A program made the position numbers and the translations under genes. A stretch of DNA of 64,000 bases from contig CAJNOJ010000133.1 of assembly GCA_905250025.1 (NCBI GenBank), forward strand, positions 213,255-277,254. Reading direction: 5' to 3'. The notes under the pieces were generated by a model. The model was not told where the DNA came from. It searched no databases and saw only the letters and a list, made by a program, of their open reading frames with translations. Positions within the stretch are counted from its first letter, which is position 1. Each line of letters opens with the position of its first letter. This stretch comes from Adineta ricciae (Eukaryota; Rotifera; Eurotatoria; Adinetida; Adinetidae). Positions 1 to 64,000 of the stretch are shown here, in pieces.

Positions 1-1008
1 TCGATCATAATCGTTTCGATATCTATATTTCATCAGATTTTGAAGAAGACCAAGAAACACTGGACGGTATTTTGGTGATGGTATGACAAATATAAACAAA
101 TTTCCCATTAATGGAACTAATGAGAGAAAGTATGCTGTTATATAGGCCGTGTTTTGCCATTGAAACTTGATACATGTCAATGAGAATATAAAGATGAATC
201 GTGGGGTATTGAAGAGAACGAGAATATAACAACTGATAATAGTATGTTTGTAAGTATGTAAGACATTTTTAAAATTAGCCCAGACTGTTGCATTTTGATA
301 TAATGTTACTTTCTGTTTTGTTAACGTGAGTATCCAGATGATCGGTGAAACGAAATTGATTATATAAGGAATGGTGAAATGAAGCATATTTCTCACACTT
401 TCATAATTTAAAAGGGAGTGGGTGTGAAGGTCCAATATACACCAAGACCGGTTCGATGATTTTTTCACCTGACGGATAAATGGCTCATAAAGAATACTGC
501 TGAAATGATATACAATAAGTATCGGTATGACTAATTTTGCTATTCGTCGACTACCGATTTTATTAAATGTAATTCCTTGATAAATAACCATCGTTCGTTC
601 TAATGTCGTACACGCTGTTAACGAATCATATGCAGCGTGAACAGCCTTCCGAAGATATTCCAGAAGAACACAACCGATTTTTCTGTTATTCGCGAGAAGT
701 AAATGACTAACAACAATAACTAAACCAATTTGACCGACAATCGATATCCATAAACGATAGATTCCACTTCCCATTTCCCGTGTATTTGGTTGGCAGAACG
801 TAACAATAGAAAACAAATTACAGACACTACCGATGACAAATACACTGAGAATAAGACTCTTGGAAACAGATTCGATGGAACAAAAAAGAATTTGTAACGA
901 TGTTATACCATAATATGCCGTCGTAAATTGACACTTAGGTCCGTAGAAACAGTTGGGGCAAGATGTATTGTTGGAATTGAGTGAGCAAAAGTTTGCGTTG
1001 GAATTCAT
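1..1008 (-). CDS. 7TM G-protein-coupled receptor, partial (C-terminus beyond window)
   Basis: An open frame of 336 codons starts at the ATG at 1008 and runs off the window edge at base 1 without a stop or an intron. The N-terminus is short, Asn- and Cys-rich (MNSNANFCSLNSNN, then CPNC) and likely extracellular. Hydrophobic segments follow in a rhodopsin-like pattern. TM1 is around SLILSVFVIGSVCNLFSIV, TM2 around LWISIVGQIGLVIVV, and TM3 ends in an ERT triplet at the DRY position (CTTLERTMVIYQG). Later segments include LVIPILIVYHF, ISCYILVLFNTPRFIFIF and a last helix near GNLFIFVIPSPKYRP. It resembles the divergent orphan peptide-type receptors expanded in bdelloid rotifers; the ligand cannot be predicted. 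The frame is continuous over more than 1 kb, so the call as a real gene is strong. The subfamily is inference. Confidence 0.85.
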   Translation of the reverse strand, partial: MNSNANFCSLNSNNTSCPNCFYGPKCQFTTAYYGITSLQILFCSIESVSKSLILSVFVIGSVCNLFSIVTFCQPNTREMGSGIYRLWISIVGQIGLVIVVSHLLLANNRKIGCVLLEYLRKAVHAAYDSLTACTTLERTMVIYQGITFNKIGSRRIAKLVIPILIVYHFSSILYEPFIRQVKKSSNRSWCILDLHTHSLLNYESVRNMLHFTIPYIINFVSPIIWILTLTKQKVTLYQNATVWANFKNVLHTYKHTIISCYILVLFNTPRFIFIFSLTCIKFQWQNTAYITAYFLSLVPLMGNLFIFVIPSPKYRPVFLGLLQNLMKYRYRNDYDR

Positions 1009-2785
1009 AGGAAAAGTCTCGTGTTGTCGACTTCGAAAAAAACCGGTTTTGGAGAAAACGAGGAAAAAGAATGTGCCGAAGTAAAAATAGGAAAGGAGGA
1101 GAAAAACATCGACGTCTAAAATAACAACAGAAACGCGTAGGAGAAACGCTAAGAAAAAAATGTTGAGAGAGAACTGCTGCACGGCTACGCCTACGTACTA
1201 TATTCTCAAGCTTGCTGTATACGTCATGTTCATGAGGCTCATCGAGTTAACCCTTTCGACCGCCATGACATCAATTGATGCAATACAGAATGTAAGAGAG
1301 ATATTTTTCGTTCTGTCGTCTTCTAAGAGCTCCAATATCGTATGATGTTCAGCTAAGTTATAGCACGTGATTCTTATTTCTTATCAGAATAGATTTTCTT
1401 TTAGATTTAAATACAGTTGGTTAAACGCACGAGAGAGATTTTTTTCTATCTTTCGTGTTTACATAGAAGGCAAGAAAATCTCGGCATCGAAAGGGTTAAG
1501 TTGAAGCATCCGGCATATTAAAGAAAATCCTTAGATATCGACCAACGGAAAGTTCAATTGACTCGCTTTTCCATAAAGACTACGTATATACAAAACAATT
1601 TCATAATAGTAAAAAGTATGTGTGAGTGTCTTATAATGAATAAATTCTATACAGGATCGTCCTTTAAATAGACATGTCCTGCCTTTTGACAAGTATATCA
1701 TTCTTCAAGAATAGTCTATGAGATCCTCATATTTCGGTGACAGGATAGACCATCGTTATTTTAATTCAAATATGGCTACTCTGTCATGCAGAGCTGAGTA
1801 GGTTTCAACCCTTACGAATGTTCAAGCAGGTTTCTCAATAATCTACATGTTGATAATTTCCTGATTGCTTCTGTTACTTTATACGATATTATCCAAAAAG
1901 GAAGCAAAATGCCTGCTTATTAGAAGCTACTACGTCCCATATCAGAATGACACATAATAGACTGATTTGCCAGATAGATTTCACAAGTAACTGGAGCTTG
2001 TTATACAAATGATGCTTTTCACGCCTGGAAGCATAGAAGATTAAATTTTCAAGTGACTTTCTACCTCATGGTAATAAATGTCATAATAATCATACATATA
2101 TCAAGGATGTTTCGGCTGTTAACCAGAATTATATTGATAAGCACCGAATATAACTTAAAAACTAACGGTTTTCTCACGAACGTTTTCCCTTTGCCGTTCC
2201 ACATGAAAAGTGTACAAAGATGGTTACGTCCGTGAATTATAATATACCGATGAATATTGGTAGTTAGAAAGAGATTTTCCATCTCTATGAATGGGATTCC
2301 CGTTTGAAGTTAATGCGAATAGGAAATATCATCGACGCCATTTACAAATCGGATCATGTTTATTTGTGTTTTACAATGTAAACGACTCTAGCTTTACGCT
2401 GACTGCTGTTTGTAAACTTTTGCAGTCTTTTTAAAACTTACCTGCGATTTCAAAGTCATCCGGCGTTGGTTTTTGCCGCTCGTAATGATTGCACAAAACT
2501 TTTAAAGAAATAGAGCAAAAAGTGAAAATCTACATGCATGTAACTTGTCGTACGCAGTGTACGTCAGGTACGTGTCGCACGCTCGACATAGAATGAATCA
2601 TTTGCCAAGCTTAGATAATACTTCAGTTTTGTTTTTACGTTTCTGTCGATAACATATAGCGTCAAGCTGACAGGATAAAAATCACGTGCTATAAAGCGTT
2701 TTACACATCAACTTCAATATTTTATTTATTCACAAGCGTTGACTACGGTTTCACGTCATTTTTACTCTTCATAACAAAAGAACAA
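1009..2785. other. Intergenic, no gene seen (contains a TTAA-flanked element)
   Basis: This stretch separates the (-) receptor from the (+) dehydrogenase, so it should contain both promoters. Short open frames exist on both strands but show no family resemblance and no splice structure. The only structured feature noticed is the TTAA-flanked miniature element at 1251-1495. Confidence 0.6.
1247..1499. mobile_element. TTAA-flanked miniature inverted-repeat element (piggyBac-like MITE)
   Basis: TTAA at 1247-1250 is followed by CCCTTTCGACCGCCATGA. At the other end, CTCGGCATCGAAAGGG is followed by TTAA at 1496-1499. The two ends are inverted repeats: CCCTTTCGA is perfect, with a looser continuation in GCC. 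The unit between the TTAA copies is 245 bp and contains no open frame of note. TTAA target duplication plus CCC-initial inverted ends is the hallmark of piggyBac-type elements, so this is called a non-autonomous derivative. The transposase source is not in the window. Confidence 0.6.
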
Positions 2786-3748
2786 ATGGGTATAAACTCT
2801 TCTCAAACACTCCGTCGTAAAAATCTGACTGCACAGGATATTATTCATGAGTGTAACGAACAAAGTAAAGTCAAACAATCGTACATTCTTGTCACTGGAG
2901 CTACATCAGGTATTGGTATCGAAACTGGTCGAACATTAGCGTTAGCAGGAGCAAAAGTTTATCTGATGGGCAGAAGTGAAACGAAGCTTCAAGAAGTGAT
3001 CACAAATATCAATAAAGAGTTACAACAAAGCACGACCGGTGGATCTGTTCAAGGTGTGCTCTGTGATTTGAATAGTTTAGCAAGTATTAAAACATTTGCT
3101 CAAAAGTTTATTCAAGACAATATGCCGTTAAATATTCTAATACTCAATGCTGGTATATTCAATTATAAGTTTGCTCAAACTATCGATGGGCTCGAACAAG
3201 TTATGGGGGTGAATCATATAGGTCACGCTTATCTAACGAAATTACTAATGCCGGTATTGATTGCTAATAATCCGTCAAGAATTGTTGTAGTTTCGTCTGA
3301 ATTACAATGGGGTCCACCGTTGAATTACCAAGCATTAGAGCAAATGAGTAGTGCATCGACTAATCGCAGTAAATCCTGGGGTATGCTCAGAAGTTATCAA
3401 CAAAGTAAACTAGCAAATGTATTATTTGCTCGTGCACTTGCTGCACGATATAAAGACAAACAAATTACTGCTTATTCACTCCATCCGGGAGTGATTGATA
3501 CGAATTTAACATCACAGCTACCATTGCAAGGCGTTCTAAAAAAATTTATCCCCAAGAAAACACCTGAACAAGGCGCAGCTACTTCAGTATTTTGTGCAAT
3601 CAAGCCCGGCCTGGAAACTGAAAATGGACGATTTTTTCAAGATTCGACTGTGACTGACCTCGGTGATAAGTGGACCGAGGATGATCTCGATACATTCTGG
3701 AAGTGGACAGAAAAGATCATCGACGAACGAACAGCCAATTTATCATGA
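2786..3748 (+). CDS. Short-chain dehydrogenase/reductase, retinol-dehydrogenase-like
   Basis: A single exon encodes 320 aa. The classical SDR Rossmann fold is intact. The cofactor-binding TGATSGIG is at about residues 37-44, followed by LILNAGIF (NAG motif), the catalytic serine region VVVSSEL, and the active site YQQSK (YxxxK) near residue 209. LHPGVIDTNL follows. This order and spacing match the RDH11-14 / DHRS / WWOX-like branch, which oxidise or reduce retinoids and other lipids with NADP(H). The N-terminus lacks a clear membrane anchor, unlike many RDHs. The exact substrate is not predictable. It is the first of six co-oriented genes ending at 9981; the next start is 291 bp downstream. 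Confidence 0.9.
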   Translation: MGINSSQTLRRKNLTAQDIIHECNEQSKVKQSYILVTGATSGIGIETGRTLALAGAKVYLMGRSETKLQEVITNINKELQQSTTGGSVQGVLCDLNSLASIKTFAQKFIQDNMPLNILILNAGIFNYKFAQTIDGLEQVMGVNHIGHAYLTKLLMPVLIANNPSRIVVVSSELQWGPPLNYQALEQMSSASTNRSKSWGMLRSYQQSKLANVLFARALAARYKDKQITAYSLHPGVIDTNLTSQLPLQGVLKKFIPKKTPEQGAATSVFCAIKPGLETENGRFFQDSTVTDLGDKWTEDDLDTFWKWTEKIIDERTANLS

Positions 3749-4039
3749 ACAGTTATAACTCATTGATTTTCTCTAGCATTATTCACTATTTGTAAACTAC
3801 AATAATAGACATTCGACTTCGACAGTCTAAGGAAAGATGTCTCTCTCTTTCTAGCAGAATAATTCAATGCCATCTGCATGCGGAAAACTCTTTTTCTATT
3901 CGCTTGGTTTCTCAGCAATTCCACGGGGAAATCGATTTTTTATGAAAAAGAAAGAAATATATCATATACATTGGAGATCTAATCGAGAATTGACATTGTT
4001 TTTGCATAATCAATACTTTCTTTCCAAGAAAACCAGCAA

Positions 4040-4782
4040 ATGCCAACTATTTTACCACGTTACTTGAAATATTTTTCTTTAATCGTGCTCGTAATCGCTA
4101 TTCTCTCTAAATACGAAGTACCTTTGAACTCCGCATCGACAGATAGGAAAACGTTGATGTTTACAAAAGTCGCTACTATTCAACAGGACCGAGTACATGT
4201 ATATAAAGTTATAACAAATATTGACAAATATTCGTCGGTATGTAAACATTCGTTATTCTTATCTTTGACGAAAAGATCTATCTATTTCTAGTGGTATCCA
4301 AATGTTGCTCGTGTTGAACATATTCAATTAGTTCCATCTCGTGTACATAATCACGAAGGCGAAAAATACCAGTTGATTACCAGAGTACCTTTAATTGGTA
4401 AATAGCTTCATTTCAGGAGGAAAGATCTGATGAGTTAATTGTTTTTAGGCGATGTTTCATCCGATTTGATTATTCATACTGATGATCACCCGAAACGATT
4501 TGTCTACTCTGTTGATTCTTGGTTACTTGAAATGAATTCAATTGAATTGAAGGAAAGTTCTTCCAATGTGAATTCTACTCGGATTGAATGGACTGTTTAC
4601 ACCAGACGACGCAGCATCCTTTTCCAGGTAAGAATAGTCATTTTATTTCGAAATCAAATGTATCTACGGCTCTGTCGTTTACTTCGTTTTAGTATTTGCT
4701 GTTACCTTTTGCGAGTTTCTACAAAAATCAAATTGTACGTGAAGCTTTGTTTTCACTGCTCATGCAAATCCGTGATCTTTGA
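4040..4782 (+). CDS. Small membrane-anchored SRPBCC/START-like lipid-binding protein
   Basis: Four exons (4040-4237, 4292-4397, 4449-4627, 4693-4782) join in frame to 190 aa. Introns are 51-65 nt and GT-AG. The N-terminus carries a hydrophobic segment (YFSLIVLVIAILSKY) that is probably a signal anchor. The rest has the look of a polyketide-cyclase / coenzyme-Q-binding / START-fold domain: IDKYSSWYPNVARVEH near the start of the fold, then alternating strands (KYQLITRVPLIG, RFVYSVDSW, TRIEWTVYTRR) and a C-terminal helix (SFYKNQIVREALFSLLMQI). Such domains bind hydrophobic ligands in a cavity. The family is assigned by pattern only and no ligand is claimed. Confidence 0.65.
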
Positions 4783-5117
4783 TTTCAAACAGAAAGCAAA
4801 AAAGATTTCCACACTCATAATCTCGACATTCCGGACTGCTTTGTTTTGTCTGATTACATATCTGTGTGCTTTTCGTGTCGATTTATTAAATATACAAAAA
4901 GATCTTCTATTCGAATTCGAGTGAACCACTCGTAGACATCTAATGACATCATTGTAGATGTCTCTGAACAAATGACGAAGGAATTGAAAACATCATTGGT
5001 CTTCGTCGTTTAGTCCTATCAGAATTAGTGCATGTCAGTCATTCAAAAAAAGCTGGCCTTAGATTCTGGTTGCATCATTTCTTAGAAATTTACCAATCTT
5101 ACGCGATCATTCTCGAA

Positions 5118-5891
5118 ATGTCGGACATAAATACATTAGCATTTACTAAAATGTTTCTTCATCTAGCTAAATATCCTGAACTAGCTGTCAACGGTATTTT
5201 ATTAAGTGAGAAAACAAGTTCAGCGAGTGATGAAGCCGATTCCTCATCGTATCTTCACTTTGTTGATTGTATTCCACTATTTCATGGTATTCTATCTCTA
5301 TCACCGATGCTAGAGATTGCATTATCACAAATTGATGCTTATTGTTCATTAAAAAAATTAACTATTGCTGGTTATTATCATGCAAACGAGAATTACTCAG
5401 ATCCGAAGTAAGGACGGACATTTTTGCGAGGTACTTTACGAATGATTTGTATTCCACTTAGCCCAAACTTTACAACTTTGAAAATAATGGAGAAAATCAA
5501 AGAGAACAATCCAAATGCAGTGTTATTTATGGTAGTGTTGATCGTCCATTTATTCGTTGAAAGTATTCGTATGAAAAAATTCCATTTAGATTGACAACAG
5601 TCTGGTAGATTTGACGGAAAATGATCGATTTTATAACGTTTTTACATTATCTGACAGAACGTGGAAGAATGTTACCGATTCGTAAGTTTAATGAAATAGA
5701 ACAGTTCGATAACTAAGCAATTCTTCCTTATCAGACACATTGTCAATGATGAAAGTCGATTGTCTGCTATGCAATTGGTTAACCGTAAGCAACATCGTCA
5801 ATTGATTGATTTCGACAATCATTTAGATTCTATTTCGAACGATTGGCGCAACCCACATATCCGTAACGAACTGAACGCCGCATCATTTTAG
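5118..5891 (+). CDS. EMC8: ER membrane protein complex subunit 8/9
   Basis: Exons 5118-5407, 5462-5531, 5590-5681 and 5735-5891 give 202 aa, close to the usual 205-210 aa. The protein begins MSDINTLAFTKMFLHLAKYP and continues AVNGILLSEK. It then shows VDCIPLFHG, LSPMLEIALSQID and AGYYHANE, the EMC8/EMC9 (UPF0172, MPN-like) signature, and ends with LIDFDNHLDSISNDWRNP. An in-frame upstream ATG at 5028 exists, but the family starts at the later MSD. EMC8/9 is a cytosolic subunit of the EMC, which inserts tail-anchored and multipass proteins into the ER membrane. Vertebrates have two paralogues; one copy is seen here, so 8 versus 9 is not resolved. It lies 184 bp upstream of ISCA2 on the same strand. 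Confidence 0.93.
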
Positions 5892-6074
5892 CAATATCCA
5901 ATTCTCTTCGTCTCAATGTTGTTTCCATTTTTCTCTCTGTCACGTTCGATTTCATCGTTTCATGTTTCTTCTCTCTCTCTCTCTTTTTTACTAATACTAT
6001 GTTAAACAGATATTCTTAGCAAGAAAACAAAGAACATACATAGGATTATATGTGTTTTCTTTTTTCTGTTTTTG

Positions 6075-6494
6075 ATGAGCATCTGTCTTCGAACGATTCT
6101 CAGCCGATATCAACTCATCTCATTCTCCAAACGACTTCTCTCGACGAAACCCGCAACAACATCGGAATTAAAATTAAGTGATAGTTGCGTTCGACGTCTC
6201 CAAGATATATTAAAGAATCCATCGGAAAAACTTCGTGTGTTTGTCGAAGGCGGCGGTTGTTCCGGTTTTCAATATAAATTCCTTGTCGAATCAAACAACG
6301 AAACGATCAAAGACGAAGATTTAATCATCGAACGCGACGGTGTGAAAGTTATTGTCGACAAAGATTCATTAGAGTTATTAAAAGGTTCAACTATCGATTA
6401 TCAGGAAGAATTAATTCGATCTAGCTTTCGTATTGTCAACAATCCCAACGCTGAACAAGGTTGCTCCTGTGGGACATCATTTTCGATCAAATAA
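6075..6494 (+). CDS. ISCA2: Mitochondrial iron-sulfur cluster assembly protein ISCA2
   Basis: This intronless frame of 139 aa has an Arg/Ser-rich N-terminus (residues 1-30) that looks like a mitochondrial targeting peptide. The A-type carrier fold follows, from [15 protein letters not shown]. Its three cluster-binding cysteines are in GGGCSGFQY and in the tail [19 protein letters not shown] is typical of ISCA2. ISCA2 works with ISCA1 and IBA57 to make 4Fe-4S clusters for mitochondrial enzymes. The chosen start is ATG 6075; the frame is also open just upstream. The stop codon TAA at 6492-6494 shares its last base with the ATG of ISCA1. A continuous pyrimidine-rich tract precedes the start. Confidence 0.95.
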
Positions 6495-6895
6495 TGTCAG
6501 CATCAACATTGGTTTCGGGCTCAATTCGAGCCGTAAATCGAGGTAGACGTTTAACGAATCTACCGACTCGGGCAGCAATAACTCTAACTGATTCAGCTGT
6601 TCGTCGTGTTAAAGAAATTTTAAATGCTAAACCGGAAGCGATTGCACTTCGTATTGGTGTTCGACAACGTGGATGTAATGGTCTTTCATATACACTTGAT
6701 TATGCGCAAGAAAGGAAGAAAATGGACGAAGAAGTTTCTCAAGACGGTGTCAAGTTGTTAATCGATCCGAAAGCACAACTATCCTTGCTAGGAACAGAGA
6801 TGGATTTTGTCAAAGATAAATTATCAAGTGAATTCATATTCAATAATCCAAATATCAAAGGAACCTGTGGTTGTGGTGAATCATTTAATGTTTAG
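6494..6895 (+). CDS. ISCA1: Mitochondrial iron-sulfur cluster assembly protein ISCA1
   Basis: Intronless, 133 aa. It begins [17 protein letters not shown], near-identical in style to animal ISCA1 starts, then TRAAITLTDSAVRRVKEIL. The carrier cysteines are in GVRQRGCNGLSYTLDY and GTCGCGESF; LLGTEMDFVKDKLSSEF and FNNPNIKGTC are ISCA1-diagnostic. The length equals the usual animal length, so ATG 6494 is the right start although the frame is open further upstream inside ISCA2. The gene begins on the last base of the ISCA2 stop (TAATG), in another frame. ISCA1 and ISCA2 are physical partners in 4Fe-4S assembly, so the two halves of one complex are encoded back to back with no space for a promoter. 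NSUN2 starts 181 bp after the stop. Confidence 0.95.
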   Translation: MSASTLVSGSIRAVNRGRRLTNLPTRAAITLTDSAVRRVKEILNAKPEAIALRIGVRQRGCNGLSYTLDYAQERKKMDEEVSQDGVKLLIDPKAQLSLLGTEMDFVKDKLSSEFIFNNPNIKGTCGCGESFNV

Positions 6896-7076
6896 CACGA
6901 ACGAAAATCAACAACATCCGTAGATTGCTCTTTCCCTGTTTGTTTTTATATATAAAATCAAATTTAGTTTGTTTTGTATTATTATTTCCGCATTTTTGCC
7001 TTTGAGTTCGCACTGCCATCTGATCTACTAACTGTACTTTTTCAGTTACTGTATTTTTTGTTTGCAAATGTTTTAG

Positions 7077-9981
<2,905 letters not shown>

Positions 9982-11754
9982 CGTGTTTTTTGTACCGAAA
10001 AACAAATAAAAAAACAACAAGATGTTTTTGTTATCAAAAGAAACCGATCGTTTTCACAGTGCTTCATTCGATATCAGAAGTCGTTATTTGCGAATTATTG
10101 AACATCAATACGTGAACATTTTCAATCAACCTTCTTCTATACACAATGAAACAAGTCGACAGCTCTGATGTGTCTAACAAATTGTTTTTAAACGAGGAAT
10201 ATTTCGTTTTCAATGACCTTTCACTAGTGGAGTTCTGTTCTGTTTTGACACGCTTTTCATTAAAGTAGAAAATCACGCATCTGGGCAAGTTAATTGACAA
10301 TCGATGTTTACATGACTTCGACAAAAGGCAAAGCATCAGTCAATTAGATAAATTCAACGTCATTAGAACTAATGAATTGACTTCTGTTAAATAATTAACA
10401 GGAGAAAAGTCTTTTTCGTGTTCTTGTTTGATGTCAGTTGACAAAAAGCAAACGAACTTCGACGTTGTCACGATAAATCAGTATGAAGTCAGTCACCATC
10501 TGCTTGTCTACTTTTGTAGTCTTTAAGAAGAAGAGAAAAATGCGCATATGCACTTCGTTATCGTCAATGGTCATCTTTACTTTCGGAAGCCAGATGATGA
10601 CTGGAGAAAAACGATCTTCTATTGAAATTCTACCTGTAAGAAAAATCCATGGGGAAACGAATGAGAGAGAATAGAATGTGACCACGCTGAGAAATCACTT
10701 TCATAAATGGTTCAATGAATCAAATATTGATCGAATGAGAAGAACTACTAATTGATGGAATTGTACGGATGTATTTGTTTGTTCGAAGGACAGTTGACAC
10801 CTTTGTGAATAGGTCACAAATGTTCATAGCGATACACACAGCAGGATACTTGTTTCTCCTAATGACTGTCAATTAGTGTGCGACACTTTTCGAATGAACC
10901 AAATGTCAGCCAAGCAATGCTCTACGCACGAGTGATTGAAGACATCGATAATATATCTGAATATGATGAATTTTTTTTATCTCTATCAATATGTGTGCGT
11001 GGGACACTCCCTCGCTCACAAAGTGCCATCCATGACAGATTCAGTGAATAAGATCAAAGAGGATATGGTGAAGCAGATGTGAATGTGTGTCTTCAATTCA
11101 TTGTTCTAATTAAAAATTGTTCAATGAATAATCATGAGAATTTTATCTCTTTAAAGTTAGTGGACTCATCATTATTTTTCTTGTCGGTCGAACTATGATC
11201 ACTTTAGAATGAACAAAAGAAAGGGACCTTACATACGCGTGTAATTGAATGAGCATGTGTTGTCTTCCATTCACACTTTTTAAACGTGTCATTTCAGTCA
11301 CCTACTGAGTGACTAATACTCCTAAAGGCATCAAACAGCGTGCAAATCCGGCACGGTACATTACAATTCTTTTAATTAGAATAAGACAAAAAAGTCACGG
11401 GTCAACTCTCTAATTGCTGACCTTTTTCCATATAGTTCCTTTCTTTTTCTCGACAATGTTTATTTAGATTCAATCAATTGTTATATTATTCCGTTGCATC
11501 ATCAGTTGAACCTTTTTGTTTCTGTCCACATAATGAAATCAAAGCATGGATTAACGTGACCTTTTATTCCTTTTTTCTTGCTAGATAAGCAAAGATATAC
11601 ATACACACACACACACACACATACAGATACAATCACCACAACACAAAATGAACTATACAGACAAGGATTTCTTTTCTTTTTTTTCTCTATAGATGTATTC
11701 GAAACATTCTCTTACTGTCAAGTACTGTCATATGAAAACAAATTGTTTAGTTTA
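9982..11754. other. Convergent intergenic region, no gene seen
   Basis: About 1.8 kb lies between the 3' ends of NSUN2 (+) and the Ig-CAM gene (-). It holds the NSUN2 polyadenylation signal near 10005 and an (AC)9 tract at 11603-11620. Several 60-90-codon frames occur on both strands, but none resembles a protein family or splices sensibly. Confidence 0.6.
11603..11620. repeat. (AC)9 microsatellite
   Basis: Uninterrupted AC dinucleotide run in the 3' flank of the Ig-CAM gene. Similar short runs occur at 19984-19997 (GT), 51593-51607 (AC) and 53276-53294 (TG, in the first intron of the Hox2 gene). Confidence 0.9.
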
Positions 11755-14700
11755 TCATACGACCACTTCATAGACAGTCTTCTTGCTTTGATAATGAGTT
11801 TTTGATGGAGTTGAGTAACCACTTTCTGCACTATCTTCTTTCATATGTTTATTTGATACTATTTCTTGGATATTACTCGTTGGAGTATAAAATGGAAAAC
11901 CATAGCTGCCATATTGCGATTGTGTCCAAAGTAGATCGTTTTGAGCAGATGATAATGGTAACTCAGTTGGATTTGTATATGATTTGTATGATAAGTCTGT
12001 CGGATTTGTTGATGGATAAAAATCAGTAACTGTTAATTGATCACTGCCCGATAACGATGATGAATTTGGATTTGATAATAAGATTGGATCGCTCGAGCCA
12101 CTCGCATTGCTGGAACAATGTCCGTTTGTAGCTGCGGTTGTTGTTGTGACAATCAAGCGGTTTGTTTGTTTATCTTTGTATTGATCGAGCTTTTGAATTT
12201 CAGCTATTTTGGTGAATGATGAATGAAGATGCTGTTCAGGATAGGAGAATAACTTTGTTGGACTAAATCCAAATAGGAGAAGAACAGTTAATTGATTAGA
12301 TGATTAAAGTTCAACTTACCTTGGAATAGATTCAATCACGATTGGTGGCTTTTTGATGGAAGAAGTGACTAGAAATGAATCGTTGATCATATCGATTGAA
12401 ATTCTGCGAAAGGAATCCTCTTACTCATATGAGCATTACTATTTCGTCGTCGTTTGTGGTTTTGTACAAAGCAAAAGATACACAGACCGCAAAGAATCAG
12501 AAAAAAGACGATAATAATCGAAGCAATTAAAATAAATATCCAATTAAATGCGACTTCGCGTTCTAAAAAGAACAAATATGCATGTTTGAACGAACAAATC
12601 ACATTCATCTCTCTTACTCATTTCAACACCAACAGCATATCCACAGTAATCGATATACTGATCAAGACAGATCGACACATTGTGAACATTGAGCAAATCG
12701 TTTTTCTCTAATTTGATAATTCCACTCGATGTAACTATCCGTTCGCAAAGATTCGATTGGTTATAAATATCGATTCGAATACATAGCGGAACTTTCAACG
12801 AGAGGAAACTGAAGTTATTCAAGCGATAATCAAGTGTTTCCTCGGAGAAATGTATTGTAGCATATTCAATTTGGGGTAAATCTAAAGGTCAACAGGACAT
12901 CGCATTCTTTCTCTGATTTCCGTTCGTTCAACAGAACATACCTTCTCTTTCAATCGGCACATTTTTTGTTTGTACGCTTATCGACGAAGCATCACGACTT
13001 TGCCCGAGACGATTTCGTGCTCGAATTGAAATATTGTACAGTTGCGAATGTTGAAGATCTACATTGAAGAAGAAGTGCGTTGTCGGATCAAATGAAACCT
13101 TGCTTAATTGTTGAACTTACTTGTAAATACATAGAGACTTTCATTAGTTTCTTTCCATAATGAGTTATTAAGTGAAACCAAGAAAGTTTGTGGCCAACCT
13201 CCATCGAAACCTGCTTGCCAAGTCAAACTAATGGTTGAATATGTTACACTCGTTAGATTCACATTTGTTGGTGTTTCAGGTACATCTAAATGAGAGACGA
13301 TCGAACTTGAAAGACTTCTCATTAACGAAACAACTGGTACACAGATGATTGATGATCAGTATGTTTGAACTTCTCTCAATCAATATTGTTTTCGAGCAAA
13401 CAATGAAAAGAAAAGAACTGATTCTAGTTACCTTTTGATCTTAATTGTATTGTAGCTGAATTGTGGCCAAGTCTGTTCGAAGCATTGCATGTGTAGAGAC
13501 CGTAATCGAAATTTGATTGTAATTGTTGAATTATCAAATACGACGAGTTCTTGTTTTGGATAATTGAATATTTATTTGAGGGAAAGATTTGTCGTTGATT
13601 GTACGTCCAGATGATATTCGATTCGGGATATGAATCGATTTCACATTCGAGCTTCGTATTCGATGCAAATGGATCGGATGCGAGTATCGGTGTCGGCGAA
13701 CGAACGATCGGCGCATCTGAAAAACAAATTAGTCATTAGTGAGAAAAGTTATCACCTTCGTGTGAAGTTTTTCGCTCGTCAATTGTTGCATCATCAAAAT
13801 TACTCATGCTCGGCAAAAAGTAATCTATTTAAATGTCAATCTTTGAGATTTTCTTTTCTCCTAAGTATCTTATCACGTCAATAATACGACTACACATGAG
13901 ACTTGCCATTCATCTATCTACGAGATAGTACATCTCTATTCTCAATGCTAATGAACTTCTTCTGCTTCGAATAACTTACATTCAACAGTAACACGTGTTT
14001 GTGTCTTATCGAATTTTTCGACTGCACTTCCATTGGAGTATTTCAAAGTATTTTTCGCCATACACATATAAATTCCGGAATCATATTTCGACACCTTATC
14101 GATAATCAATGATGATGTCAATGAACTAGTGTTCAGTTTGACATCATTCTTAAACCATTGATACGAATCGATTGATGGATAAGCATCGACAATGCATGTA
14201 AGAACTAAACGTTTGTTTTCGGATAGAATTCCACCACCAGTCAGCCGAACAATTGGAGCATCTGGAAAATCGGAATGAATAGAAAGTATTGTTTTTCGTT
14301 TGCCTTTGAAGTGACTATCTTACATTGCACGCGAATATGAACTGATGCTTGACTACGACCAATAGCATTCGATGTTATACATGTGTATTCGCCTTCATCA
14401 TTTCGTTTAATTGTTTGCAATGTCAATGTAGGTGAATTGATACCTAAAGGCATCGACACGATCATTTGAAGAGACATGAAAATGAAAAGTAGAGTACAAA
14501 CCAGTCATCGATGCTCCATTTTTTAACCACGTGATTGGTTCGATGGTCGATGGATTCGATTGAATTTGACAGTCAAGTGTTAATCGATCATTCTCAATCA
14601 CAAGTAAATTAAGATTGGTGACCAACGATGAACCGTGACGAAGATTAATTTCAGGTTTATCTAAAACATATTGCAATAGAATCGTAATTTCCTTTCCGAA

Positions 14701-16300
14701 AGGAGAAAAACGGAAATTTTTTTCTTACATTGAACGTTCAATCGAAGCGATGTACTCAATGGATCATCTAACGCTTGATTGTTAACTTGACATATCAATT
14801 GTTGATTGTGGAAACGTTTCTCCAATGGCAGACGTAGTTCACTTGTATTCGGAGCAACAGTATAGAATGACGTATTGATTGGTATTTGGTTAATCAACCA
14901 AGTAAACGTCGGTAATGGATTGCCTCCTTGTGTTGTGCAAACAAATAATGCTAAACTACCTTCAACTAAAGTCTCATTTGATTGATATAGTTCCGGTTTG
15001 CTTGGACGTGCTAATAATAATAAAACAGCATGATAAAAAGAGCATTCTTCACTCGAGATATCGATGTATTTGTACAAGCATCGATGTCTATGGATTAGCC
15101 TTATCTCTATGGTCATTCTAATTCCTCTTCTTCATCTATCGATTATTTTTATTTCCGCTATTCGAGTTTTCTTTGTGCTCCCAAGATAATGATGTACATG
15201 ATTACTTCAAAGAATCGACAAAAAATGTTACATCAACAATTGAGAGTTTTGACCTTCATGTCCTTGATTAGAATCAGAAATCGAAACAATGAAGAACATG
15301 GTCAGACATCAATCATCGACTTGACCTTCATCTCTGCATCCCAAAGGGAAAAATAGGCGTCCCACTGTTTGTCTGTCGCGCATACATTCCATTAAATTCA
15401 GACACGGAAATCTACTCCGGATATTGTCGCACGTTCGTTTCAGAATGACTGACAAGGAGAGGGAAAATATAACCAAACAAATTTCGATGTTTCCTTTGAT
15501 GTTTTCTGTCTTTGAAAAGAGTAAAATACACATCGACTAATAATAATGTTTCTTTTCTTTTTTTTTCAATACAAAAGAAAAGAGGCAAACGACAATGTAT
15601 GTATGATTAGTGTTCATGTATTCGTGCTTGATCGGCTTCAATTTCACTATCATTCAATACACACCGATATGACCTTGTTCTTTTGTGTCTCACAATTGAG
15701 TTGAACATATACATATATATGTATATGTTTAAATTGAAAAATGAAAGTACTCGTTGCCTTAGGCTTTCAAAATGAATGCGCGTTAAAATCAAAGTCTCCT
15801 CTTCTACATACGCATGTGCGTACACACATACGGCTAAGATCGAATTTCGTCTGATCCTAAGACGACATGTGTATGTGTAGGATCAAGGTTGTATTTTTTT
15901 GTTACACGATCTTCTCTCGACTTACTTAGAACGGTTAATTCAATAGTCATGGATAAGGCTTGATCAAAATTTTGACATAAATATCGGCCACTATCATTTC
16001 CAGCAATGGTTTTAATGATTAAATCATATTTGCCAATGATCTCGTATTTTTGTTTATCACCTGAGATTTCCTGATTCACGGAAAGTACAACACCATCCTT
16101 TGACCTATCGAATAGCCGAAAGAGTGATTGATTTTCGTATTCAATTATCTTTGCTTACCACATGACTCGATCTCGATCGGTGAGACCGTCGAATCGACAT
16201 GAGAGAACCACATCTCGGCCTTGTTTTTCAGTAATTGCTCGTGTACTCAGCACGACTGATGCGTGCGAGCAAGCAATGTGAATAGTAAATAGTAAGGCTC
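11755..16300 (-). CDS. Kirrel/nephrin-like immunoglobulin cell-adhesion receptor
   Basis: Multi-exon gene read from about 16300 down to the stop at 11755-11757. The first exon seen (16300-16159) holds the end of a signal peptide and strand-B cysteine (VVLSCRFD). Exon 16104-15926 completes Ig1 (WSKDGVVL ... DSGRYLCQN). After a roughly 0.8-kb intron come further Ig domains: GSLALFVCTTQGG, RLTLDCQIQSNP with NDEGEYTCITSNAIG, KRLVLTCIVDAYP with DSGIYMCMAKN, and TKLECEIDSYPE with DYGLYTCNASNRLG. One FN3 domain follows (VPETPTNVNLTSVTYSTISLTW), then a membrane segment WIFILIASIIIVFFLILCG and a cytoplasmic tail. The end, YEVVV, is a hydrophobic C-terminus suited to PDZ binding. The Ig/FN3/TM order fits irre-module recognition molecules (Kirrel, nephrin). 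The ATG exon was not located. Confidence 0.85.
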
Positions 16301-16491
16301 CTGTAGAAAAGAAGAAAACAAATCAGATTAGAGGACAATCTTAATTGTAAGGCTTCTAGTCTCTTTATCGAAAAAAATCATCATAGGATGTGTCATTTTA
16401 ATTCGTTTGCACCCATATCTAAACATGGCTGATAGTTATCAATGCAAGTCTTGACTTCACACACATTGAAAGTGCTTTTTTCACTCATCAA
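16290..16491 (+). repeat. Left arm of inverted repeat (5' end of Ig-CAM gene)
   Basis: These 200 bases cover the start of the first seen Ig-CAM exon and its upstream flank. They recur in reverse complement at 17044-17238 with a few substitutions and one roughly 10-base deletion in the pyrimidine tract. The spacer is about 550 bases. Confidence 0.85.
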
Positions 16492-17043
16492 TTATTCAAG
16501 CGTAACCACTTTCATTTTTTTTGTCTTCTATCGACGAAATGTCAATCATCTTTTGTCTATCTCATTCTCTTTTGCATTTTTGAAATCAAATAGATCATCA
16601 TTATCTGCCCTATCGCCTAGACGCGTCAATAGGGGAAATGAAAACGAGATTGATCGTATTTTCTGCCTGTCAACTGAACGCACATTTGATTCATCTTGAT
16701 CAACGAAAGAAAAAGGAGACCAGTGCTCGAAACGGAAATCAGCTTTTTGTTCACGATAGAAGGAAAAACCAGAAATGTCTTCTTTTTTTTCATCAAATAC
16801 AAAGAGGAGGTCAAGACAGATGTGTTTGATTTAAGCAAACTTCTTGGTCACTCTTCTTAATTAACAATTGAGTAGGAGACAAACAACATACGAATGTCAG
16901 CAGATGAGTAAATGTTGATTCTCAAGAAGGGAGAAGGAGGAAATTCAACGCGCTTTCTTGTTCAATACAACATGATATTGATATCAATCGCACGAACAAG
17001 AGAAACGACAGACTTCGACCTAATTCAAATTGCATCGAAGAAT

Positions 17044-17238
17044 AGATGAGTGAAAAAAAAGCACTTTCAATGTGTGTGAAGTCAAGACTTGCATTGATAA
17101 CTATCAGCCATGTTTAGATATGGGTGCAAACGAATTAAAATGACACGTCCTATGATGATTTTTTTCGATAAAGAGACTAGAAGCCTTACAATTAAGATTG
17201 TTCTCTAATCTGATTTGTTTTCTACAGGAGTCTTACTA
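17044..17238 (-). repeat. Right arm of inverted repeat (duplicated Ig-CAM 5' flank)
   Basis: Reverse-complement copy of 16290-16491. It stops exactly at the single N at 17239, so the join to the next duplicated fragment may be an assembly seam. The copy includes the splice acceptor (TTTTCTACAG) and the first bases of the exon only. Confidence 0.85.
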
Positions 17239-17257
17239 NTCTTTTTCAATCATTCAG

Positions 17258-17338
17258 ATCTTTGTAGTTTATATCATCATTATCAAGACCTGTCTCGACG
17301 GGATGGTTACCTTGAATTTTATCGTCAAACAAGAAAAG
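17258..17338 (+). pseudogene. Truncated inverted duplicate of a TMEM192 exon
   Basis: The bases right after the N carry a CAG acceptor and then the same coding exon as TMEM192 exon 4 (19387-19274), but on the opposite strand. It translates to HHYQDLSRRDGYLEFYRQTR like the intact gene, with only synonymous changes in that stretch. The match stops before the exon's donor site, so the fragment cannot splice onward and is non-functional by itself. About 5 of roughly 85 aligned bases differ from the intact exon. Confidence 0.8.
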
Positions 17339-18723
17339 TTTCTAAATGAGTGAACACACATCTACAAAACACCTGTGAGATAATCCCAGGTGTTACACAG
17401 ACTGTTTTTACGCTTTTCCTCACATACATTCGATCGATTGCATAAGATACAATGCATATCTTGATGAATGATCGAAAAATTCATCATTACATTTCACCTT
17501 GAAAAATAATTATTTGTTACGGATATCGACGAAGAAGTGATTAACTTTCTCTGGTTGTGTGTGTATAGCACAGCATGTGGCATCATAATCATTTCCATAA
17601 AAAAAATTGACTGAAAGAAAGGAAAAGTCATCCTCGGCACGCCGTTTTAATTATAGACTGTACAGTTTTTTTCATCATCATATCCGGATTCATTTTTCGC
17701 CTTCTTTTTTGTGTCTAGTGACGACGCCGCCGCCAACTGAGTGATTGAGATGGTGTCATTTCCTCGTGCAAATTATTACTCATATATTTGTATAGAGTGT
17801 TTAAGTCTATTGAATAAAAGATTAAACCGTCCTCGATTCCGTCATCACCAAACAGAAAAATGGATGAGATCAAAACGTCGTCATGATGCGCAGAGACATT
17901 AACAATATACGGAGAAAATTGAATCGAAGAAGAAAGAAGGAGGAGCAGTAGTGAGAAAAGGATCAGATGGATAAATATGTTTATTTATATTCATCAAGGG
18001 CGTTTCTCATCAACTGGAAACGCGCGTTGCGTCAAATCTATTGTTTATTTTTTTATTAAACCATTCACGTACATCGTTCAACATATTGGTTAATGTAAAA
18101 GGCGGATCTATATCTGGCATGAACACACACGCACATATACGAAGCAATAAGAAATTCAATTGTAATATATAATGAATATCAATTAGCTACATTGAACATC
18201 TCGTCTGATTTCCGTTAGATAGTGATCCGCCTTTCACATTGATATTCAACTCCAGAGATTCGCCTGACCGTCTCTTGTTCATTTGATTCGATTAACAACG
18301 CTGAATTTGTATGTTTGACACAATATCCTACATAATCAAAGATTCCGTTGTCCAATGTCCGAAAGTTTGCTTCTAGTCAATGCAATTCCATCGAGCTTTT
18401 CTATCAATGCGCAATATGACTAACAAAGTTGATCTGCATAATATTGTATAGAATGATGACAGCGACAGACAGACAGTCGGCCAGATATATGATGATGACA
18501 AATTTACTATTACTCATCATGAAATGGATCAGTGATTGAGCATGCAATGTGCGAATTCATTAACAATCTTTTCTCGACTGTATACATTAATAAAAATACA
18601 TTTTGTGAATTAATTTGATCAAAGTCTACATTCATGGATAGTTTATTGCTTTTTCAAGAATGCCAAATTATATCACAGAAGAATCAGAAAAAGGAACTAT
18701 GAATTACTCGAACGAATTTAAAG

Positions 18724-19939
18724 TTAACGATTAGATATACCTTGTTGAAAGTCAACTCGTTGTTTGTGTTGAAGAACCAGACGGCCGAGTTGTTCGTTAC
18801 GTTCACGTAAATACCGGATTAAATCGGCTTGTTTTTCCAAAACATTCTCGCGATAACTCTCGTCACTAGAACGAAACAATGCGTTTTCATCAAATCATAA
18901 TCGAGTATGAACAAACCGAAAACCAATTTCATTTGCTGCTGTTTGCGAAGTGACGAAACTTGAAAGGAGATCTTCTTGCGTCGCATCAGGACGTGCACGG
19001 CGTTTATTAAATTTCAACGTGAGGACTACAATTCAAAAATATTAGTTTCGCCATACGTGGTCTAATGTCTTACCGAGATACCAAAGCAGAGCGCCCAATA
19101 TAACAAGCACCTCAAGAGAAGTAAGTAGTACTAAGAAATACCATGGATATAATTTCCAATTCAAATGAAAAAGTGAGTCACGATAGGATCCGAGTAGTTC
19201 AATTAGAGCAACAAGAATTGCATTACCTAAAAGAGAGGATTTGTTTTTCAAACTAGTAGAAAGATACAAGTACCAATCGATATAATAAATAAAGGTGTAC
19301 GTCTTAGATTTCTTGTTTGACGGTAGAATTCGAGGTAACCATCCCGTCGAGACAGGTCTTGATAATGATGATATAAACTACAAAGATCTTAATGATCAAA
19401 AAACAACAACAGGTTTCAATAACATTCACGAACCGATCAAAAGCAAGACTAACGATGTAACCACCTGCATGAATGTATAATGCAATATTATAACCTGAAT
19501 GATTATTACATCTTCCTATTGTATCATTATGTAGAGGATCAGGACATATTATTGCCGGGAAGAGGACAATGCCTGTGATAAATGCAATCTAGATCGAGAA
19601 TGTTCAAATTATCATTGAGAGAGAAAATGGTCAATTTACAGTCAAAAGTATGTGTAAGATAATGAAGCCAGTTGTTTTTATCGGTCGATAAGGTGGTTCT
19701 AGATGATCAATAAGTGGTGTATTCTCACGTGTAGTTTCGTCAGCACCCGTAAATGACCGATCATCGAAAGACATACCCTGATGAGAGAAAATTTAGAATC
19801 ACAATGAATAGCACAGCTCTGCTATTATGGAGCAAAAATGAAATTGATGCAATCGGTAATCAGAGCAAGATGTCTGTGAAATCATCGAGCATAAACTCAC
19901 TCCTCCACTGCGTCCGTGTTGGGTATTTAGGCTAACCAT
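18724..19939 (-). CDS. TMEM192: Transmembrane protein 192 (lysosomal/late endosomal)
   Basis: Seven exons (19939-19901, 19777-19640, 19588-19465, 19387-19274, 19226-19074, 19025-18917, 18865-18724) sum to 819 nt, or 272 aa; human TMEM192 is about the same length. The N-terminus is polar (TRENTPLIDHLEPPYRPIK). Four hydrophobic segments follow: TGFIILHILLT joined to IAFITGIVLFP, YNIALYIHA, TPLFIISIGNAILVALIELL and YPWYFLVLLTSLEVLVILGA. The loop YHHYQDLSRRDGYLEFYR and the C-terminal coiled segment VLEKQADLIRYLRERNEQLG match the family. TMEM192 is a homodimeric protein of lysosome and late endosome membranes; its molecular function is poorly known. All exon phases agree. Confidence 0.9.
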
Positions 19940-20414
19940 CTGAAAAGAACTGTTGAGTAGTAGGAAAAATGCATAGATTCGCCGTGTGTGTGTGTGTTTT
20001 TTTCTTCTTCTTCTCATCACAATCGATTCAATACAACAACAACAACAACAACAAGCAAAACAAAAAGAGGGAAAAGTTATTGACGTCGTTTATATTATCA
20101 TAAGGAGAAAAAAATAATTAATAAAGACTAATTGTATACGAAGAAAATAAATCGCAACAATTTCGCGTGTTTTGATTAGTAGTTTAAGATATGATTAATC
20201 GAGAAAAAACGAACGAACGATCCGTACTGCCTGACTAGACAAGCAGTCTCACTGTGTATGTGGTTTAAGTTGTTTGAATGGAAGGGAGAGAGAGAGAGCG
20301 AGAGAAAAGAAACATGATCGATTTCTGTGAGGTTCATCAATGTGAGAAAGCAAGAAAAAAAGAACAAGTGCTTGAAGCTTATTATCTAGAAGTTTTGTTC
20401 GAATTTCTCAAATA
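19940..20414. other. Short intergenic, low-complexity sequence
   Basis: Between AGFG and TMEM192 (same strand). It holds a GT run at 19984-19997, an (AAC)n run at about 20034-20055 and a GA-rich stretch near 20285. No gene was seen. Confidence 0.6.
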
Positions 20415-22557
20415 TTAAAGAAATGGGTTAGTTGAATTAGCCCGTGGCTTGCCGAATTGATTGGGTAACTGTTGAGCTGCTGGTTGTTGTTGTTGAGCAA
20501 TATTCTAGAATAGATAAACGCAAGTAGATCAATGGAATCGTGTTTGACGGAGGTGTTCCTACCAGAAATGGATTCGGCTGATTAGTAGGTGGCATAGCAA
20601 AGAAATTTGATGAATCTACAAATAAATAGAATAGATTTGTTTGATGAGAATGGATGGATCTCACTGGTTGCGAATGATGGTTGACCAAATGGATTTGAAG
20701 GAGGAGGAAATTGTGGTGGAAATTGTTGAGACGAAAATATATTGGCTTGTTGCGGTTGCTGAAGAGGAAATGTTGGGAGTGTACTTGTGGAGGACGAAGA
20801 TATTTGTGGAGTAGATGAATAAGTCGTATTACCAAATAGAGAATTATTTGGACCCGATGAAGACGACGTTCGATAACCTAGGAGAAGGATGAGAATAAAG
20901 TGATTAGAAATGCATTCGTTCGTATAGTATGCATGATTTCTCACCACCATTCGCTGTGTTTCCGAAAATTGAAGACTGTTGATCTTGTAAAGTATTTTGT
21001 GAGCTGAATAATTCTGAAAGTGCAGCATATTTATCCGCCTAGAATGGCAATTTTACAACAGATATGGGAAAGAGAAATGACTGACTGGTTCCGGTGGTGG
21101 ATGAGCGAAGTTATTGGCCGGCATTGACATCGTATTTGTTGCAGGTGTGTTATTAACCATTGTTGTTGGATGATTAGTTGTTTCCACAAATGCTCCCCAG
21201 TTCGTATCATTGGATGATGTTGTATTTGTTTGAGGAAATGGGTGTTCTATAGAAAGTGAACACTGATAATTAAAAGTATTATTATAAGCAAAGTGTCTAC
21301 CAGGAAAGAAGTTCTTGGTCGGTGATGTATTAGCTACCGGTGATATCGAAGATTGCAAGAAATCGTCGAACAGTGCTAAATACATTCATAGAGTAATATT
21401 CTTATTCAAATAGTGAAGAGAACCGTTCTTTCGCGTATGTGTATTGCAACACAGAATAGAATAAAAGTATCGAAAATGTCAACTGCAGGTTATGCTATAT
21501 TGAATATATTAATTAAACCTACATGTTGGAGATATGGTGTTTGCAGGAGTAGTAATTGGCACATCAAATACCAGCATCGGTGGTTGAGTTGATGTGACTG
21601 ATGGAACACGATTTGTCTAATCAAGTGAATCACAATAGTTGCATAAATGAAAAATCGTAGCAATAAACTAACCCGTGCAGTGTTTGTTGGCACGGTTGAT
21701 GCTGGTTCAGGTGGCGATTTGATTGTATTTGTTATTGTATGTGCATGCGGAATATTTGATGAAGATTTAGTATTATTTGCAGCTGGTGTTGCTTTATCGA
21801 GATTGGCTTCGGTTTCAGCTTTTACCTTTTGTTTCATTGCATCGGTTGGTTCGACATACCATCTATAGGAGAGAATTTTACGAACAAAAGTCAGAGATGG
21901 TTGATTCTAACCGTTTTCTTTCATATTTTTGAGAGAGAAATTCTTTAAAGCGTTCCGTATCTTTCGGATCCGGTGAAAATCCAGCATTGGCATCATATAA
22001 ACCAAGATATACCATTTTATTCAACTAAATCAGCAAAATTATTCAATATTCTATAATCGAACAAATTACCTGATTGCCACGAGATTTCATAAATTCAACT
22101 TCATCCTGAGTAAATGTTGACATATTAATTGATTTGACACGATGCGGAGGGTTTAGTCCTCGTCTAAAAATACATTCATTTCAAGCTTTTCTCCTCATCA
22201 ATTAAAAAAAATGCTCTTAAATAATTCATTGACATTAGTCAGATTAATGTCTATTTAATAATTTCATATGATCTGTTCGAGAGACAACGCGGCCTTCATT
22301 TGTTCCTTTCAAATCTAATTTACTTACAAAAGACCACTGCATGCTGTACAAACGAAACTGCCAACAGTTACACTAGAAAAAAAGACACATGCTAACGATC
22401 ATTTCAATACTTTGAAATCAACATACTCGACATAGGTTGGTCCTTTTGAATTACAATCAAAACATTGTTTATTCAATGGTAATGATGCCAAATCACGAAT
22501 CATTTGAACGTACTTTTCTTCCTGACGTTTGTTTTTTGCTGTGGAACTGCCTGCCAT
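20415..22557 (-). CDS. AGFG1: Arf-GAP domain and FG/NPF-repeat protein (AGFG1/2-like)
   Basis: Multi-exon gene starting at ATG 22557 with MAGSSTAKNKRQEEKYVQMI. The Arf-GAP zinc finger is recognisable: CFDCNSKGPTYV, VTVGSFVCTACSG and LRGLNPPHRVKSINM, then QDEVEFMKSRGN, YLGLYDANAGFSPDP and EFLSQKYERKRWYVEP. The second half is low-complexity Ser/Thr/Pro/Asn/Gln with ADKYAALSELFSS and several NPF motifs (SNPFG, PNPFL). It ends in STNPFL, the same terminal motif as animal AGFG1. NPF motifs bind EH-domain proteins such as EPS15, and AGFG acts in clathrin-mediated sorting of VAMP7 and in RNA trafficking. Vertebrates have two paralogues, so AGFG1 versus AGFG2 is not settled. Confidence 0.9.
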
Positions 22558-23285
22558 TATTTAAATGAACAAGATATACTGTTTTCAAGAATCTAAAGTA
22601 AATAAATGATGATCAACTGTCACCCTTCTGTTTCTACGATCAAAACTCAATATCAATTCAAAGCTTTTGTTTAAATTTATAGATAAGAGTGCCGATATCA
22701 AAAACACCATTTTTATTTTATAAAAACATGCTAAAATGGAACTAGTAATCAAAGACAGAACGAACTCTTGCATTCTCCTCCTTTTTAAACTACCGAAACA
22801 ACAAGCGAACGACCAACCAACCCAACCCGATAAAGAATGAAGCAGAGCAGACGATGATTCATCACATATGAATAACGATTGGTAAGTTTCATCAATCAAT
22901 GATGATTAGCCAATGTATAGACTCCTGTTCTTACAAAGAAATGACTTCGGTTTTTCAACGTTTATTCTACGCTTTCCATGTAATGCTTGTTCAGTCACAA
23001 GAAATCATACCATGAAATAGATGTCACTTTGCTATATGTAAATGAACGTCTATCCACAATGCATCCGATCCATTTTGCAATATCGGGAAAACTGTCTGGG
23101 CATGAAATATGGTGAGCACGCGAGATCTAGTGATATTCACAGATGAAATTAGCTTTAGTATTTCAATTGCTCGAGAAGCATAAAGGAACAAAAGACGATC
23201 GATTTTATCGTATTATTATCAGATGAACTAAAAACTGAAGTTTTTAGACTTGAAGGTTTTATTCATCGATGATGATGTTTTTGGT
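22558..23285. other. Intergenic, no gene seen
   Basis: About 730 bases between the serine protease 3' end and the AGFG start (both on the minus strand). It should contain the AGFG promoter. No conserved motif or open frame was recognised. Confidence 0.6.
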
Positions 23286-24544
23286 TCATGCTGCCCGATT
23301 CGCCACCATACGGATCCAATCGATGTAGGCTGAAGTTTTTGTAAATACTGTGGGGAATGCACGTCTTCCACAGCCAATAGCATAACTAACGACCCCAGCA
23401 ACGTACCAACGACCATTCTTTGAATATAACAGACCACCTCCACTATCTCCTTGGCATGATCTAAAGAATAGAATATGAAATAATGAGACTTATGCCTCCA
23501 CGAGAAGCAAACCCATGATCTTTGTCAACAGGACCATTCGGAGCGGTACAAATTTGCTTTTGTGGATCATAGGCAAAGTACATCGAACAATCCGAGATTA
23601 CGCGAAGTCGAGCTTGAAGGAGAACGGGACTTCCACTCTCCTTTACGTTATATATTGTATTTCCCCAGCCAGCCACGTAGACAGTTGAATCCAATGGTGG
23701 TTCAACAATCTAAATACATCAATATTCATACAATGGAAGAAAAAAAAACAGATTGATTCGTATATCTACGAACATTATCGACAAGACAGATAGGCTGAAT
23801 TTCTTTTGTGAATTGAATCGGTGTAGCTAGTTTGATGATACCAATATCGTCTGTAGAACGATATTCATCATAGTTTGGATGTAAGATCAATTTTGCAATA
23901 CGTATCAGTTGACCCGATGACGAACGATCATGTGCGCCAACACGAACGAAATAATTGCCGAGATCATTCGAATAATCCAGACAATGTGCTGCCGTCAAGA
24001 CATTCAGTTCATCAATGATCACTCCACCACAATCGTGACTGCCTTTATATTGTAATGAAACAGCCCATGGAAATGAATGTGCTTTCGCCTGAAGACCATT
24101 TACAATTCGAGCAGATGCATGTAGATATGGTGAATAAAATGTCTGACCACATTGCGATCCAGCAACAGAAGTTACAGATTGGCAACAAAAACGTACTTTG
24201 TAATCAGGACAAGGCGACGAGCGAGAACCACTACAGAAAAGACCATCACGATTAATCAATGTTTGGTATGCGCCAGAGGGGTTCGTACTTGGCCGAACTA
24301 CAGCGTGCTCAACATTTAAGACTGTATCACACTGAACTGAATTTCCGTATAATTGTCGAATGGTGACAAGATCTTCAACATCGTATCCATTATTGAGCGA
24401 TGGATTCTGCGTATTGAACCATGAAGTCCAACTAGCTTGAGTTAGATCACATTTTGTATCCGAAAATATCGATTGTTCTTGGCCGGCAAAAACATTCGAT
24501 GATAAAAGTATCAGATTGATGAGAATTACAATCAATGGCATCAT
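23286..24544 (-). CDS. Secreted WxxW-domain S1 serine protease
   Basis: The start is MMPLIVILINLILLSSNVFA, a good signal peptide (ATG 24544). Residues about 30-115 form a Cys-rich WxxW module of mucin-2 type: WTSWFN, then GYDVEDLV, and CPDYKVRFCC at the end. A trypsin fold then begins at the activation site RIVNGLQAKAHSFPWAVSL. The triad is complete: LTAAHC (His), DDIGIIKL (Asp), CQGDSGGG (Ser). The residue six before the active Ser appears to be Gly (HGSCQGDSGG), not Asp, so Lys/Arg specificity is not expected. GDSGG is followed by Gly instead of Pro. Three exons join in frame, the last giving IGCGRRAFPTVFTK and YIDWIRMVA. Likely extracellular, perhaps digestive or mucus-associated (inference). 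Confidence 0.88.
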
Positions 24545-26239
24545 TGTCGTTCTTTTCGAAGGCACCAATTGATATTGGGAAAGGGCTTTCGGAGGAAATC
24601 ATCATATAAGTACTCTATTTTTTCATTTCTTTTTCTCGACAGATTATTTTGCTGTAATTTGTCCCTTTAGCTATATGCATTGATGAAATATAATATCGAA
24701 AACAATCAGAAATGGAGATTAAATTCAAGAAATCGAAATGCAAAGTATGAAGACGTCACGACAGAGGTTTAAACATATGATACTTTCATTTTCATTTCTC
24801 TGGAAATATGTCATGCCTGTACGCGACTAGCTGTTCAATGTACACATACTTCATTCAGAAGATGATTTCGAACTCGTACATACACTCTTGTACTTATTAA
24901 CACGATTCATATTTTTTATTTGAGAGGATACAAAAGAGCGTCATCAATGTAGACACATCACTTTATTATCAACAAATATTTGGAGAGTGTGCGTCCGTAT
25001 ATACCTGATCGTTTCGTCATTGATTGATTTACGTAAATAGACGATACTTGATAAATTCGAAGCATTCTTATTATTAATAGATTCAGATAGCAGTCATTTG
25101 CGAACAAAATTTTGTGGTAGAAAGTGCTTAGTTTTCTCTTCACATCTGATCGAATCATGTTGAACAAAAAGAACATAAGTCAATTTTCTATGATTAATGC
25201 ATGAGCATTAGTAATCTAGATGATTATTCTCTTTTTTTTCTATCTTTTATGATTGATATAGTTTTTGCCAATGAAGGAGTCAAAATTTTCCGATGCGTAT
25301 AAAACCATGATTGTATTCGAGCAAATGATATATTTATAAGGTATTCATTAGTCTAATTGCTAGTCATTGGTCGACTTTTGCCACACTTTTCACATCATAT
25401 GCCTTCATCGATATATGTATCTTACAGGCCATTCTGTCTCGAAATGCGCTACAATCATTCTTGTAACGTGTAACATTTCTCCTTCGATCGAAACCATGAA
25501 AAATGCGTAAAATAGTCAGTGTCCTTTTCTCGCTGTCTTTTCTACCTAATGAAGTATACACATATGACTCAGAACTTAATTGAATACGACGGTGGAGTTC
25601 TGCTCGTGTAGGAAAACGTGCTGTTTGTTTTCCTTTTTTCACACACATTACTTGTATTATGGTGAGGAAAAGTGACGTCAGGAAAGGTAACATATAGATT
25701 ATTTGAAATACCCATATTCCCTCATCTTACGTTATATCTATGATTGTATACAAATCACTTCTGAATCAGAAATTTGTCTTTCTTTCAAAGAATTCGATAT
25801 AAAAACAGTAGCAACGATGCACTTTTTCATACTAACAATTGCATTCGAGTTAACTTCGCTACGACGACATTTACGATGAATCATCCATTGCGTTTCAACA
25901 CTACACCATAGAGAGAAGGAACAGAACAGCCGAGAAGAAGAGAGAACCTATGTAAAAAGTTATATAGTTGACGATGTCTTTCGTCGCTGACTCATTTTGC
26001 TAACACAACACATAAACTGAGTGAATGACACGAAATAAAAACCGGTTTTGTTCTCATTTTTAATCCAAAACAAGTCGAGTCGATTGGAGATATGTTGCGT
26101 TGCTGATGTCTAGCGGCCAAAGGTCATAGATTTATTCATTGCATCTACCGATCGATTAGCCTTTTTCCTTCCTATACTTTTCTATATTCTAGATCACTCT
26201 CTTTGTCGTCTTCTTTTTCTTTTTCTTTCCTATTCGTTC
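24545..26239. other. Divergent intergenic region, no gene seen
   Basis: About 1.7 kb between the divergent protease (-) and phosphatase (+) genes. A CT-rich tract at 26160-26230 lies immediately before the phosphatase start. Short frames on both strands show no recognisable product. Confidence 0.6.
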
Positions 26240-27853
26240 ATGGCTGCATGCATAGTTGAAGAGGCATCGGCTGCAACACCAATTCATTGTCAGACAACAA
26301 ATATCATGGAACATACGCCACCATCGGCCAACTCCGACTCAAATCATCATCGCTGTTCGTTCACTTTTCATACGACAAATATGAAAAATGATTCGTCGGG
26401 AAAAATCAATCAGGAAGCAACGGCATCAATATCAAGAAAACGACGATTGAGTCAGACTGAAACTTACAGTACGAATTGCGTAAAAACACAAACAAAAATT
26501 GATAGCAGCTGTCAATCACAAGCTGTGCCAATCAATGCTAGTAAGATTCGTATCTCAATATATGTGAAACCTAACTGGTTATTTTCAAACTGTTTAGCTC
26601 CAACAACACCAACCCGACCAACGTCTTTATCATTAACTAATCTAGCCTTTAGTCAATCAACTTCACTTTTACGTACCTGTCTTAGTCATCCATCAACATC
26701 GCCAAGTATATTTCCTAGTTCGGACGATAATGCATTATCACCATTCAAATTCACATCTCTACCTGAACTTTCTTCGCCATCGGCAAAACGTCTTCGTCCA
26801 CAAACGTTATGTTTCACGCCAACATGTTCATCAGTGACTACCGTTTCGCATCAGTCATCTTCAATCGGTTCGATTAGTCCAACCGATCTAGCCGATAAAA
26901 TGAAAGAGAAAATACCACTGACCATTTTCGATTGTGGTTCACCATTTCGTCATAGTGAACATCGTATACGTAATTCTATTCTACTTCGTGTAGCCGATAA
27001 AATCTCTCGTAAACGTTTGAAGACAAATGGCAACCATTCTTCGGCGATCGACTCGAAACAATTACATGAAAGTCAATTTATCATTCTCTATGATGATAAC
27101 AACAACACACGTCGTCAATATTCGATACCTTCCTCATCGGATGATGAACAGTTGTCAGCAGCGTTTAAATGCGCGTATGAAGAAATTAAACGTTATCTAA
27201 CAACCAATTCTCCCTCAATACTCATTCTGAATTGTCCATTCAGTCAATTTCTCGACTTATACCCACTTTTATGTGAATCTCTTCAACCACGATCCTGTCC
27301 ATCATCCCCAACGAACCACGTCGATGAATCATCACCACCCCAAACAGCTCCTCCGACACACACTTCATTTTTACTTCCAACAACAACAACAACTGAACAA
27401 CCTGACATCGATAATCATCCGATGACACATATCATCGACGGATTATACATCGGCAGTGAAACGAATGCCAAAAACCTCGAAGAACTATCGTCCGAACGAA
27501 TACGATCGATCGTGAATGTTACTTCGCACGTGCCTCTATACCATTCTGAACAATTTCAATACTGTCATTTACCTGCTGACGATACGCAAAAACAAAATCT
27601 GTTAGAATATTTCGATCAAGCCTACTCATTTATTTGTAAATCCCTTGAGAATAATGAGAAAGTTCTTGTTCACTGCGTTGCTGGTATCAGTCGCTCGCCG
27701 GCCATCGTTATCGGTTTTCTCATGCGTTATGCAAAAATGAATATGAATGATGCATATGATTTCGTGAAGAGAAAACGTTCAATCGTCTCACCTAATCTCA
27801 ATTTCATGGGACAATTATTAGAATATGAAAAGAAGCTAAAACAAGACAAATAA
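26240..27853 (+). CDS. Dual-specificity (MAP kinase) phosphatase
   Basis: An intronless frame of 537 aa, unusual among the intron-rich neighbours. The catalytic domain occupies about residues 390-535: HIIDGLYIGSETNAKN, then SIVNVTSHVPLY and CHLPADDTQKQNLLEYFDQA. The active site VHCVAGISRSPA (HCxxGxSRS) follows, and FVKRKRSIVSPNLNFMGQLL closes the domain. The general acid Asp is in LPADD. IVSPNLNFMGQLLEYE is typical of MKPs of the DUSP8/16/10 group. A degenerate rhodanese/CH2-like region seems to lie around residues 220-350 (KIPLTIFDCGSPFRHSEHRIRN), the usual MAPK-binding part, with basic ISRKRLKTN as a possible docking motif. The first 200 residues are low-complexity. It should dephosphorylate JNK/p38/ERK-type kinases. 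AATAAA occurs near 27970. Confidence 0.9.
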   Translation: MAACIVEEASAATPIHCQTTNIMEHTPPSANSDSNHHRCSFTFHTTNMKNDSSGKINQEATASISRKRRLSQTETYSTNCVKTQTKIDSSCQSQAVPINASKIRISIYVKPNWLFSNCLAPTTPTRPTSLSLTNLAFSQSTSLLRTCLSHPSTSPSIFPSSDDNALSPFKFTSLPELSSPSAKRLRPQTLCFTPTCSSVTTVSHQSSSIGSISPTDLADKMKEKIPLTIFDCGSPFRHSEHRIRNSILLRVADKISRKRLKTNGNHSSAIDSKQLHESQFIILYDDNNNTRRQYSIPSSSDDEQLSAAFKCAYEEIKRYLTTNSPSILILNCPFSQFLDLYPLLCESLQPRSCPSSPTNHVDESSPPQTAPPTHTSFLLPTTTTTEQPDIDNHPMTHIIDGLYIGSETNAKNLEELSSERIRSIVNVTSHVPLYHSEQFQYCHLPADDTQKQNLLEYFDQAYSFICKSLENNEKVLVHCVAGISRSPAIVIGFLMRYAKMNMNDAYDFVKRKRSIVSPNLNFMGQLLEYEKKLKQDK

Positions 27854-28950
27854 TCATTCTGCTTTTTAGTTTGTTTTCTTTCTTTTTAATGTTTATGAAT
27901 ATTGTGCATATATCGTTATTGCTTGTTTCCCTTTTGTTATTACAAGAAAATACAGATCAAACTAATGAAAATAAAATCCATCAGTCTAGAAATACGCGGG
28001 TGAGTTTTATGTAATTACAATTAGTCATTGGCAGAATGAGTGATGTAATCGAAGGAAAGATGATCAGTCAGTAAGCGAAGAATCTAACTTAGTCAGTTTA
28101 CATTAATCATCTCGTATTACTTTGACATCATCGATTCAAGTGTTACTCCCATCGAGAAATGATCTATTCGATGTTTGAAGAAATGAAAACCAGATGAATA
28201 ATCATCAAGAAATGATGCATATATCTGACAATGAGAAAACTACCTGAATCGAATATGAATCATCAATTTAAGTACATGTACTATCTCGTCAAGTCAGCGT
28301 AGTTCTATTTGATTCAACCGAATTCTTTAGCATAGAAGAGAATGTCTTTTGTGTGGATCGCATGAATTATTGATACGTAACTAAATTTAGCTATTAGATC
28401 AACGTGAAATGATTCATGGTGAAAGATATAATAAGATTATTAGAATATTAATAGAATGTTATTATTTAAAATAAGTGCTAATTTAAGGCATACAGAGAAT
28501 GCGTTCTATTTTCAGTCGAGTATCTCTAACAATAAAGAGAATGGATTATATCACCGATTGTTCATAGATGACAAAGCATAACACGCGACGAGAAAAGATC
28601 GCGGGCAATCAAGTATATATCGTGATTTCATTTGCATAATCTTGATAATATTATTCAAGATGTCGCTATTCGTGTTCACACTATCAATATTCAAGTTTTC
28701 AGCGTAAGCTGCGCTGAGTCCTACTTTTCGAACCTTGCTCACATAAACAAAGGCGAGAAAGAAATAAGAAAATGTCTTTCCAGACAATGAGCTTCGCCCA
28801 TTATGATATCTGTTCATTTGTTTTTCTTTCTTTAAGTCAATTGGAAAAAAACACACACACATACACGGAAAAAAATATGAGAAAACAAAATCTAACAAAA
28901 CAAGTCCATTGAGATACATATACATATATAATATACACATGAAATTCGAT
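27854..28950. other. Convergent intergenic region, no gene seen
   Basis: About 1.1 kb between two 3' ends. A 146-codon minus-strand frame at 28551-28991 overlaps the DGK terminus in another frame and has no family resemblance. It is treated as chance. Confidence 0.6.
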
Positions 28951-31604
28951 TTATCTATTGTCATTTCGTAAAACCAATACTTGACCGGCATGTGTCACAT
29001 TGACAGCAACGGAATCTGGTAAATAGAATGGTTCCCCATCCATTTGTGCTGTCATCGGACTACAGATTTCAATACGTACGTTACTACATTGTGCTATACG
29101 TATACCCCGAAAGCCCATATGGATCGTAGCCATGTGAGTTGTACTTAAGCCGACGACTTCGACTTTCTTATCACCAAAATCTTGTCGATCAAATCGACCA
29201 ATCGGAGTTGTGATTGTTGTTACAGATGGTAGATTGAGTTGATCACTGGGACAATCGTTTAGTGTTACTAACTCGTAAACTTCATGTGTATTTGCTGGTA
29301 GATCAATGATTTCAATTGAACTTGTCGAAATTTCTTGAAATGAATCACAATCTTTTTGAATGATGATCGTTTGAGAGGAGGTCGACGATGTATTCGATGA
29401 TTTACCCCACGGATTTGTACCTGATGCATAACATGGAATATTCAATACTAATAATGTATGACAATTACGTATGGAATCCGTTAGATCTTCTCCATCACAT
29501 ATCAAACGTATATAGGAACTTAAATTCCACATTTTTGAACGTGCAAAATCATTTAAATATTTACGACTTTCATTTAAATACATAAATTTATTCTTTAATG
29601 GCGAAGAGAACTTTCCTGGATCCTGTTTTCGACGTTCGTGAAATTCCAAAGCGATAGCTGCGTCCAAGCCAAAGCTCATATAATTAATAAAACGTGTATT
29701 CGGCAAAGTACGGTTATTTTGATACGACGCACGATTTCTATCACGAACAAATTTCGGATGATTAATTAACGACAGAAGTGTTCGTGATGCAGTCGAGTTA
29801 TCTTCTTGACGATTCTCGACTTGTTCAATTGTGACTTGCCAACGATCTAAGGCGGTTGATAATGCTCGAGGTATTTGTGTTAAAATCGATATTAAACGTT
29901 TGGAATCATATTGCTCACCCCATAGTAAAACTCGTGAAAGATCATTACCTGTTCCCAGGGGACATATACTGACAGGTGGATTATTCAAGGATGGATAAAG
30001 TTCTGCTAAGCAACTGAGTACCCAGCCGACGGTTCCATCACCACCGAAAACGCATATACGAATGTTTGCTAATGACGAGTAGATTTCCAGAGCACGGAAA
30101 ATAGTTGCATCATTTTCGAGTAGAAACACTTGACGAGGATTGAGAAGATGTAAAAGTTTTCGATAGATTTTCTCTCCGCTCTGACCACCGGAACGTTTAT
30201 TAATGAACAGAAGTAATGGCGTATAATTGTCTGTAGATGTGGATGAGTCATTCGAGGTATGAAAACGATATTGAGCACGAAAATGAGATGGAGGACCAGG
30301 AATGCGACGCAACCATTGTGGTCGAACAATGATATTTCTAGAAGAAAATAATCAACTTGATTCTTTTTCTTTTCAAAGCACGTTTACTTTAATATTCCAT
30401 AATCACATTTATTCTTTTCATCTTGATTAAATATCTGATCCCAGCACCGACGATGATACCCACGTAAGCACCACAAACATTGAAAACCACTCGATATGCC
30501 AGACATTTTGGGACTGGTACTGTCACCTCCAAGGGTTCTGCTTGATGAACCTTTCGTCATCGCATCTAATGAGGGCATTGTCGAAGGTCGATTGCTACCA
30601 AATATAGAACTTGACATCGATTTGCGTTTACACAGCGCACATGGTTTCGTGAGAATGGAAACATGTGACCAGTAGTGTCGATCGAACCGATTTGGATCGT
30701 TGATATCTTTTTGATTGTAGGAATTTGGATTGATCGGTTCCGAGAATGACGGACGACATGGTGGAATTAGATTGGTTGTTGATGTTGTTGCTGCTTGTAA
30801 ATCGAGAAGATGATGAGTATGTACAATCAGTGAACATGATTCACATTGAAGAAATTCAACAAATTGATTTGATTTCGGCTCTTTACATGAGAAAAAGCCA
30901 CAAGGTTGAGCTGAAGATATATCAGTCATTTTATACGGAAACCAACAATGTGATGTTGGAGTAGCACGATCACTCCAATCGACACCATACGAAATCGATG
31001 AATTCGTTTCGGATGATGCATTTGAAGATGATGAAGAAGACGTGGGCTGTAATATTCTAGAAAGGAGAAAATGTGTTTTCTAAGTGTCAGTTTTTTTTTA
31101 GCGTTAGTACTTTTTCACATTGGCGAGCAGTTCTTCACTGGTTTGCTGCAGATCTTGTTCAGGAATAGCATTCATATAGTCGGCTGATGATGGAAAAATG
31201 AAAGATGGTTCATCATCATCATTACTATTATTAATTCCATTTTTGAGAGTGATTAATCGAGAATACTTGTGTTCATAGGATGGAGATAACTGTTCAGTTG
31301 GTGTTGTGGGCAATGATATTGATTCAGTTCGATCTAATTTCTTGTGTTTAGTTTGGATTGTACGACGATTAGAATCGATATCTAATTGACGTAAATCACT
31401 TTCGAGGGTTCGCGGTGAATGTGTGCGATGAATATCGTGATTGTAATTTGTTAATGTTTCACAGTCACGTGGTTCGCTAATAAAGTCAAAACTTGAATGG
31501 TACGGCTTGGTCGTTGTGGGCGAGGGTAAGGTTGTGTGAAACGACGCAGGATACTCGAGTCGATGTGCTGATCGTGATATTGTTGGCGATGTTGACTCTG
31601 CCAT
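28951..31604 (-). CDS. Diacylglycerol kinase (theta/zeta-like, C1 domains plus catalytic domain)
   Basis: Three exons (31604-31111, 31056-30388, 30337-28951) give 849 aa. The N-terminal ~165 aa are polar and Ser/Thr-rich. Cys/His-rich C1-type modules follow: HCWFPYK with CGFFSC, CESC and HTHHL; then HYWSHVSILTKPCALCK with CLWCLRGYHRRCW. The catalytic domain starts at PLLLFINKRSGGQSG, with GGDGTVGWVLS (nucleotide site), CPLGTGNDLSRVL and LDRWQV. The accessory domain has SFGLDAAIALEFHERR, CDGEDL and VLNIPCYASGTNPWG. GIRIAQCSNVRIEI and AQMDGEPF close it; GIRIAQ resembles DGK-theta. No EF hands or ankyrin repeats were seen. It phosphorylates diacylglycerol to phosphatidic acid. Confidence 0.92.
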
Positions 31605-33893
31605 ACTTTCTAGATGAAAAAAAAAGAAGAAAGTGACTGAAAAATCGCGAAAGTATGTTTACAATATAAACATTATGAAGGCAAAAAAAGGAACGGATAG
31701 GGGAAGGAAAAAAACGCAAACGATGTTATTTCTCTAAGTAATAGTCTACTCATCAACAGTGTGAACATCTTTATAGGATGTGACAGTTATTTCTTTTTTT
31801 CTCTCTCTCTCATTTTTTTTCTGTATGCGTGTGTCGCCTTTCTCTCTTTCTTACGACATGTTGTCTACCCACGTCGATGTCGACGATCGATGAAGATAAT
31901 AATGATGATATGGGAGACTGCCACATCTGTTTTTGTCAAGAAAAGGACAACAATGAAATTGTCTTCATTGTCTCACTACTATATCTACTCCTACTGTGCG
32001 TGCTATATATGTATATGAGGCATGGCATAATAAAAGAAAATAGAAATGAAATTCAAAGCATTCTGTTCTTTCCCTCTCTTCTAGTTTCATTCTTCCAAAA
32101 CTTATCTATTTATGACCTTGAGTCCCTCTAATATGATTAAATCATCCTACCTGTTTGTATCAGATTTCCTTAATTAGTCGTTGTTTTTATTATTAGACAT
32201 CAATTACTTTTATTAATTAAACGAATATCTTGATATGAATGGAAAAGGCATTGATAGATATTGAAGTTTGTTTTTCTTTTTTCTAATTTTTTTTTTGACA
32301 GACTAACCGAACTCACACCCGCAGTAGAAGGAAAAAGAAAAAAAGCGTTTGTTATCAGACGGAACTGGCGAGTATTTTTTTTCTTTCTCTTTTTTTTCTC
32401 TTGCAATACCATTGAGAACGGGTTAGCGCATACGTCTTCGTGTGTCTATATACAATAAAGGAAAAGAGAAAAAAAAACGCGGCGAAGGTAAACGACGTAT
32501 ATACATAAATCACTCGTAGCTCAAACTACGATAAAATATTCCTGCGGAAAGTCCTTTTATCGTCCCATTCTCTTTCGCATAAGTCACTCTGATATTCACA
32601 GGCAGAATCAACCTAACAAGTACGAAAACGTTGTCACCTGACGCAAACACCCACGCTGGACTTACATCCTTGTACTTTGAATATTATCATGTATTCGTCA
32701 TTCTTTACATATGACACAAACAATGAAGAAAAGAACGATTTAAACACGCACGCAATCATGCATTTGAAACAATATTTTATCTCGTTACTGGAAAAAAAGT
32801 GACGGCGACAGATGCATAAAAATAGTCAGTCTTACTTAACTAGATATGTAATCATCGAAATCTCGATATAAACTCGAGAAAAATGCTCGAAATAATCACT
32901 AGTTATGCGATTATTCTCGTTGACAATGAAGTAGAAAGCAAATCGAACTAGTCGAAGCAATTTGACTAATCATCAGAAAATTACATTTCATGTTCGAATA
33001 AATAATGAGCTTCTTCAGTAATTAAAGCCTTTCTCTTTCATTATGCTCCATTCAACTACATCAAATATTCTTTAATTCATTCACGTCAATCATTTTTTTG
33101 TGATAAATGTTCTTCTTAATGTTTTCTTCATTGTTTCGATCTGCATCATAAACTTATTTGATGTTCGAAAAACATCGACAGTAGACGAATCGAACTTTTC
33201 CTATTCAATATCAAGATTTGATCAAATCGATGCATAGAAAGCATCCATGCGAATATATTATTAGAGATAAATGTACTTCTTCGAACAACTGAAGCGTATT
33301 ATGATCGAATTGCATTGACATTTCTATCAACGAAGTAGGTCTACGGGAAAAAAACAAGTGCTCATTCATGTTCTTCCTCGACAAGTACACTTGAAGAGTG
33401 AAATCAAAAGGAACGAAGAAGGAAAATAGGAAAAGGAAATGAAAGTGAAAGAATCTATTTTCAGAACATTGGGTATCATGTTCAGTCAAAGCAATAGATG
33501 AATTTCGCGATAGAACAAGAAGAAGTTCAGCGTGAGTCAGTGCGATTGTCACTTCTTCGAAGTTGTACGCATAGGGAAATATCAGTTATGTATCAATGTT
33601 GGTGATAGCGAGAGATTGATTGATGAAAATCATACATTCGATGATTTATTGGGAAGAAGTTAGCAAGTAGACAATGATCTTTGTTAACGAAATATTGATA
33701 CATATGTGAGAAGAAGAGAAGACCTCTTTCGACTACCAATCAGTCATTGATTGGAGAAAGCGAAGGACCAATTGTATAAAAACATGCTTGAGACGTTTAT
33801 TGCTTGTTTGTTGTATATTTCTTCGTTCGACGTGTCTAATACTAAAAGTCAATTCGAATAACATTTCGAATCAGCATCTGATTAACGAGAAAC
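31605..33893. other. Divergent intergenic region, no gene seen
   Basis: About 2.3 kb between DGK (-) and HRD1 (+), probably holding both promoters. It includes CT-rich tracts near 31795-31830 and poly(T)/poly(A) runs. Open frames up to 113 codons on both strands have no recognisable product. Confidence 0.6.
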
Positions 33894-36129
33894 ATGCCAC
33901 AAATTGCATCAATGAAACCTGGATACTTGGTATTAGTTAGTTTTTTCATGACCTCTGCTGTAATAACCAATGCATTCTATGCGAAAAAACAATTCTATCC
34001 ATCTGTTGTCTATCTGACGAAATCAAGTACAAGTCTTGCAGTAAATAGTTGAGCGTTTGACTTCAGCTATGCAATCAATGTTTGCGTCTTTTAGGTTCTT
34101 TATCTTCAGGCATTAGTGTTTGTTGTTCTGCTCGGAAAAGTTTTACAAAGAATATTCCTTGGTCAATTACGAGCCATTGAAACTGAGGTTTGTCGCGCAA
34201 AGTGAATTTGGTATTCGTAGTTGTTCTTGTATTTCTAGCATCTGTATGATCGAACATGGTTTTCAGTAACGGAAACATGTTTAGCATTTACTGTTTTTCG
34301 TGATGATTTCAGTCCACGTTTCGTTGGTTTATTCGCGATTTTATTATTTCTAAAATGTTTTCACTGGTTACTAGAAGATCGAGTAGATTACGTAAGTTCG
34401 ACATTCATTCGATCGATTCATTCGACGTGCTGTTTCGTATTTACAGATGGAACAAAGTCCTGTTCTTGGTCCGATATTTCACGCACGTGTGATCAGTAAG
34501 TTTACGACTGTGTATTTCTGCGTAAAAGTCAATCTGTGGGATTAGGTTTATCAAGTGTTTTATTTCTTCTGGATTATTTCTTCGTCATATCAGCTTATTC
34601 TCATACAATAACACGAGGAGCATCTGTACAAATTGTATTTGGTTTTGAAGTAAGATCACTTTTCGTTCTTTCTTTTGTTCACTTATTCGTGCGGATCTTC
34701 TAGTATGCAATTCTTCTTGTTGCTGTTGTTTCAACTGCTATGAAATACATTCTTCATACAATTGAGATTCGCACCGGTGAACAGTGGGAAAGTAAAGGTG
34801 TATTTATGCTTTATTCGGATCTTGTTCTTGGCTTTTTCCGTGTGTTACTCTATATGATATTTATGATTGTTATGATGAAAATTCACACATTTCCTCTCTT
34901 TGCTATTCGACCAATGTTTATTGCCATGAAGTATGTTTGTTTATTCTTGGATTTTCTTCTTCGAATCTTCGTTTTCAGAGCATTCCGTAAATCATGTAGT
35001 GATGTGATCGAATCACGACGAGCTATCCGTAATTTAAATACTATGTATCCAGATTTAACTGCAGAGGAACTTGCTAACGTAGCAGATACAACATGTATCA
35101 TATGTCGTGAGGAAATGCAGGTACAACAGAGTATTAAACGTCTCGGTTGTCAACATATTTTCCATAAAAATTGTTTACGTTCGTGGTTTCAACGACAGCA
35201 AACTTGTAAGTCAAGGGTATCAAGTGTGTTTTTCTGGTAAATATCGACGACATTGTAGGTCCTATTTGTCGAACAACGGTTCTACGCCCCGCAGCTCCTC
35301 GAGCAGCCGCTGCTGGAGCAGCAGGAGGTCAACAACCACAGAATCAACAAGCACAACAACAACACGCTCAAGTTCCCAATGCTGGAGGTAGATATAAATA
35401 CAAAGAAATGATTGATAATTATTCATTCTAGTTCAAGTTCCATCAGGTGCTTCATCTTCTGTACCACCTTCATCAGCTTCAGCATCGCCACCTCCATCCT
35501 CGGCAACTACTTCACCAATTCCACCCATTTTTAATTTCACGCCATTGAATCCAACAGCTGCTCAAGCATCGTCACCAACTACGTTGTTTTCGCCACCTAT
35601 GTCATTTCCCATGGTATTACCACCATTTGGTATGTTTATGTAACAGGGAAAACATGAAAATAAACTCGATATTTCCTGTTAATATTAATTAGCTTTTCCA
35701 CCTCCACCTTTACCACCCGTGAACTTCACAGGAATGTCAGAAGAAGCAATTCGAGCTATGGAAGGCACAGAACTAGCACACGTTCAAGCACGTATTCAAT
35801 GTTTGCGCAATGTAAGAAATCTACTAGATGCATCAATGACACAAATGCAGCAATACATGAATATTGTATCTACACAAAGGTTAGTTCGACGAATGCACTT
35901 TTAATCAAAGCTAATCATTGTTTTTGTGTTCTTTAGTAATATGGAAAATAGTTCACAGATATTAAAAAATCTGAAAAATGACGTTGATGAAACTTTCACT
36001 TCACCATTGAATCCAGTTGTCGAAGAAAACGACACTGATCTCATTCGTCGACGTCGTTTAGAACACTTAGCAAACCGAGGGACAACAGCGTTCGGAGACA
36101 ATCAGGATGAAAAGAATGACAATGCTTAA
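33894..36129 (+). CDS. SYVN1: ERAD E3 ubiquitin ligase synoviolin/HRD1
   Basis: Multi-exon gene. The start is MPQIASMKPGYLVLVSFF, followed by AKKQFYPSVVYLTKSSTSLA, the conserved HRD1 TM1-TM2 loop. Six or more hydrophobic segments follow, including VFVVLLGKVLQRIFLGQL, SPRFVGLFAILLFLKCFHW, LDYFFVISAYSH and KVHTFPLFAIRPM-like HTFPLFAIRP. SRRAIRNLNTMYPDLTAEEL leads into a RING-H2: CIICREEM, CQHIFH, CLRSWFQRQQTCPICR. The C-terminal part is Pro/Ser/Ala/Gln-rich. It then has a conserved helix, AHVQARIQCLRNVRNLLDASM, and RRRRLEHLANRG near the end. HRD1 forms the retrotranslocation channel and ligase of ER-associated degradation. AATAAA lies near 36443. Confidence 0.95.
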
Positions 36130-37124
36130 CTAGTACAGTTTTCTTCTTAAATTAGCATACATTCGAAACAGTGCTCTCTCGGTTGTGTTTTTCTTTCTCT
36201 CTTCTTTTTTTTTGTTGTCAATTGGAGTACTCTTTGACTGTATATATATATACGAACGTATCGATGACGGCGAGCTTGGGTCTTAAATTATTTTCTTTTT
36301 TCCTATGCACTATTTGTTTTGTTATTGGTCCTAGTCAAACAAAATTGACATTTTTGTTCTGTTTTCATGCTCTGTTGTTCATTTATTATAAATATGTTTG
36401 TTGTGTATTCTTAAAGAAGAAAGGATTTATCTTAGTTTGGAAAATAAAAATCGAGTTTGCTTTCTTTGGTACGAAGATTTTTAGAAAAATTAATTACATA
36501 AAGAAACTGTGAATCATCACTGAGTCTGTCATCAGTATGTGTAAGCCATGTTTTCTTTATAAGTAATTGTTATGATCTCTTCTCCTGAATATTTTTATTT
36601 TGTATTCATTCCGTTTTGTGTGCTATGGAGTTTGACCAGTTATCTGACAAATGAATTCTTCTTATAGTGTATCAGTAGCAAAAGATTTGCAGGATGTTTA
36701 TAAAAATCATTGTAGAATCGTTTCGAATCTTTCATAATCAGTGGAGATTGCTCTGAATTCAAGACATTTAAATGTGACAATTCTGTTACGGTCGTCTAAA
36801 CTGAATACTAGGCGATAAAATCGTACCTGACGAGTCGTTGATGATTATAGTAAATGAAACAGTCAGACATGGCTTCATACGTACCCATACGTGTAAGAGT
36901 AGTTTTCATGTATAAAGCAAACATATGGCATTTTTTTGTTATTACGCTGAATTGATCATGAGAGAAACGCGAGTCATTGCATCGATTTCTAATACAATTT
37001 GAGTAAAGTTTAAGTATATGTGGCGGTACGAACTGGAACCAGTGTTATGCAAGTATCTTCAGTTATTCCCTCTACTGAAAGGGGTATATACACAGAATTT
37101 GAGTTAAAGTTCGTTTGTTCGTCC

Positions 37125-38261
37125 GTCCACGCCAGGGTTACCAACTGTTCAGGTCTCAGATGGGGTATCGGAGACGAGAAATGGGGTGCACAAGAGGTAC
37201 AGCTTTCCTCCAAATAGGGTACAGACGTGAGGTACAAAATTTCTTCGGAAATATATCAGATCTATTCGAAGAAGAAGTCCACAAAAGACTTATTATAACC
37301 GGAAAATCATTTTATCTTCTCTCTCTGTAAAATATGTTGTGAGAGGTTTGTTTTCAGACAAAAAAGCCATATAAATAAAACCAGTTTCACTATGTTGCTT
37401 AATGAAAGAACTGGAATGCACAATGATTTTTCGATTTTCTTCAAACCAGTTAAAATAGCAGCATGTAAACTTCTCAAATGCAAGGAGTTTAATCAATTCA
37501 AGGTCGACTGTGACTCCCAGGACGTCGTGAGAAATGTAAACTAAGAAGACTAGTCATTGACAAACGATAATGCTTTATTTATATATAGTTCACTCATCAG
37601 ATAATGGAATTCCCGTATCGTCACAACTACGACAATACTGCCAGAGAATCACGGTTTCTTTTTAAAATTTTTTGCTATAATCACCAACAATCAGTATTTT
37701 CACTGTCAAAATCGTACACCGTTCACGATCTTGTAGTGAAAATCAACGAAAGTCATCAGCTTTAGCAACATATGTATTCATAGTTTTATCATTAGTCTAA
37801 TTACTCACTTGCAGTAGAGCCATCGACTCTTTTTTAACTGATGAGACAGAATAGTTTAATACGGTCAGTTTGTTTAACTAAAGTGATGTGATCGGTTAAT
37901 TGTCACCACCTTGTTGAAAGAGTTTCAGAAAATTCTCGATCCTGGAAATAACTTGCGAAATCATCGCTTTAACAATTGGAGCAAAGCCCACGACAAGATT
38001 GTGAACTTTTAAGCAATTTGGACGACGTGGTTTTACATTTCTCATATGCGCGAAATTCAGGAGAGAAGTTGTAGCAAAAAGTTTGCTCTAGTTTTTAATA
38101 AAAAATGCTACACTACGTATTGTTTATAAGAGTCTATTGAAGAATATGAAAATGAGGTACAGAATGCGTACCCCAAAGGTACAGATTTTCTTGGGGTGCA
38201 AAGTAGCGAAATGGGGTGCTGTACCCCCAAATAGGGTACAGTTGGTAACCCTGGTCCACGC
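37125..38261. mobile_element. Non-autonomous hAT-family DNA transposon with 8-bp target duplication
   Basis: GTCCACGC at 37125-37132 and again at 38254-38261 forms a perfect 8-bp target duplication. Between them lies a 1121-bp unit (37133-38253) beginning CAGGGTTACCAACTGT and ending ACAGTTGGTAACCCTG, perfect 16-base terminal inverted repeats. The subterminal regions on both sides carry repeated GGGGT and GGTACA-like words in inverted arrangement (for example CCAAATAGGGTACAG near both ends). CAGGG-type ends and 8-bp duplications are diagnostic of hAT elements. No transposase frame is present inside, so it must have been moved by a relative elsewhere. The perfect duplication and ends suggest a fairly recent insertion. 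Confidence 0.9.
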
Positions 38262-38329
38262 ACTTTACACCAATGAAAAAACAATATATAATGCTGACTA
38301 AGAAAGTTTTTCCGAAGGATCGTCAGAGT

Positions 38330-39620
38330 CGAAGACCACGAATCCAGTGGTAGTTTTTTTTGGGGGCAAAGGGTCACTTTTTTACAAAAATATTTTTTTC
38401 TATAAGAGTTGATCGGAGGGTTTTTGGCGTCGAGGAATTCGAGTCTGAGGTCAGTTCTTTCCTATTCACCAAGCTTCGGCTTCTTCCTTTCTCTTTTCAA
38501 AAAAGAGATATTTTTCTGTATCTTCCCAGGTCGAAAAATCCGGCCCGGAACCGCTCGGTGCTAGATTTTTCCGTACATTTCATGGAAGCAGGATTCCAGA
38601 CCGGGCTCAACCGGCTAAAATCTGCGCATATTCGGCGCTAACCTGACGGAAACTACCAAAACCGAACAAATCCGAAATAATCACTAAACACACCAGTCGA
38701 ACGCAAATACAACATAAGACCCCATACTAACAAAAACCCACGATCCGGTGCTATCCGAATCGATATTCGTATCAGCAAAAAGATAAACTAGTACAAATCT
38801 TCCCAGGATCTGCAATTAGCTCTACGTGGCTAATATAATAAATTGCCCTACGGACCATTAAGCTACACTTCGATCGCAAAATTACGAACTACAAACAACC
38901 TGGATTCTAGGATTACACAGTGGATTGCAATCTGAATTGCAATCGGATTAGCAATCCATAAAAATAACTTATACATTTAGAACTGACTTTTTCGTTGAGG
39001 ATTGTATTCTGAGTTTGAGTCCGCATCAGTGGTTCTGAAAAACTGCGAAGTCTGTTGTTGGTTTTTTTTAGGTCAGTGTTTTGCAGGAACTGTGATAGCG
39101 GAAAGAAGTTGGAAAAGATGGGATTTGTAGTTTTATGTTTGTTCACGGTTGGTTACGTTTCACCGGTTCAAATATGGGTTCCTTTCAGTTACTGGCGGTT
39201 TTTGGTTTTGGGAAACGATCGGATACTTGGAGTGGTGCGGGAAGAGTAGGGATTTTCTGGGAAATATGCGGGAAACTTTTTGGCGATCGCAGTATTTTTT
39301 GTTTCCGTAGGGTTAGATCGGGACCCGGCTGTTTTATGTGGTGTTCTGTTTAGCCGGATTAAGGTGGCATTACTGTATTTCGTGAAGATATGAGAGGAAA
39401 CCGGTCAACGGAATTAATGGGAATATCAGGGATCCGGTTCCGAGGCATTCTGGCCTGGAACACTGCTTCGACATTCCTATGGTTTTCCGTCGGGAATCAT
39501 CCAGATATGGTGAGAACGACTCGGAACGAGCCAGAAAAGGGCTGCTTTCCTTTCGGTTCCGGTGGCCGGATCGTTCGTCCTGGATTTGCTAGAATCTTTT
39601 AGAGAAAATAGTGGATTGAA
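38330..39620. repeat. GC-skewed, degenerate foldback-like block
   Basis: The left part (about 38520-38900) is C/A-rich on this strand and the right part (about 39050-39600) is G/T-rich. A few words match in inverted order: ATCCGGCCCGGAACCG near 38540 against the complement of CGGTTCCGGTGGCCGGAT near 39560, and GAAGCAGGATTCCAG near 38584 against the complement near 39460. It is richer in GC than its flanks. It may be an old foldback transposon; it carries no convincing coding sequence. Confidence 0.35.
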
Positions 39621-40550
39621 CAGTATTCCTGGGTGTGATGTGTAAGAAGGTAGTATTTTAGGATTTGACACAAAAGGTTTAGTATATCTTACACTGTGAT
39701 AGTTACATCTAAAAAAATCAGAACAAGTGGTATGAGCCTAACATCATTATTGTATTGTTAGGTGCGATATATCAGATTTTCCGATAGGATTTTAGCGGAA
39801 AATATGTGGCAAAAAGATGCACCCGTCAGGTCAAGTCCATCTTGTTAGCTGCAGAAACATCGATCATGCAAATAGTATTTTCAACATATGAAGCACTAGG
39901 ATTGATGTTCTTTCCAGGGTAAATCATAAAATAAAACTATTTATCGAATTTCTTCTGGTAGCGAAATGAGTGGAAGATCACCAATTTGGAAGCAACAATA
40001 AAAAGAAACGTAGTTATTCACTTTCAAAGTTATTCAAGAGCGAAAGGCATAACGGAGACAGTTATAGAAACGGCTAGCCGTCAGTGGCCGACCGGACAGA
40101 GGCTAACGAATGACTAGACATTAGTCTGATAAGAGTTTAGGAAGCAAAATAAGTATGAGTAAAAGATTGAGAAAATTATCAAATGATTGGATCATTTAAA
40201 TAGCGTAATTCTTATTTCTTTCAGTAGAGGATTAGCGGCTATGGCGATGCGTTACTTGTGATCAGTAGACTAGAAATGTGTATTTATAATCGTCAATTAA
40301 AAATGCATTCGTAGACAAATAACTTGTGCATTTTATCTCTTATAAGAAATTTTGATAAATCTGTATACTTCGCATTTTTTATACTTTCATTCAATTAAAA
40401 ATATTAGAATAATTCGAGTAGAAAAGTCGTATCTGTATTTTGTTGAATAAATTTTTAAAAGTGGAGAAAAAGCTATGTAAACGTGCGTTAATAATTTTTT
40501 GTAAAATTACATCTCTTTTTTTTTATGTAAAAAACATCTCCTGATAAAAA

Positions 40551-41462
40551 ATGAACATTTCAACATATGAAAAGGCAATGACGAGGATAGATTATAGTGT
40601 GATCGCTCCTTTATCAATGGCATTTTCGGTAACTGCTATTTTAATTGCTTTTTATGTGTTGATTCTTATCATATTTAAAAAAGAATTGCATACAGTGAAT
40701 CGTTTATTAACATGTAATACATGTTTAGCATCTATTTTATATTGTCTTGTACAATTTATTGATTACATTTATCTTTTAATAATAACATGGGATACAGATG
40801 ATCAATCATGTCGATGGCGGGCTTATTTTTCTTATATGTCTTTGATTTCAATTATTTATTCTTATGTTCTTCAAATAATATCAAGATTTTTCTTTATTAA
40901 TTTATATGAAAAATATCGTTGGTTAATTTCATTTAAATCACATATTTATTTAATTTTATTTGGATGGATTATTATATTAGCGTTACCATTACCATCAATT
41001 ATAACAAATGATATTTATTTTCGTCCAAATGAACTTTGTTGGGTTTTATCAGATCATATATTACATTCATATTATATAAATATTGCATATTATATAATAC
41101 CAATTTTATTAATTATTATTTTTAGTATTCTTATAATGAAGCGAATATATAGCTATAGAAAAACAACAACAATACAACGTGCTAAGAAAAGAAGAGATCG
41201 TGATTCAGAAATCTTTCGTAATATAATTATATCATTTGGTATTTATTTTCTCGGTGGTATTCCATATATGATTGATCAATTTATAGATAGTCCATTTACT
41301 TATTCATTTGGTGTTGTTACTGTTACACTTGCTGTTAATTTGGAAAAACTATTTATTATTTACCTTGACCGAGATATTCGAAATATTATTAAAAATTATT
41401 TTTATCAAACACAAACTCGAGTTATACCAATAACGCTTAATCCTACTTTTACTGCTCGTTAA
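40551..41462 (+). CDS. Intronless 7TM receptor, rotifer-type orphan
   Basis: A single exon of 303 aa with seven clear hydrophobic segments. These include SVTAILIAFYVLILIIF, LASILYCLVQFIDYIYLLII, YFSYMSLISIIYSYVLQII, IYLILFGWIIILALPLPSI, YINIAYYIIPILLIIIFSIL, IFRNIIISFGIYFLGGIPYM and FGVVTVTLAVNLEKLFIIY. TM3 is followed by SRFFFINLYEKYRW in the DRY region without a canonical DRY. TM7 lacks NPxxY. An Arg/Lys-rich third loop (KTTTIQRAKKRRDRDSE) is present. Such short intronless receptors are abundant in bdelloids and their ligands are unknown. Codon choice is extremely AT-biased (TTA, ATA, AAT, TTT), more than in the housekeeping genes here. A polyadenylation-like AATAAA lies near 41597. Confidence 0.85.
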   Translation: MNISTYEKAMTRIDYSVIAPLSMAFSVTAILIAFYVLILIIFKKELHTVNRLLTCNTCLASILYCLVQFIDYIYLLIITWDTDDQSCRWRAYFSYMSLISIIYSYVLQIISRFFFINLYEKYRWLISFKSHIYLILFGWIIILALPLPSIITNDIYFRPNELCWVLSDHILHSYYINIAYYIIPILLIIIFSILIMKRIYSYRKTTTIQRAKKRRDRDSEIFRNIIISFGIYFLGGIPYMIDQFIDSPFTYSFGVVTVTLAVNLEKLFIIYLDRDIRNIIKNYFYQTQTRVIPITLNPTFTAR

Positions 41463-43192
41463 TTATATTTCAAAGTTTTTTTTGTCGAAACTATCATAAA
41501 CGGTAACATTAATTATTTGAAAATTGATTCGAAAATATGTACATTGAGGTGTTTTCATATATACATCTGTTGTCGTCTATCGTGTCTTATTCTTCAATAA
41601 ATGAAATTTACCGTTCTTAGTCAACTTAGATGATGAAAATAGATGATAACAATGTCATGTATATCCATTCATTTTTCAAAGAAAAGAAAATGATTTTATA
41701 TTTATTTAGATCAACTAATTTGTTAGACTTTATGAGATCTAACAAGAAGCAAATTCGAACTGCTTATCGTTAATAGAAATTCATGTGCCGTCAGATAGTA
41801 CTATTTAAAATTAGTGTTGAATGAGTTTCAATTAGTAATATTCTTGAGTATATTTCGAATCAAGATTGGTGCACTTCCGCTTATTTCTCTGAACTGCAAA
41901 AACGACAGAATGTTAAACCTTCGGACCGACTATTCTAATGGTTCAATACGATGAGCGCATCGCATAGGGGTTGCGAGGAAACAGCAGATCTTCAGTAAGT
42001 ACTTGGAGCGAAAGAACCAAATATGTGAATTGGAAGCATAAAATTGCGACTAGTTGTTGGCTGATGCACAGCAGTTAGCAATGTCTAGTCGTAGACCTTA
42101 AAAATCTTCACATAAAGTTCGAAAAAGAGCAGTACTTTTGAGAATTTGTTTCACATTTTCCACTTTCATTAGATAGAGAATACTTCGGAAATTTAGGATC
42201 GCAATTCAGTCGTTAAACTTTAATGCCAAGAAAAACTAGTGAATTCGATGAACGACCGTGATAAAAATGGAAAATCGTTTTAAATTGAAGAAAAGTACAA
42301 CCGGACAGACATTTAATAACGTCCTTAGCAATAATCTCGTCAAGAATAGGCACGAATATGACAGTTTATAGAAACTTAGCGTAAATACTGTGTGTGAACA
42401 GTACAAAAGATAATGAAGATGAATATACATAACTTGTCATGAAAAGGGAAGCGGAAAGAAGTTTCTTGTGCGCTGTAGATCAAAAGATCACTATAATGAA
42501 ACTTGATAACTGACATAAGATTAAAAGACACATTTTCGATATTGCACAATCTATGGTGTTAAAAATAAGGTGAAGACACACATACCGCTTACTGTATAGT
42601 TAATTGATTAACAATATTGCGTTTCAATGACGAATAACTAGATGAAACGATGCAAAGCGAAGAAAGTCATCCACAACATATTTAGATTGATATCCCTAGT
42701 GACGCTGAATAATCATTTCTAAGAGAAAAGGATGAAACCAAATAAATTGATCTGCTATAAATTGTGTAGAAAACAACGCGATGCATTATAGTTTTTAACT
42801 TCAATACTTGACTCTAAGGAGAAAACGAAGAACATTCCACTATCGCCCGTCAAAGAGCGTACTTTTACTCTAAAACTAAGGAACGAGAAGTTCTTCGCCT
42901 GATAAACCTGTCAAGATTTGGTCACTTTGAGATGTTCTAAATAGCAACGATATATCGTTATCCGGATTCTTTTCCAGTGTACCCCAGTCATTTCAACGAT
43001 TTATTTCTATTGATGCGACCGTGACGAAGTATAAGATAGCTTGAAATGTGCACAAACCTCCAAAACTGTTTAGGACATCACAGGAAAATGTCAACGAGCA
43101 CATAGTTGAAAAGCAAATTTTATTTCCTATACACAAAAAACATACATACACACACATGTATACGCAATTAAACGAACATCTACAAACACGTC
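41463..43192. other. Convergent intergenic region, no gene seen
   Basis: About 1.7 kb between the receptor and MOF 3' ends. AT-rich, with only short frames. No inverted repeats or RNA genes were recognised. Confidence 0.6.
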
Positions 43193-44877
<1,685 letters not shown>

Positions 44878-44968
44878 GACTAAAACTTATACTAGAAATC
44901 TAGAACAAATGAATAGTAAATGCATTTGATGTGTAAATTAGTCATTCGTTTTGATTGCGAAACATAAA

Positions 44969-46760
44969 CTATCGCCATAGATACAATTTGCCATGATTAC
45001 GTTTAACTGAATAATTCTCAATTAATTTCTTCTTTACGATAATCGATTGCACTCTTTCAACTACATCGTAATTGACATGAGAAAGAACTAATAAAAATAA
45101 TTGTTTAGCATTTAATAATAAAAACTCGAGAATTATTTCAAGATGACTTTCATCGATGCATATTTTGAGATGTTCCATGCGGGGAAACATATGAGTAATA
45201 AGCTTCAAATGTTTCATGTCACACTCTTCATATACTTTGACTCGTGTAATTCGATTATTTACTGGTACTAAACTAAACACGCTGGATTGTTTAACAGATA
45301 TTCTGGGTAAACTGAATAACTTTAACAATTCTACATTAGGAAAATCTTGTAGTAATGATATGAGTTTCTTGATGGACAGATTTTCATCTTTAATATATAG
45401 TTTGCTGATTTGTAACAGAGGAATGATAGATTTCATCGAACGAGCGTGCCAAGAAGTATCTTTGACATCATGAAGAGTAAGTTCTTTAACACAAGGAAAC
45501 TGAATAGTAAACTTCTCTGCTTCCAAACACCCTTCGATTTCAACATGACGAGCGTAATTAATGCCATGGTGAGTTTTAAAATTTTCATGCAACTTGAATT
45601 GCTCATATCTGAAGAACGCAATCTGTAAGAAAAAATAAATCAGTATTTCTTGTTTAAACTCACCGGTATGGTACAATCGAAAAGAAATAGAAGCAACATT
45701 CATCGTCAATTTGAGAATGATAATAATAATTGAAGAACCAATTTCGATCTATCCAAAATTTCGAAGAAAATTCCTGTATTAACTTTTGTTGTGTATCAAT
45801 GTTAGCTGAATTTGAATATTGGAAATCAAAAGTATCTAAACATGGCATATACTGTTCAATCAACTCTTCCCATCTTTCCGCACGAAGATAATTCTCATCT
45901 CCTGTCTTGCATATTCTTAATATTTTCAACCGAGAACTAACATTTACCAGAAATGATTTCAAATCGTGAAATTCCAGAGCATGTAATTTGAAACGAATGA
46001 TTTTCAAATTTATCGATGTTTTCATCTCGTCATAATGCGCGCCGTACAGTTGATTGCATGATAAGTGTTCCAGTCGAGGTAGATAAGAAAGAATTGCAAC
46101 GAGTTGATCGAGACGACAATGGCCATCGATTACCAGATGTTTTAATATTTGACATGAATCAACAGCAAGTGCCAGTGGCACACGATCTCCACCATGAGGA
46201 TATTTAAATTGGAAATATTTCAATTTTGTTAATTGAAAAAGAGAAAGATAGATAACATTGAGATCTTGGAAATAATCTGACGATTCGATTGAAAGACTAG
46301 AGAAATTTGGCAAGGATTTTAATTGTTGTAGAAGTGTAATGATTCGGTCTGGTGGAATGTGTTGAGTAATTAAAGTTTTGAGAGAAGAAAACTGATTGAT
46401 TGTAAAAAACTCAAGAAATTCTTTGGTTATTTTCAGCCAACTGATTCGTGCCATGTTTGGTTGAATAATCTCTTTACATTGTCGTTCATAGATAGATTTT
46501 GACTTTAATGGAAAGTTTATATTTAATAGAAATGATCGCTGAGTAAGAAGAGATCGAAAGCGTGAGTTTAAATTAACAAAGATATCGTACATAAGGCAAA
46601 AATCACCATAATCGAAAATTTCATGGAGTAATTCATTTGATAAATCTTCAAATTGACTTCTTGACGGCCTATTTCAACGAAAAAATGTTCATAGTAAAAA
46701 TAGATCAACAAACACTTACCTTTTCGTATTGTCTTCCTGCGTCTCCTGTCGTCGTTTCAT
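44969..46760 (-). CDS. F-box protein with divergent leucine-rich C-terminus
   Basis: Three exons (46760-46720, 46668-45664, 45608-44969) give 561 aa. The start is MKRRQETQEDNTKRPSRSQ. The F-box is FEDLSNELLHEIFDY with YDIFVNLNSRFRSLL, at about residues 19-55. The remainder has irregular leucine-rich segments of about 25 residues (for example LPNFSSLSIESSDYF, LTKLKYFQFKYP, CQILKHLVIDGHC, YLPRLEHLSCNQLYG, FPCVKELTLHDV, FPRMEHLKICID), resembling the LRR-like repeats of the large rotifer F-box families. It probably recruits a substrate to SKP1-CUL1; the substrate is unknown. The in-frame acceptor is the CAG at 45611-45609, which yields VPYRYEQFKLHENFK. The short gap to MOF suggests co-transcription is possible. 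Confidence 0.85.
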
Positions 46761-47024
46761 AATCTAAAAACAACTTTGAAGTACAACAGTGCTTTTCTGT
46801 TTATTTGCAAAAAAAAATCTGTGATTTCTTTTTATTTGAATTTATAAACACATAAGACAAGTCTTTCGATATTTTTTCTCGTCAACTCTCTCTCGCTGTA
46901 TATCAAAACAAAATACACAAGAAAGAGATGTATGAATATGTATAAGTATATGTATATCTGACAATGGCTTCACTGTTTCATTCAGCTAATATCTGACATA
47001 ACAAGATATTTGAAATGGTTCATG

Positions 47025-48507
47025 TTAAAACTTTTCTTCATAATTATCAAATGGTTGTAAAGCAAATTGCACAATCGATTCCAGTATCCATTCAGGACTG
47101 AGAAAGTGAACACCATTGGAGCGTGATGTTTCGAATAGTTGCTGTTGATTAGAAGAATGAAATGGAAGTAGTTTATCACAGAGCACAATCGTTAATATCG
47201 ACGAATCATTAGATGTTGTTATTGGAAGAGTATTTAAAAGTGTACCGCCACACAATGTTATCAAAGAAGCAAGCTCAGTTTTATCCTAAGAAAATCAAGT
47301 CGAAGAATTTCATTCAAATTAATGTTCTTTACCATTTTCTCTTGACAACCGTTACAAAGGATAAAGATATGACAATTTTCGAATAGATTTGCATGCTTGG
47401 ATAAGCGACTATGACGCATGCCATCGTGATATTCTCCGAATGGAATATCACCTCGTATTTCAAACGCAAGTTCGTCAATGAGTTGACTTTGTTTAAAACA
47501 TTCGGAAATCCAACGATATGTCAGAACGAATAAATGACGGGCAATCGCTTGAAATACTTTGATTGTCAATGGACATAATAATTGCTTTTCTTCATTGCCA
47601 ACAATTAAGTGTGTTGTACGATCGTCAACACAATTCGATAAGACAATCTGATTTGGAAATAATGACGCAAAACGATAAACTTCAGTCTAGAAATGAATCT
47701 TTCATTGGAAAACAGAAGTATTCTTTCAAATTTCTACATACAGTTTGTTCAATATTCAGACATGAATATGCCAAAACGATCCGTTTTTCTCCCGGTGGAC
47801 AAACCATAACAATATTTGAAGTGAACGTATCATCATGATTACCGTCACTTGTATATTCGTTATCAAACGATGTTGATAATTCTATTCAAGAAGAATTTAA
47901 CTTTTACATTATGAGAATTTGTACATTCCTACCATTGAACGATAAATTTTGTGCTGAAAATGGTGGTGACAATGTATCATCAAGATGGAACGAATCATCT
48001 TGCTGATACTGTTGTTTTTTCTTCTTCTTTTTTGCGTATAAGTTTAACGGCAATTTATTTTCTTTTCTCATTTTCACACGGGCATTGGTAAACCAAACTG
48101 TGATTTGCGACAGAGACATTTTCGTCTTTTCCATCAATTCTTGTTTATCCGTCTCATTTGGATCTACAAAAAACAAATAAGACAAAAATAAACGCGTGTC
48201 TATATCAAGCGGACAAACATACATGGATGTTGTTGATGTTCGAAAAGCCATTGTTTCAAAGGACCTGTTGAATTCTTTTCTCGACCTGTAGTGTTGAACA
48301 ATGTTGATAATTTATCATCTAAAAAAACTTGAACTTGTTAATGCAAGATGCGAATGTTGAATTCTTACCATTTGGATACTGAACAGGTACGTCCGTTTTA
48401 TTAATTTTGCAATTGGATTTCTTATTTTCACCAAATGTAATCGGTGTTGTGTCATCGAACAACATTTCATCTTCTCCAGTGCTTATGTAAGATTGTTGAT
48501 TGAGCAT
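47025..48507 (-). CDS. Predicted TALE homeodomain-tandem BRCT fusion protein
   Basis: Six exons (48507-48369, 48318-48223, 48163-47933, 47881-47742, 47686-47333, 47285-47025) sum to 1221 nt, 406 aa, with every phase matching. Residues about 56-117 are a TALE homeodomain: GPLKQWLFEHQQHPYP (PYP insertion), SLSQITVWFTNARVKMRKEN (WFxNxR). It is nearest to Iroquois/Mohawk types. A Lys-rich stretch (AKKKKKKQQ) follows. Residues about 180-400 are two BRCT repeats: VYRFASLFPN, TTHLIVGNEE, TIKVFQAIARH, VLTYRWISECF; then FEIRGDIPFGEYH, close to the BRCA1 inter-repeat region; then ITLCGGTLL and FLSPEWILES. Intron 47932-47882 (GTAGGA...AATAG, 51 nt) joins the halves. Reading into it gives a stop after nine codons. 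Alternatively two overlapping genes. Confidence 0.72.
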
Positions 48508-48721
48508 GTTGATTAGTAAAGACAAGGCAAGTAGTTTCTAATGAGCGTTGATGTATTCTGTGCGAACAAGAGATTAATCGAACGAATAGAACAGAGTTCA
48601 AACAGAGGTCAGTAATTTTTTGTATGGTTGGAAAGGGAACCAATAAGAAGAAAGACGCAAGTGAATGAATGAATCAAGCGAAGTCTTTCTGCTTTTTTGA
48701 CTTCTACTATCATTTTATTTT
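48508..48721. promoter_or_regulatory. Short divergent intergenic region, likely shared promoter
   Basis: Only 214 bp separate the starts of the homeodomain-BRCT gene (-) and HAKAI (+), so regulatory sequence for both must lie here or inside the genes. No specific motif is claimed. Confidence 0.4.
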
Positions 48722-49895
48722 ATGATTAAAATGGGACCGATTGAAACCAATGCGATAGTTTCTCATCAACAGCAGCAACAACAGCAACAACCTCAGAAAT
48801 CTCGACGACGATCACATTCAAGTGAACGAAACTCTCGTGATAACAATCGACAGAAATCTCGAAGGAATACACGTTCGAGAAGTGGAGATCGCGAGTCATC
48901 ATCTTCGAGCAGTGGTTTGTATTGATTACAGGATAATTTCGACTTCATAACAATATGCTTCTTCTAGATCGTGATCATGACGATGGGAACAGAAGTATGG
49001 ACGATGACGACAATGAAGACGATGATGATAGTGTCAGTGATAGGAGTTCACGTGGAAGCCCATCGACAAGACAACCGAGTAGCATTCGATGGGATTACCG
49101 AGTAAATTGAAAAGATTTTTCGTTGCTCAAAGGAATTTCTGAGTTGATCATTGTTTGTAGATAAATCATGTAGGAAGAAGAATCAAAGAAACCAAAGCAT
49201 TCTGTTGTCTTAGTTGTCGTTATCCAGTGTTACTTGTTGGAAGATTGGTAAGACATTACTGACTGCACGAAAATCATCATAATATCCTGATTCTCAAATG
49301 TAGGTTCCATGTAAACATGCGGCTTTCTGTCTACAGTGTGCCAATGAATGTAAAAATAACAGTCGAAATTGTCCAAAGTAAATTGTTTCCACAGCAGTTT
49401 GTACTAATTAACTTGATGTTTTCTTTGAAAAGATGCAACGAAGTGATTAGTGATATCGAGAAGATCGAAGCGAAAAACCTTATTCTTTGTCATCATGGGT
49501 CACATCCACATTCACAAGATGCTTGTTTACGTGGATACACATCACAGCGTGATCTTCAAGAACATGTTAAACGACGTCATGAACAACCACCACCCCCGTC
49601 TCAGTCGGTACAAGCTCGTCTCGATCCACCGCTTCAACTACTTCCTCCTCCTACACATCCCCCTTCAGCTGTATTTCCTGGTCTTGGCGTTGATTCACAG
49701 CAACAACCACCTCCACATCCGCCACCACTGATGACATTCCCACCAATGAATGTTCCAGGAATGCCGCCACCACCTCTCTATGATATGCGGTTCCGTCCGC
49801 CAGCTTATGGTCATCCTCCACCACAACAACAATTTGTTCCTCCTCAACAGCAATATCGTCCGCACTCCTATCCTCCGAATCGACCTATGTACTAG
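48722..49895 (+). CDS. CBLL1: E3 ubiquitin ligase HAKAI (CBLL1), m6A writer-associated
   Basis: Five or so exons join in frame. The N-terminus (ATG 48722 or 48731) is Gln- and Arg/Ser-rich (SRRRSHSSERNSRD) and acidic (MDDDDNEDDDD). The conserved core reads RINHVGRRIKETKAFCCLSCRYP, then LVPCKHAAFCLQCANEC, NNSRNCPKCNEVI and IEAKNLILCHHG. It ends with GYTSQRDLQEHVKRRHEQP. This is the RING plus phosphotyrosine-binding (HYB) zinc-finger arrangement of HAKAI. The C-terminus is Pro/Gln/His-rich (PPPPSQSV, PPHPPPLMTFPP), as in other animals. HAKAI is a subunit of the WTAP/VIRMA m6A methyltransferase complex and an E-cadherin ubiquitin ligase. It converges on FBXO22 with 131 bp between stops; AATAAA lies near 49955. 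Confidence 0.9.
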
Positions 49896-50026
49896 TCGAT
49901 TCTCTTGTGTATGTACATAAAATTCAAAGAAAATCTCGATGTTTCGTTGTCTCTAATAAACTAGTATTTGACTTGAAGTATTACAACTCTGAGTGTTGAA
50001 GAGCATTGAACCGAAGATATTTATTT

Positions 50027-51334
50027 TTACAAACGTATCGAAACTAGTGAAAATATTGTCGAATAACTATGAAACAAATCTTTAAATGTCCGTGTTTTCG
50101 ATTGTTCATCCGCCAGATAATCATAACCGAATTCACCATTACCAAAGATTCCAATCAATGGTGTATTTGGAAATAAAGTTCGAAATTCCGAACATTCAAC
50201 ATTAGATTCTTGATTATAGAAATCTAAGCCGCGTGCTACACAACTGACTTGTATTGCAAATGATAAAGAACATTGTTGATATTCGTTTGATTTTAATTCT
50301 TTCAATTTTTCTCGTATGGCATCTCGTGTTTGAATCTGATTTTTTAAGACAATTTGTCGAACATGTAAATGATTTCGATCACCAGTAAGAACAATTCCAC
50401 AAGGATTATTTGAGGAATGTTTCCTCGTATCTTTTCGATTATCATAACGACTTCGGTTGACATATCCGCCGATAATAGCTATATCCGACGAATAAAATTC
50501 CAGTAATTTTTTCATGCAATTCACTGTTTGAGATTGGGGCGACGACGAGAAGAATATGACAAGACGAATCGGTACGTCGTCTGGAACACCTCCAAGACAT
50601 TGATGTAAATCTGCACGAGACATAGTAGATGATATTGAAGTTTTGTGTGGGATTTCAAACGGATAGATTCCTAAGGTATTCGACGGAAATCTAGGAAGTA
50701 GAAGAATACCCATGGCGTCATCTGAAAGTTATTATAAACTTTTGTACTGTTAGAATGTCTCGATCGATTTACCTTGTTCAATTTCATTGGTTTGATTGTC
50801 TTCGTTCGATGCAACAATCGCATCTGAAACAATCATTAGGACTTGACATGATTTGTTCAAATGACGCAAGCACGACTGCAGAATATCACAGCGCCCTGTT
50901 CTATTCGATGCCGATTGTGAACGAAAACGTTTTGGATATTTAGCTGAAGATGATGCATCTCCTGTTGCGGATGTTAATGATTGGAAACCCTTTTTTTCTA
51001 AATTGTTTGTCACAACTATGAATGCTAAATATGGAATTGACCAGAGATTGTTTTGTATGACTGACGAGAGAAATCGATCAAAATCCGACCGAAGATATGG
51101 AAATTCTATCGTTGACGATAAGGGATTCGGTGGATAAGTTAAAGCATGTACAGTATGCCGTTGTGTTTTAACCAAACGAGCAAGCTGGGCCCAGGCTTGA
51201 CAAACCAAAGAACAGGAGTCAATAGAATGGATTGGTAAATGTCGAAAAATTGCACGATTGACATCATAGACTGTGGTCAATACATCGCTTGACGATAGCG
51301 ACTCTTCTATCTTCTTCTGAGTTTCTTCAGTCAT
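50027..51334 (-). CDS. FBXO22: F-box only protein 22-like (F-box plus FIST domains)
   Basis: Two exons joined at E-Q-D-D (donor near 50772, acceptor near 50723). The real start is ATG 51334 (MTEETQKKIEESL). The F-box is near residues 25-60: VNRAIFRHLPIHSIDSCSLV with CQAWAQLARL. The middle part matches FIST_N (IPYLAFIVVTNN, CDILQSCLRHL). The FIST_C half has MGILLLPRFP, CLGGVPDDVPIRLVIFFSS, IAIIGGYVNRS and FRTLFPNTPLIGIFGNGEFG, ending YSTIFSLVSIRL. FPNTPLIGIFGNGE and the C-terminus are FBXO22-diagnostic. FBXO22 is an SCF substrate receptor (KDM4A, methylated p53 and BACH1 in mammals). It is tail-to-tail with HAKAI. Confidence 0.92.
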
Positions 51335-51690
51335 TTTGACCGAAGACAACAGATCTGAAAAAAGAAAAAGATAACTGGAATGGAACAGTGAGAGAAAGAG
51401 TTTCCTGTAGATGAATCATATAGTTCAATGATTTGAATAGACACGTAACCAATCGTTGTCGAATGTCACTAGCAGACAGACAGAACATCGTTTCAAGAAT
51501 GATCAAATTCAGTATCTGTATTTGATATCCAATACGTAAAGAGAGCAAAAAAGCATTCGAAGTTTTTTTTTGAAACTGAAACACACGTAGAGACACACAC
51601 ACACACATCCACACAGAATTTATTTTTATATCGAGAAAGAAAAAGAAAGAAAATAGTCATAAGTTGATGATGGTGTTGTTCGGTGTGATT
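51335..51690. other. Short intergenic between Hox2 and FBXO22
   Basis: About 355 bases on a co-oriented pair, containing an AC run at 51593-51607. It presumably contains the FBXO22 promoter and the Hox2 3' flank. No gene was seen. Confidence 0.55.
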
Positions 51691-53787
51691 TTACAATTGA
51701 TGATAAATATGTCCATGCGAAGGTTGATTAGCAGTAAATGAATTGTATCCTAGTGAAGGATGTTGACGATGACCATATACAAAATCATGATGATATGACG
51801 ACGAAGTTATTGGAAAATGACTGGTATTTTCCATAAATGCTTGATTCGGTGAGGAATATGATTGTGATTGATGATAAATCGGTGGTGATTGTTGTTGCTG
51901 ACTATATTTCATTGTTGACGGATATCCATTTCGATAGTAGGATAAAGGCATTGGCTGCTGCTGCTGCTGCTGTGGTGGTAGTTGTGCTTGTTGATAATAC
52001 ATATTTTGTTTTCTGGACACATTATAATGATGATGATTGTTATTTGAGTTAGTCAATGGATATCCAGGATGTGCTGTATTAACATTAACTTGAAAATTAG
52101 CCACAACAGGTACGTTTACTGTCATATGTTGAGATGGTGTTTGCTGCTGTTGCTGAGAAGACGAATAGTAATGCGAATTGTAGGATGCAGATGCTGACGA
52201 TGATGTTGGATAATATTGTCCATCATAATCACAACATGAACAATTGATTGCATCGCAACTCGAGACTGTGGTCATTGTTGGCGGTGGTGTTATCATCGTT
52301 GATGATTGCTGCGGTTGGTTTGTCCAATCATCCGCACGAACGGGAGAAGTTTGTTCGATTTTAGTGACTTTCGGTGATGTTGAACATGCTTGAATCTGTT
52401 GGTCAGATAGTGAATCAAGTTTTTCAATTGGATTTATCTATTCATGAACAAGAAAAAAGGACAAATATCTCAAATTCAAGTGTGATGAAGGCCTTTCGTA
52501 CTTTTTCAAGCATCTTTGACGAATCTCCTTCTTGTTGTTCAAATAGCCATTGATCACTTTTCATAGAACTACACGAATGTGAAGTGCATTTATTTTCCTT
52601 GATTTTAGCTTTACGCTTTGGTCGAGTTAAACGTTCTACATTTTTCGGACTTGAAGCATCGACTTCATCAGCACTTGTGTCATCTTCATTCATTTCGTTA
52701 GCTTCGAATTCTTCCGCTAACTTGGGATCTTGCAACATTAATTGTCTTTTGTATTTCATCCGACTAACCAATAGAAATCAAGAAAGAGAATAGCAAAGAC
52801 AGAAAGAGAGAAAAAATAATAATAACTTACCGATTTTGAAACCAAACCTAGTATTGGAAGAAGAGAAAAACGATACAATTTCTTCAAGAAATTTCATTTC
52901 TTTTACCTTGACTTGTCGTTCAGTGAGTAACAATGTTGATGCAATTTCTACTCGTCGTGGTCGACATAGATATTTGGAGTAGTGAAACTCTTTTTCTAAT
53001 TCTAACAATTGCTTGTTTGTATAAGCTGTTCGAATACGTTTAGGTGCATGTGGATTATCTAAATATATATATATATGAAAAGTATATTTCTCAATATCGA
53101 TTGACACATTCGAACAGCCGGACAGTATCAATCAATCGCCATGAAGATGTCTATATATGTAGTTTATGGTCAAAAGTAAACACAACTGTTTGTCTCGTAT
53201 GCATCTATGTATATTCAAACTCGTACTGTACTTCGAAGCTTTTGTTTGAAGGGTGTCGACAGGCGGAAGAGAATATGTGTGTGTGTGTGTGTGTATATGT
53301 ATATCTATCGTACAATAAATGACAAGATATTGCAATAGTTTGATTGAAGCATTCAAAAAAGGTCAGAAAAGAAGTGTGAGATGAGTTTAACAACTGGATA
53401 ACTGGCTAATTGTTTTCTTTAGTAGATTACTGGAAGATTCATCAAGAAAAAAAAAGAGAATCGAAATCTCTTTGTTTCATCGTTCTCTTCATCTTTTAAT
53501 CAGTTAATGTAGTACTTAGCCGGATGTTTATCTCTCTTGATTGAAAATCTTTTTCCGTATCAATGAACATTGAGGAAAATCAATTAGTTAATCGGAAGCA
53601 AAAGATCTCTACCTGATCGTTTATTTTTTCTTGGCTTGCTTTTCGTTGTCGTCGTAACTTTAGGTTTTTGTTGTTCAGAATATATGTAGGTTTGTTGTTG
53701 AAACTCGTCTTCACTTGGCCGAGTAAAATAATCATCGAGATGATCGTCATATTTCGATGTACTAACGATTGCTTGAGCAGTTGCCAT
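51691..53787 (-). CDS. Hox2/proboscipedia-type homeobox transcription factor
   Basis: Five exons (53787-53613, 53058-52907, 52847-52831, 52763-52502, 52437-51691) give 450 aa with all phases in order. The homeodomain is residues about 64-123: [39 protein letters not shown] and TERQVKVWFQNRRMKYKRQ. [25 protein letters not shown] is the paralogue-group-2 signature (HoxA2/B2, pb). The recognition helix is split: VWFQNR is encoded by a 17-nt exon (52847-52831). No YPWM hexapeptide is visible before the homeodomain. The first ~58 aa are polar and basic (KPRKNKRSG) and the tail is Gln/Ser/Tyr-rich. It is a nuclear DNA-binding regulator of anterior identity by family. No other Hox gene occurs in the window. 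Confidence 0.93.
52831..52847 (-). other. 17-nt microexon in the Hox2 homeodomain
   Basis: GTTTGGTTTCAAAATCG is flanked by TACTAG on the 5' side and GTAAGT on the 3' side (minus strand). Skipping it would shift the frame. Including it is the only way to restore QVKVWFQNRRMK. Confidence 0.9.
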
Positions 53788-56700
53788 ATCTCGTAGTTTT
53801 TTTTTTATATTCTAAAATAATCTCTACACTCTACTCGATCACACGACTGATATTTTGTTGAAAGATGACGGAAACGTTTCTTTTTCTCTTTTTTGTCTAT
53901 CTATCTGTCTCTCTACTTTCTCGTTTGATCTTTCAATAGATTCAACATGGGATGCCTGTCATCACTCGCTTGCCGCCTTCGTATAAGGAAATATAGAGAT
54001 AGAGAGAACGAAGAGAGAAAAACGAAGAAGAATTTCTTATCCGCATTGCTGAATGGTTGAGAAGAGAACATTGCTCGTTTCTGATTCGCCCGAATAATGC
54101 CTTCCTAGTTTTATATCATTAAACAATAAGACAACAGTAGCAATACGGAAAAAAAGAAAGAAAGAAAGAAAAGAAGAATAACAGAAGTATCATTGATTGT
54201 TCTACTTTACACTTGACTGGTGATTTCAATCTTTTCCCTCTTCTTCTCTTTCGTAGCGATCGTCTTATACAATGTCGTTCGCTGTACTCAATCAATTTGA
54301 CTCTTCAAGTCATTAGGCATCTCAAGGGAAAAAATGAGTGTATACGCGTGCTAATGTAATCAGAGAAAAATTCATACCGACATATATGTACGTTTATTGA
54401 TTTCAAGTTGACGGGTTTACGACATCCATTGATCGGAGATGTACAAACGCAACGTTTGAAGTCATTCCCCATCCGACAATATCTTCTTCTTCTTCTGCTT
54501 CCTTTTATTCATCATAAGTAAAGCAAGTAGAAAAGTGACAAGTAGCAGAGATACTTATTGATCGAAGAGATTTAATGATCGTAATATCATAAAATTGAAA
54601 TAAATAAGTGCGAACTTCTTGTCACGCTATTTATTTTATCCAAAGTGAGAAATCTTTGTTTTTATCATCAAAAAAACAATCATACAATGAGTAACGAATA
54701 CGAATCTGATATATACTCTCGATAACTTAAGCCACAAATATTTCCTATGCCGCAGCTATTGTTGAAAAATCATTCGGTATTTTCTCAAAAGTCAAGTTTT
54801 GGTATATTAGAGAATATTTGAGTTTGGCATTTTGCATTCGACAAATTCATTTTTTAAAAGCTGAGAATTTTCAATAAAGGTTGGTTATACGTATATCAAT
54901 GATTTACTTTGATCTAGGTCGTTCGTCTGGAAAGAAAAACTTATTAATTTTATGTCGTAGTAATGACAGCTTGAAGAACTAGACATGATAACAAAAACAG
55001 ATGAAAAAATACTTAGGACAAAAGAAAAGTTCGCGCGATATTTTTATCTTTCGATAGTATTATTTCTATTTATTATACTTCCATGATCGACAACATTTAT
55101 TATCAGAACATATTTGAATCATTAGTCGTTACAACAAGCAATTCTCTAGGAACAGATGAGTTCAGCAGTATGAAACTTTTTCTACTTCATTGAACTTCAG
55201 TGAAGCGAGTTATCGCATAGATTTTTAGCGATTGTCAGCTAGTGCATTTAGTTGATGTTGTAAAAGATTCAATAGTATGGTTTTAAATCAAAGATATTCG
55301 TTTGGAATGTTTGTATTATATGTTTATATATGTTTGGTTGGATGAAAAGATTCGCGAAAGAAAAGGAGGAAAACATAGACAATATATGTATATTGCTGGC
55401 ATTCATCAATCAAAAGGAGAAAGAAAAAAGGCGTGAAAATAACATGACGAATGAGAAGATTGACGTGAACAAGAAATACACAGAGAATCTATGAAGGCTA
55501 GATATGTAAGAAATGTCATTTGATTTACGTATATTACAAAGATTTATTTCACGGCATAGTTCTTCAAAGATGAGTAATAATTCATAAAAAATGTAATTCT
55601 ACTCAATACGTATAAAAAGTATTCCTTACACATTGTGACTGCAGAGATATTATAAAACTCTATGATAATAGAGTTATACTGTTTTAATTTCATTTGTTTC
55701 TAAAATCAACCATCTTAGTGAGCTCATATAATTGATGAAAATTCGTAGTGATTTTAAATTTTGAGGCTGATAAACAAGCAAATTTGTACAATAAATTTTC
55801 GATTGAAAGGCTTACATTTTATGAACTGGTAGTTTCAGATAATGTATTTGACATCAATTGTTTTAGTGTAAAGTATTCAGACATCAGTATTTATCATATA
55901 ATAATGCTTCGTCGAAAGATGTCGTATTAAATTAGTTAATATTCAAGAGACAACTATTAAGGAAAGTTCTACCAGGTCAAGAAGACACAGGGATTTCCGA
56001 GAGATCGACGATTTATTATTACAACTAATTCTTTATCGTACCAAAAAGCGACTATCTATTTGTATATTTTTAAAATAGAAAAGCATCGTGATCGACTATG
56101 ATAAAATTATTTAAATACAATTTCTATTGTTTATATTACTACTTAGTGGCCGATTTTATTTCAAGTATTGTAATGAATTTGACAAAAAACAACCATTCAA
56201 GGATATATAATCACCCATGTTTTCTAACTACAACGAAAATGAATTATTATTACGCCGTAAGTGCCACGTGTTTCTTGAAATAAAGATAACTATATAGGTT
56301 GAAAGTTGTGACAGATCCATACGGTCACTGTTGTTTCATTCAAATTCAGTATCTCTTTTTCTCTCGTGTTGGTTCACACTCTATATTGGTTTTGATTAGT
56401 TCTATTTTTGTTTCTAATACGCGAGGATGTGTGTTCGTTTTCTGCTCTTGCTGTCCGCCTAAAAAATCGAATGAACAATTGTTTTTCTTGTAAAGTTGCA
56501 TCACACTATGTATGCAATCCTCGACGAAGCAAATTTTAAAACTCATTCTCGCAATTCAAATCAATCAGTTACATTCATTACTGTATTGCACGCTACCGCC
56601 TTCTACTCCGTCTGTGATAGATGATAACGCATGCACATTGAAACTATTCATTACAGATTCGCTTTTCCTGTTACAATAATGGGAACTGTAGATGATCTCT

Positions 56701-57432
56701 GATAATATAACGTTGAATAAAATATCTAAAGCACGTTTATTTTAATTATATCAAGTGATAATCACCAAATTAACTTTCGTTTTCAACAGTATGGGTTATA
56801 ATAAATAAAATAAGAATTAGACATCATAAAACGAATGTCAGTTTACAAAGAATTGTAATATATAACAGCACGATTTGCAAAATAATTTGTTTCAGAATCT
56901 TTCACAGACTATCTGCAAAGTCACTAATGTAAAACAAAAAAATTGGCTCACGATCATATACACTTCCTACTGGTACATTCCATCAGCTACAGTTAACATG
57001 TTAATTCAAAAAATATAACCCTTATTTGCATCATTGCAGTTATGTTTTCTTAAGTGCTGATGGTGAATAGTACGTTTGAACATTGGAAAATATTTTTTTG
57101 CATAAGAGTTTTAAATTGAGAGAAAAGAAAGATCTACGAAATAAACATTGGATTTTGATCTTGAGCTATACGCTACCGGAAAGAAGAAGCAAAGGCACAA
57201 AATATTGCGTAGATTGAAGAGAAAAAAAAAGCAACTGTCATCATATCACCTGTTTACAGCTAATCTTCATCATATACATGTGAACAAAGATGCATAGAAA
57301 CACTATACATTTTACTTGGTTAATTTGGTAAACACATAAAATTTTATCTTATCTTTTACCTCAAAAACATGTGTAAAAAGAAACATAAATGGTGAGTTTT
57401 TTTTGTCAAACTATTCTTTATTGAAAATCAAA
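53788..57432. other. 3.6-kb gene-free region upstream of Hox2
   Basis: This is the second-longest gene-free stretch in the window after 36130-40550. It is AT-rich, with an AAAG-type simple repeat near 54155-54175 and many TTTA/ATAT words. Open frames up to about 66 codons have no resemblance to known proteins. By position it is the upstream regulatory region of Hox2 (inference). No transposon ends were recognised. Confidence 0.55.
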
Positions 57433-57927
57433 TCAAGATTCGCCTGTAATATTTGATACTTTGAAACGCAACTTTACTGGCATTGAAGCTAAATGTTCTG
57501 TTAGCATTACTGTTGAGTTATTATCAGATTGATGGATCTGTCTTGATGATTGATCGAGAATACTTGAAACAGTTGGCTGTTCGACTGATTTTAATTCATC
57601 TTGTGGACTATTCAAATGTCCATATTTTCTTGTTAACATATCGATTTTGGCTCGTAAGATTTCATTTTCATTGATCAACTGAGTTAATTTTGATTCTAAT
57701 ATCTGACCATTCATATGTTTATAACTACGTGACCTAGTAGAACAGTCAATGAAATCGTTTTGATCGCTTGGAACTAATTCAGCTAGCTGTTGACTAGATC
57801 TGTTGTTGAATGAAAGGAAGTCGTCGTCTTCGGAAATATCTAAACTGGAATAGGACGATGATGATAATGGTGATGACGAAGTATCATAATGAAGGTGGTT
57901 GTTGATCACAACCGATGTGGAGAACAT
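57433..57927 (-). CDS. Small leucine-zipper protein, bZIP-like without a clear basic region
   Basis: An intronless frame of 164 aa from ATG 57927 (MFSTSVVINNHLHYDTSSS). The first 75 residues are Ser- and Asp-rich. Residues about 90-118 form a heptad coiled coil (ILESKLTQLINENEILRAKI followed by DMLTRKYG), spaced like the zipper of NFIL3/CES-2-type bZIP factors, and the C-terminus has MPVKLRFKV. The segment before the zipper (DCSTRSRSYKHMN) has few of the residues of a bZIP basic region and lacks the NxxAAxxxR pattern, so DNA binding is doubtful. It could be a dominant-negative-type dimeriser or an unrelated coiled-coil protein. It is divergent from CCDC93. Confidence 0.6.
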   Translation of the reverse strand: MFSTSVVINNHLHYDTSSSPLSSSSYSSLDISEDDDFLSFNNRSSQQLAELVPSDQNDFIDCSTRSRSYKHMNGQILESKLTQLINENEILRAKIDMLTRKYGHLNSPQDELKSVEQPTVSSILDQSSRQIHQSDNNSTVMLTEHLASMPVKLRFKVSNITGES

Positions 57928-58497
57928 TGAACGAATGAACAATTTTAATTGATCATATATTAGTCATAATAACGAGGACATTTTGTGACTGACTCAAGAT
58001 CACGACATACGGACCGTCCATTATATGTCTGGGCAATGATCGTTCTTCGTTCTCTCTTTTATATTGAACAGACATTGAGGGTGAGAGTATACCTTAAGTG
58101 AGAAAGAGGAGGGCACCAGACGCATATATAGGGATGGATGGCGAGACGATTGTGTTATAATGAATAAACACAGTTTGCCCTCACCAAAACGCGAAAAAGA
58201 ACCGTATAAGGTCAAATAATAGATGTATCCTTTATTTTGTGTGTATAACTAATTAATTGCTCATGAACGTAGATTCAAATAACAGAATGTTATCTCTAAA
58301 ACGCACATACAAAGAAAGAGAAATGATTGCATACAGTTAAAGAATAGATAAATCAAGAAAGATAATATTATTGTGCCTGTTCTTTCTCGTTCTCTATTAC
58401 AATGATAAGAAGTTTTACTTCAACTATCATTTTACTAACAAGAATATAAAAAAAGAAGTCGTTTTGAAAACAATTCTTGCGTATTTTTCGTGTGAAA
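57928..58497. promoter_or_regulatory. Divergent intergenic region, likely promoters
   Basis: 570 bp between the zipper gene (-) and CCDC93 (+). No recognisable motif is claimed; the head-to-head arrangement implies both promoters lie here. Confidence 0.4.
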
Positions 58498-60886
58498 ATG
58501 GCTATGTTAGGAAAGGTTGTACTTTGTTCTTTGGCAGACGAAATTCTCATTTTCGAATATTTATTTGTCTTATTAGTTTGATGTTCGTGAAGACCCAGAA
58601 CAAAAGACAAAATGCGACGAGACAATGGAATTGTTATTAGCTGCTGGATATTTTCGAGTGCGCATCAAAGGTTTATCCGACTTTGATAAAGTAATTGTTC
58701 TCGTTGAACTAAGACATTGTTCACCATCATTCATTCACAGGTGGTCGGAGGTCTTGCTTGGAGCATTCAAGCATGTAATTTTGCTGTCGATATTGATGTA
58801 CTCTATCAAGAAAATGCGATTCTTGGTGAAAAAATGTAAAAAATTTAGATGGTTTCATATTGAATAGAAAATGTGTTTTTCTTTGATTAGAGAATTGACA
58901 GAACGTATTGTTCTTGTTTTATCTCGGATGAAGTGTCCACATGTCATCGAGCCACATCAAATTCCAGGCAATGATTTTATACACATTTTCCCCATTGTTA
59001 AATGGCTTGTAAACAAAGTCTTTGAGCGACGTGCTGAAATTGGTGACTTTAATCGTGCATACACGTTGAATCAATATGATAAAAATTTCGGTGGTTCAAT
59101 CGAAGAAGTAAAGACATTTGAGAAAAGTATTGATTGGAATGAAATGTCCTGTATTGATATAGACGCAATCTTCATCTTTCAAAGAAAATGTCGAAGATAT
59201 TCGAGTAAAATTTTCTTTCTTTGTGCGAAAATGAAATATATCCAGTGAATCTGTTTAGATTCGTCATCAACCGCAACGTCGTTTTCGTTGTTTAGATAAG
59301 AAAAAGAAGCGGTTGACTAATCCGGATGAACGTCGTAAGCGTGTTCATTCTACTCTCGTAGAATTTGGTCAAATGCATCAATTAATTGATCCAACTAGTG
59401 GAAATGAAAAACCACAACAAGATGTTGACGCATTAATTAAAAATATGGTCGATGAAAAAGTGAGTTTTTCTCTTCTATCAAATTCTATATTTATTCAAAC
59501 GAAGCTTTTAGTCGAAAATCACGACACAGATAGTGAATTCTCTAGTTAATCAACAGCAGGATACTCTTCGCGAAATTATCGAAGATTTCGAAGAAAAAGT
59601 AAAACGAACCGTGACAACTCATTTGCCATCTATTTTGTTCTTGATATAAAAAAGGAAAAAGCTCGTCTCGAAGAAGCCCTTTCATCGGAGAGTGGACAGC
59701 AACTATTAGCAATTCGTACGTACAAAGTTCAATTGAATAAACAAACTGAAAGAAAGCAAATATTACAAACAAATATTGAACAAGCACGAAGTAAAAAAGA
59801 ACAGACATTCAAAGCAGCATCAGCAGTAAATATTGATTTTCTCTCTAATTCAATTGAACTATCTTTCGTCTCTTTTTCATTATTAAGATTAAACAACAAT
59901 ACGAAGAATTAAAAGCTGAATTAGATGAAATCGAAGTACAAACGCAGAATGTCGATCCAGAGTATTACAAAAAAAAGCATTAACTAAAGTTCTTTTTCAA
60001 CTAATTTCATTTTCTTTCAGAGCATTAAAACGAGTTCAAGCCTTAGTAGCAGCTTATGAACAAGCTAAAAAAGAAGAAAGTGAACGACGTGCTGCATTGA
60101 AAAGTGAAAAGAATGATCTTGAAGAAGAAATCGCCAAACTAGAAGCACGTCTGCAAGCATCACCTGAGACAGACAGTGCGGAAAACGAGAAAATGAAACA
60201 GATTAACGAGCAATACCAAACAATTTCGGATCGTCTACAAAAACAACGTATTACAATGGTAATATTTTCGATTCAAATCGAATAGAATTGATCGAGAAAA
60301 TGTTTTCGTATTTGTAGGCTAAGAAGGTGCGTGAAATCTCGATGATTAGTCGTCGTATCGATGACATTCCATCAGCGAATGAATTAGCTCAATATCGGCA
60401 AGCATTCTTTCAACTATATAGTCAAAGTGCTGTTTTACATAGACAAACGAAACAAAACTATACATTATACAACACATTCACTGATATGATTGATTATATG
60501 ACGAACGAAATCATGTTGATTGAATCAGTTAATGAAGGCTATCCCCGGTAAAGAAGAATTTGCCAATAAACACGAATGAAACTCTTGATTTTGTATAGTG
60601 CAATAGTATCAACCAGTGGCAAGGAACTCTTTCTCAAACAATTAGAAGCTATTGTTGAGAGTGTCAAACAAAACCGGTTGAAAATTGAAACACGACAGCA
60701 GACGGAGAAGTCAAAACGTGATACATTGAATATTCAATTTACACAATTGATTGAAAAAGCACGACAATATGCAAAAGTTCTCAAAGATTTTCAAGAAGTA
60801 AGTGAGACCATTTGAATTTCTATCTGTGATTGAATCTATTTTAGGCAATCCGAGAAAATGAATATCTTTCTACACAGTCAAAATAG
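58498..60886 (+). CDS. CCDC93: Coiled-coil protein CCDC93 (CCC complex)
   Basis: Multi-exon gene. The start is inferred as ATG 58498 in an 18-nt coding exon (MAMLGK), spliced at the TATTAG ending at 58576. The conserved N-terminal NN-CH domain follows: [73 protein letters not shown] and [13 protein letters not shown]. Then come a linker ([15 protein letters not shown]) and long coiled coils. The conserved C-terminal region is [68 protein letters not shown] and [15 protein letters not shown]93 joins CCDC22 and COMMD proteins in the CCC complex, which works with WASH and Retriever in endosomal recycling. A signal AATAAA lies near 60923. Confidence 0.9.
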
Positions 60887-61019
60887 TTTTTTTTTATCAA
60901 CTTTTATAGATTTTTCGACAAATAAATTCATAAATCATTCATTGATGTAAAAATACACAATATGGTCGATTCATCCAATAAACTTATCATTCTTAGTTCT
61001 GACTCAATTGTTAAGAAAT

Positions 61020-61100
61020 GATTTTCGCAAGAAGTTGAACAAATTGAGGGTCAGCACTACTGTCCACACTTTTGATGAAGTGTCGCTTCGATAAGAGTAT
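61020..61100 (-). pseudogene. Possible decayed copy of the 4-TM gene (C-terminus)
   Basis: The plus-strand bases 61022-61076 align with 62994-63048, the 3' end of the intact 4-TM gene, at about 70% by eye (CACTACTGTCCACACTT against CTACTGTCTACACTTCG). On the minus strand the remnant reads SSK, then a frameshift, then SSADPQF, like SSRSVDSSNEPAFL in the intact gene. Upstream the frame is full of stops. Confidence 0.45.
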
Positions 61101-62654
61101 CTTTGTGCTTTTCTTAATCGCATTAACTGGTCATCTACTATTCTCTCTATTTATGAATGCGTTACAGAAAGGCTATTGTGTCACAAAAATCGTAAGAATA
61201 AGATCGGAGAATAATCTCGAGGGACGGGTTCGGGCAATGTTGGATACATAGCACTGTCTTTACAACTGTATCCACACTATGATCTGCACAAACGCATACC
61301 TATATCCTCCAGCTTCATCGTCTTATTAATGCTCATAATTGAATTCTTACTTAACTCTTTCCACATTACCGCTTACTCGAGAGTTCACATATCTCCATTG
61401 CGCCTTTTAAAATTTCTAATAGACAGTCACCATGAACTTTTGAGAAAGATAGAACATCGAGGTACGCACTAAGGTAAAGAAGTTTTTTCAACAACAATAC
61501 TGACTCTAGCAAACTATTAGGTTGAATGTATCTTGATCTTTACCATGTTTAGTTCATTGTTATTCTTCTTGTCTCAATACTAATTGATCGTGGACAATTC
61601 CGTTCAACATCTGAAAATACGTGCATTTGATGACCATATCATGTCATTATTATTTGCCGAACGCGCCACAATAACTTGGAATGTAAGGCTGTTACCAAGA
61701 AAACTCTATGACATCTTTTAGCAAAGCTTTGTAGCTCTTGAATAGAGTAAATGAATGACGGGAAGTGCTGCGTGTTGGCCGAAGTATAAATAATTAGCTA
61801 TCCCGTAAAATGACCGATTGAAATTTATTGGTGTTTTTCTAGGTGTTCATGTTGAATTCGATGAGTTAAAAAGAACAATGCAAAGCTCATAGTTCACATT
61901 AGATATGAAATGTCTTAGTTTAAGAAAAAGTTTTGTGAAAATCCGTGTAGCAACTCTCTGAACTTTTCGGAATTGTTCGATTCGCTCTATTAGATCAGTT
62001 CACCTCTGCAATTAAGAAATAGTATCTGAATGGATAGAACACAAAAGGAAAGTTTTCTCTTGAATCCAGTTTTAAGAAATACCCACCACAGAAACTTTCG
62101 ATCAATGGTTTCGCTCTCAAGTCAATTACTCCTTTTCAGCTTTCATAAACATGATAGGTTAATATAAATAATGTCGTACCACTGGTCACATATTGCTCCT
62201 GACACTAAGATTGTCAATTTTTATTAGGTATTTAAATGCTTCATCAGCAACTTCTTCCACTCTAGATTCAACAAGCAATGACAATGTTCCACGATCGGAT
62301 ACGATTCGATTTTGAAGAGCAAATATCTTCGATTATAGGTCACACTATTCTTCTCACTTTATGATCGACAAATAAAAGAGCACATTTACTTGTCGATAAA
62401 GTTTCGTGCCAGTGGATATTCAATTCAATATGTTAGATAGTAGTGAAAACTTGTATTCATCTCTCAAAGTTCTTTCAAAACCAATTATTTGTATTTACTC
62501 AAGTTAAGTTAAACTTCTCGTTCAGAATTTGGATGAATGTACAGAATCGATTCAATGTTCACAAATAGGACCTTTCGAAATAAATATGAGACACTATTTC
62601 GTAATCTTAACATCGTCCTGATGTAAAAACGGAAAGGCCTATTTGTGTAGAACA

Positions 62655-62855
62655 ATAAACAAATCAAGTTGATTGACGAAGGTTACTCTCGATGAGGCAA
62701 GTTTTAGTTTTGCGTAGAACGGTAGTACCAGCAAGTGGTACAAAGCTTTTCATTTAAAAATAGAAGTTATTGTCGAAAATGTCAGAGAAAACCGATTGAA
62801 AATTGAACGACAACAACAGCAGCAGAAAGAAAGATTGAAGCGAGATCCATTGGTT
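62655..62855 (+). pseudogene. CCDC93 3' fragment pseudogene
   Basis: These bases match CCDC93 60515-60740, spanning the end of one exon, the small intron with its TTTTG..TAG acceptor, and part of the next exon. Residues IEVIVENVRENRLKIE correspond to [17 protein letters not shown] one-base deletion near 62750 breaks the frame and an early stop follows KRDPLV. It is a decayed tandem copy of the end of the gene. Confidence 0.8.
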
Positions 62856-63006
62856 TAAAAACATGCACCATCACTATTTTCTATTATATAGCTCGCTCGC
62901 ATACATCTATCACTCTAGCCTAGTCGTTTAGCAATGATTCTATGAATACTTTGATCAACAAATGTATATTCATCATTGTTTTATTCGAAATAATTTTCAC
63001 AAAAAA

Positions 63007-63492
63007 TTAAAGAAATGCAGGTTCATTACTACTGTCTACACTTCGACTACTGATCATATCCGGAAGCAGCTCAATTTGCATAAAATCGATTCGACGCTTT
63101 GAGATTTGATCACTCATTCGAAATGTTAGTATTACTGCAGCGACTAGAACCATATCATATGTAATAAATGACAACAGTTCATTGCTCATTGTAAAATTCG
63201 GATCAAGTACAAGTTGAATGATCATAGAGATAACTTGTATTAACTCACCAATCAATAATATGCCAGTTGCACGCACCATCCCCGAACCTGACCGATTAGT
63301 ATACCAAATAACAATCATACTACTGACATGATACAGTATAATATATAAGAAATCAGTGACAAAATGAACAATGCCTGAAATATGTTTGTTTTTATCATCG
63401 GGAATATGATTCAAATGTGAATATAATTCTACTGTTGCAAAAATGATGATCACTGTGTGCAAAAAGATCAGCGTAAGACGTATGGTTTCCAT
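63007..63492 (-). CDS. Uncharacterised four-transmembrane protein
   Basis: An intronless frame of 161 aa from ATG 63492. Four hydrophobic segments are visible: LTLIFLHTVIIIFATVELY, IVHFVTDFLYIILYHVSSMI, MVRATGILLIGELIQVISMI and LLSFITYDMVLVAAVILTF. A polar tail follows (SDQISKRRIDFMQIEL ... SSRSVDSS). I do not recognise the family. The size and topology are like small tetraspan proteins, but no tetraspanin CCG or claudin W-GLW-C-C motif is present. A decayed relative of its 3' end seems to lie at 61020-61100, so it belongs to a locally duplicated unit. Confidence 0.65.
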   Translation of the reverse strand: METIRLTLIFLHTVIIIFATVELYSHLNHIPDDKNKHISGIVHFVTDFLYIILYHVSSMIVIWYTNRSGSGMVRATGILLIGELIQVISMIIQLVLDPNFTMSNELLSFITYDMVLVAAVILTFRMSDQISKRRIDFMQIELLPDMISSRSVDSSNEPAFL

Positions 63493-64000
63493 GATTGTTT
63501 CTTATTGCTCTACGATTGTGACTTTCTGTGAAAATATTTCTACATCAAAATTATTCTCTTATCATAGTCGAGCGATTTCGTGTGATAAGTAGATGAATAG
63601 AGCAGCATTGTCTACATTCCAATACGCATGTGGTCGTGTTTAGTGGAATGTTTTATTAGATTTATCTGTAACGCAAGAGAACAGCAACGAAAAAACAAAC
63701 GTTGATTTGATGGTCGATGATTATATATGAACGAGTAATGATTGTCTGATCAGAATGAAAAATAAAACAATCAAATTGAATCTTAACTAGCGTGAGAACA
63801 AGAAGATATGCATATGTAAAGACAAAAATCTATCAATCTCGTCTTTTCTACATTCAAAAGAAAGATGGTCAACGAAATTCATTGTTATTTCATAGAAGAT
63901 TAAGTGTTAAAACCAAATTACTATCTTCGCCTTCTTCTTCCTCTTTCTTTGTTTTTGCTTGATCCACCCATCTTAATCGATGTCACATAACGCCCTAACC
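63493..64000. other. Intergenic to window edge, no gene seen
   Basis: Upstream flank of the 4-TM gene. A CT-rich tract is visible near 63925-63955. No coding sequence was recognised before the edge. Confidence 0.55.

Follow-up and report, generated by a model that had tools for sequence, protein, structure and literature searches.

The window, the whole 64,000-nucleotide stretch of Adineta ricciae DNA analysed here (C133:213255-277254 of the 130-Mb assembly that was searched), carries on its minus strand, at 48507-47025, what is very probably a single gene in which a TALE homeodomain stands ahead of a BRCA1-type tandem BRCT (Table 1). Rebuilt from the sequence, the six exons amount to 1221 nt, or 406 codons and a stop; the introns are 50, 59, 51, 55 and 47 nt long, all with GT-AG ends, and their phases are 1, 1, 1, 0 and 0. 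An earlier, sequence-only reading had proposed this six-exon fused gene, and its coordinates, introns and 406-codon frame all held on rebuilding. It had also stated that retention of intron 3 would add nine codons; GRNVQILIM followed by a stop was found in the reading frame, and a homeodomain-only isoform produced in this way is possible.

Table 1. Parts of the predicted homeodomain–BRCT gene and downstream motifs, in window positions
Feature	Position	Strand	Description
Exon 1	48369..48507	-	139 nt; start codon at 48507; N-terminus without Cys-rich repeat; kept in the C201 copy
Exon 2	48223..48318	-	96 nt; homeodomain N-terminal arm and helix 1, up to the HP preceding the PYP loop
Exon 3	47933..48163	-	231 nt; remaining TALE homeodomain (PYP, WFTNAR), six-lysine run, first half of linker
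Intron 3	47882..47932	-	phase 1, 51 nt; 50 nt in the C201 copy, absent in the C23 copy; weak acceptor
Exon 4	47742..47881	-	140 nt; second half of linker and BRCT1 first strand RIVLAYSCL (BRCA1 S1655 equivalent)
Exon 5	47333..47686	-	354 nt; remaining BRCT1 with CPLTIKVF, inter-repeat linker FEIRGDIPFGEYH, start of BRCT2
Exon 6	47025..47285	-	261 nt; remaining BRCT2 and stop codon
Possible poly(A) signals (two, AATAAA/ATTAAA)	46800..46836	-	188 and 219 nt past the stop codon

The same reading had proposed scanning the 406-aa product with Homeobox_KN and BRCT profiles, and both Pfam families match it above their curated cut-offs: Homeobox_KN on residues 70-108 (E 2.6e-17) and BRCT on two stretches (E 2.2e-18). 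A search of NCBIfam returned 0 families. The homeodomain has the expected TALE features, PYP at residues 78-80 and WFTNAR at 102-107, and is followed by a basic run, KKKKKK, at 123-128. Compared with PDB sequences, it is closest to PKNOX1 (1.8e-10) and MEIS2 (8.3e-10). Among eight unfused homeodomains of the same genome that we compared, the nearest were those on contigs C282 (30/63 positions identical) and C87 (26/50), both of which we take to be Iroquois-like. The window homeodomain differs from Iroquois (IRX) proteins in helix 3, which reads WFTNARVKM rather than WFANARRRL, and in being fused to BRCTs.

For the BRCT part, BRCA1 was the best match among PDB sequences (phmmer E 4.9e-23, covering residues 34-248 of a 252-aa query), ahead of BARD1 (1.5e-4) and microcephalin (6.5e-4). 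The description of this half as a BRCA1-like tandem BRCT is thus borne out, with BRCA1 as the nearest solved structure and 56 of 206 aligned positions identical. The likeness to BRCA1 that had been remarked on between the repeats also appears in the alignment, where TIKVF and FEIRGDIPFGEYH of the window protein lie opposite TLKYF and FEVRGDVVNGRNH. An exon 5 query found no relatives in the viral DNA collection or in the bacterial/archaeal DNA collection.

The pocket that reads phosphoserine in BRCA1 is largely retained. With the human BRCA1 chain numbered from K1648, six of the eight pocket residues checked are identical in the window protein (the equivalents of S1655, T1700, K1702, F1704, M1775 and L1839). 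CPLTIKVF of exon 5 supplies three of these (T1700, K1702 and F1704), and S195, T243, K245 and F247 are the window-protein equivalents kept in the phosphate and +3 pocket; conservation therefore extends beyond the TxK motif (T1700 and K1702) that had first been noted. We take T1700 to be a phosphate contact. The two changed positions are G1656, which is Cys, and R1699, which is Leu; in BRCA1, R1699 holds the main chain at +3. In passages of PMC4728184, the phosphate contacts of BRCA1 are given as S1655/G1656 and K1702, the +3 pocket as L1701, F1704, N1774, M1775 and L1839, and R1699 as a main-chain contact; mutating R1699 or G1656 lowers or abolishes binding. With Leu and Cys at these positions, binding may be weaker or of another specificity, and the pocket as predicted fits a phosphopeptide site of altered preference.

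Two further copies of the gene bear on its structure. The copy on contig C201 is allele-like and agrees with the window gene in all six exons, in phases and in coding length. Over 1221 nt the two differ at 44 bases, of which 34 are third codon positions; ten differences replace an amino acid and the other 34 are silent (dN/dS 0.070). Silent changes are in excess in both the homeodomain and the BRCT halves: the counts of silent and amino-acid changes are 5/1 in the N-terminus, 3/1 in the homeodomain, 6/1 in the linker and 20/7 in the BRCT part. Around the junction made by intron 3, the 38 codons before it hold four silent changes and one amino-acid change and the 31 codons after it two and none. 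Intron 3 itself differs in length between the two, whereas the coding lengths are equal.

The second copy, on contig C23, is more diverged. Here a single stop-free exon (C23:124906-124623) runs through the second half of the homeodomain (WFTNAR), the linker and the first strand of BRCT1 (RICIAYSCLNSEQI). Introns 1 and 3 are not needed in this gene, whose start was read by eye, and introns 2, 4 and 5 retain their positions and phases. A hidden intron is formally possible, because the exon contains 18 in-frame GT..AG pairs of at least 40 nt. The joined 392-aa product matches Homeobox_KN (2.8e-17) and, over two stretches, BRCT (4.6e-17) in Pfam; the residues flanking the junction align with those of the window protein, and the linker is shorter by about 26 residues. 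With silent sites near saturation in both comparisons, window versus C23 gives a dN/dS of 0.123 for the homeodomain and 0.200 for the BRCT part, and C201 versus C23 gives 0.125 and 0.164, respectively; the linker yielded no ratio in the comparisons with C23. The presence of near-identical and of ~65% identical copies agrees with a degenerate tetraploid, but is no proof of one.

The fused gene is a member of a family and not a single case. A query with the BRCT pair found at least 29 pieces in the genome, which we modelled as 22 BRCA1-type BRCT loci; six near-identical pairs among them (C133/C201, C8/C77, C2:632k/C5, C245/C264 twice and C9/C23:580k) reduce these to 16 groups. The genome contains 55 Homeobox_KN matches; six of the 22 loci, or four of the 16 groups, have one on the same strand no more than 1 kb upstream: C133 (the window gene), C201, C23:124k, C8, C77 and C3:58.9k. 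Apart from a second C3 locus that follows the fused C3 gene, no listed BRCT locus has another Homeobox_KN match within 100 kb.

The fused genes on C8, C77 and C3 form a second, more distant paralogue group of the same order, in which the frame of a TALE homeodomain precedes an exon ending in the first BRCT strand (TCLDDDQM), with the BRCT pair next. The best-looking intron between the domains is in phase 1 throughout, 49 nt in C8 and C77 (GTGAGT..TTTCAG) and 59 nt in C3 (GTAAAA..TTTTAG), chosen from 8, 18 and 3 frame-compatible candidates in C8, C77 and C3, respectively. Joined by its reading frames, the C8 product matches Homeobox_KN (2.8e-14) and BRCT (2.2e-12). Unlike the window gene, the genes of this group also bear upstream repeats of ~45 aa in which a Cys3-His pattern is invariant.

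That a phase-1 intron separates the domains in both groups speaks for a single origin of the fusion. The four fused genes do not group together as one clade in the best BRCT tree, built from 16 rows after seven of 23 (six near-copies and the incomplete C3b) had been removed, or in the homeodomain tree, whose 12 rows include eight unfused ones (one partial) hand-chosen from 27 unfused loci; neither tree rejects one clade, with AU p values of 0.214 and 0.124, respectively. Most likely, an Iroquois-type homeodomain would have been placed ahead of one member of a BRCA1-like BRCT family that has expanded.

Our data are consistent with a model in which one gene encodes one protein, whose N-terminal stretch leads into an Iroquois-like TALE homeodomain, followed by a basic run, a short linker and, at the end, a BRCA1-type tandem BRCT. 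The homeodomain would bind DNA, the six lysines would act as a nuclear signal, and the BRCT pair would dock partners bearing phosphoserine with a hydrophobic residue at +3, such that the protein could bring a phosphorylated factor of repair or transcription to selected sites on the DNA. Judging from the sequence, we give this full mechanism, a phosphopeptide reader tethered to DNA, a probability of roughly 60%. Histone marks and partner proteins are the main route by which BRCA1 and its kin reach DNA; a BRCA1-type reader with a homeodomain of its own would directly link DNA sequence to phospho-signalling.

It is also conceivable, if unlikely, that the homeodomain has stopped reading DNA sequence and rides along as a passenger, with the fused protein acting as a BRCT adaptor only. 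In homeodomain numbering (W48, F49, N51, R53 and R55), the window gene keeps N51 and R53, and the TALE residue R55 is replaced in all four fused homeodomains, by K in the window gene and by I in C8 and C3; in C3, helix 3 has also changed from WF to WL. Sixteen of the 22 BRCT loci, with ~1.5 kb upstream read, have no Homeobox_KN match there, and the homeodomain-like Myb of human RAP1 shows no appreciable DNA binding alone, according to passages of PMC12221994. Against loss of function stand the dN/dS of the homeodomain between window and C23, lower than that of the BRCT part, and the retention of WF.NAR in three of the four fused groups.

Compatible with such a passenger, and in our view holding a similarly small share of the probability, is a BRCT pair that makes a phosphate-independent contact with protein or DNA, for example with a dimer partner or a nucleosome, instead of reading phosphoserine. 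The loss of R1699 and G1656, the residues whose mutation impairs binding in BRCA1 (PMC4728184, in the passages seen), speaks for this explanation, and R1699 is kept at none of the 22 family loci. The remainder of the phosphate site points the other way, with S or T at 1655 in 21 of the 22, S or T at 1700 in all 22 and K at 1702 in 20, counts for which the first BRCT1 strand was hand-placed in five models. The DNA-tethered phosphopeptide reader remains our preferred reading.

A more basic challenge to the fusion would be two adjacent genes in the same direction, perhaps in an operon, with the homeodomain gene ending in intron 3 and the BRCT gene trans-spliced at 47881 and starting from the ATG of IVMVCPPG. 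The intron 3 acceptor is a real point in its favour: its score of 0.4 is lower than that of any of the 29 introns used for comparison (0.5 to 12.6), although the splice table was trained on these same 29 and so favours them over intron 3, and the set is small and includes near-copies and some introns from doubtful models. The donor, by the same table, scores 7.2, above seven of the 29. An in-frame stop nine codons into intron 3 and AATAAA/ATTAAA motifs at 48402 (exon 1) and 48059 (exon 3) could likewise suit a separate first gene. However, the C23 copy is stop-free across the junction, and both C201 differences in the 31 codons that follow it, a small number, are silent and lie upstream of the IVMVCPPG ATG. 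In the supposed second transcript, moreover, out-of-frame ATGs at 47836 and 47833 would precede the in-frame ATG at 47807, and C201 has a third. The bdelloid spliced leader has 0 exact matches in the genome, which is weak evidence against trans-splicing.

We consider two genes very improbable and reject them on the grounds of the C201 and C23 copies, the second paralogue group, the codon changes and the upstream ATGs. The open C23 exon, the C201 copy, the paralogue group of the same order and the codon-level conservation around the junction argue that one fused gene, close to certain in our judgement, lies at this locus. Chance neighbours are rejected, since random placement of the 55 matches would give an expected 0.007 loci with a same-strand Homeobox_KN within 1.5 kb, against the six found among the 22.

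No known system combines these parts in the same way among those compared. The C-terminal tandem BRCT is shared with BRCA1, including the six identical pocket residues, but the window protein is only 406 aa long, has a TALE homeodomain in front and carries Leu and Cys for R1699 and G1656. BRCA1 has an N-terminal RING finger that pairs with BARD1; no RING was among the eight Pfam families that match the window protein at E <=1, and it is therefore not BRCA1. BARD1 has a similar tandem BRCT and was the second-best family in the PDB search, with a match weaker and shorter than that of BRCA1; the window protein has neither its RING nor its ankyrin repeats in Pfam. Nearest in working logic is RAP1, in which a helix-turn-helix DNA-binding fold and a BRCT share one protein. 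RAP1, however, consists of an N-terminal BRCT, a central Myb and a C-terminal RCT, with a single BRCT, whereas the window protein has a TALE homeodomain first and then a BRCA1-type pair; because domains and order differ, it is not RAP1. Passages of PMC12221994 describe RAP1 as an adaptor protein at DNA that unites a homeodomain-like Myb and a BRCT.

Among the literature matches listed, none reported a homeobox-BRCT protein, and a query for Homeobox_KN with BRCT had no match; the pairing of a homeodomain with a BRCA1-type BRCT is, within those matches, apparently unreported. One class in a review of BRCT proteins combines them with homeodomains, and we take it to consist of RAP1-like proteins. 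It appears there as 'two single domains + two homeodomain', among the common BRCT architectures (PMC10386641).

A larger repertoire of BRCA1-type readers bearing new heads is a candidate for how the bdelloid DNA-damage response differs. Bdelloid rotifers are known for the repair of shattered genomes and, if our interpretation is true, the expanded family could direct where breaks are recognised and repaired in an animal able to survive massive DNA breakage. According to a DNA-repair study, Adineta vaga lacks BRCA2, NBS1 and RAD52; its passages found here mention BRCA2 loss and do not mention a BRCA1-type family (PMC6264785). A later A. vaga table, in the portion seen, has one row named BRCA1 (PMC12220480).

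The N-terminal heads in this family are varied. A repeat of ~45 aa, GDIIxLxxGxRKKFxGxxWRxxCxxPxCxxxxQxxxLCxxH, precedes several of the BRCA1-type BRCT pairs (L025, L026, L028, L006 and L058, on contigs C8, C77, C3, C161 and C9), and R, G, W, three Cys and one His are invariant across six aligned copies. The single C8 copy scanned matched only Pfam Zf_WRKY19, below threshold, and had 20 genome matches at E <=0.01, some of them far from any listed BRCT locus. At two other loci, L051 (C2:980 kb) and L052 (C161:152.9 kb), C2H2-like fingers, CSTCRHEFSKRSNFLTHVRNIH and CTACQHEFSHRSAYLRHIKNIH, precede BRCA1-type BRCT pairs; the fingers fall below the Pfam C2H2 cut-off and are not joined to the BRCTs in one gene model, but suggest a swapping of N-terminal heads within the family. 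More tentatively, and with doubt outweighing confidence, the 16 groups and 22 loci could constitute an expanded family of BRCA1-type readers in which different heads (a TALE homeodomain, C2H2-like fingers or the undescribed Cys3-His repeat) take one phospho-reading tail to differing DNA addresses, calling repair or checkpoint factors to chosen sites.

Several observations concern the surroundings of the gene. Two more BRCA1-type BRCT loci lie at C133:190091-193175 on the minus strand, some 20 kb ahead of the window. Upstream of the locus at 192.6 kb are Cys-rich stretches of the form RSFRDxSGxxRxLC..C....RQ...FCRR, and the locus at 190 kb has a Cys-rich stretch of another kind. ARAGORN found 0 tRNAs in the window. 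Another homeobox exon, this one unfused, lies at 52904-53041 on the minus strand, ~4.4 kb upstream of the fused gene; it has a counterpart at C201:177013 and appears to resemble Hox2/proboscipedia. On the plus strand, at 48731-49990, a low-complexity gene with a start rich in Gln and Ser/Arg is seemingly divergent from the fused gene, and its start at ~48731 leaves an upstream region of ~220 bases common to both genes.
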